A program made the position numbers and the translations under genes. From a virus, in IMG/VR virus record IMGVR_UViG_3300046460_000177, positions 1-32,702 of that record: a stretch of DNA of 32,702 nt, one strand, 5' to 3'. The first letter of the stretch is position 1; each line of letters opens with the position of its first letter. Below are positions 1 to 32,702 of this stretch, one piece after another. The notes under the pieces are model-generated. The model did not search any database and was not told the origin of the DNA. It worked only from the letters and a program-made list of their open reading frames with translations.

Positions 1-9
1 GGTTGCGAT
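1..9. repeat. 9-base terminal direct repeat (left copy)
   Basis: The first nine bases, GGTTGCGAT, are identical to the last nine bases of the window (32694-32702). The small terminase gene starts 76 bases from the right end and an HNH endonuclease gene ends 79 bases from the left end, so this is the expected place for a cos site. The repeat could be a single-strand overhang reported at both ends, or the overlap of a circular assembly. The sequence alone cannot distinguish these. Confidence 0.6.
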
Positions 10-15
10 ATGTCC

Positions 16-50
16 GATTTCTAAAAATCCCTGGGAGATCCCGGGAAATC
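16..50. other. AT-rich palindromic element near the genome end (possible cos-associated site)
   Basis: This short stretch is much richer in A/T than the rest of the window. It holds two adjacent near-palindromes, TCCCTGGGA (28-36) and TCCCGGGA (39-46), flanked by GATTT (16-20) and AAATC (46-50), which are inverted copies of each other. It lies between the end of the HNH gene and the window end, next to the terminase genes if the ends are joined. A terminase recognition or nicking site is a reasonable inference. A transcript-end hairpin for the HNH gene is the alternative. Confidence 0.35.
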
Positions 51-79
51 TGAGATCGAAATGCTTTTGACCTGCGGTT

Positions 80-373
80 TTATGGGCCCGCGAACCAGTC
101 GACTGACGTGACGAGCTGCACCACATCGGCCAAGGGGCGGTCGCCCTTCTCGCTGTTGCACTTCCTCAGGCAGATGGGGCAGCCGGCCACGCCATGGATG
201 GGCGCGAGGTTGTCGGGGTCGAGGCGTGCGCCGCCCTTGCTGACGGGGATGACGTGGTCGGTGGCGTCGGATCCGCTGTGGCCGCAGACGATGCAGACGT
301 CGGATGCGGCGAGGATGCGGGCACGCATCTGCCGGTACTCGTAGCTGGTGAGCTCGTCCCGATCTGTGGCCAC
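80..373 (-). CDS. HNH endonuclease next to the terminase genes
   Basis: This 97-residue protein is a small HNH nuclease. The core has a Cys pair (C27, C30), the DH motif (D39, H40), the asparagine of the DPDN segment (N55), and a second Cys group ending in KCN (C65, C68, C72, N73), giving a zinc-stabilised beta-beta-alpha metal fold. The GTG start at 373 was chosen because AAGGGGA lies just upstream. A longer reading frame continues upstream but would run into the divergent gene starting at 438. If the window ends are joined, the gene lies about 150 bases upstream of the small terminase gene in the same direction. HNH proteins in that position (as in HK97) work with the large terminase in cutting and packaging DNA, and that is the inferred role here. 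Confidence 0.88.
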   Translation of the reverse strand: MATDRDELTSYEYRQMRARILAASDVCIVCGHSGSDATDHVIPVSKGGARLDPDNLAPIHGVAGCPICLRKCNSEKGDRPLADVVQLVTSVDWFAGP

Positions 374-437
374 ATCATCCCCTTGGCGCCCAGGTCGTCG
401 GTACGATCCGTCCACCAACGCAGGAGGGGGGACGTCA

Positions 438-989
438 ATGCCGACGTTCAATGTGAGACCGGACATCGATGCTGCGGCCGCGAAGCTGAGCAGCACCCTG
501 GGATCCAAGCGGGAGATCCAGCGTCTGCCCGAGGTGCTGTGGGAGGGCGAGACGGTCGAGATGCTCGCCACGGGGCAGTACGGCGGAGGGGCTGGGCTGG
601 TCGCCATGACCAACCTGCGGCTGATCTTCTACAAGAACGGGATCATGCAGCAGAAGGTCGAGGACTTCCCCTACGGGAAGATCTCCTCGGTGCAGTGGCA
701 GGGCGGCATGATCATGGGCACGCTCACGGTGTACACCTCGGGCAACCGGGCGGACATCAAGAACATGCCGAAGGACCAGGGCAAGGCCTTGGCTGATGAC
801 CTGCGTCGCCACATCGCTCAGGGGACGGCGCCTGGAGCTGTTGCTCCGGCCTATGCGCCTGCGCCTGTTGCTGCGGCGGCGCCGGACGTTGCGAGCCGGT
901 TGGCCACGCTGGAACAGCTGCGCGCGCAGGGGCTGGTGTCAGACGAGGAGTACGCCCAGCGGCGGACTCAGATCCTCGACAGTCTGTAG
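438..989 (+). CDS. PH-like domain protein with C-terminal SHOCT domain
   Basis: This 183-residue protein has a central beta-rich segment (about residues 38-120) of the bacterial PH-like type, including LVAMTNLRLIFY, which matches the TNxRLIF pattern of that family. A Pro/Ala-rich linker (about 128-147) follows, then a short C-terminal SHOCT domain (about 150-183) with the typical LxxLxxxGLVSDEEYAQRR pattern. SHOCT domains are small helical modules often found at the ends of membrane-associated or oligomeric bacterial proteins. The start is fixed by AGGAGG at 422-427. It is one of only three plus-strand genes, diverges from the HNH gene and ends in its own strong hairpin, so it is probably expressed independently. 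A lysogen-expressed cargo function is possible but is inference. Confidence 0.85.
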   Translation: MPTFNVRPDIDAAAAKLSSTLGSKREIQRLPEVLWEGETVEMLATGQYGGGAGLVAMTNLRLIFYKNGIMQQKVEDFPYGKISSVQWQGGMIMGTLTVYTSGNRADIKNMPKDQGKALADDLRRHIAQGTAPGAVAPAYAPAPVAAAAPDVASRLATLEQLRAQGLVSDEEYAQRRTQILDSL

Positions 990-999
990 GGCTGGCAGG

Positions 1000-1038
1000 C
1001 CGAAGCCCCAGCCGTTGAGTGGTCGGCTGGGGCTTCGG
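1000..1038. terminator. Strong hairpin terminator between convergent transcripts
   Basis: A perfect 15-base inverted repeat, CCGAAGCCCCAGCCG (1000-1014) and its complement (1024-1038), encloses a 9-base loop. It starts 11 bases after the plus-strand PH/SHOCT gene stop and lies 70 bases beyond the last gene of the minus-strand early operon, so it can end transcription from both sides. Confidence 0.85.
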
Positions 1039-1107
1039 TGTGTGTCTGTGGTGCCGGTTGAGGGCACAGTTGTACACCCGGATCGTCACACGCTGGCTGA
1101 CCTGCGG

Positions 1108-1308
1108 TCAAGCGGCTGAGCGTGCGCCGCGTTTGACGGCGAGGGCGGCGACGTCCCGGGCGGTGTACCAGGGGTGCCGTTCGGTGCCGCCGACGCGGGT
1201 GAGTTGGCCTCGGTAGACGAGGTTGCGGAGCGCGCCGGGGGTGATGCCGAGGGCGCGTTGGGCGTCGCGGGCGGTGTAGTAGCCGGGCGGGGCGAGGGGG
1301 TCGTCCAT
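1108..1308 (-). CDS. Small helix-turn-helix DNA-binding protein, excisionase/MerR-like
   Basis: This 66-residue basic protein contains YYTARDAQRALGITPGAL followed by VYRGQL and a wing-like segment ending WYTARDVAAL. The pattern of a recognition helix, a short basic wing and a closing helix is that of excisionase-type or MerR-like winged helices that read DNA. The ATG at 1308 follows GGAGA at a suitable distance. It is the last gene of the minus-strand early region, after a hairpin at 1327-1355 and before the strong terminator at 1000-1038. It could be a recombination directionality factor or a small repressor. A second candidate lies at 11138-11395, nearer the integrase, so the factor role is less likely here. 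Confidence 0.75.
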   Translation of the reverse strand: MDDPLAPPGYYTARDAQRALGITPGALRNLVYRGQLTRVGGTERHPWYTARDVAALAVKRGARSAA

Positions 1309-1326
1309 GTCTCCATGATGCGCGAG

Positions 1327-1355
1327 AGCCCCACCGCGACGGGTGCGGTGGGGCT
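1327..1355 (-). terminator. Hairpin terminator in the early operon
   Basis: A perfect 11-base inverted repeat, AGCCCCACCGC (1327-1337) and its complement (1345-1355), has a 7-base loop. It lies between the 25-residue peptide ending at 1371 and the HTH gene starting at 1308. There is no clear T-run, as is usual in actinomycetes. Confidence 0.65.
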
Positions 1356-1370
1356 GGTCTCGGCGTGGGG

Positions 1371-1448
1371 TCAGTGGCCGCAGTTCTCGGTCCACCAGCC
1401 GCATGTGGCGCAGTACTCGTGGACGCGGGCGATCAGGCGTCGGATCAC
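1371..1448 (-). CDS. Possible 25-residue Cys-containing peptide
   Basis: A GTG at 1448 overlaps the stop of the upstream membrane protein gene in the GTGA arrangement seen repeatedly in this operon. It opens a frame of 25 residues with the CATCGWW pattern near the end and a further Cys three residues from the C-terminus. The peptide is basic at the N-terminus and could bind a metal through its three Cys and two His residues. I do not recognise it. The evidence is translational coupling and position just before a hairpin. It may be non-coding. Confidence 0.4.
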   Translation of the reverse strand: MIRRLIARVHEYCATCGWWTENCGH

Positions 1449-1816
1449 GGGGTGTTCACCTCCCCGGCGATGTGGATGTGCGTGTGGCCGGGGCGGTCGG
1501 GCAGCTCCACCTTGTAGATCGACTTCCCCTTCTGGCCTTCGAGAGGGGTCACGCTTACGACGTCGTGAGCTGCACATTCGCGGCAGGAGGGGCGGTCCTC
1601 CCTCGGTGGGGGAGTGGCGGACGAATCGGACATGCGGCGGGCTGATCGCCAGAGGGCGACCGCCCCGGAGACGACGACCAGGAGCACCCCGGCCGCCTGG
1701 TCAGCGGCGAAGGCTGCACCGATCACGACCCCGCCGAGGGCGAAGAGGACGCATCCGCCGGCCGCCCGGGACGGCTCTGTCGGCTCGTCGTCCGGCGCCT
1801 TCTTCTTCGCGGCCAT
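1445..1816 (-). CDS. Small membrane protein with a C-terminal Cys/His segment
   Basis: This 123-residue protein begins with a lysine-rich stretch (MAAKKKAPDDE), followed by two adjacent hydrophobic segments (about residues 21-38 and 41-57) likely to span the membrane as a hairpin. A polar cytoplasmic tail carries SCRECAAHD (Cys78, Cys81, His84) and ends in a beta-rich, His-containing segment (HTHIHIAGE). The start ATG overlaps the upstream stop by one base (TGATG). It belongs to a run of four consecutive membrane-protein genes (1445-3242). I recognise no named family. Its role, for example in host-envelope effects or element maintenance, is unknown. Confidence 0.75.
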   Translation of the reverse strand: MAAKKKAPDDEPTEPSRAAGGCVLFALGGVVIGAAFAADQAAGVLLVVVSGAVALWRSARRMSDSSATPPPREDRPSCRECAAHDVVSVTPLEGQKGKSIYKVELPDRPGHTHIHIAGEVNTP

Positions 1817-2325
1817 CAGAGGGCCGCGTACACGTGGTCGGCGACGTAGTTCGCAGCCTGCGCGAGGGGCACCGCGGCGAACCCCGCGACCCCGGCCGAG
1901 GTGCCGAGGGTGATGCCGCACCAGGCGCCACGCTTCAGTTCGCCCGCACCGTCGCCCGCCTTCTTCACGGCCGCGGCGAACACAGCGGTGAGGATGAGCA
2001 CGAGGCAGTTCCCGGGGCCGGACAGGGGCACGAAAGTCTTGGCGGCCGCGAGCTGGCCGCCGCTCTCTCCGACGCCCCAGATCAGGGCCGCGTCGCCGAG
2101 CCAGTTGGACAGGCCGAGGACGGCGCTGGACGCGGTGCCGATGAGTCCGGCGACACCGAGGGTGGTGAGGCAGCCGTAGCACCAGGACGCGAGCCAGGGC
2201 AGCAGGGCGGATGCGTGGCGGGCCGGGTCCTTCATCAGTCGCTTGCGGCCGGGCCACCAGGTGACGACCTGGTAGGCGAGGAGGCAGATGCCGACGGTGA
2301 CGCCGCCGTAGGTGACGTAGTTCAA
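1816..2325 (-). CDS. Multi-pass membrane protein of unknown function
   Basis: This 169-residue protein is mostly hydrophobic, with about four candidate membrane spans: an N-terminal one after MNYVTYGG, one around LGVAGLIGTASSAVLGL, one around GNCLVLILTAVFAAAV, and a weaker one near the end (GITLGTSAGVAGFAAV). A positively charged loop (GRKRLMKD) follows the first span, which would place it inside the cell. The gene overlaps the next one by one base (TGATG) and lies 9 bases after the gene ending at 2335, so it is part of the same operon. Membrane clusters like this accompany DUF2637 proteins in Streptomyces mobile elements, but I cannot assign a function. Confidence 0.75.
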   Translation of the reverse strand: MNYVTYGGVTVGICLLAYQVVTWWPGRKRLMKDPARHASALLPWLASWCYGCLTTLGVAGLIGTASSAVLGLSNWLGDAALIWGVGESGGQLAAAKTFVPLSGPGNCLVLILTAVFAAAVKKAGDGAGELKRGAWCGITLGTSAGVAGFAAVPLAQAANYVADHVYAAL

Positions 2326-2334
2326 GGTGGGTCC

Positions 2335-2481
2335 TCAGCGGTACATGGCCACGCCGAGCGCGGCGAGGGTGAGCACGAGGGCGACGGTCCCGGTGATGCG
2401 GGGGACGTCGTGGAGCGCGACGGCGCACAGCCCGAGGAGGGCGAGCAGGGCGGTGCCGGCGAAGAACGCGGCGAGGATCAC
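2335..2481 (-). CDS. 48-residue membrane peptide
   Basis: A GTG at 2481 overlaps the stop of the DUF2637-like gene as GTGA and opens a frame encoding 48 residues. The product is nearly all hydrophobic, with two spans (about residues 2-22 and 30-46) separated by HDVPRIT. It ends nine bases before the next membrane-protein gene. Coupling, coherent membrane topology and a minimal gap on both sides support a real gene despite its size. No family recognised. Confidence 0.7.
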   Translation of the reverse strand: MILAAFFAGTALLALLGLCAVALHDVPRITGTVALVLTLAALGVAMYR

Positions 2482-3242
2482 GCCCGGGTCAGCTCGCTCT
2501 GGATGCGCTGGGCGCGCGGTTGGCCGATCGAGTACGTATCCCGCAGGGACCGGATCGAGGGTGCGCGGCCCTTGGCGAGCAGCTGCTCGAAGTCCTCGCG
2601 GGCGCGCTCGGTCAGCTCGTCCTGGCGGCCGTCGGCGCGCTCGTATCCGGGCGGGAGTGGCGGTGTATCCGCCGTATCCGTGGGCGTATCCAGGGCGGGC
2701 GGGCCGTCGTCGGCGCGTCCGTGTTCGTCCTGCTCGGGCCCGGGATACACCTCGGGGTACGCGGTGATACGCGGGAACTGTTCGAGGCTGGCGAACGGGC
2801 CGAGGACGGGCATGGCCGGGTGCTGCTCGATGGGCTCGGGGTCGGGCGTATCCCGGCGTACCTCGACGGACAGGTACGCCTCGGGTACGGCGGGTACGGC
2901 CGGGCCGTCGGCGGCCTCCGGGTGGTGTTCGGACAGCCGGTGAACCCGCCACAGGACGAGCGGGGCGACCGCCGAGACGGCGACGACGAGGGCCACGGAT
3001 ACGGGGAGGAGGCCGACCTCGACGAGGTGGCTCGCGGCGTTCACGGCGATGAGTACGGTGACGACGGCGAGGACGTCGCGGCGGGCCCTGAGGGCGGCGA
3101 GGGCGTACACGTCGAGGGCGGCCGGGACGCCGGCGGCGACGTAGGTGCCGAACCCACACGCGACGGCGAGGTTGTACTCGGCGGAGGCAAGGACGGTGAG
3201 GACCGCGGCAAGCGCGGCCCACAGCAGCGGGTCACGCTTCAC
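2478..3242 (-). CDS. DUF2637-like membrane protein with a C-terminal HTH-like tail
   Basis: This 254-residue protein starts with MKRDPLLW and has about four membrane spans within the first 105 residues (around 6-24, 28-50, 56-73 and 78-100). This layout and composition fit DUF2637, the family of SpdB-type spread proteins of Streptomyces plasmids that also occurs in actinophages. An acidic, proline-rich linker (about 105-205) follows. The last 30 residues (SIRSLRDTYSIGQPRAQ) look like a helix-turn-helix, so the protein may tether a DNA contact to the membrane. It overlaps the upstream gene by 11 bases and the downstream peptide by 4. In plasmids the family helps spread DNA within mycelium; a role in the phage is inferred only by analogy. 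Confidence 0.75.
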   Translation of the reverse strand: MKRDPLLWAALAAVLTVLASAEYNLAVACGFGTYVAAGVPAALDVYALAALRARRDVLAVVTVLIAVNAASHLVEVGLLPVSVALVVAVSAVAPLVLWRVHRLSEHHPEAADGPAVPAVPEAYLSVEVRRDTPDPEPIEQHPAMPVLGPFASLEQFPRITAYPEVYPGPEQDEHGRADDGPPALDTPTDTADTPPLPPGYERADGRQDELTERAREDFEQLLAKGRAPSIRSLRDTYSIGQPRAQRIQSELTRA

Positions 3243-3618
3243 GGCCGGCCTCCTCGGCGAGGATCAGCAGCCGGTCGGCGAGGGTGCGCAGCCGGTCGGC
3301 GTAGGTGTCGAGGTCGGCGGCCAGCTGGTAGACGGCGCGGGCGTCGAGCGTCCGCCCCAGGGGGTGAACGGAGACGCCGGGCGTGCGGCCGCCGAGGTGG
3401 GCCGGTCCGGGCGAGGCGTAGGGCGACTGCACGATCTCGGCCGAGAACAGGACGGTTCCGAGGTGGGTGCAGTCGACGGCGGGCCCGGCGTGGATGAGGT
3501 CGACGCGGAGGCTGTTGGGGTCGTGGTGTGTGTGGCCGGCGCACCAGGACGGCTCGGGGAGGGTCACCGGGCCGTGGTCGGCGGTGGCCAGGGTGACGGT
3601 GCGGGGATCGGTGCTCAC
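3232..3618 (-). CDS. DUF6907-like small protein
   Basis: This 128-residue protein has an N-terminal beta-rich region with TVTLATADHGPVTLPEPSWC and a following CAGHTHHD segment, matching the pattern (PxPxWCxGH) of small Streptomyces proteins grouped as DUF6907. The C-terminal third is helical (about residues 92-125, repeated ADRLRTLADRLL), perhaps a coiled coil. The start overlaps the upstream stop as ATGA. Such proteins are common in Streptomyces integrative elements and phages, usually beside DUF2637 genes as here. No biochemical role is known to me. The Cys/His cluster at about residues 26-32 could bind a metal. Confidence 0.65.
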   Translation of the reverse strand: MSTDPRTVTLATADHGPVTLPEPSWCAGHTHHDPNSLRVDLIHAGPAVDCTHLGTVLFSAEIVQSPYASPGPAHLGGRTPGVSVHPLGRTLDARAVYQLAADLDTYADRLRTLADRLLILAEEAGREA

Positions 3619-3941
3619 TGGTCCTCCCCGGCGGGGAGGGTGACGGCCTCGGTCCAGGTCTTGCCGGCGTCGAGGGCGGCGTGGGCCTGGTCGACGGTGA
3701 CGTATCCGGTGACGGGGTGTTCGGCGAGGCGCTCGCGCAGGTAGTTCGCGGTCCAGGCCGGGCCGAGGTCGGGGCCGTCGTCGAGGAAGTTCCGCAGGGC
3801 GATCCGGGCGTGTACGACGCGGGTGGCGAGCAGCCGGTCGTGTACGTCGGATCCGCCTGTGGTGGCCGGGTGCGGGAGGTCGATCGCTTCGAGGACGGCG
3901 GCGATGAGGTCGCGGACGTCGTCGGGGAGATTGGCGGTCAC
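3615..3941 (-). CDS. Small acidic protein of unknown function
   Basis: This 108-residue protein starts at a GTG that overlaps the upstream stop (GTGA) and ends by overlapping the next start (ATGA). The sequence is acidic and probably mainly helical: a first helix DDVRDLIAAVLEAID, then HDRLLATRVVHARIALRNFLDD, and a later WTANYLRERLAEH. No motif identifies a family. Codon and overlap patterns match the rest of the operon. The protein may pair with the DUF6907-like product encoded immediately after it, but this rests only on gene order. Confidence 0.7.
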   Translation of the reverse strand: MTANLPDDVRDLIAAVLEAIDLPHPATTGGSDVHDRLLATRVVHARIALRNFLDDGPDLGPAWTANYLRERLAEHPVTGYVTVDQAHAALDAGKTWTEAVTLPAGEDQ

Positions 3942-4099
3942 CGGGCCGCCGCCTTGCGGATGGTGCCGGTGACGCCGGCCTCGGTGACGCGCACGGTGAA
4001 GGTGCGGGTGGCCGAGCGGCGGATGACGCCTGCGGCGACGAGGCGCCGGGCGGGGCTGATCTGCGCGCATGCGGGCGCGCTAGGGTTCTTCCTGTCCAT
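3938..4099 (-). CDS. 53-residue basic protein
   Basis: The product begins MDRKNPSAPACAQISPARR and is strongly basic with a beta-like C-terminal half (TRTFTVRVTEAGVTGTIRK). The ATG at 4099 has no clear ribosome binding site, but the stop is coupled to the next gene by GTGA, and the frame from this ATG lacks the arginine/proline repeats typical of false frames here. A longer upstream extension looks spurious. Small basic proteins of this kind often bind nucleic acid. Nothing more specific can be said. Confidence 0.55.
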   Translation of the reverse strand: MDRKNPSAPACAQISPARRLVAAGVIRRSATRTFTVRVTEAGVTGTIRKAAAR

Positions 4100-4220
4100 T
4101 ACGAGGCCTATCTCGTGGTGGGAAGTGCCGGGGCGTGTCAGCGCTCCGGTGCGGTAGGGGTCGGGCGGCGCGCGCGCCTCGGGTGTTCCACCACCCGGGA
4201 GCTGCTGTCCGGCCCCGCTT

Positions 4221-4469
4221 CTATTCGGTTGTCGGGTACTTCTTGATCGCGTTGCTGACGGCGGTGTAGCTCTTCCCGACGTCCTTGGCGACCTTGTAAA
4301 CGCTGCCGAGTTCGGCCTTGCCGTCGGCGAGGGCCTGGGCGCGTCGCTTGGCGGCTTCGAGTAGCTGCGACTGGAGCTGTTCCACCAGCTCGTCCTCACG
4401 CTGGAACCGAACCCGCCAGGGTTCTTCGGTCACAACGCGGACACTATCACAGGGGGGTGTGATAGTCAC
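4221..4469 (-). CDS. Small helix-turn-helix protein
   Basis: This 82-residue protein has a charged helical N-terminal half (QREDELVEQLQSQLLEAAKRR, about residues 25-45), followed by a compact HTH, GSVYKVAKDVGKSYTAVSNA, and ends IKKYPTTE. The second helix of the HTH (SYTAVSNAIKK) would be the recognition helix. GTG at 4469 is preferred because it overlaps the upstream stop as GTGA and follows AGGAGAA; a later GTG (VTEEPW) lacks a binding site. The first codons lie over a perfect inverted repeat (4443-4466), so the protein may bind its own coding start. It is probably a small transcription or copy-control regulator. Confidence 0.72.
   Translation of the reverse strand: MTITPPCDSVRVVTEEPWRVRFQREDELVEQLQSQLLEAAKRRAQALADGKAELGSVYKVAKDVGKSYTAVSNAIKKYPTTE
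4443..4466. promoter_or_regulatory. Perfect 9-base inverted repeat, operator-like
   Basis: The arms ACTATCACA (4443-4451) and TGTGATAGT (4458-4466) are separated by six G residues. The AT-rich arms stand out against the GC-rich surroundings and give a 15-base centre-to-centre spacing typical of dimeric HTH operators. The element covers the start of the HTH gene at 4221-4469 and touches the stop codon of the upstream gene, so binding here could control the downstream half of the early operon. Confidence 0.55.
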
Positions 4470-5098
4470 GCGTTCTCCTGCTCCGGCTGGTGGTGCAGGA
4501 GCAGCAGCCAGTCCTGCTCCGTGGCGTACACCGCGTGGCACCACTCGCACACCAGCCTGGTCTGCCCCGGCTGGTGACGGATGACCGCCCCGCAGATCAC
4601 GCCCGACGAGTCGATCGACACGCACTGGCCGATCCGTCGGCCGCGCTCCGGGAGGGCGCCGACGATCGACAGCGCGGCGCCCTCCATCTCGCGGACCTCC
4701 CGGGCCAGATCGCCGGCCGCCGGGTACGACGCGGCGATCCACGACAGTTCCATCCCGAGCCAGCGCGCCGCGGCCAGCACGCGCCGCTCAACGCCCCCGG
4801 TGACGGCGGGCTCGCCCCAGCCGCGCACCCGCTGCACGTCCGACCGCCAGCCCTCCAGGACGAGGGCGATGCCGCCGTAGCGAAGGTCGAGGACAGCCTC
4901 GTCAACGGGCAGGCCCGGCTCGGTGCGGCTGGTCGAAACGCGCTCGCCGCTGCCGCGGGCGGCCGGGGTGAGGAACCCGGCCAGCGCCGCGTACAGCTTC
5001 GGCATGCGGTCGAGGCGCTCGGCCAGGGCGAGCGTGTCTCCGGGGCAGAGGTAGCCGTGCTCGAGGGCGCGCTCGCACAGGCCGCAGGCCGCGCTCAC
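4466..5098 (-). CDS. Zinc-ribbon-like protein of unknown function
   Basis: This 210-residue protein has an N-terminal Cys set (CGLCERALEHGYLC, residues 5-18) and a C-terminal pair of knuckles, QCVSIDSSGVICG (about 158-170) and LVCEWCHAVY (about 182-191), which probably bind zinc. The middle (about 60-145) is helical with conserved-looking RVRGWGEPA and WLGMELSWIA. The layout is familiar from hypothetical proteins of Streptomyces phages and genomic islands, and a nucleic-acid role is plausible. It is coupled at both ends (ATGA with the upstream gene, GTGA with the downstream HTH gene). Function is not assigned. Confidence 0.72.
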   Translation of the reverse strand: MSAACGLCERALEHGYLCPGDTLALAERLDRMPKLYAALAGFLTPAARGSGERVSTSRTEPGLPVDEAVLDLRYGGIALVLEGWRSDVQRVRGWGEPAVTGGVERRVLAAARWLGMELSWIAASYPAAGDLAREVREMEGAALSIVGALPERGRRIGQCVSIDSSGVICGAVIRHQPGQTRLVCEWCHAVYATEQDWLLLLHHQPEQENA

Positions 5099-5295
5099 GC
5101 GCGGCTCCGGTGCTGCAACCGGTAGAGGCGGAAGGTGTTCAGGTACCGGTCCCCGGCCGCGCCCTTCAACGCGGCCTGGGCAGCGGTGGCGGAGCGGCGG
5201 GCGTCCTTGCTTGCCCAGTAGGCGTGCAGGACGTTCATGCCCTGCGAGCCGAGGGCGAGCCCGATGGCCAGCATTGAGATCTCGTTCGAGGTCAC
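5095..5295 (-). CDS. 66-residue protein with an N-terminal hydrophobic helix
   Basis: The GTG at 5295 is supported by TAGGAG five bases upstream; the same TCGAC spacer precedes the GTG of the gene at 14426-14629. The product has a hydrophobic or amphipathic first helix (SMLAIGLALGSQGMNVL), then a basic helix (SKDARRSATAAQAALKG) and a basic C-terminus (FRLYRLQHRSRA). It lies between the single-stranded DNA-binding protein gene and the zinc protein gene, with a 4-base overlap to the latter. It may be a small membrane-associated or DNA-associated protein. Confidence 0.65.
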   Translation of the reverse strand: MTSNEISMLAIGLALGSQGMNVLHAYWASKDARRSATAAQAALKGAAGDRYLNTFRLYRLQHRSRA

Positions 5296-5308
5296 GTCGA
5301 CTCCTAGG

Positions 5309-5839
5309 TCAGAAGGGCGGGTTGTCCGAGTAGCCCGCGCCCTGCGCGGCGGGCTGCTGCTGCGGCTGGCCGTTGCCCCAGCCGCCCGCCTGCTGCTGGC
5401 CGTTGGCGGGCTGCGCGTTGGACCACGGGTCAGCTGTTTCACTTGAAACACCTGCCGCCCGCTGGCCGCCGCCCGCCGGGTTCTTCGTCACCTTGGCGGT
5501 GGCCCGGGCGAGGGTCGGCCCGACCTCGTCGACGTCCAGCTCGTACACGGTGCGCTTCACGCCCTGGCCGTCCTCGTAGGACCGCTGCTTCAGCCGTCCC
5601 TGGACGATGACGCGCACGCCCTTGGCGAGGGACTCGGCCACGTTCTCGGCGGCCTGCCGCCACACCGAGCAGGTGAGGAACAGAGCGTCGCCGTCCTTCC
5701 ACTCGCTGGTCTGCTTGTCGTAGACGCGCGGGGTGGAGGCGATGCGGAACTTGGCGACGGCCGCGCCGGCCGGGGTGAAGCGGAGTTCGGGGTCGTCGAC
5801 CAGGTTGCCGACGACGGTGATGACGGTCTCGCCTGCCAT
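5309..5839 (-). CDS. ssb: Single-stranded DNA-binding protein
   Basis: This 176-residue protein has a full OB-fold domain (about residues 1-110) with the family hallmarks [20 protein letters not shown], the tryptophan motif [18 protein letters not shown] and [17 protein letters not shown] disordered Gly/Gln/Asn-rich linker follows (about 118-168). The tip ends SDNPPF, the acidic C-terminal peptide that recruits replication and repair proteins. Length and layout match actinobacterial SSB. A clear AAGGAG site precedes the ATG. It covers single-stranded DNA exposed by the primase-polymerase/helicase encoded at 6761-9583 and is separated from the preceding gene by a hairpin at 5872-5898. Confidence 0.96.
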
Positions 5840-5871
5840 GGCGGGCTCCTTCTGTGGTGTGCTGGAGGGAG

Positions 5872-5898
5872 GCCGGGCCTGATACGAACAGGCCCGGC
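5872..5898 (-). terminator. Hairpin between the 5902-6543 gene and ssb
   Basis: A perfect 10-base inverted repeat, GCCGGGCCTG (5872-5881) and its complement (5889-5898), has a 7-base loop. It lies three bases after the upstream gene's stop. It may end transcription partially, setting the level of the downstream ssb operon. Confidence 0.65.
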
Positions 5899-5901
5899 TG
5901 A

Positions 5902-6543
5902 CTAGCGGCCGATGAACAGCTGAGGCAGGGCGGACAGTTCGCGCCAGGCCGCCCTGTACGCCTCGACGGGCAGCAGCTCGGCGACCTCGGCCGAGCTGCG
6001 GAGAGGACGGTCGTAAGCGTCCTCGAAGTCGGCTGGGAGGCGCTCGGCTTGCTCGTCGTAGCCAGTCCGATCGAAGACAGACAGGGCCAGAGGCCTCACC
6101 GTGCCAGCGAACCGGACGCCCCGGACGTAGACAGTCGCTCCGATCTCTCGGGTGGTCACCGAGCGGTGGACCTTGAGGTCACCGTGCTCCGCGCGGGACG
6201 TATCCCGCCGGGCGCCTTCGTGGATGCGGGCCGTCACGTACTCGGCCACCAGCGGATGCCGCAGGTAGGCGTGCTCTGGTGCCAGGACGAACCCGCGGCG
6301 CAGCTGGTCGCCGAGCTGCCAGACGACGTGCAGGTGCTCCTTGGCGTCGTCGCAGCGGTCGGGGTGGTAGTTGACGACGCCCCAGGGCTGCCCCTGGATG
6401 CGCCCCTCGGTGTTGACGGCCGGCGCTTCGACGAGCTGGCGAAAGATGCCCTGGGTCATCTGCTTCGCGCCGACGTTCAGGGTGCGGATCTGGACGAGGG
6501 CCGTCTCGATGGACGTGTTGCTGGGTGTGGGCTGGGTGCTCAT
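5902..6543 (-). CDS. Phage early protein of unknown function
   Basis: This 213-residue protein begins [16 protein letters not shown]; the start is supported by AGGAG upstream. It has a mixed alpha/beta sequence with several aromatic-rich stretches ([41 protein letters not shown]) and a C-terminal helical segment ([17 protein letters not shown]). No catalytic motif stands out. It sits between the primase-polymerase gene and ssb, so a role in DNA replication or repair is possible. The region upstream (6544-6760) is unusually AT-rich and may carry its promoter. Confidence 0.75.
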
Positions 6544-6760
6544 GGGTGCTCCTGGGCGATCGGGTTGTTTCCCTTTTTTCCATGCGATGCAGAGCCGGGG
6601 GTCTGCGGGAGGGCGACGGCTGCTCACGGTCCGCGCACGCTGACCCTTTCCCTTGGTTACAGAGAGTAATAATTTCTTCTAGAATGGCTTTATAGGAGAC
6701 CTGTAAGTAATCAAGGGCGGTTCTGGGGCCTTCCTGAGGCATGGAATTAATGGAAAGAAC
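6544..6760 (-). promoter_or_regulatory. AT-rich intergenic region, likely promoter or origin region
   Basis: This 217-base gap between the replication protein gene and the 5902-6543 gene contains the most AT-rich stretch of the early region (about 6655-6760). On the minus strand it has TTGATT (6714-6709) and TATAAA (6694-6689) with a non-ideal 14-base spacing, plus TTCTAGAA (6676-6683), a perfect 8-base palindrome. A GC-rich leader follows. A promoter is likely. A replication origin next to the primase-polymerase gene is also possible. A minus-strand frame starting near 6742 runs through it but turns into a false overlapping frame. Confidence 0.45.
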
Positions 6761-9583
6761 TCACCTCCGCTCGGCCTTGAACGTGTCCGGGTGGGCAACA
6801 AAGCGCGCCTTGGGCGGGCGCCCACGTGCCCCCTCCGGCCTCGGTGGCGGATCGATCCGCCGCACCCACCCCGCGTGCTCCAAGACCCCGAGGGCGGCGT
6901 CGACGTCCTCCATGGCGGTACACCACTTCTGGCCCCGGACGGCCTTCTCTACGTCCTTCGCCGCGAACCGGCCGCGCTGGTCGGCCCGGCGGATCCAGTC
7001 CAGGACGGCCCTCGCAGGCCCGAGCTTCGACTGGCGCTCCTCCGACATGAGGTCGGCGACCAGGCGTGCGTGCTGGATCAGGTAGGGCACCAGGGCGATC
7101 GCGTCGCCCATCACCTCGCCGCTCACGGTCAGCGTGGTGGGCTCCTCGTACAGGGCGAGCACCGCAGCGATCCGCAGCACCTGCCCAGGCAGTTTCTTCG
7201 CCCAGCCCTCGACGGCGGCGAGGTCGCCGTGCGCCTTGTGCCGGGGCTCCAGCGCCTCCCAGAACGCGCGGAACAGCCCTTGTGCCGTCGAGTCCAGGCT
7301 CATGACCCGGTACTCGGGGTCGTCGTGGACGGCCTGCATCAGGCGGACGACGGCACTGTTGTACGCCGCGCTCACCTCATGAGGGATGGGGTCGCTGTCG
7401 TATGACCGGTCACCGACCCGACTGGTTGGCATGGCGAAGATGAACCGCGCCATCAGGCCTCGGGCCTCGAAGACGTCACCGGTCTCGCCCATGCCGGTCA
7501 GGAACCCGGGCTGCACGGCCAGGCCGAGGCTGAGGTTCGGCCGCTCAAGCAGCACGGGCGGACCGCTCTTGCGGTTGACCGAGTGCGTCTCGTGGCTCCA
7601 CGCCTTCAGCACGATCTCGGGGTTGGCGTTCTTCGAGTACCGGCCGCCGACGTTGCCGAGGAAGGAACCCTCGGTGGAGAGGATCGCGAGCCGTTCGCCC
7701 TGCTCGGCGATCAAGTCGATCGCGGCTTCGGGCGTGGTGTCGTCCGCGACGAGCTGGGTGTGCACCAGCGGGTCGCCGAGTTCCTCCAGCTCCGAGTAGA
7801 CCGCGTCCAGGTTCTGCTTGGCCTTGGCGCGGGCGGCGGAGTCGCGCGCCTTGACCACGCGGTTCTCGGCTTCCGTGACGGCGGACTCCACCATCTTCCG
7901 GTTGCGACGGTCCTTGACGACGGCGACCTTGTCGGCCTCCCTGCGTCGCTTCTCCTCCGCGTAGATGGGCTTGCCCATCAGACCCAGAGCGGGGGACTTC
8001 ATCTCTCCGGGGGCGGCGACGGGCATCGTGTACAGGGTGACGGGCTCCGTCCAGTCGGGCTTCGGGCTGACCGCCCGGCGCCCACCGATCGCGGCAGAGG
8101 CCGCAGCCATCCCGAGCCACGCCGGGAGGTCGACGGGTACCTGAAGGCTGGTCGCCACCGCCTCGGCCATGACCCCGATACCCCGAAGCCGGGCGGAGTC
8201 GAGCGGCAGGGGCGCCGGCGGCGCGAGCGGCACCGGCTCGTCCCACCCGCCGCCGTCCTCGGGGTGGACACCAGTGGTCCAGTCCGCTGACTGGCTGCCT
8301 TCGTCCGCGTTGAACGAGGCCCACATGTCATCCTGCGGGGCCTCGTCGCGCCGCTCCTCGTCCTTGAGACACCGGCGCTTCACCTCGCCGAGTACGGGCG
8401 CGGGCAGGCGGCCGGCCGGACCGTGGGTAGGTCGGCCTGCGGCGGCGCGCATGATGTCGCGGGCGGCCTCGCCCGTGTTCCCGCTGTAGTGCAGGTGCGC
8501 GTACAGCGTGCCGACGGTGAGCTTCTGTCCGGCGGGCTGCGCCCCAACGGGGAGGTCGGAGCGCTCCGACCAGTTCACGGCCACGTGGTCGTCGCACAGC
8601 AGGCTGTAGGCGCTGCTCGGCCCGTCGCCTCCTGCGGTGGGGCGCAGCCACTTCTCGCGGCCGCCGGTCTGTCCGACGTAGGTCCAGCCCTCGGGTTCGA
8701 GGAGGTCGCGGAACGTCAGCATGTCGGCGAGGACGTCGAGCGGCCCGTCCCCACTGTGCAGCCCGGAGGGGCGAGCGGCGCGCGGCGGCGGCACGGACGC
8801 GCCCGTGCGCTTCGCCTTGCGCTGCTGCTTCTCCCGCGTCGCCTGTTCCAGGAGTTCCCGCGCGGCTGGGGCGAGGTCGGCGACGGCCGCGGCGAGGTCA
8901 ACCAGCTCGTGCACCTCGCCCGTGCCCGGGCCGATCGCGGTCGGCCGCTCCAGCCCTTCCTTGCGGTTGACCGTGCCGGGGACCTTCATCAGGCGGTCGA
9001 GGTTGCCGACCTCGACGTCCCACGACCAGCCGAGTCGGTAGGCCTGCGCGGCGAGGACCGCCTGGAGACCGGTGGTCACGGCCTTGGCGCGCTGTCGGTC
9101 CTCGTCGGTCTGCACGAGGTGGTTCTCGGCGAGGACCCAGACCGGGTTGTAGCCGCCGCCGGTGTGCGCCCACCCGGACGGCGTGGGCAGGCCGGACTCG
9201 GCGATGACCTTCTGTACGCCCTCAGGGTCGGGCGGTGCGGGCAGGTCGTCGGGGCCTGGCTTGTGGCCGATGGTGCCGTAGTCCCCGTCAGCCCACAGGT
9301 GGGTCAGGCCGTAGGCGAGTTCCTCGCCACCGCGTCCTTCGGTGGGCTTCTCGCGGAGTGTGGTGACCTGCGCGTACACGCCCTTGGCGCCGCGCTTGTC
9401 CAGGGCTACCGCATAGTCGGCGGCGGCGGCGAGGCCTGCCTCGTCGGTGGTGAAACGGCGCCCGGCCCATCCGTCCTTGTCCGAGCAGATGCTGAGGTAG
9501 CCGGGGCACCCGCTGTACAGGTGCGTCAGCCAGTCGTACACGACCTGGTGCTCAGCGGTGGGCGGGCCCATCTCATCGGTCAC
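6761..9583 (-). CDS. Primase-polymerase / DUF3987 helicase-like replication protein
   Basis: This 940-residue fusion has an N-terminal archaeo-eukaryotic primase-type domain (about residues 10-240) with the three expected motifs: the acidic pair in LWADGDYG (D99, D101), TGGGYNPVW (141-149) and DRLMKVPGTVNRK (196-208). A linker with a basic coil (about 245-265) leads to a DUF3987-type helicase-like domain (about 455-870) carrying a Walker A-like APGEMKSPAL (524-533) and LSTEGSFLGNVGGRYS. A helical, charged insert (about 540-620) follows the Walker region. The C-terminal 80 residues (WIRRADQRGRFAAKDVEKA, then GWVRRI) look like a winged helix that could bind the origin. It probably both primes and opens DNA for replication. 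Its stop is just before the AT-rich gap at 6544-6760, a possible origin. Confidence 0.88.
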   Translation of the reverse strand: MTDEMGPPTAEHQVVYDWLTHLYSGCPGYLSICSDKDGWAGRRFTTDEAGLAAAADYAVALDKRGAKGVYAQVTTLREKPTEGRGGEELAYGLTHLWADGDYGTIGHKPGPDDLPAPPDPEGVQKVIAESGLPTPSGWAHTGGGYNPVWVLAENHLVQTDEDRQRAKAVTTGLQAVLAAQAYRLGWSWDVEVGNLDRLMKVPGTVNRKEGLERPTAIGPGTGEVHELVDLAAAVADLAPAARELLEQATREKQQRKAKRTGASVPPPRAARPSGLHSGDGPLDVLADMLTFRDLLEPEGWTYVGQTGGREKWLRPTAGGDGPSSAYSLLCDDHVAVNWSERSDLPVGAQPAGQKLTVGTLYAHLHYSGNTGEAARDIMRAAAGRPTHGPAGRLPAPVLGEVKRRCLKDEERRDEAPQDDMWASFNADEGSQSADWTTGVHPEDGGGWDEPVPLAPPAPLPLDSARLRGIGVMAEAVATSLQVPVDLPAWLGMAAASAAIGGRRAVSPKPDWTEPVTLYTMPVAAPGEMKSPALGLMGKPIYAEEKRRREADKVAVVKDRRNRKMVESAVTEAENRVVKARDSAARAKAKQNLDAVYSELEELGDPLVHTQLVADDTTPEAAIDLIAEQGERLAILSTEGSFLGNVGGRYSKNANPEIVLKAWSHETHSVNRKSGPPVLLERPNLSLGLAVQPGFLTGMGETGDVFEARGLMARFIFAMPTSRVGDRSYDSDPIPHEVSAAYNSAVVRLMQAVHDDPEYRVMSLDSTAQGLFRAFWEALEPRHKAHGDLAAVEGWAKKLPGQVLRIAAVLALYEEPTTLTVSGEVMGDAIALVPYLIQHARLVADLMSEERQSKLGPARAVLDWIRRADQRGRFAAKDVEKAVRGQKWCTAMEDVDAALGVLEHAGWVRRIDPPPRPEGARGRPPKARFVAHPDTFKAERR

Positions 9584-9881
9584 GTTGCACCGCCGGGAAG
9601 TAGTAGACGCCGATCGGACGGCTGATGCAGCGCGAGATGCGGGGGCAGACGCGCGGCGCCGAGGCGAGCCCGGCGGCGTGGACGTGCTGGTGGTCGCAGA
9701 ACGGGCAGGCCACGACGAGCAGGGCGCGGGGCTCGCCGTCCTCGTACTGGGTGTCGCGGTAGGCGACGAGGTGGGCCGCGGCGGCGGCCATGCCGAGCCG
9801 AACCGGGGGCGGCTGGATGTCCGCCTGGTCCTGCTCGGTGTCCTCCCCGAAGAGCGGGAAGACCGTGGTGCTGCTGTTCAC
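9573..9881 (-). CDS. Small Cys/His protein
   Basis: This 102-residue protein from GTG 9881 (AGAAGAGAG upstream) carries CPFCDHQHVH at about residues 64-73 and a later CPRISRC (about 83-89), a pattern for one zinc-binding site. It ends VYYFPAVQRDR. The end overlaps the start of the replication protein gene by 11 bases, so the two are translationally coupled. The terminator-like hairpin at 9930-9967 lies just upstream. It may assist the replication protein, but only position supports that. Confidence 0.68.
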   Translation of the reverse strand: MNSSTTVFPLFGEDTEQDQADIQPPPVRLGMAAAAAHLVAYRDTQYEDGEPRALLVVACPFCDHQHVHAAGLASAPRVCPRISRCISRPIGVYYFPAVQRDR

Positions 9882-9929
9882 GAACGTGCTCTCTTCTACG
9901 AGCGGGGCCAGTGAGGTTCGTGAGTGCGC

Positions 9930-9967
9930 GCGTGGCCCCGGGCCTGGGGGATGGCCCGGGGCCACGC
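9930..9967 (-). terminator. Strong hairpin upstream of the replication genes
   Basis: A perfect 15-base inverted repeat, GCGTGGCCCCGGGCC (9930-9944) and its complement (9953-9967), has an 8-base loop. It lies 14 bases after the stop of the 9982-10413 gene and before the zinc-protein/primase-polymerase pair. It is probably a partial or regulated terminator, because no gene-free promoter region of any size follows it. Confidence 0.75.
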
Positions 9968-9981
9968 CGCGCTCCCGGGGA

Positions 9982-10413
9982 TCAGTCGGGAGCCGGGAGG
10001 GTGGTCGTCATCTGGGCGTGGTCGGCGCAGAAGCGCCGGACGTTCCGGCGCACCTCGTCCGCGAGGTACGCCTGCCGAGTTCCGGCGGGGACCTCGATCT
10101 CGATGCACCGGGCGGACAGGTAGAACCGCGCGGCGATCGAGTGCGCGAGTCCGAAGCCGTGTTGCAGCGCGTCCTCGCCGAGCCGGACGACGGCCGTGTG
10201 GCAGTCGGTCGACCGCTTGGTCTGCTCGTACAGGTCGGCGCTCACCTGGGAGCTGCTGTCGTACCGGCCGGTGAGGTCGACGACGGCGACGAGCCGGACC
10301 TCGGGGACGAGCACCTCGACGCGGCGACGCTCCGGAGCCGGAGGCTCGGCGGGGACCGAGGAAAGGCGGGGGGTGCTGTCGGTCGGCCACTGGCCGGGGC
10401 GGCGTTCGGTCAT
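9982..10413 (-). CDS. Early protein of unknown function
   Basis: This 143-residue protein has a disordered proline-rich N-terminus (1-30), then a compact domain: VEVLVPEVRLVAVVDLTGRYDSS (a beta strand ending in an aspartate), a helical segment, HTAVVRLGEDALQHGFGLA, and FYLSARCIEIEVPAG. The last helix, RRNVRRFCADHAQM, is basic. A GGAGGG site supports the ATG, which overlaps the upstream stop as ATGA. No named family recognised. Position suggests expression with the replication genes. Confidence 0.72.
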   Translation of the reverse strand: MTERRPGQWPTDSTPRLSSVPAEPPAPERRRVEVLVPEVRLVAVVDLTGRYDSSSQVSADLYEQTKRSTDCHTAVVRLGEDALQHGFGLAHSIAARFYLSARCIEIEVPAGTRQAYLADEVRRNVRRFCADHAQMTTTLPAPD

Positions 10414-10637
10414 GCTGCTGCCCTCCTGTCCTCGGGCTGGTGGAACGCGGTGCGGATTGCTGCGCGCTGCCAGTCTTCGAGTGGGGGCGCCGCATCCACG
10501 ATGCGCTCGATGCGTGCCCAGTAGGCGGCGTTGCGGACAGGGTCGGCGAAGCGGACGGGCCGGTCGGTGGCCGGGCGGCCGGGGGTGCCCACGAGCTGCA
10601 CACCCCCGGCCGACACGGCCGAGCCGGAGGCCGTCAT
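10410..10637 (-). CDS. 75-residue early protein
   Basis: The product has a flexible N-terminal third and a helical second half (NAAYWARIERIVDAAPPLED, then WQRAAIRTAFHQPEDRRA). It overlaps both neighbours by four bases (ATGA), which fixes start and stop in the operon. The sequence resembles small actinophage and Streptomyces proteins with a WxRIxxIV pattern. No function known. Confidence 0.7.
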   Translation of the reverse strand: MTASGSAVSAGGVQLVGTPGRPATDRPVRFADPVRNAAYWARIERIVDAAPPLEDWQRAAIRTAFHQPEDRRAAA

Positions 10638-11071
10638 GCCGCAGCCTCGGCGATGGCGCGGAGGCGACCAGGCACAGCGAGCGCGGTCGTTCTGGCCATC
10701 TGCGGGTCTCCACCGGCGCGCAGGTTCTCGGCCAGCAGGTCGAAGATGTAGCCGTATCCGTCGCCAGCCTCGGCGCGGGCGTGCTCGACGGCGGTGTACG
10801 CCCAGAGGCGATCGGCGACGGCGTCCGTCAGCACCTTGGTCAGTTCCGGGGTGGTCTTGAGGACGCCGAGCACCTCCGGCATGACCTCGGGCAGGGCGTC
10901 GCAGATGTTGTCGAGCGTCGCGGCCGGGGTGCTGGTGGTGAGCGCCTCTGTGTACGCGGCGTTGGCAACGTAGAGCGCGCCGGCGAGGGCTGTGATGCGC
11001 GGCTCGGTGTCGGCGCTGCTGATGGTCGTGCTAGTCGACGGCGTCGTTGCCGTCGTGGCACTGTTGGACAT
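10634..11071 (-). CDS. Early protein of unknown function, helical
   Basis: This 145-residue protein has a Ser/Thr-rich N-terminus (1-22), then long helices: TALAGALYVANAAYTEALTT, NICDALPEVMPEVLGVLKT, LTDAVADRLWAYTAVEHARAE and a short C-terminal one. It is probably soluble. GAAAGGATCCTC upstream gives a good binding site for the ATG at 11071. It is the second gene of the leftward early operon after the excisionase-like gene. Function not recognised. Confidence 0.75.
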   Translation of the reverse strand: MSNSATTATTPSTSTTISSADTEPRITALAGALYVANAAYTEALTTSTPAATLDNICDALPEVMPEVLGVLKTTPELTKVLTDAVADRLWAYTAVEHARAEAGDGYGYIFDLLAENLRAGGDPQMARTTALAVPGRLRAIAEAAA

Positions 11072-11137
11072 GAGGATCCTTTCGCAGCGGCGTTTGGGGG
11101 CGGCCTGGCAGTTGGCCCCGGCGTCGCTGTTTTTCAG

Positions 11138-11395
11138 TTAGCGCTGGTGAGAGGTGACTCGTTCGGCGTTGGCGTCGAGGTGGCCTGGCAGCTGTTCCTC
11201 GGCGCCTTCGCTCTTGCTGTTGCTTTTGGCTAGTAGCTCCTGGTCGAACGCCTGGACGGCCGTGGCGGGGTAGAGATACCGCCGGCCGACCTTGGCGCAC
11301 TTGGGGCCGTAGCCGACGTGCCGCCAATACCTGACCGTTCCTGGAACAGTGCGGTAGTGGGCGGCTACCTCGGCGGTCGTGAGGTAGTGATCCAT
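11138..11395 (-). CDS. Excisionase-like helix-turn-helix protein
   Basis: This 85-residue protein starts MDHYLTTAEVAAHYRTVPGT and continues VRYWRHVGYGPKCAKVGRRY, then YPATAVQAFDQ: the HTH_17/excisionase pattern of a helix pair, the RxWRxxGxGP turn, a wing (KVGRRYLYP) and a final helix. A Ser/Lys/Glu tail follows. ATG 11395 was preferred because homologous domains begin with this LTTAEVA motif; an in-frame ATG at 11425 adds 10 residues. It is the first gene of the leftward operon, divergent from the repressor. It may act as recombination directionality factor for the integrase or as a Cro-like early regulator. Confidence 0.8.
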   Translation of the reverse strand: MDHYLTTAEVAAHYRTVPGTVRYWRHVGYGPKCAKVGRRYLYPATAVQAFDQELLAKSNSKSEGAEEQLPGHLDANAERVTSHQR

Positions 11396-11467
11396 GATCA
11401 ACTCTTCTCGGGGATGAAGGTCCATCCCTTTCCATCCCTACTGGGGATTCTGTGTCGCCTGGGTAGG

Positions 11468-11495
11468 AGGGTACCCGCTCGCGGATGCCTGTCAA
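11468..11495 (-). promoter_or_regulatory. Leftward early promoter
   Basis: On the minus strand TTGACA (11495-11490) and TACCCT (11473-11468) are separated by 16 bases, a good sigma-70-type match for an actinomycete. A second TTGACA lies 11 bases upstream (11506-11501). The pair of TGTCAA copies on the plus strand are also natural repressor half-sites. The promoter would drive the excisionase-like gene and the early operon. Confidence 0.65.
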
Positions 11496-11508
11496 GCGTC
11501 TGTCAACC

Positions 11509-11536
11509 TTGCCAGGGGTCAGATTGTCGGTACTCT
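11509..11536 (+). promoter_or_regulatory. Repressor promoter giving a leaderless transcript
   Basis: TTGCCA (11509-11514) and TACTCT (11531-11536) are 16 bases apart. The expected transcription start, six to eight bases after the -10 box, falls at about 11543-11545, on the ATG of the repressor gene. No ribosome binding site precedes that ATG. The -35 boxes of the two divergent promoters lie within 15 bases of each other. Confidence 0.6.
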
Positions 11537-11544
11537 CAATCCTC

Positions 11545-12363
11545 ATGAGGGATAAACGCGAGCCAACGCAGCCCAACGCTGTACGGGGCGGCTCAGAGGA
11601 GGGGCTGGCGGACCGGCTGCCGAAGACCCTGGGCGCGCGACTGCGCACGGCGCGCATGGCTGCTGGGTTCTCTCAAGGGAGCGCGGCTCTGGCAATGGCC
11701 GAGCGCGGGTTCTCTTGGCGGCAGTCGACGGTGGCGAAATCCGAGGCGGCCGATAGGCCAGTGCTCTTTGCTGAAGTTGCCGCGCTCGCCCAGCTCTACC
11801 GTCGGCCTATCGAGTATTTTCTCTATCCGGGCACGGAGCTGGATTCGCTATTGGATCAAGCGGTGGCCGAGCTGAGGTCGCTTGCTGGGGCACTGGAGGA
11901 AGCGCAGCAGCACGTCGAGATGCTGAAAAGTGATATGCGGCTACACGAGTGCAATGCCGGACTCATTCACTCGCTGGTGCGCTATCGCAACACCAGTGAC
12001 GGAGGGCTGCTACTCGCTGACCTGCAATTTCTCTTGCTGGACTACGGCAGGATGGTGCTGGAGATGGACGACGTCTACGAGTCAATTGGGCTCAGTGAAG
12101 AGCATGTCGCGATCATCGACGATGAAGTCCTAACCGAGCTTGCCAAGGCTGAGGAAGCAAGGTACCAAAGGCTCTCCGAGGAGGACTTGCAGTGGGAGAG
12201 CCCCGAGCTTCTAAACAACCTATCCGCTATGGCGCAGAAGGAGGATGTCGACGACTCGTTTGTTCACTTCATGCGCAAGTCAACGCCGTGGCCCGACTTC
12301 GTTAGTGTGCAGCTTGCTGATCTAGTGATGGGGGCCATTGATCGACAGCGCGAGGAGGGCTGA
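11545..12363 (+). CDS. Phage repressor, XRE-type helix-turn-helix
   Basis: This 272-residue protein has an N-terminal XRE-like DNA-binding domain (about residues 29-86) with LGARLRTARMAAGFSQG and a terminal helix FAEVAALAQLYRRPIEYFLYP. A long helical segment with coiled-coil character follows (about 95-130), then an acidic C-terminal region (about 140-270) with no recognised peptidase or sensor motif. ATG 11545 is chosen over earlier in-frame starts because the promoter places the transcript start on it. It diverges from the excisionase-like gene, the classic immunity arrangement. Codons here are less GC-rich than neighbours, suggesting separate ancestry. No LexA-type self-cleavage residues were seen. 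Likely it keeps lytic genes silent in a lysogen. Confidence 0.82.
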   Translation: MRDKREPTQPNAVRGGSEEGLADRLPKTLGARLRTARMAAGFSQGSAALAMAERGFSWRQSTVAKSEAADRPVLFAEVAALAQLYRRPIEYFLYPGTELDSLLDQAVAELRSLAGALEEAQQHVEMLKSDMRLHECNAGLIHSLVRYRNTSDGGLLLADLQFLLLDYGRMVLEMDDVYESIGLSEEHVAIIDDEVLTELAKAEEARYQRLSEEDLQWESPELLNNLSAMAQKEDVDDSFVHFMRKSTPWPDFVSVQLADLVMGAIDRQREEG

Positions 12364-12365
12364 CC

Positions 12366-13868
12366 CTAGCCCCGCTTCCACTTGAACACGACTGCGTCGT
12401 AGTCGAAGTACCCGCCGTCCGGCATGCGGCCCGGGCGCGGAGTCTTCAGCGTCACCTCCAGCGCAGCCCGCAGCACCGCGCGCTGCCGGTCCAGGCCGAG
12501 CGCCTTCCACGCCTTCCGCACATCCGGCGCACCCACCAGCGCGGCGAGCGGATCGGCCGTCGCTGCCTGCGCCAGCCGAACGGTTACGCCCTCGAGCTGC
12601 GCGCGCGCCGTGTCCATGCCTTCCGTGAACGGCGCCAGCTCCAGCTGGCCCGCACCGAACAGCCCGCCCAGGTCCCGCATCCGGCCGCGGATCGCCTCGG
12701 CCTCCGCCTGCAACCCGGACACGTCGACGTCCCCCGGGCTGGGCAGCAGCAGGTCGTGCGCGTCGTCGCGTGACAGCCGCTCGACGATCGTGTCCTCGAC
12801 GAACTGGTCCGTGGTCTCCGCGCGCCGGCCGCCGCCGTGCCCGGTCTGGCACCGGTAGGACGGGTAGCTGCGGCCGCCGGACTGGGTGACGTACACGAAG
12901 TGCGGGCAGTCCCCGCGGCCGCACCGGTACAGCAGCGAGCCCAGCCACTTCGGCGTCGCGCCCGGGGTCGTCGTCCGCGCCGGGTCCTTCAGGATCGCCA
13001 CGACGGCCCGGTACTTCGCCTCGTCGACGATCGGCTCCCACTTGCCCCGGCCGACCTCCTCGCCGCGGTAGACGGCGATCCCGGCGTTCCTCGGGCGCAG
13101 CAGCATGTCGCGCATGTCGGTGTGGCTGACCGGATTCCCGCGGGTGGTGAGGACTCCCTTGTCGGCGCACCACTTCACCAGCGACCGGATCGACGCGCCG
13201 GACAGCATCTCGTCCGTCCAGTGGCGCAGCGCCTCGGCCTCCTCGGGCACGGCCTTCATCATGTCGAGCTCGGGCGCGTCGACCTCCTCGCCCGTCTTCC
13301 GGTCGACCTTCTTCTTCGTCTCGCCGGTGGGCATGCCCCAGCCGAACGGGCGGATGCCGCCCATCCACTCCCCGGCGAGGGCCTTCTGTCGGCGGGCCCG
13401 GGCGACGCGCTCGCCCTTGTGCTCGGACTCCTGGCGGGCGACGGCGCCGAGGATCCGCGCGGTCATCCGGCCGGACGGCGTGGCCAGGTCGACGGTTCCG
13501 GCCTGCACCGTGTGCGTCGAGATGCCGCGCTTCTCCGACAGGTCGATGTACTCCTCCAGCTCGACGATCGAGCGGGTCAGCCGGTCGGTGTGCCAGACGA
13601 TGACGACGGTGGCCTTGCCCTCGTCGAGGTCGGCGAGCATCCGCCGGTAGGCCGGCCGCTTCTTCCCGGAGAACGCGGAGATGTCGTTGTCGACGTACAC
13701 CTCGAGGACGTCCCAGCCGTTGCGGTTGGCGAGGGCCTCGCAGTCCTCGCGCTGGCGGTCGACGCCGAGGCCGCCGCCGGTGCGGTCCTGGCTGATGCGG
13801 CAGTAGATGAGCGCGCGCGTCCGGCCGCCCGCCGTCTGGGTGGTCTTCATGTTCTGAGTGTGGCTCAC
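12366..13868 (-). CDS. int: Large serine recombinase, phage integrase
   Basis: This 500-residue protein begins with a resolvase-type catalytic domain (about 17-150): catalytic Ser26 in IYCRISQDR, and HTDRLTR (R96, R99) as the active-site arginines. A recombinase domain (about 170-290) follows, then a zinc ribbon (C316, C321, C340, H344), then a helical segment with likely coiled coil (about 375-450) and a C-terminal tail. The layout matches large serine integrases that join attP to attB without host factors. GTG at 13868 was used; ATG at 13850 is equally possible because neither has a clear binding site. It is convergent with the repressor, with only two bases between the stop codons. The inverted-repeat region upstream is the expected attP. 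Confidence 0.96.
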   Translation of the reverse strand: MSHTQNMKTTQTAGGRTRALIYCRISQDRTGGGLGVDRQREDCEALANRNGWDVLEVYVDNDISAFSGKKRPAYRRMLADLDEGKATVVIVWHTDRLTRSIVELEEYIDLSEKRGISTHTVQAGTVDLATPSGRMTARILGAVARQESEHKGERVARARRQKALAGEWMGGIRPFGWGMPTGETKKKVDRKTGEEVDAPELDMMKAVPEEAEALRHWTDEMLSGASIRSLVKWCADKGVLTTRGNPVSHTDMRDMLLRPRNAGIAVYRGEEVGRGKWEPIVDEAKYRAVVAILKDPARTTTPGATPKWLGSLLYRCGRGDCPHFVYVTQSGGRSYPSYRCQTGHGGGRRAETTDQFVEDTIVERLSRDDAHDLLLPSPGDVDVSGLQAEAEAIRGRMRDLGGLFGAGQLELAPFTEGMDTARAQLEGVTVRLAQAATADPLAALVGAPDVRKAWKALGLDRQRAVLRAALEVTLKTPRPGRMPDGGYFDYDAVVFKWKRG

Positions 13869-13885
13869 CAGTGGTGTCTTTGTCC

Positions 13886-14034
13886 GGGGTTCGGGAACCC
13901 CAATCTACGGCTATGACGCCACTCAAAGGATCATGCTGCGGAGACTTCCCGGCATCACGGGAAGTGCCCTCTGAGCTGCGGCTATGTGAGTCGATCCGAC
14001 GCCGCTGGCTCCCACCTTGGAATCCAAGGTTGGG
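13886..14034. other. Candidate attP region and integrase control region
   Basis: This non-coding stretch just upstream of the integrase holds three clear inverted repeats. GGGGTTC/GAACCCC (13886-13892 and 13895-13901), ACTTCCCG/CGGGAAGT around GCATCA (13944-13951 and 13958-13965), and CCTTGGA/TCCAAGG inside 14011-14034. A near-identical direct repeat, CTACGGCTATG (13905-13915) and CTGCGGCTATG (13976-13986), frames the second. On the minus strand TAGATT (13907-13902) could be the integrase -10 box. Serine integrases use quasi-palindromic attP sites of about 50 bases, usually beside int; the repeat at 13944-13965 is the best centred candidate. The exact crossover cannot be named from one sequence. 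Confidence 0.5.
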
Positions 14035-14082
14035 TATGAAAACGGCCCCGGTCGGCAGCGGGATGCCGGCCGAGGCCGCGGT

Positions 14083-14124
14083 TCCCGCCCGCTCCCAACA
14101 GCACGGGGTACGGGGCGGGCGGGA
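14083..14124 (-). terminator. Hairpin terminator after the zinc-knuckle genes
   Basis: The arms TCCCGCCCG (14083-14091) and CGGGCGGGA (14116-14124) pair perfectly, with a weaker extension inside. The hairpin begins three bases beyond the stop of the 14127-14444 gene and would separate that pair of genes from the integrase. Confidence 0.6.
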
Positions 14125-14126
14125 GA

Positions 14127-14444
14127 TCAGCCGCTCGTCTGGCGGTGCAGAGCGAGCTCGTACAGGGCCTTGGCGTCCGGGCAGTAGTCGCGGTGGGTGC
14201 AGCGGGCGCACGTCGTGATGTGGATGCCGTGCACGCGCCTGGCCTCCCGCCGCGTGCAGGGACGGCAGCCGCGCGGGTGCCACCGGTTCAGGGTTCCGCC
14301 GATGACGCTGAGCCGCGGGCCGAGGACCACTGTGTCGGCGCCGCCGCACCACACGCACCGCTTCCCCTCGACTCGCTCCGGAGCAAGGTCGGCCGCCTTG
14401 GGCACGCGCAGCATCTCGGCCGCGTTCACGAAGCCGGGGTGCAC
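14127..14444 (-). CDS. Zinc-knuckle protein
   Basis: This protein of 105 residues contains CVWCGG (about 30-35), then PRGCRPCTRREARR (about 57-70), then CARCTHRDYC (about 79-88). The four paired Cys groups suggest two zinc-binding sites. It ends with a helix, DAKALYELALHRQ. The frame overlaps the upstream gene. The start is uncertain: ATG at 14444, or GTG at 14429, which overlaps the upstream stop as GTGA and begins VNAAEMLRVP. Similar Cys-rich proteins are common in Streptomyces mobile DNA. Function unknown; DNA or RNA binding is plausible. Confidence 0.7.
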   Translation of the reverse strand: MHPGFVNAAEMLRVPKAADLAPERVEGKRCVWCGGADTVVLGPRLSVIGGTLNRWHPRGCRPCTRREARRVHGIHITTCARCTHRDYCPDAKALYELALHRQTSG

Positions 14445-14629
14445 GGCGGGTCCGCGATCGGGGCGAGGTCGAAGGCCTGGCGGCAGGAGTAGCAGGCGTT
14501 CAGCACGGCGCCGCTGGTGTCTCGGACCCGGCGCGTCGTGGTGCTGTACGCCTCATGCCAGGCGCACCACTGGACGCCGACGGATGGGGGGATGTTCACG
14601 GGAGCGGTGGGCTGCGTAGGCTCGGGCAC
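14426..14629 (-). CDS. Small Cys-rich protein
   Basis: This 67-residue protein from GTG 14629 (GGAGTCGAC upstream) contains VQWCAWHEAYS and NACYSCRQAF, giving a Cys/His plus CxxC site that could hold one zinc. The N-terminus is proline-rich. It is the first gene of a two-gene leftward unit divergent from the GntR-type regulator, with which it shares the control region at 14630-14788. No function known. Confidence 0.68.
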   Translation of the reverse strand: MPEPTQPTAPVNIPPSVGVQWCAWHEAYSTTTRRVRDTSGAVLNACYSCRQAFDLAPIADPPCTPAS

Positions 14630-14730
14630 GTCGACTCCAACCAGTCGGCCAGCCCCGGGGCCGTTAGCGCGGTCGCCGGGGCGCTACATGTGCAAGCCAC
14701 CGTAGGCAGCCTGTACACCCCTGTCCACGG

Positions 14731-14781
14731 ATAGCTATGCCTAGGTATCTCTATGCCCTGATACGTCCGCATATCTAGAGT
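14731..14781 (+). promoter_or_regulatory. Repeat-rich control region and promoter of the GntR-type gene
   Basis: TAGAGT (14776-14781) matches the actinomycete -10 consensus and would start the transcript at about 14788-14789, on the GTG of the regulator, so the message looks leaderless. No good -35 box is visible. Upstream, CTATGCC occurs twice in direct repeat (14735-14741 and 14751-14757), and GATA/TATC pairs recur, making likely operator half-sites for the small regulator. This is the most AT-rich part of the region. Confidence 0.5.
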
Positions 14782-14788
14782 CGGATGG

Positions 14789-15022
14789 GTGATCGACTAC
14801 GACCCGACCCGGCCCAAGTGGGAGCAGATCGCCGAGGTGCTCCGCGAGCGCATCGCCAGCGGCGAGATGCCGCCCCGCTCCCTCGTCTCAGAGGTCCAGC
14901 TCGAGGCGGAGTTCGACGTCGCACGCGGCACCGTGCGGAAAGCGACCGCTGCCCTGCGCGAGGAGGGCCTGATCACCACCACGCCCGGCATGGGCAGCTT
15001 CGTCGCCGACCCTCGGACATGA
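14789..15022 (+). CDS. Stand-alone GntR-family winged-helix regulator
   Basis: This 77-residue protein is little more than the GntR DNA-binding domain: WEQIAEVLRERIASGEMPP, then SEVQLEAEFDVARGTVRKA, and the wing GLITTTPGMGSFVAD. The usual C-terminal effector-binding domain is missing. Small GntR proteins of this size (KorSA and related) regulate replication and transfer in Streptomyces integrative elements and plasmids, and that is the closest analogy. It is one of only three plus-strand genes, diverges from the Cys-rich protein genes and ends at a bidirectional hairpin. It probably represses its own and the divergent promoter through the CTATGCC repeats. Confidence 0.88.
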   Translation: MIDYDPTRPKWEQIAEVLRERIASGEMPPRSLVSEVQLEAEFDVARGTVRKATAALREEGLITTTPGMGSFVADPRT

Positions 15023-15025
15023 CGA

Positions 15026-15064
15026 AGCGGCCCCGCCCTCCCACGGGGGGAGAGCGGGGCCGCT
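15026..15064. terminator. Bidirectional hairpin between the regulator and the late operon end
   Basis: A perfect 11-base stem, AGCGGCCCCGC (15026-15036) with its complement (15054-15064), carries an inner CTCCC/GGGAG stem in the loop. It starts three bases past the GntR stop and ends two bases before the stop of the last lysis-region gene on the other strand, so it separates the two convergent transcripts. Confidence 0.82.
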
Positions 15065-15065
15065 G

Positions 15066-15338
15066 TCACAGGTGCCAGGGTGTGAGATCGAGTTCTTGTG
15101 GTGCTTCGGGCGGGGGCCCGGCCGGTGTCTCGGGGCCGACCCGGCGAGCCCACCCCCACAGGTCGAGGTACGCGCGGGTCAGCAGCTTGCGCTGCGTGCG
15201 TTCCTCCCGCACCTCCCGGTCGAGCCGGTCGGTGATCGCCGTGAAGTCGGAGCGCCGGTTCGTCGCCCTGCTCTGGGTCCACGACAGCAGACCCACCACC
15301 AGCGCGACCGCGCCGCCGACCATTGCCCCGATGTCCAT
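15066..15338 (-). CDS. Small membrane-anchored protein of the lysis region
   Basis: This 90-residue protein has one N-terminal membrane span (about residues 3-20, GAMVGGAVALVVGLLSW), a charged helical segment with coiled-coil character (TDRLDREVREERTQRKLLTRAY) and a proline-rich tail. The N-out or N-in span plus a cytoplasmic helical tail is common for second holins or spanin-like helpers in actinophages. It overlaps the upstream gene by one base (TGATG) and is the last gene of the late operon. A lysis function is inferred from position. Confidence 0.7.
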   Translation of the reverse strand: MDIGAMVGGAVALVVGLLSWTQSRATNRRSDFTAITDRLDREVREERTQRKLLTRAYLDLWGWARRVGPETPAGPPPEAPQELDLTPWHL

Positions 15339-15766
15339 CAGCCTCGAACCTTTCTCAGGTACGGCGGGGGCGGGTCGTCCATCCCGGACACCAGCACCAC
15401 GCCGATCGTGAACGCCCCCCACCCGCACGCCGATCCGACCGCCGGCGGGAACGTCCCGGCGGCCGCCGCCGTGAAGACGCCGGCCCACAGCCCAGCCGGG
15501 GTGGCCAGCGCCACGAAGCCGACGGCCTGCACGCGCGGGCAGTTCACGACCAGCCCGGCGAGGGCGGCCGTGCAGCCGAGGACCACCCACATCCAGCCGA
15601 GTGCGTCGAGGGGGATGTGCCGGGTGAGGTCGGCCAGCCCGCGGGCCGTGCCGTAGCGCGGGTTGTCGACGATGCCGAGCCCTCCGTATCCGGCCCAGCC
15701 CAGGCCGACGACGACGAGGAAGGCGCGGCGGCGGGAGAACGCCGACCGCGCCGCCACGCCCCGCAT
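15338..15766 (-). CDS. Four-span membrane protein of the lysis region
   Basis: This 142-residue protein has about four membrane spans (around residues 14-30, 55-74, 80-100 and 108-127) and a short polar tail rich in proline (DDPPPPYLRK). ATG 15766 was chosen because it overlaps the holin stop by one base (TGATG), as at other junctions; a GTG at 15802 would overlap the holin gene by 37 bases. It lies between the holin and a one-span membrane protein. It may modify holin timing or alter the membrane. No family recognised. Confidence 0.72.
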   Translation of the reverse strand: MRGVAARSAFSRRRAFLVVVGLGWAGYGGLGIVDNPRYGTARGLADLTRHIPLDALGWMWVVLGCTAALAGLVVNCPRVQAVGFVALATPAGLWAGVFTAAAAGTFPPAVGSACGWGAFTIGVVLVSGMDDPPPPYLRKVRG

Positions 15767-15993
15767 CAGCTGTCCGAGCGCGGCGTATGCGGCGCTGCCC
15801 ACCCTGCGACAGCCGCGGCGGCCGCCGGGACCAGGGCGAGGACGAACGGCTCCAGCGCGTCCGGCATGCCGGAGATCAGCGACGGGTCGTCGGTGACTGC
15901 GCCGAGGACTGCGAGCCCGGCGAGGCTCGCGAGGTACGCCAGGACGGAAGAGGCCTTGACCTTCTTCTCGATCGGGGCAGAGGGAGAAGCCAT
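15766..15993 (-). CDS. Holin
   Basis: This 75-residue protein has two hydrophobic segments (about 15-33, SVLAYLASLAGLAVLGAV, and 49-67, FVLALVPAAAAAVAGW) around a short acidic loop (TDDPSLISGMPD), with a charged C-terminal tail (HTPRSDS). Size, topology and sequence resemble holins found beside the endolysin in actinophages. Holins form membrane lesions at a set time to let the endolysin reach the wall. The gene lies 20 bases after the endolysin stop, has an AAGGA site, and overlaps the next membrane protein gene by one base. Confidence 0.85.
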   Translation of the reverse strand: MASPSAPIEKKVKASSVLAYLASLAGLAVLGAVTDDPSLISGMPDALEPFVLALVPAAAAAVAGWAAPHTPRSDS

Positions 15994-16013
15994 GACGAAT
16001 CGTTCCTTCCGGA

Positions 16014-16931
16014 TCAGGCGACGACGGTGAATCCGTAGCGGTCGCCGAGCTTCGTGAGTGAGGCCTTGCCCGGGACGCCGTCGGCGGCCGAGCCGGTGTA
16101 GCCGAGGTGGCGCTGCCACTTCGCGTAGGCCTCGACGGTCGTGGTGCCGTAGTGCCCGTCGAGGTACGCCTTTGCGAGGTAGCCGGCGTCGACGAGGGCG
16201 GTCTCCACGGTCTTCACCCCGGCGTAGGTGACGGGCGTCCCGGCCGCCTTCGGGTTGGACTTCGCGGCGGCGGCCAGCTTCGACAGCGACACCTTCGGCT
16301 TCGCCGGGGTCGGCAGCGGCGTGGTCGCGCCCCCGGTGCCCAGCCGCTTCGCGATCGCGGCCTGGACCGCCGTCCAGTCCATCCCGGGCCCGCGCGGGTC
16401 CACCTTGCCCGGCTGCCAGTCGAGGTGCCGGATCACCGAGCGGAAGCCCCACCCGTGCGCCCGGCAGAGCGCGGCAGCGGCCCGCACGATCGCGTCTACC
16501 TGCACGGCCGGCCAGGGGTCCTTGCCGTCGCCGAGGTTGACGCACTCGAAGCCGTAGAAGCGGGCGTTGCCGTCGACGCTCGCTTCGTCGTCGGCGGGCG
16601 GCGCCTTCTCGGCGATGACCGCGGCGAGGACATCGGGGTCGCCGAGCCCGGCGTGGTTGGCGCGGCCGTTGCCGACGAGATGGACGGTCCCGTCCTTGGC
16701 GATCACGCCGTGGCACAGTGGCCCGGGCAGCGTGCTGTGCCCGTTGAAGCAGAGCTCGACCGAGGTCGTTGTGCCGGTGGTCACCGTGTGGTGGATGACC
16801 ACCCCCTGGACCGGGCCCCACGCGCCCTTGTGGTTGCGGTTGTTCGTGCGCCAGCCGGAGTGCCCGACGACGTTGACGCCTTCGGCCTCGAGCGCGGCGA
16901 CCAGCTGGTCGGCGGTGAGCGGAGTGGACAT
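16014..16931 (-). CDS. Endolysin: N-acetylmuramoyl-L-alanine amidase with peptidoglycan-binding domain
   Basis: This 305-residue protein has an Amidase_2/PGRP domain (about residues 25-190). Zinc ligands are visible: H47 or H48 in VVIHHTVT, H169 in SVIRHLDW, and D178 in VDPRGPG; FECVN (about 128-132) is also typical. A Pro/Lys-rich linker (about 200-215) follows. The C-terminal 60-70 residues (VKTVETALVDAGYL ... AYAKWQRHLGYTG) form a peptidoglycan-binding fold. It cuts the bond between muramic acid and the stem peptide. No signal peptide is seen, so release would depend on the adjacent holin. GGAG precedes the ATG. Confidence 0.95.
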   Translation of the reverse strand: MSTPLTADQLVAALEAEGVNVVGHSGWRTNNRNHKGAWGPVQGVVIHHTVTTGTTTSVELCFNGHSTLPGPLCHGVIAKDGTVHLVGNGRANHAGLGDPDVLAAVIAEKAPPADDEASVDGNARFYGFECVNLGDGKDPWPAVQVDAIVRAAAALCRAHGWGFRSVIRHLDWQPGKVDPRGPGMDWTAVQAAIAKRLGTGGATTPLPTPAKPKVSLSKLAAAAKSNPKAAGTPVTYAGVKTVETALVDAGYLAKAYLDGHYGTTTVEAYAKWQRHLGYTGSAADGVPGKASLTKLGDRYGFTVVA

Positions 16932-16949
16932 GGTGCTCCAGACATGACG

Positions 16950-16977
16950 AACGCCCCGGCCGTCGGCGCGGGGCGTT
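16950..16977 (-). terminator. Hairpin between tail and lysis genes
   Basis: Arms AACGCCCC (16950-16957) and GGGGCGTT (16970-16977) form a perfect 8-base stem with a 12-base, partly self-pairing loop. It lies between the last tail gene (stop at 16997) and the endolysin start (16931), and could separate lysis expression from structural expression. Confidence 0.55.
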
Positions 16978-16996
16978 GTTGGTAGTGGCGGGCGGG

Positions 16997-17254
16997 CTAC
17001 GGCAGTTCGGCGTACCGGGCCCGGTAGTCGGCGTCGTTGTAGGTGCCGAGGTACTGGAACAGCCCGACGCTGATGGCCTGCCGGATCACCCACCAGCCGA
17101 GGCGTACCTGGGGGTCGTTCGTGCCGTCGACGAGGGCCAGGAGCTGGCCGTCGTCGCTGCCCACTGTGGTGCTGCTGAGGAACTCGGAGGCGATGAACGC
17201 GCCGTTGGTGCCGTCGTACTGGACGGCCTCGAGGCGGCTGGTTATGACGGGCAT
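16997..17254 (-). CDS. Small tail-end or structural protein
   Basis: This 85-residue protein begins MPVITSRLEAVQYDGTNGAFI and ends VGLFQYLGTYNDADYRARYAE. The pattern of a short beta-rich domain starting with xSRLEAVQYDGTNG is common among small proteins encoded between tail fibre and endolysin genes in actinophages. A GAGAGG site precedes the ATG. No enzymatic motif. It could be a tail-tip accessory or a late protein of unknown role. Confidence 0.72.
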   Translation of the reverse strand: MPVITSRLEAVQYDGTNGAFIASEFLSSTTVGSDDGQLLALVDGTNDPQVRLGWWVIRQAISVGLFQYLGTYNDADYRARYAELP

Positions 17255-17264
17255 GTGGTGCCTC

Positions 17265-17774
17265 TCAGGCGATGCGGCGGAGGGAGATCCACGAGTCGGC
17301 TTCCATGACGGTCGCGGTGGCGTTCGACACGGTCTGCGCCCAGTCGATGGAAACGGTCCCGCCGTTGGTTGTGATGAGTCGGCCGGCCCCGTGGTTGGCC
17401 TGGGCGGCCGCGGTGGACGGAGTCGAGAACTGGGTCTCCACGCCGAACGCGATACGGGTGGAGGTACGGGCGTCGGAGTCCGCGACGGAGGTGCCGGCCA
17501 GGCGGCCCGTCACCGTGTACGACCCGGTCGCCCCGGACGGGACGGTGACCTTGATGTCCATGTCGGCGGCCGGGTCGCCGGAGATCCGGAGGTAGAACTC
17601 GATGCGGTACTCGGCGTTGGCCGCGACCGTGAGCACCAGCTCCGGGTCTGCGGCCACCACGATGTTCGACGCCCTGGACGTGGACACCGTCTTGCGGGCG
17701 TCGAGCGGCACCATCGACATGAGCAGGTCCGCGTCGAGCAGGTCGCCCGCGAAGATCTGCGGCCACTGAGACAT
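17265..17774 (-). CDS. Minor tail protein
   Basis: This 169-residue protein starts MSQWPQIFAGDLLDADLLMSM, a common opening in actinophage minor tail proteins, then has a beta-rich body with alternating Thr/Val strands (VLTVAANAEYRIEFYLRISG, GSYTVTGRLAGTSV) and ends DSWISLRRIA. The fold is probably a beta sandwich that forms part of the tail tip. It follows the large tail-tip gene by 12 bases with a strong AGGAGG site. Host-contact or stabilising role inferred. Confidence 0.8.
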   Translation of the reverse strand: MSQWPQIFAGDLLDADLLMSMVPLDARKTVSTSRASNIVVAADPELVLTVAANAEYRIEFYLRISGDPAADMDIKVTVPSGATGSYTVTGRLAGTSVADSDARTSTRIAFGVETQFSTPSTAAAQANHGAGRLITTNGGTVSIDWAQTVSNATATVMEADSWISLRRIA

Positions 17775-17786
17775 GGTGAGGGCCTC

Positions 17787-20700
17787 CTACAGGGGGACGA
17801 TGCACGGGGTGGCCAGCCGCACGCCGGTCCCTGCGGTCTGGGCCTTGACGATGCCGTTGACGGACCGGGTGGCCGTCACGGTCTGCGGATTGACCACGAT
17901 GAAGTTGGCGTAACGGATGGCTGCGGTGGCGCCATTGGTGTTGCCGGTCACCCGGATCGACCTGGTGCCGAACGAGTTGGCCGCCGTGATCGAGGTGTCG
18001 GTGGCGGCGATGTGCCATACGTCCGGCTCGGCCTGCGTGGCGGGCCAGGCCTTCACCCGCAGGGCACTGCCGGTGGCCTGGAAGCGGAGCCGGATGAAGG
18101 TGCCGGCGGTGTGGGTGTAGCCGGGCACGGTGTACGTCCCGAGGTCCGTGCCGACGCCCGCGACCAACTTCCGCAGGACGACTGTGGCGGTGTTGGTCAC
18201 GGTGAACGCGACGCGCGCCATGTACATGTTGTCGGAGTCGAGCATGCGCGCGGTGGGCGCCGCGTACAGGCTGTCGCCGGTGGCCGTCGCCGAGGTGCTG
18301 ACGTCGCAGTACATGTCGAAGTCGGCGTGCACGGCCGGGATGGAGACGCGGCGGCTGACGTCGACGGTGGCCAGCAGCTGGGTTCCGTAGCCGGAGCCGA
18401 CGCTGAAGTCCGACGCCGAGCCGCCGACGACTGTCCAGGCCGGGCCCGAGTTGGGCGACCCCCAGCCGTTCGACACGGTCCTGCTGAAGAGGTCGTTCAG
18501 CCACGGGGTGATCGCCGTGGCGGTGACGACTTCGCCGCCCAGGCGGACGTCGAAGGGGAAGGCTGCGGGCCGGATCGCGGTGGTGATCCACCGCTGCTGG
18601 GCGGTGGTGAGGAAGTGCAGCGCGGTGGCCGTGCTGGTGGCGGCCGCGGCGAGCACGGTGCCCGCGGTGTCGGCCCGCCCGCGGGTGGTGTCGCCGACGA
18701 CTCCGACGGTCCACGGTGCGGCCGGCGTGCATGTGGCGTACCAGTCCCACCCGTACTGGTCGAAGGATTCGCTGTAGCCCTGCACGATCAGGTCGACGTC
18801 GCCCGGCGGCACGTCGGCGGGCAGGTCGGTGAGGCGGATGACGTCGCCCTGGTCGACGGCCATGACGGCGTCGGCCAGGTGCGGGGCGGCGGCCAGGTCG
18901 ACGTGCACGACCGGGTAGCGGGGGGCGTCCCAGGTGCCGAGGTGCAGCAGCCATCCGGCGATCGGCCCGGCCTGCTCGTCGGTGGCGAGGGACCGCTGCA
19001 CGCTGGTGTCGTAGCGGCCGATGCCGTCGGGCGGTGCCTGCACGGACAGGGGGCCGTCCTCGAGGACCACGCGCGCCGCACTGCCGTCGATGCGGGTGAC
19101 CGTGACGTCGTTGTTGACGTCGGCGTCATCGGCGATGGGCTCCAGCGGCGGGGCGATCTCGCCGTCCGTGGTGTAGCTGAGGGTCAGCGCGGGCGTCTGG
19201 TTGTACAGGGTGGTGCGGCCGCGGTACCGCAGGGCCGGGCGGGACCGGTGCTCCATGAGAATGCCGCCGTCGGAGTCGCCGCACTCCCCGAACAGTTCGA
19301 GCAGGGTGAGCATGCGCTGCGCGCCCATCTCCTCCTGGTCGGCGATGATTCCGCGCACGCTGACGGGCACGTTTTCCTCACTGCCCAGGCGCACCAGGCG
19401 CTGCCCTGCGTACTCCGGCGTCCACGCGTCCAGGGCGCTGGTGTAGGCGGACGTCGTGGTGGTGCCGAACACGGCGATGTGCCCCATGGCCATGCCGTCC
19501 AGCTCGGCGGAGAACCCCCCGGGCGGCGAGCCGACGTTGGTGACGCGGCCCGCGGTGCCCGCGACGGTGTTGGTGTAGGAGCCGGCGCTGCCGTGGATGT
19601 CCGACCACACGACCGTGTACGTGACGGTGCCGCCCGACTCGGAGACGCGGAAGTGGGAGGCCACCCACGTGCCGAAGATGTTGTTGCTGGTGCCGATGCC
19701 CTGGTCGACAACCGTGTTGCCGTCGACGTCGATCCCGAAGATCTTGGACTGGCTGTCCTTGGACTGGATGCGCCACTCGCGCACGGTCCCGCTCGTGTTG
19801 ATCCGCATGATCGTGCGCAGGGTGGTGGGCGGCGGGGTGTCCAGTCGGTAGACCCATGCCACCTGCCAGCCGGTCGTCGCTCCGGCCGGGGCGGGCACGG
19901 TGCCCTGCATGACGGCGGACGGCCCGGTGCCAGCCGCCCACACGGGCAGCGCGCCGGATGAGATCAGGTCGCTGTTGGCCGCCCAGTTGACGCCGGTCAG
20001 CGTGAGCGGTGCGACGCCGGGGATAGGCGAGTAGGCGCGGGTGGCCTGGGCGCCCTCCTCGAGCGGCCAGTAGGCGAGCGGGCTGTAGGCAGGGATGCGG
20101 CGGCGCAGCGGGGACTGGAGCGCGGCGGCGCCCTGCCCGAGGCGGCGCAGGATCCCGGCCGCCTCGACCGGTACCCAGCGGTCTTGTCCGGAGACGTCCC
20201 ACCGAGGCGGCCAGGTGGAGATCTCCCCGACCATCCGGTCCGAGCGCTTGCGCACCGTGGCCGTGCCGTTGACGGTCCACACCCGACCGACGGAGTCGGT
20301 GAAGCCGGTGGCGCCGTGCGCCAGGGGGCGAAAGTCGGCGTCGGCGACGAGGGTGCCGTCGATGCCGGACCGGACCTGGAAGCGCGTTGCGCTCCCGACG
20401 AACGGCGTCCTGGGCGGGGTGGTCGAGGCGTCGCTCGGCCCGATGCGCAGCGCACTGGTGGTCGACTGGAGACTGGTCGTGCCGGCGCCGACGATATCCG
20501 TGAAGAGCTGGGTCCACGGGCCGGTGATGGTGTCGCCCTGGTAGAAGCGCACCGTGTGCCCGGCCGCGCCGTTGTCGACGTCGAGGGTGACGCGCAGGAC
20601 CGCGCCGCCGTAGCGTTCGATGCTGATGTTCGTGGAGTGCACGAGGGCGCCGGAGTCGAGCCAGATGAAGGTGATGTTGCCGTCGAAGTAGCGCAGGAAC

Positions 20701-21167
20701 CAGGAGCGGTCGGCGTCGACGGTGCCCCACTTGCCGAGGATGCCGAGGTTCCCGGCGGTCAGCGTCATGTCGGCGTCGAACTCGGCGCGGATGTCGAGGT
20801 CGCCGGTGATGTTCAGTGCCGCGACGTGCGGGGTGGAGACGTAGCCGGCCGGGTCACCGTCCAGCTCGAGGTGAGATGTGCTCGCGGGCAGATGCACCCG
20901 GACCGGGGTGTTGCGGCCGATGTAGCCGTACAGGTCCGACAGGGGGTTGCCGTCGCTGTAGCGGCCGGAGACGGCCGGGTTGACCTTGCTGCGCCCGTTG
21001 TTGAGCGTGAGCTTCAGCTTGCCCGGGTCGGTGCGCGAGCCCTCGTCGGGGCGACCGCGGGCGATGGTCATCAGGTCGCGGGTGAAGACGTCGGCGGTGA
21101 TGTTCTGCCAGACGCCGTTGATCTTCAGGTCGGCCTGGATGTCGAGCGGGGTCTGCGGGAACGCCAC
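17787..21167 (-). CDS. Large tail-tip protein with several laminin G-like modules
   Basis: This 1126-residue protein starts with a tail-associated domain (about 1-110; DLKINGVWQNITADV, SDLYGYIGRNTPV), as in distal tail or baseplate hub proteins. A LamG/concanavalin-like beta sandwich (about 115-290) follows, a second such module (about 365-560; SPLAYWPLEEG), then a tail-hub-like central part (about 570-870), and a C-terminal LamG-like domain (about 885-1100; DLFSRTVSNGWGS). These carbohydrate-type folds suggest host-surface binding at the tip. It follows the tape measure gene by 15 bases with AGGAGG before the GTG. It probably carries both hub and receptor functions in this small phage. Confidence 0.85.
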   Translation of the reverse strand: MAFPQTPLDIQADLKINGVWQNITADVFTRDLMTIARGRPDEGSRTDPGKLKLTLNNGRSKVNPAVSGRYSDGNPLSDLYGYIGRNTPVRVHLPASTSHLELDGDPAGYVSTPHVAALNITGDLDIRAEFDADMTLTAGNLGILGKWGTVDADRSWFLRYFDGNITFIWLDSGALVHSTNISIERYGGAVLRVTLDVDNGAAGHTVRFYQGDTITGPWTQLFTDIVGAGTTSLQSTTSALRIGPSDASTTPPRTPFVGSATRFQVRSGIDGTLVADADFRPLAHGATGFTDSVGRVWTVNGTATVRKRSDRMVGEISTWPPRWDVSGQDRWVPVEAAGILRRLGQGAAALQSPLRRRIPAYSPLAYWPLEEGAQATRAYSPIPGVAPLTLTGVNWAANSDLISSGALPVWAAGTGPSAVMQGTVPAPAGATTGWQVAWVYRLDTPPPTTLRTIMRINTSGTVREWRIQSKDSQSKIFGIDVDGNTVVDQGIGTSNNIFGTWVASHFRVSESGGTVTYTVVWSDIHGSAGSYTNTVAGTAGRVTNVGSPPGGFSAELDGMAMGHIAVFGTTTTSAYTSALDAWTPEYAGQRLVRLGSEENVPVSVRGIIADQEEMGAQRMLTLLELFGECGDSDGGILMEHRSRPALRYRGRTTLYNQTPALTLSYTTDGEIAPPLEPIADDADVNNDVTVTRIDGSAARVVLEDGPLSVQAPPDGIGRYDTSVQRSLATDEQAGPIAGWLLHLGTWDAPRYPVVHVDLAAAPHLADAVMAVDQGDVIRLTDLPADVPPGDVDLIVQGYSESFDQYGWDWYATCTPAAPWTVGVVGDTTRGRADTAGTVLAAAATSTATALHFLTTAQQRWITTAIRPAAFPFDVRLGGEVVTATAITPWLNDLFSRTVSNGWGSPNSGPAWTVVGGSASDFSVGSGYGTQLLATVDVSRRVSIPAVHADFDMYCDVSTSATATGDSLYAAPTARMLDSDNMYMARVAFTVTNTATVVLRKLVAGVGTDLGTYTVPGYTHTAGTFIRLRFQATGSALRVKAWPATQAEPDVWHIAATDTSITAANSFGTRSIRVTGNTNGATAAIRYANFIVVNPQTVTATRSVNGIVKAQTAGTGVRLATPCIVPL

Positions 21168-21182
21168 GGCGTTGCCTCCTTT

Positions 21183-23513
21183 CTAGCGGCGCCGGTCGAA
21201 GGCGTTCCCTGTGGAGCCCCCGCCGTCGATACGGACGATCTTCCGGAACAGCTTCTTCAGGTCCTCGTCCGCGCCGCGCACGTCGACGACGACGCGGGTG
21301 ACACCACCGCCCGCGGCCGCGCCGAGGACCGGCGCCATGCCAGCCGTGAGCGGGGCAGGGTGGACGGACTGCGGGGCCACGCCCGGGAGGCTGTCGAGGA
21401 CGGCCTGAAGGGCGGGAATCTGGGCAACGATGCCGGTCCGGAATCCGTCGACCAGGGCCTCGCCGGAGTACGACGTGTAGCCGCGCCCGGAGAACGGCCC
21501 CTCCTTGGCCGGCGAGAACGGGAAGAAGTCGCGGGCCGCGGAGACCACGCTGCTGGCCGCGTCCCGCACGCTCCCGATCCGCGCCTTGATGCCGTTGATG
21601 AACCCGGAGATCAGAGCGGATCCCGAGTTGTAGAGCAGGTGGCCGAGGTTGCCGAGCGCTGAGGTGATCCTGCCGGGCAGGCCTCTCACCCAGTTGACCA
21701 TCTCGGTGGCCTTGTTCACCGTGGCCGTCTTGATGCTGGACCAGTGCTTGATGATCAGGCCCAAGAGGGTCCAGTTGAGGAAGGCGTTGTACAGCTTCCC
21801 CGGGATTCCCTTCACCCAGTTGGTGATGGCGTTCCACCAGGACACGGCGGTGGCCTTGATGCTGGACCAGTGGCTGATCAGCAGGCCGATCAGGGTGAAG
21901 TTCATGAAGGCGCTGATCATCATGTCCTTCGCCCAGATCAGCTTGCCTACGATCCAGTTCCAGGCGGCCAGGGTCCAGGCCTTGATCTGGTCCCAGTACA
22001 CGATGATCAGCGTGACCAGGCCGGCCACGGCCAGGATGATCCAGCCGATCGGGCCCATGGCGATCAGCCACTGTGCGGCCATGACCGCGGCCCAGGCGAC
22101 CGCGCGCGCGGCCATGAGCGTGAACTGCACGGCCGCCGTCACGCCGGCCCGGAGGACGGCCAGGATCCACGTTCCGATGGACACCAGCGCCGACCCGGTC
22201 CAGGCGGCTGCGGTCGTCACGGCGGAAGCCACGGCCCCGGCAGCGATGCGCGCATAGGCGGCCAGGCCCATGACGTTCATCCGAACCCAGGTCGCCATGA
22301 CGCCCCATGCGGAAGAACTGATGATGGCGTTGGCCCCGGCGACCACGGAAGAGACGGCCGCGTAGGTCGTCATGGCGGCCTTCACCACGAGGACCGTGCC
22401 GGCAAGCCCGGCGAGGGTGTAGGCCAGCGGCTCGAACACGGCCTGGTTGTCCATGGCGAAAGCGACGAACCCGCCGGTGATCTCGGTGAGCTGGCTCATG
22501 GCCTTGCGGTGGAACGTCTCCAGCGCTGTCCCCGCGTTGTTGTTGAGGGCGTCGCCGCTGCGCTTGGCCGCGCCGCTGAAGTCGTCCATCGACCCGGACG
22601 CGCCCTTCAGGCCAGCGAGGAAGCCGGGGATGTCCTGGACGTTCATGTCCTCGAGCGGCGTGCCGAACAGGCTGATGGCGGCGTTGGCCTGGGTCGCGGG
22701 GTCCTTGATGCCGAGCAGGCCGTCGATGATCTGCTGGGTGGCGCCCTGGGCTGTCGATCCGCCGGCCAAGATCTTGTTCGCCATGGTCTGGGCATCCAGG
22801 CCGATGGAGTCGTAGGCGGCCACCGACTTCGCGGACATGTCCGTCGACAGGACCGTGAACTCTTTGACGGCGTCGCCCGCCTTGTCGATGCCGATCGCGC
22901 CCTTCGAGGATGCGTCGACCAGCAGCGCGAACGCCTGCTCGCCGGAGTAGCCGAGGGTGCGGAAGAAGCTGGAGTACTCATCCGAGGCGTCGAGGACGTC
23001 CTCGCGCAGTGAGGCCGGCACCCGCTGCGACGCGGCCGTGATCAGGTCGAACGCCTGGCTCGCGTCGGTGGCGAGGCCCGAGTTGATGAGCGTGCCCACG
23101 CTCTGCACCGCCCGGTCGACCTCGATGTCGAAGGTCGACGCGAAGTTCAGGGCGCTCTCGGTTGCGCCTTCCAGGGCGGCGCTCGACGCGGTGGACATGC
23201 CGTCGATGGACGACATGACCGCGCCGACGGCGGTGTTGACCTCCTCCATCGACTGGCCGTAGGCGTTGGCGTACAGGTCACCGGCCACGCTGCCGATGCG
23301 GGCGGACTCCTCCTCGGTGAGTCCCAGCTGCGCGGCCAGCTTGCTGTTCGCCTGGTCGATGCTGATGCTCTGCACCAGGCTCGCCCCGAGGGAGACGCCG
23401 GCCATGGCGCCGATCCCGGTGGCCACCTGGTCGAACCGCTCGCGCGCCGAGGACAGGCCCTGCTCGGTGTTGTCCCGTGCGACGAGGTTGAACACCAGCG
23501 ACGTATCGCTCAC
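21183..23513 (-). CDS. Tail tape measure protein
   Basis: This 776-residue protein begins with the conserved pattern SLVFNLVARDNTEQGL, followed by a long helical part (about 30-330) with the TMP-like GIDKAGDAVKEFTVLSTDMS. Hydrophobic segments (about 370-500) and tandem units with TLIGLLISHWSSIK and TLLGLIIKHWSSIK (around 540-600) follow, then a C-terminal domain rich in Gly/Pro. It sets tail length; at about 1.5 angstroms per residue it would give roughly 115 nm. The GTG start has AAGGGGG six bases upstream, lying in the 3' arm of the hairpin at 23516-23541. It follows the tail assembly chaperone genes as in most siphophages. Confidence 0.95.
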   Translation of the reverse strand: MSDTSLVFNLVARDNTEQGLSSARERFDQVATGIGAMAGVSLGASLVQSISIDQANSKLAAQLGLTEEESARIGSVAGDLYANAYGQSMEEVNTAVGAVMSSIDGMSTASSAALEGATESALNFASTFDIEVDRAVQSVGTLINSGLATDASQAFDLITAASQRVPASLREDVLDASDEYSSFFRTLGYSGEQAFALLVDASSKGAIGIDKAGDAVKEFTVLSTDMSAKSVAAYDSIGLDAQTMANKILAGGSTAQGATQQIIDGLLGIKDPATQANAAISLFGTPLEDMNVQDIPGFLAGLKGASGSMDDFSGAAKRSGDALNNNAGTALETFHRKAMSQLTEITGGFVAFAMDNQAVFEPLAYTLAGLAGTVLVVKAAMTTYAAVSSVVAGANAIISSSAWGVMATWVRMNVMGLAAYARIAAGAVASAVTTAAAWTGSALVSIGTWILAVLRAGVTAAVQFTLMAARAVAWAAVMAAQWLIAMGPIGWIILAVAGLVTLIIVYWDQIKAWTLAAWNWIVGKLIWAKDMMISAFMNFTLIGLLISHWSSIKATAVSWWNAITNWVKGIPGKLYNAFLNWTLLGLIIKHWSSIKTATVNKATEMVNWVRGLPGRITSALGNLGHLLYNSGSALISGFINGIKARIGSVRDAASSVVSAARDFFPFSPAKEGPFSGRGYTSYSGEALVDGFRTGIVAQIPALQAVLDSLPGVAPQSVHPAPLTAGMAPVLGAAAGGGVTRVVVDVRGADEDLKKLFRKIVRIDGGGSTGNAFDRRR

Positions 23514-23515
23514 TG

Positions 23516-23541
23516 GACGCCCCCTTGGTCAAGGGGGCGTC
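23516..23541 (-). promoter_or_regulatory. Hairpin between chaperone stop and tape measure start
   Basis: GACGCCCCCTTG and its complement CAAGGGGGCGTC form a perfect 12-base inverted repeat around two bases. The 5' arm (on the minus strand) includes the last two bases of the chaperone stop codon. The 3' arm contains AAGGGGG, the only plausible ribosome binding site for the tape measure GTG at 23513. The hairpin could therefore hide that site until a ribosome finishing the chaperone opens it. A transcription terminator is the alternative, but it would cut off the essential tape measure gene. Confidence 0.7.
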
Positions 23542-24102
23542 AGCGGCCCCTCTTCAGTTGTTCGTGCGCCTTGGTCTGGGCTTCCTCGTAGGCGTCCAGC
23601 CAGCCGAGATAGGCGTCCGTCTCCTCGACGGTGAAGGTGTCCCAGTCGCGGGCCTTGATCCCGAGCAGGCGCGCGGCGTCGCCCAGCCGCTTCAGACGGC
23701 GACTGGCGGCTGGGCTTTTCCCTCTTCCGCCGGGTCCTCGAATGCCTCGGCGATCTGCTCGTCGATGCGGGCCAGGATCATGGCGCGCTGGTCTGCCGGG
23801 GCGCCGTCGGCGGCCGCCTCGCGCAGCTGCTCCAGCTCGCCCTTGGAGTACGCCAGCTCCAGCTCGTCCCAGGCGAAGTCGACGTCGTCGAACTTCAGCG
23901 GCGGGTTGGTCCGCTTGAGGTACGTGTAGAGCAGGGCGCGCCTGCACAGGCTGCTGCCCTCCACGACCTTCTTGGTGAAGTCTGACCAGGTGGAGCCGGT
24001 GAGGCGCTCGATGTTCTCTCGTTCCGCGCTCATCAGCTTGCGCGGGTTGTAGGGCCAGCGCTGCGGGTCCTCGCTGCCCTCGGGCTTGTAGACCAGGTAC
24101 AC
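23540..24102 (-). CDS. Tail assembly chaperone, frameshifted long form (GT-type)
   Basis: The upstream frame (24102 to 23716) continues after a -1 shift at GGGAAAA (23716-23722) into a second frame ending at 23540. The joined product is about 187 residues: 129 from the first frame, then SPAASRRLKRLGDAARLLG and 39 more. The extension (RDWDTFTVEETDAYLGW, then KAHEQLKRGR) is helical. This G/GT arrangement is conserved in long-tailed phages, where the fusion binds tube and tape measure subunits during tail assembly and is absent from the mature tail. The downstream frame lacks a start of its own with a binding site. Confidence 0.88.
23692..24102 (-). CDS. Tail assembly chaperone, short form (G-type)
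   Basis: Without frameshifting, this 136-residue protein is made. It starts at GTG 24102 (GAGGAGACAGAC upstream) as MYLVYKPEGSEDP, is mainly helical (NPRKLMSAERENIERLTG, DVDFAWDELELAYSKGELEQ, ARIDEQIAEAFED) and ends KAQPPVAV. Size, helix content and place between tube and tape measure genes match the G protein of the pair. It is needed in excess over the frameshifted form for tail assembly. Confidence 0.88.
   Translation of the reverse strand: MYLVYKPEGSEDPQRWPYNPRKLMSAERENIERLTGSTWSDFTKKVVEGSSLCRRALLYTYLKRTNPPLKFDDVDFAWDELELAYSKGELEQLREAAADGAPADQRAMILARIDEQIAEAFEDPAEEGKAQPPVAV
23716..23722 (-). other. -1 programmed frameshift site GGGAAAA
   Basis: On the minus strand the heptamer reads G GGA AAA in the starting frame, exactly the XXXYYYZ form for tandem -1 slippage to GGG AAA. 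The preceding codons (GAA GAG) and following GCC keep both frames open, and the -1 frame runs on to 23540 whereas the zero frame stops at 23692. Confidence 0.9.
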
Positions 24103-24112
24103 GTCTGTCTCC

Positions 24113-24625
24113 TCATCCGGCCCGCGCTGCGAGGCGCCGGGCCATGTTCTCCATGGCCGCCTCGACGGCCTCCTTGTAGACGCCCTCGCGCCCTTCGAAG
24201 GACCGGTCGAACCAGTCGGTCTTGCCGTGCTGCTGCGCCCACACCTCGCGGTTGCCGAACACGGGGTGGCGCCAGCCGCCCGCGCGGTTCATGCGCTTCG
24301 GCGCGTTGGGGAAGTTGCGGACGTTCTTCGTCTTGAAGGCCTTGACCCGGGCGCCGGACCAGCGGCCGCCCAGCTTCACCTCGGGACGGATCTTGCGTGC
24401 GATCGAGGACCGCAGAGCGGGGGCTGTGGGCAGGCCTGCCGAGGACACCGCCATGATCGAGGACTTCGCCTCAGCCGCCCCGGGCTTCAGCGCCTCGCGC
24501 ATGTTCGCGGCGAGTTCCTTGCGCAGCTGCTTGCCGTCCTCCTCCGCGCGGATCGCGCGGGTGAGTGCGGCGAGACCCTGGTGGGTCTCGACGCCCAGGG
24601 AGAACGGCGGGCCCCCGCTGGCCAT
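24113..24625 (-). CDS. HK97 gp10-like head-tail connector or tail completion protein
   Basis: This 170-residue protein has a helical N-terminal half (GLAALTRAIRAEEDGKQLRK, MREALKPGAAEAKSS), a central basic part (VKLGGRWSGARVKAFKTKN), and the conserved-looking GGWRHPVFGNREVWAQQ segment followed by WFDRSFEGREGVYKEAVE. The RHPVFG/W pattern is a hallmark of the HK97 gp10 family, whose members join head and tail. The ATG overlaps the upstream stop as TGATG. In this genome it comes after the tube-like genes, which is a later position than usual. Confidence 0.82.
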   Translation of the reverse strand: MASGGPPFSLGVETHQGLAALTRAIRAEEDGKQLRKELAANMREALKPGAAEAKSSIMAVSSAGLPTAPALRSSIARKIRPEVKLGGRWSGARVKAFKTKNVRNFPNAPKRMNRAGGWRHPVFGNREVWAQQHGKTDWFDRSFEGREGVYKEAVEAAMENMARRLAARAG

Positions 24626-25035
24626 CAGACCGTTGCCCGCGTCACCGCGCCGCTGGTCGGGAAGGAGACACCCACCGTGGCCTCGTCACCGACGGACCCT
24701 TCGATGGGATTCCACCCCTTGATCAGGATCGACCCGGTGTACTTCGGATTGGACGTACCGACCGCGGCCTGGTCGCCGCGCACCTCGAAGGCGACGACCG
24801 TTCCGAGCAGCGGCCACATGATGGAGTCCAGCTGGGATGCGGCGAAGTCCTGGAGGAACTCCACCGACAACTCCGCGGACTTCAGCCCACCGAGGACTTC
24901 CTTCCAGCCGGCGGACGAGTACGTGGTGACGTCCTTGTCCTCGACCTCGACCGACAGTTCGGCCTTCTTCGTGTAGGCGCTCAGAGTGGTTCCGTTGATG
25001 GACAGGTACTGGGCGAGCAGGACCATCTTGGCCAT
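24625..25035 (-). CDS. Tail tube-like protein, second copy
   Basis: This 136-residue protein matches the product of 25105-25842 over its N-terminal half: VELSxExEDKDxTxYxSAGW followed by xxxGGLxSAE. Here the text is KKAELSVEVEDKDVTTYSSAGW. The C-terminal half (FEVRGDQAAVGTSNPKYTG, then EATVGVSFPTSG) is beta-rich and lacks the long insert of the first copy. It is a compact tube-type fold. Start ATG 25035 has an AAGGGGG site; an upstream in-frame ATG at 25059 is less likely. It may be the main tube subunit, with the longer protein as the alternative. Confidence 0.75.
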   Translation of the reverse strand: MAKMVLLAQYLSINGTTLSAYTKKAELSVEVEDKDVTTYSSAGWKEVLGGLKSAELSVEFLQDFAASQLDSIMWPLLGTVVAFEVRGDQAAVGTSNPKYTGSILIKGWNPIEGSVGDEATVGVSFPTSGAVTRATV

Positions 25036-25104
25036 GACGCGGGCCCCCTTCCAGGGCATGCTGACGACCCCGGTGTGGGCCGGGTTGGGAGGTGGTGCAG
25101 GTGG

Positions 25105-25842
25105 CTACCGAATGCCGAGCGTGGCGGCGAACAGGAACGAGGGCGTGGTGCCGGAGACCGTCCAGGCGATCCGCCACCAGGCGTCCGTGATCGCGGTCCC
25201 GTCGGTGCGCAGGGCCTGCCCGCCAGCGGCCGTAGCCGCGGCGAAGGTGAGCCGGGTGGTGGGCGCCGCGAAGGTGTTGTCCGGGGCCGACTCGACGCGG
25301 GCCGTGATGCTCGGGGTGGTGCCGGTCGCGGACAGCACGTGGAGCGCGGCGTACATGCGCTTCCCCGTGATGACGGCTCCCACGTTCAGGCCGGTGCCCG
25401 TGCCGGTGGAGGTGCGGGCGGTACCAGGCGGATGGGCGAACTGACCGCGCACCAGGGGCCAGCTGCTCTTGATGGAGCCGGACCAGGGGGCGACCTCGCC
25501 GACCGCGTCGAACAGCGTGTACGAGGACCGCAGCGCGCTGGTGAAGTACGCCAAGTCACCGACGCTGGCCGAGTTGTTGGCGCTGATGGACCAGGGCCCG
25601 ACGCCTCCCAGCTGGGACCAGCTGGAGTCGTCGACCTTGGTGGGGTCGCCCGCCTCCCACTGCCCCTCTGCGGAGATCTCGGCGGAGCCGAGTCCGCCGA
25701 TGCACTCGTTCCATCCGGCCGATGCGTAGTTGGTGGTGTCCTTGTCCTCGATCTCGGCGGACAGCTCGACCTTGTTGGACTGGCTGGTGAGGTCGACGCC
25801 CAGGGCGAACGTGCGGACGTTGGTCAGGATCGTCTTGCTCAC
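25105..25842 (-). CDS. Major tail tube-like protein, longer copy
   Basis: This 245-residue protein has an N-terminal tail-tube motif region (about 1-60; KVELSAEIEDKDTTNYASAGW, then IGGLGSAEIS), as in actinophage major tail proteins, followed by a Ser/Thr/Ala-rich beta domain (about 100-245; TGKRMYAALHVLSATGTTPS, AWWRIAWTVSGTTP). GTG 25842 overlaps the upstream stop as GTGA. Its paralogue is encoded directly after it. Which of the two forms most of the tube is not clear from sequence; the extra beta domain here could decorate the tube surface. Confidence 0.75.
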   Translation of the reverse strand: MSKTILTNVRTFALGVDLTSQSNKVELSAEIEDKDTTNYASAGWNECIGGLGSAEISAEGQWEAGDPTKVDDSSWSQLGGVGPWSISANNSASVGDLAYFTSALRSSYTLFDAVGEVAPWSGSIKSSWPLVRGQFAHPPGTARTSTGTGTGLNVGAVITGKRMYAALHVLSATGTTPSITARVESAPDNTFAAPTTRLTFAAATAAGGQALRTDGTAITDAWWRIAWTVSGTTPSFLFAATLGIR

Positions 25843-26039
25843 GTCGCCTCGCCCTCCGGTTCGGCCGTCTTGCGGCGGCGGCCGCGCGGCTCCTCGGCGG
25901 TGACCCGTTCAGCGACGCCGGACGCGACCAGGTGCGCGGCCTCAGCGGTCGGCAGCTCGGCGTCCTCGCCCTTGGGCGGCCACGGCTCGCCGTTGCGGGT
26001 GGCGCCCTCGGGCATCTCGACCAGCATGCGGATCTTCAT
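25839..26039 (-). CDS. 66-residue late protein
   Basis: This protein starts MKIRMLVEMPEGATRNGEPW, a pattern frequent in small proteins encoded between neck and tube genes of actinophages, and ends in a highly charged tail (RRRKTAEPEGEAT). It includes AEAAHLVASGVAERV, a short helix-turn stretch. It is coupled to both neighbours (TGATG before, GTGA after). Probably a structural or assembly helper. No function known. Confidence 0.72.
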   Translation of the reverse strand: MKIRMLVEMPEGATRNGEPWPPKGEDAELPTAEAAHLVASGVAERVTAEEPRGRRRKTAEPEGEAT

Positions 26040-26485
26040 CAGCTCCCCTCTCCGATGACCTTGATCATCAGTTCGGCGCCGACGTAGGTCGCGCCGGCGT
26101 GCTCGTACCAGCGGTATCCCTGCACGCGCATCACGTGCAGGTCGTGCGCGAGACCGCCCAGGGCGTACTCCCCGGGCGCACCGCGGGCGGCCTCGATCGC
26201 CTGCTTGAGGGAGGCGGGACCGGAGCCGGACAGCATGGCGTCGAGGATCTGCTGGGCGGCCTTGTCGTCACCCCGCCCGACGAGGACGCGGCTGGTGAAG
26301 ATGAGTTCGTCCAGGCCCCGGGCCATGACCTTGTCGAAGGTCTGCTCGTACTCGGCGACGAAGAAGTGCGGAGCGATGACCGCGTCCGGCACGTAGCCGG
26401 AGCAGGTGAGCTTGGGCAGGCCGGCCGGGAGGACGACCGCGCGGGCCGCATCGGCGAGCGCCTCGCGCACGGCGGAGATCTGCAT
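26039..26485 (-). CDS. Tail terminator or neck-type protein
   Basis: This 148-residue protein has an N-terminal helix (MQISAVREALADAARAV), a beta-rich core with YVPDAVIAPHFFVAEYEQTF, ELIFTSRVLVGRGDDKAAQQI, and a closing VMRVQGYRWYEHAGATYVGAELMIKV. The alternation of a helix and antiparallel strands ending in GAELxIKV is that of tail terminator proteins, which cap the tube and join it to the neck. It sits between the adaptor and tube genes, as expected. GGAG precedes the ATG. Alternative: another neck component. Confidence 0.72.
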   Translation of the reverse strand: MQISAVREALADAARAVVLPAGLPKLTCSGYVPDAVIAPHFFVAEYEQTFDKVMARGLDELIFTSRVLVGRGDDKAAQQILDAMLSGSGPASLKQAIEAARGAPGEYALGGLAHDLHVMRVQGYRWYEHAGATYVGAELMIKVIGEGS

Positions 26486-26495
26486 GGGCCGCTCC

Positions 26496-27089
26496 TCAGA
26501 ATCCCGGGATGATGTACGGCTCGATCAGGTTCCAGACGTCCGGGTCCCGGCGGCTGAGGTTGCGCACGCCCCACTCGGCCGAGCCGATGATCCCCTCGGG
26601 GCTGTCCTTCCGCTTGTACAGGCGCGACGCCAGGATCAGCGCGGCCTCGTGAATGTCGTCCGGTACGGCTGGCCAGCCGAACCGTGCGGTTACCCGGAGG
26701 CGCGTTGTGACGGTGCCCCAGGTACCGAGCACTCGCAGCAGACCGGTGATCGGCTTGCCCTCGGTGAGGGCGTTGTCCGGGCTTGTCTCGTAGTCCGTGA
26801 CGGCAGACCACGACGAGCCGGAGCCGGTCTCTACGACGAGGCCGGTCTCGCTGCCGATGTCGTCGACCAGGAACAGGTCGCCGTCGGACTCGCAGACGAT
26901 GCGACCGCGCGGGTTGAACGTCCGTGCCACCGGGGCGGGGTCGAGCCAGAACCGGCGGCCGGTCGTCTTGTCGATGCTGCGCGACGCGGACGCCCGGGCC
27001 CGGTTCAGGTCCCCGTCCCGGGAGTCGTCGTCCGGCTCGATACCGAACTGGCTCTTCAGCTCTTCCAGGGTGACGTACTCGTTGGCCAC
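26496..27089 (-). CDS. Head-tail adaptor (HK97 gp6-like)
   Basis: This 197-residue protein begins VANEYVTLEELKSQFGI, continues DLNRARASASRSIDKTTGRRF, and ends with helical IHEAALILASRLYKRKDSPEG followed by DPDVWNLIEPY. The opening LEELKxxF, the SASxxIDxxTGRxF helix and the late AALxLASRLYKRxDSPEG pattern are characteristic of the gp6-like adaptor family that forms a ring under the portal. GTG 27089 lies one base beyond the upstream stop. The gene follows the capsid gene and a 72-residue protein gene, the standard place. Confidence 0.85.
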   Translation of the reverse strand: MANEYVTLEELKSQFGIEPDDDSRDGDLNRARASASRSIDKTTGRRFWLDPAPVARTFNPRGRIVCESDGDLFLVDDIGSETGLVVETGSGSSWSAVTDYETSPDNALTEGKPITGLLRVLGTWGTVTTRLRVTARFGWPAVPDDIHEAALILASRLYKRKDSPEGIIGSAEWGVRNLSRRDPDVWNLIEPYIIPGF

Positions 27090-27090
27090 G

Positions 27091-27309
27091 TCACGCCTGC
27101 TCGGGTCCCCGAGCGCGGCGGCCCTTCGGCGGCGTGGAGCGGGACGACGGAGCCCCGTCCTTCTCCGCGGCCGGCGGCTCGGCGCCGCGCAGGCGCAGCT
27201 GCTCGTCGACCTGGGCGACCCGGTCGTCCATGCCGCGGCCGACGTAGCCCGCACGCTCGCGCAGTAGGGCGGCGACCATCGGGTCCTCGGTCTGGGGGGT
27301 GTCGCTCAT
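27091..27309 (-). CDS. 72-residue late protein
   Basis: The product begins MSDTPQTEDPMVAALLRERA, contains GRGMDDRVAQVDEQLRLRGA and ends in a disordered basic tail. The DRVAQVDEQLRLRGAE pattern recurs in small proteins encoded between capsid and adaptor genes of actinophages. AGGAG precedes the ATG, and the stop is one base from the adaptor start. It may be a helper for capsid-neck assembly. No function assigned. Confidence 0.78.
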   Translation of the reverse strand: MSDTPQTEDPMVAALLRERAGYVGRGMDDRVAQVDEQLRLRGAEPPAAEKDGAPSSRSTPPKGRRARGPEQA

Positions 27310-27338
27310 GGCGGTACTCCTGGGGTGATTGGGCGTGG

Positions 27339-27380
27339 CCGCCGGGCCCGCCCCGGATGAGGTGAGGGCGGGCCCGGCGG
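27339..27380 (-). terminator. Strong hairpin after the major capsid gene
   Basis: A perfect 15-base inverted repeat, CCGCCGGGCCCGCCC (27339-27353) with its complement (27366-27380), has a 12-base loop. It begins eight bases after the capsid stop. It may reduce transcription into the tail genes, helping capsid protein to be made in excess, and is too strong to be chance. Confidence 0.78.
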
Positions 27381-27388
27381 AGTCGGGA

Positions 27389-28780
27389 TCAGACGCCGGT
27401 GAACGTGGGCGTCACCAGGCCGGTGCCCGCGATCTTGCGGGCCTGGGCGTACCGGGCGTGCGTGTACGCGAAGTAGCCGTACACGACCAGGAGCACGCCG
27501 AGGCTGGCCGCCTTCGTCTGCTCCGCCCGGATGAACATCGGGGCGGACGGGTCCTCCCACAGGTGGCACTCGGTGCGGTCCACGAGGTAGATCTCGTCCT
27601 CGTTGGTGCCCGCGCCGAGGTTGGTCGCGATGTTGTTGTCGACGACGACCGGCGTGCCGTTGGGCAGGACGCCGCGGATGCCGCGGCCGTAGGCCTCGGC
27701 GTAGTTCGTGCCCAGGGTCTGGGTGACGATGCCGGGCTGGGTGATGAGCGGCCACGTGGCGCCCATCGCGTTCTGCATCCAGTACCAGCGCCGCGAGTGC
27801 ATGACGGCCAGGTTGTCGCCCGAGGCCATGTCGAGCATGGCGGACTCGATGCCGGCCAGCCCTTCGAGAACCTTCGGGTACAGCTCGGCCGCGGTCGGCG
27901 TGCCGTCGGTGTAGGCGACGGTGGTGGCCACGTTGGTCAGGCCGTTGGTCGCCTGGTTCAGGATCGTGTTGTCCAGGCGGGTCGCGTACCGGCGGAACAG
28001 GTCGTCGAGGACGACGGCCTCCACACCGGCGCCGCGCTCGATCGCCTGCCGGGAGAGCGTCTGCTGCCCGGCGTTCGTCTGCACGTTGAACGTCAGGAGC
28101 GTGTCGTCGATGTCCTGCTCGGTGACGGCCGAGTTCTCCGACGCCTGGAGCCCGGTGTCGGTGGACGTGGTGATCCGGGACAGGTTGACGGTCATGCCCG
28201 TCGGGGGCAGGTCGTGCCGTGTACAGGCGTCCGCGAACGGGCGCTTGGCGGCCGCAGCCGGGGCGTACATGTCGGTCAGGTACTGCGGCACGACGAGGCC
28301 GGTGAACGCGGCGGTGCCGGCCGCGCGCACCAGCTGGTCGCCGCGCTCGACGCGCTCTTCCTGCATGTGCCGGGCGAGGCGGGCCTGGGCGTCGTAGTCG
28401 CCCATGAACGCGGCCGCCACGTCGCGCTCGAACATCGCGCCGCGCCGGTCCTCGTCGGGCCGGTACGTCCGCTCGTCCTGCCCGACCCGGTGCACGCGGT
28501 CGTAGGCCGGGGCCCGGTTCGCGGCCGGGACGGTGCGGGCCTGGAGCGTTGCGAGTTCGTCCTCGCGGACCTGCTCCGCCTCGAGGCCGGCGAGCGCCTC
28601 CTGGCGGCGGGTGACCTCGGCGTCCGCGGTGTCGCGCAGGGCGACCTGCGCGGTGACCGCGTCCTCGGTCAGGTTCTCGTCGGAGCGCAGCGCCATCAGC
28701 GCGTCCTGCTCCCTCTGTCGGGTGGCGATCGCCGTGTCCAGCGCGGTGCGCGCCTGGGCGATCAGCTCGGCGAGAGTCAT
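27389..28780 (-). CDS. Major capsid protein with N-terminal scaffold-like segment
   Basis: This 463-residue protein is HK97-like. The first ~105 residues (MTLAELIAQARTALDTAIAT, REDELATLQAR) form a charged helical segment like the delta domain that acts as internal scaffold and is removed by the prohead protease. The body has SGDNLAVMHSRRWYWMQNAM, GTNYAEAYGRGIRGVLPNG and PVVVDNNIATNLGAG, typical of the fold. ATG 28780 follows GAGAGAGGACC; a frame extending to 28846 overlaps a hairpin and is not used. The gene is preceded by the protease gene and followed by a strong hairpin. Confidence 0.93.
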   Translation of the reverse strand: MTLAELIAQARTALDTAIATRQREQDALMALRSDENLTEDAVTAQVALRDTADAEVTRRQEALAGLEAEQVREDELATLQARTVPAANRAPAYDRVHRVGQDERTYRPDEDRRGAMFERDVAAAFMGDYDAQARLARHMQEERVERGDQLVRAAGTAAFTGLVVPQYLTDMYAPAAAAKRPFADACTRHDLPPTGMTVNLSRITTSTDTGLQASENSAVTEQDIDDTLLTFNVQTNAGQQTLSRQAIERGAGVEAVVLDDLFRRYATRLDNTILNQATNGLTNVATTVAYTDGTPTAAELYPKVLEGLAGIESAMLDMASGDNLAVMHSRRWYWMQNAMGATWPLITQPGIVTQTLGTNYAEAYGRGIRGVLPNGTPVVVDNNIATNLGAGTNEDEIYLVDRTECHLWEDPSAPMFIRAEQTKAASLGVLLVVYGYFAYTHARYAQARKIAGTGLVTPTFTGV

Positions 28781-28833
28781 CTCGTCGGTCCTCTCTCTCG
28801 TGATTTCCAGGGCGCCCAGGTCCAGACAGACGG

Positions 28834-28905
28834 CCACCCGAGGCATGGCGCCGGGTGGTCTCGTGCGTAGAGAGCGCAGGGCAGTTGCTCCCGCCGGGCG
28901 GCGGG
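28834..28905 (-). terminator. Two hairpins between the protease and capsid genes
   Basis: CCACCCG/CGGGTGG (28834-28840 and 28852-28858; 11-base loop) and CCCGCC/GGCGGG (28890-28895 and 28900-28905; 4-base loop) fill most of the 137-base gap. The second lies about a dozen bases after the protease stop. They may stabilise the capsid message or attenuate read-through. A separate capsid promoter in this gap is possible but not recognised. Confidence 0.5.
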
Positions 28906-28917
28906 AAGATCAGGGGG

Positions 28918-29595
28918 TCAGCGGGCGAGCGCGATCTCGAGCAGCGCCCGGGCCCGGCCGTGCACCGGCGCGGCCGCAGGCTGGCGCATGCTCGCCCCGG
29001 TGTACGGGTTGGCGCCGTAGCCGACGATGGCGACGTCGCCTCGGTGGATGTCGTACCGGTTGATCCGGTACTCGGTGTAGTCCGGGGACCACTGGCCCGA
29101 CTCGATGCGGAACGCGAACGACATCTCGTCGACCAGGCCGGACCGCAGCTTCGGGGCGATGTACGCGACGTCGTAGTCCGCGGGGTCCAGGGCGGGCGCG
29201 CGCACGTCCAGGCCGTCGGCGCTCTCGGTGAGGAACAGCGTGCCGGTGGTGGTGCGGGCCATGCGCCGCAGCTGGTCGTGCCCGAGAACGAGCGGCACGT
29301 CGAGGTCGGCGCGGGCGAGAGAGTCGGAGCCGGCGCCCTCGGTGACGATCTCGGTGTACGGGCCGAACATGTCCCACATCTCGTAGGCCTGCTCGTACAC
29401 CGAGGCGCGGCCGACGAACTCCAGCGTGCCGCCGCCGTCGCCGGACTCGCGGACCTGGACGCCGGAGAGCGTGGCGCGGACGGTGGCCCGGGCGGCGGCG
29501 TGCTCGGCGCAGCGGCGCTGTGAGGGGCGGTCGGCGCGCTGCCGGATGGTCTGTGCTCGTTCGGCCGCAGCGGCGGCGAGCGCGGGTGTGGTCAT
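28918..29595 (-). CDS. Prohead maturation protease (HK97 gp4 / S78 family)
   Basis: This 225-residue protein has the expected catalytic pattern: H106 in VPLVLGHDQLRRMA and S159 in LVDEMSFAFRIES. The core includes LEFVGRASVYEQ, then SGLVDEMSFAF, and closes with DIHRGDVAIVGYGANPYT. An Ala/Arg-rich N-terminus of about 45 residues precedes the domain. It cuts the scaffold segment from the capsid protein during head maturation. The start overlaps the portal stop as ATGA, and the capsid gene follows. Confidence 0.92.
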   Translation of the reverse strand: MTTPALAAAAAERAQTIRQRADRPSQRRCAEHAAARATVRATLSGVQVRESGDGGGTLEFVGRASVYEQAYEMWDMFGPYTEIVTEGAGSDSLARADLDVPLVLGHDQLRRMARTTTGTLFLTESADGLDVRAPALDPADYDVAYIAPKLRSGLVDEMSFAFRIESGQWSPDYTEYRINRYDIHRGDVAIVGYGANPYTGASMRQPAAAPVHGRARALLEIALAR

Positions 29596-30806
29596 GGCGT
29601 AGCTCCCGGTACGGCGGTCGTGGGTTGCGCGGGGACGGACCGCGAGCCGAACAGCCGGTCGAACTCGGCGAGCTGGTCCTCGGTGAAGGGCGGCAGGTTG
29701 TCGAGCGCCCGCGCCTCGGACGGGGCGAGCGTCCGGTTGGTGATGCGCGCGCCGATGGTGCGGGCACGGGCCTCGGGGTCCATGCGCAACAGCGCGTCGG
29801 TGTTGAGCTTCACGAACCGTGGACCGCTGACGAGCTTGCGGCTGAAGGCGTCCTCGCGGCGGCCGACGGCCGGGCCCAGATTCATGATCAGGAACTGGAG
29901 GTTGCGCTGCGAGATGCTGGCGTAGGTGACGCTGCTGCCCGACACCGCCACGTCGATCAGGTCGCCCGGGCAGCCGAAGAACCGCGCGATGTCGGACGCG
30001 CCGTACTGCCGGGCCTCAAGGAATGCCGATGCCGAGGCGGTGGCCTGGATCGGCTTGTACTCCCAGTCGTTGCCGTGGACGAACAGTCCCGACTCGTCGA
30101 CGGCTGCACGGAACTGCTCGCGGGCAACGCGCGCGCCCGCCTTGTCGACGACCTTCTGGTTGTTCTTCAGCTCAGCCAACGGCACCGCGCCGGCGGCGAA
30201 CCAGTCGCGCGCGAACTGCTGCGCGGACAGGGTCTCCTCGATCGTCCACGCGGCGTAGGCCACGGGGGACAGGCCGAGCGGGACTCCGGCGACGGTGTAC
30301 TGCTTCTCGTGCCAGACGTCCCACGGCTCGTACTCCTGGCCGCCGATGACGTACTTCGTGATCGTCGACCCGTTCCCGCGAACGGAGACCGAGCCCAGCT
30401 CGACCAGTTCGATTCGGCCGGGCAGACCGCGCCCGTCCGGGCCGATGACGCCGGTCCGTTCGGTGATGATCCCGAAGCAGTTGCCGCCTCGGTCCAGGTC
30501 GAACTGGGTGGAGTACATCCACTCCCGGATGCCGACTTCGGTTCCGCCCGGGGAGACCAGGACGGGCGGCTTGGGCACCTCGACCTGGATGCCATTGACG
30601 TACCGGTACACGTCGATCGGGAAGCTGGACACCAGGTCCGCCCGCAGCCGCAGGCAGGCCCACACGGCGGCGTTCCGCAGCGCCGTCTCGTTGGTGACCG
30701 GCACCCTGCCCGTGCGCCCGTGCCGGGCCCGCGCCAGGAGATCCTCGGCAGAACTGATCTGCGCGTCCCGAGTGAACATCTGCTTCAGCCTCGACCCGAC
30801 ACCCAC
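29592..30806 (-). CDS. Portal protein (HK97 family)
   Basis: This 404-residue protein starts at a GTG with a GAGAGGGGGCG site. It has ETALRNAAVWACLRLRADLV, the helical entry motif of HK97-type portals, and PFPIDVYRYV-like, GNCFGIITER and YASISQRNLQFLIMNLGP segments in the usual order. It ends APSEARALDNLPPFTEDQL. Twelve copies form the DNA entry ring and hold the terminase. It lies between the large terminase and protease genes, overlapping the latter as ATGA. Confidence 0.95.
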   Translation of the reverse strand: MGVGSRLKQMFTRDAQISSAEDLLARARHGRTGRVPVTNETALRNAAVWACLRLRADLVSSFPIDVYRYVNGIQVEVPKPPVLVSPGGTEVGIREWMYSTQFDLDRGGNCFGIITERTGVIGPDGRGLPGRIELVELGSVSVRGNGSTITKYVIGGQEYEPWDVWHEKQYTVAGVPLGLSPVAYAAWTIEETLSAQQFARDWFAAGAVPLAELKNNQKVVDKAGARVAREQFRAAVDESGLFVHGNDWEYKPIQATASASAFLEARQYGASDIARFFGCPGDLIDVAVSGSSVTYASISQRNLQFLIMNLGPAVGRREDAFSRKLVSGPRFVKLNTDALLRMDPEARARTIGARITNRTLAPSEARALDNLPPFTEDQLAEFDRLFGSRSVPAQPTTAVPGATP

Positions 30807-30819
30807 GGCCCGCCCCCTC

Positions 30820-32388
30820 TCACGCGAACGAGTCCGCGATGTCGTAGTCCTCGAGCACGTGCGGGCCCCGGATCAGCAGCGCCCACCGGGCGAACGTCGC
30901 AGCACACAACGGGCTGATGTCGACCAGGGAGTTCGTGCGGTCGAGCGTCCACGCGTCTCCGTTGCGGCGCGTGCGCGCACCGTTCACGGCCGCCGTGAGC
31001 GGCACCTGGTCGAGGTGCTGCACAGTGCCCTGGTTCATGGCGTCGGCCATCTGCCCGCACGCCTCGGTGATGTCTCCGGCCCGCATGACGGCCAGATCGC
31101 CGCGCTCCGGGTGCTCCTTGTCCTTGGGCACCTCAATGCCTGCCGCGACTAGGTCGTCGATCAGCGAGCCGGCCGGGGCGCCAGACGAGGCGACCGCCAC
31201 GGCGACGGGGTTCCACAGCTTGTGCAGCCGCGCCACCGCGGGCACCACCCAGTCCGTGCCGGGCCGGTGAGCCACGACCTCCATGTGCACCTTGCCGTCC
31301 GGCCGCAGGGAGGCCGCGCTGATCGCCGCCCGCTTCCGGTCCTGCGACACGTCGATGGCCAGAGCTACGCTCGCCGCCACGGGCTTGCTGTCCGCGTCGA
31401 CCAGGCCCGACCACTTCGCCTTCGGCACGTTCGGGTCCGACGGCGGTGCCGGCTTCCGCGTCCGGTTCAGGTACGCCCGGTCGAAGCCGCTCGGGTCGTT
31501 GGCCATCTTCTCCAGCTCGGACCGGATGACCGCCTCAGAGACCGTGTGCCCCAGCGCGGGCAGCGTCGCCGCCCACGTCGCCGGATCGTCGCGCGGCATG
31601 TCCTCCGGCGCGTACCACTCGAAGTACGCGGACGTCGGGCGCATCGCGTCTTCGTCCTCTGCGAGCGCGGCGAACAGCGCCTCGATCAGCGCCCGGCCTG
31701 CCTCCCGCTTCTTGTTCAGCCACACGCTCTTCGTCGTGCCGCCGGCCGATGCCCACCACAGCTGAGCCATGGGACGCGTCAGCATGGCCGGGCTGAAGGC
31801 CTGCTCGAGCCGGTCGTCCTCGTGCGCGAACGCCTCGTCGATGAACCCGAGGTCGAGCGGCGGCCCGTGGGCGGCGCGCTCCGTGTTCGCGGTGATGCCC
31901 ATGCGGCTCCGCTTGCCGGGCCACAGGATCGCCTCGTTGCCGTTGCTCTTCCGGATGCGGGCGTACTTGGCCAGGGCCGAGCCGGAGATCTTCTCCCAGA
32001 ACTCGTCTTCCCAGCGCTTCCGTGCGTCGTTGCGGGTTTGGGCCGCGTACACGATGTTCTGCCCGGGGAACGCGAGCGACCGGTGAACCTGGGCGGCAAG
32101 GCACAGCTCGGTCTTTCCCTGCTGCCGGGAGACGGACAGGCCGACCTCACGGTGCGCGAACCTGCCCGTCGCCGGGTCGATCTCCAGGGCGACATCCGAC
32201 ACGTACTTCTGCCACGGCATCGGGTCGGCGCCGAGCCGCTCCATCACCTTCCACAGCTTCGGCCCCAGGGACTGCCGGTCCGGATGGCGCGGCGTCCCCC
32301 AGCGCGGTGGGCACGTCAGCCCGTACCGCTCGTACAGATCCTCGGCGAACTCAGTCGGGGGAGCCCAGGTCCCCGAGGTCGTCGTCAT
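30820..32388 (-). CDS. terL: Terminase large subunit
   Basis: This 522-residue protein has an ATPase domain with the Walker A-like SVSRQQGKTE (85-94), the adenine-side MPWQKY (57-62) and the Walker B DLGFIDEAF (178-186). The C-terminal nuclease domain begins at ALAIDVSQDRKRAA (D345 a likely metal ligand) and continues to the acidic end, EDYDIADSFA. This is the motor that pumps DNA into proheads and cuts it at cos. Its start overlaps the small subunit gene by 38 bases, and the portal gene follows after 13 bases. Confidence 0.96.
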   Translation of the reverse strand: MTTTSGTWAPPTEFAEDLYERYGLTCPPRWGTPRHPDRQSLGPKLWKVMERLGADPMPWQKYVSDVALEIDPATGRFAHREVGLSVSRQQGKTELCLAAQVHRSLAFPGQNIVYAAQTRNDARKRWEDEFWEKISGSALAKYARIRKSNGNEAILWPGKRSRMGITANTERAAHGPPLDLGFIDEAFAHEDDRLEQAFSPAMLTRPMAQLWWASAGGTTKSVWLNKKREAGRALIEALFAALAEDEDAMRPTSAYFEWYAPEDMPRDDPATWAATLPALGHTVSEAVIRSELEKMANDPSGFDRAYLNRTRKPAPPSDPNVPKAKWSGLVDADSKPVAASVALAIDVSQDRKRAAISAASLRPDGKVHMEVVAHRPGTDWVVPAVARLHKLWNPVAVAVASSGAPAGSLIDDLVAAGIEVPKDKEHPERGDLAVMRAGDITEACGQMADAMNQGTVQHLDQVPLTAAVNGARTRRNGDAWTLDRTNSLVDISPLCAATFARWALLIRGPHVLEDYDIADSFA

Positions 32389-32626
32389 CTTCAGCGGCCC
32401 GCCCCTCCAGCAACTGGGCGAGCGTCTGCCGGAGCTCGCGGGTCAACTGGGGCAGCAGCTTGTCGTCCTGGGCGACGGGCTCCCCGCACGTGTCGCACGC
32501 GCCGGTCGCCGCGGCGTCGATCCGGCCGGCCAGCGTGTACGCCAGCTCGGACAGCGACGGCTCGACGCCGACCAGGTCGCCGAGCTGTTCGACGTCGCTG
32601 CGCACGGCGTCCTCGACCGAGCCCAT
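32351..32626 (-). CDS. terS: Probable terminase small subunit
   Basis: This 91-residue protein starts MGSVEDAVRSDVEQLGDLVG after a GGAAGGGGG site; an earlier ATG at 32641 is possible. It is helical with a CDTCGEP motif (C44, C47) and a charged region LLPQLTRELRQTLAQLLEG, ending in an acidic tail. Small terminase subunits with this layout, a Cys pair and an overlapping TerL gene occur in actinophages. It recognises cos DNA and stimulates the motor. Identification rests mostly on position beside terL and the genome end. Confidence 0.72.
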   Translation of the reverse strand: MGSVEDAVRSDVEQLGDLVGVEPSLSELAYTLAGRIDAAATGACDTCGEPVAQDDKLLPQLTRELRQTLAQLLEGRAAEDDDDLGDLGSPD

Positions 32627-32693
32627 GGCGCCCCCTTCCAAGATCGTCCGGGGGTCATCGGCCCGGGGAGAGAAAAATAAAAGCTGGGCGCGG

Positions 32694-32702
32694 GGTTGCG
32701 AT
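32694..32702. repeat. 9-base terminal direct repeat (right copy)
   Basis: These nine bases equal the first nine bases of the window. Just before them is an A-tract (AAAAATAAAA, about 32673-32682) in otherwise GC-rich DNA, which may bend the DNA. Bent AT-rich tracts beside cos are common in phages. This and the neighbouring terminase gene support placing cos at the junction. Confidence 0.6.

Follow-up and report, generated by a model that had tools for sequence, protein, structure and literature searches.

Frameshift-driven translation was once proposed for the lysis gene of phage MS2 and was later replaced by a termination-based model. Today the MS2 coat–lysis pair stands with Escherichia coli rpmI–rplT and f1 VII–IX as an example of coupling by unfolding, where a structure hides the downstream start and is opened by upstream ribosomes that arrive at a given stop codon; in rpmI–rplT this coupling operates at a spacing of +52 nt, comparable to that found here (PMC12548453). 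In lambda and most long-tailed phages, two forms of the tail assembly chaperone, G and GT, arise from one slip site located between the tail tube and tape-measure genes. Both lambda forms, gpG and gpGT (G:GT ratio of 30:1), bind the tape-measure protein (TMP; PMC5009743). The literature on long-tailed phages yielded no described regulation by which the small number of tape-measure copies would be matched to that of the chaperones coating them, and in one report ‘coupling’ only loosely denotes the overlap at the frameshift (PMC9394477). The locus analysed here resembles lambda in its two predicted chaperone forms and differs from it in the hiding of the tape-measure Shine–Dalgarno sequence (SD), since the SD of lambda H, a gene that starts inside T, is accessible (opening energy 4.2 kcal/mol). 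It shares the general layout of the three unfolding pairs, but its hairpin starts within the upstream stop codon, and the ribosome that opens it would be one that had undergone programmed −1 frameshifting. The mechanism class is thus already known; a link between frameshifting and tape-measure translation is unreported in the literature searched (few subscription papers covered), as a preliminary description of this DNA had supposed.

The window, i.e. the whole stretch analysed, is the 32.7 kb (32,702 nt) IMG/VR virus record IMGVR_UViG_3300046460_000177, with its late genes on the minus strand. G, encoding a tail assembly chaperone of 136 aa, lies at 23692–24102 (minus strand; PHROG 17335 tail protein, E = 1.6e-20) and has 36 viral and 27 genomic relatives. 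Near its end, the slippery heptamer GGGAAAA for −1 frameshifting (23716–23722, minus strand) is in the phase X XXY YYZ. After the slip, the −1 frame forms the T extension (23540–23721, minus strand; stop TGA at 23542–23540) and, both in the window and in most relatives, stays open for ∼50 codons past the end of G. The arrangement is that of a G/GT frameshift, with two overlapping frames and a slippery site between the tail tube and tape-measure genes. The TMP gene (21183–23513, minus strand; 776 aa) matches tail length tape-measure families PHROG 305, 28 and 1272 with E down to 1.1e-36, and starts with GTG at 23511–23513 (minus strand); its N-terminus, SDTSLVFNL, is kept in relatives. Upstream, two adjoining genes at 24625–25059 and 25105–25842 each have a match among the major tail protein families (PHROG 4574 and 9522), which suggests from sequence a duplicated tail tube gene.

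Relatives were gathered with G and then with an alignment of G proteins, giving 110 loci in which the T stop could be read, all of which carry the identical GGGAAAA, and 85 distinct T–TMP junctions. Among the bacterial-genome relatives of G, 26 of the 27 loci are in Streptomyces and one is in Frankia; isolate phages contain no relative of the window's G protein at E 1e-3.

The gap of 26 nt between the T stop and the TMP start is occupied by a hairpin, located ∼150 nt downstream of the G stop. Its core (23516–23541, minus strand) reads GACGCCCCCTTG-AC-CAAGGGGGCGTC from 23541 to 23516. As claimed previously, the inverted repeat 23516–23527/23530–23541 is perfect (12 nt, 100% complementary, 2 nt between the arms), the 5′ arm contains the G and A of the T stop TGA, and the binding site AAGGGGG is in the 3′ arm (23520–23526, minus strand). 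As RNA, the core forms 11 bp closed by a GACC tetraloop. The preliminary description is therefore correct and slightly understated: the helix reaches the TMP start codon. In the extended form (about 23511–23545, minus strand; 15 bp, −25.9 kcal/mol), CAGUG is paired with the stop and the last T codon, CGC, which buries the start codon as well. The SD itself is strong (anti-SD duplex −9.7 kcal/mol, spacer of 6 nt to GTG), with an opening energy of 14.2 kcal/mol that decreases to 4.2–5.7 kcal/mol with a modelled ribosome at the T stop. By chance, 11-bp stems are expected at ∼0.15 per shuffled window, and stems of 12 bp or longer were absent from 20 shuffles; the 71-nt fold of the junction has z = −2.57. 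Because other long hairpins exist elsewhere in the window, it is conservation and position, rather than length, that constitute the evidence. The exact sequence of the hairpin was absent from a scan of viral contigs, and Rfam gave no match near a curated threshold. A fold of the plus strand was dropped, since the genes lie on the opposite strand.

Hiding of the TMP SD is common to most of the relatives. In the 85 junctions, the median opening energy is 11.2 kcal/mol versus 5.6 kcal/mol at 504 other gene starts of the same loci; among equally strong SDs, the values are 12.3 and 6.6 kcal/mol (p = 9e-21). Two types of junction are found. In class U, the SD pairs with upstream sequence (52/85 junctions, among them 44 with a gap of at least 15 nt, as in the window). 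In class D, its partner lies downstream, for the most part within TMP codons 3 to 8 (33/85), as in L081 with GAGGGAGGUGA...CACCUCCCUC. The preliminary description had named, as evidence that would tell against its proposal, relatives that match in other respects and lack the hairpin. On this point the outcome is mixed: about 40% of the junctions are devoid of the hairpin, most of these hide the SD differently, and ∼12 of the 85 are weakly structured and hide it strongly in neither way.

Several observations indicate that the pairing itself is selected. When the gap bases of class-U junctions are shuffled, the opening cost drops from 12.6 to 7.7 kcal/mol, and the local fold at the T stop in this class has a median of −24.3 kcal/mol versus −8 to −16 kcal/mol at the other late stops tested. 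Since the hairpins, aligned with MAFFT, contained too many gaps for pairs to be counted, an arm-swap permutation, in which every chimera is refolded, and counts of pairs taken outward along the helix were used instead. Exchange of arms between phages, in which each hairpin receives the 3′ arm of another, costs 3.4 kcal/mol (native −23.0, swapped −19.6, sd 0.51), and none of 20 000 permutations reached the native mean (p < 5e-5; 25 hairpins <90% alike). In the outer helix, the outward counts reveal differing standard pairs at equal positions among phages, with p-values that are optimistic because the register was set on native pairs only. The compensatory changes that had been suggested as a check are thus present, and the arms co-vary. 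Moreover, G·U outnumber A·C oppositions in the helices of relatives (36 versus 15, both treated alike, p = 0.002), indicating that sense-strand RNA folds, rather than DNA. In junctions with short gaps (≤12 nt), pairing of the SD with TMP codons reaches 8.65 versus 7.02 from synonymous codons (p = 0.001, or 0.02 minus one clade), the test including all such junctions regardless of their fold; an earlier test in class D, on junctions chosen by fold (p = 1.7e-5), was biased. In long-gap junctions, synonymous TMP codons do not favour pairing with the SD (p = 0.67). Collectively, this bears out the claim that the ribosome binding site of TMP is hidden, and the hidden SD is very probably a conserved RNA element, under selection as structure.

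On the TMP tree, class U needs at least seven changes forced by well-supported branches. The two hiding solutions have therefore replaced each other several times, as if related phages served one regulatory aim with RNA structures that differ and are interchangeable. Within TMP codons 2–6, the DTSL motif is directly preceded by AGY in 37 of 47 class-U junctions, as opposed to TCN in 25 of 26 for class D; AGC at this place allows AGCGAUACGUCGCU to form a small hairpin with a UACG loop. The raw counts link junction class strongly with the Ser2 codon, which is AGC for class U and TCN for class D, but on the tree 2–5 of seven independent pairs conform to this link and none contradict it, which is not significant. 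In L071 and L099/L142, two otherwise dissimilar TMP genes share an in-frame TAG at TMP codon 7 (GAC ACC TCG CTT TAG CTC GTC TTC), directly following a GAGGUG...CACCUC hairpin; a recombined 5′ end common to both, decay or recoding may be the cause.

In the 44 class-U junctions with long gaps, the helix starts −12 to +7 nt from the first base of the T stop. The bases that pair with the SD are found at median +6 to +12 from this base in class U, and at or before +15 in 40 of the 44 junctions. A ribosome with a stop codon in its A site covers roughly the stretch that holds these bases. When this footprint is blocked in the model, the opening energy falls from 12.3 to 5.2–6.0 kcal/mol, within the range of ordinary starts. 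In four loci (L086, L088, L094 and L095), the T stop is shifted upstream and a longer helix still starts 2–4 nt past the new stop. In short-gap junctions, the SD is in, or adjoins, the last codons of T. Two of the hallmarks of coupling by unfolding are found, namely a downstream SD and start in a stable structure, and a structure within reach of the upstream ribosome. For the earlier claim that ribosomes at the T stop open the hairpin, it is the placement that is borne out, by computation: the bases hiding the SD are within the cover of the terminating ribosome.

In this context, it is tempting to propose that most ribosomes would end at the G stop and leave the hairpin closed. A rare ribosome would slip by −1 at GGGAAAA and read T through to its stop. 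With this stop in the A site, it would cover the 5′ arm and free the strong SD, from which TMP would be translated by a fresh or a re-initiating ribosome, so that TMP output would be tied to the production of GT. Fresh initiation after opening is the likelier route at 26 nt because the gene pairs tested in E. coli and Haloferax re-initiate poorly over 20 nt, with a steep drop by this distance (PMC10666635). Against opening, a structure of 4–6 kcal/mol is left even with the ribosome at the stop. On balance, a function in which the hairpin hiding the TMP SD and start is opened by T-terminating, and hence frameshifted, ribosomes is given a probability of roughly 0.55. From the geometry, we infer that ribosomes ending T would drive TMP translation and that the amounts of the proteins would be matched. 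If this holds, a frameshift-licensed start would set the amounts of both GT and TMP from one event, and a change in the slip site alone would alter TMP output.

The most serious alternative, rather unlikely and still the best of the competing explanations, is that the hairpin acts only as a constant brake on TMP initiation, limiting TMP to few copies compared with G and tail tube protein, with no special role for ribosomes finishing T. Few TMP copies are needed per tail, and what is conserved is the hiding, not the exact structure. A second lineage of Streptomyces phages (Raleigh, Alderaan, Tubberson and viral relatives) also argues in this direction, since its TMP SD is hidden by a longer hairpin located 16–19 nt past the T stop. 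The outer stem of this hairpin is compensated in seven loci (L129, L130, L136, L144 and L146–L148), with CGCCGGAU/AUCCGGCG versus CACGGCC/GGCCGUG; in L145, L149 and L150, the SD seems paired with TMP codons instead. As the Raleigh-type hairpin lies beyond the edge of a terminating ribosome, direct opening is not expected, and a plain throttle may suffice and be favoured in this lineage. For the window and its closer relatives, two observations weigh against a permanent brake. A weak SD would achieve the same more simply, yet the SDs are strong (median −10.3 in the relatives), as if meant for opening; strong SDs together with strong hiding therefore resemble a switch rather than a weak start. 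Furthermore, in loci with a shifted T stop, the helix has remained next to it.

The opening of the hairpin by ribosomes ending T also has to be weighed against the opposite role, that of an insulator blocking re-initiation at TMP by ribosomes that leave T. Ribosome termination structures, i.e. stable hairpins directly after a stop codon within an operon, are described as such insulators; they are common at gaps of at least 25 nt, and hairpins just past stop codons lowered downstream expression in a synthetic operon (PMC7518266). The hairpin of the window resembles them in position and stability: it stands at the stop in a gap of 26 nt, and the class-U median of −24.3 kcal/mol is well within the range of these structures (−6 kcal/mol or lower, with gaps ≥25 nt). 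It differs from them in that its 3′ arm is the SD of the next gene, for which an insulator has no need, and in that other structures hide the same site in relatives; the hiding by TMP codons in class D would be left unexplained, and other late stops are devoid of a comparable structure. Insulation is for these reasons improbable.

A transcription terminator or attenuator lowering the amount of TMP mRNA is less probable still. The hairpin is GC-rich and intergenic, and HK97 has an annotated putative terminator ahead of its tape-measure gene; however, the T-run of an intrinsic terminator follows the hairpin on neither strand, and scans for terminators (range 20500–26500) and promoters gave nothing. 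The 3′ arm being the SD, and the helices that many relatives form with TMP codons being unable to terminate, also argue against this role. Finally, a DNA palindrome acting as a protein site or in recombination, to which the perfect 12-nt repeat might point, has next to no credibility given the excess of G·U over A·C, expected only for sense-strand RNA, and a position fixed to the stop and SD.

Apart from opening by the ribosome itself, the end of T may contribute a competing fold. GGGGC in its last codons (23546–23550, minus strand) is complementary to GCCCC of the 5′ arm, and pairing of the two could free the SD, in a weaker structure; the layout of three strands (T end, 5′ arm and 3′ arm) is similar to that of attenuators. 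Among the 44 class-U junctions, 40 have GGGG or GGGC within the final 15 nt of T, and the other four have it just past the stop. The pairing of the T end with the 5′ arm shows no co-variation by arm swap (native −10.8, swapped −11.1, i.e. ∼−11 kcal/mol), and GGGGC may be a remnant of the SD found at this position in class D. Tentatively, with odds somewhat short of even, a broader picture can be drawn for the siphophages of Streptomyces: one rare −1 slip in G would determine how much GT is made and also license TMP translation, so that the doses of three tail-assembly proteins would depend on a single frameshift, while interchangeable hairpins would keep the SD hidden and GGGGC might act as an attenuator-like competitor for the 5′ arm.

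Further long hairpins lie elsewhere in the window. On the late strand, a hairpin of 15 bp with a 12-nt loop (27339–27380) lies ∼9 nt past the stop of the gene at 27389–28846 and is a possible attenuator. Outside the late operon, perfect 15-bp hairpins occur at 9930–9967 and 1000–1038; the latter follows the end of a plus-strand ORF (348–989) and may be a terminator.
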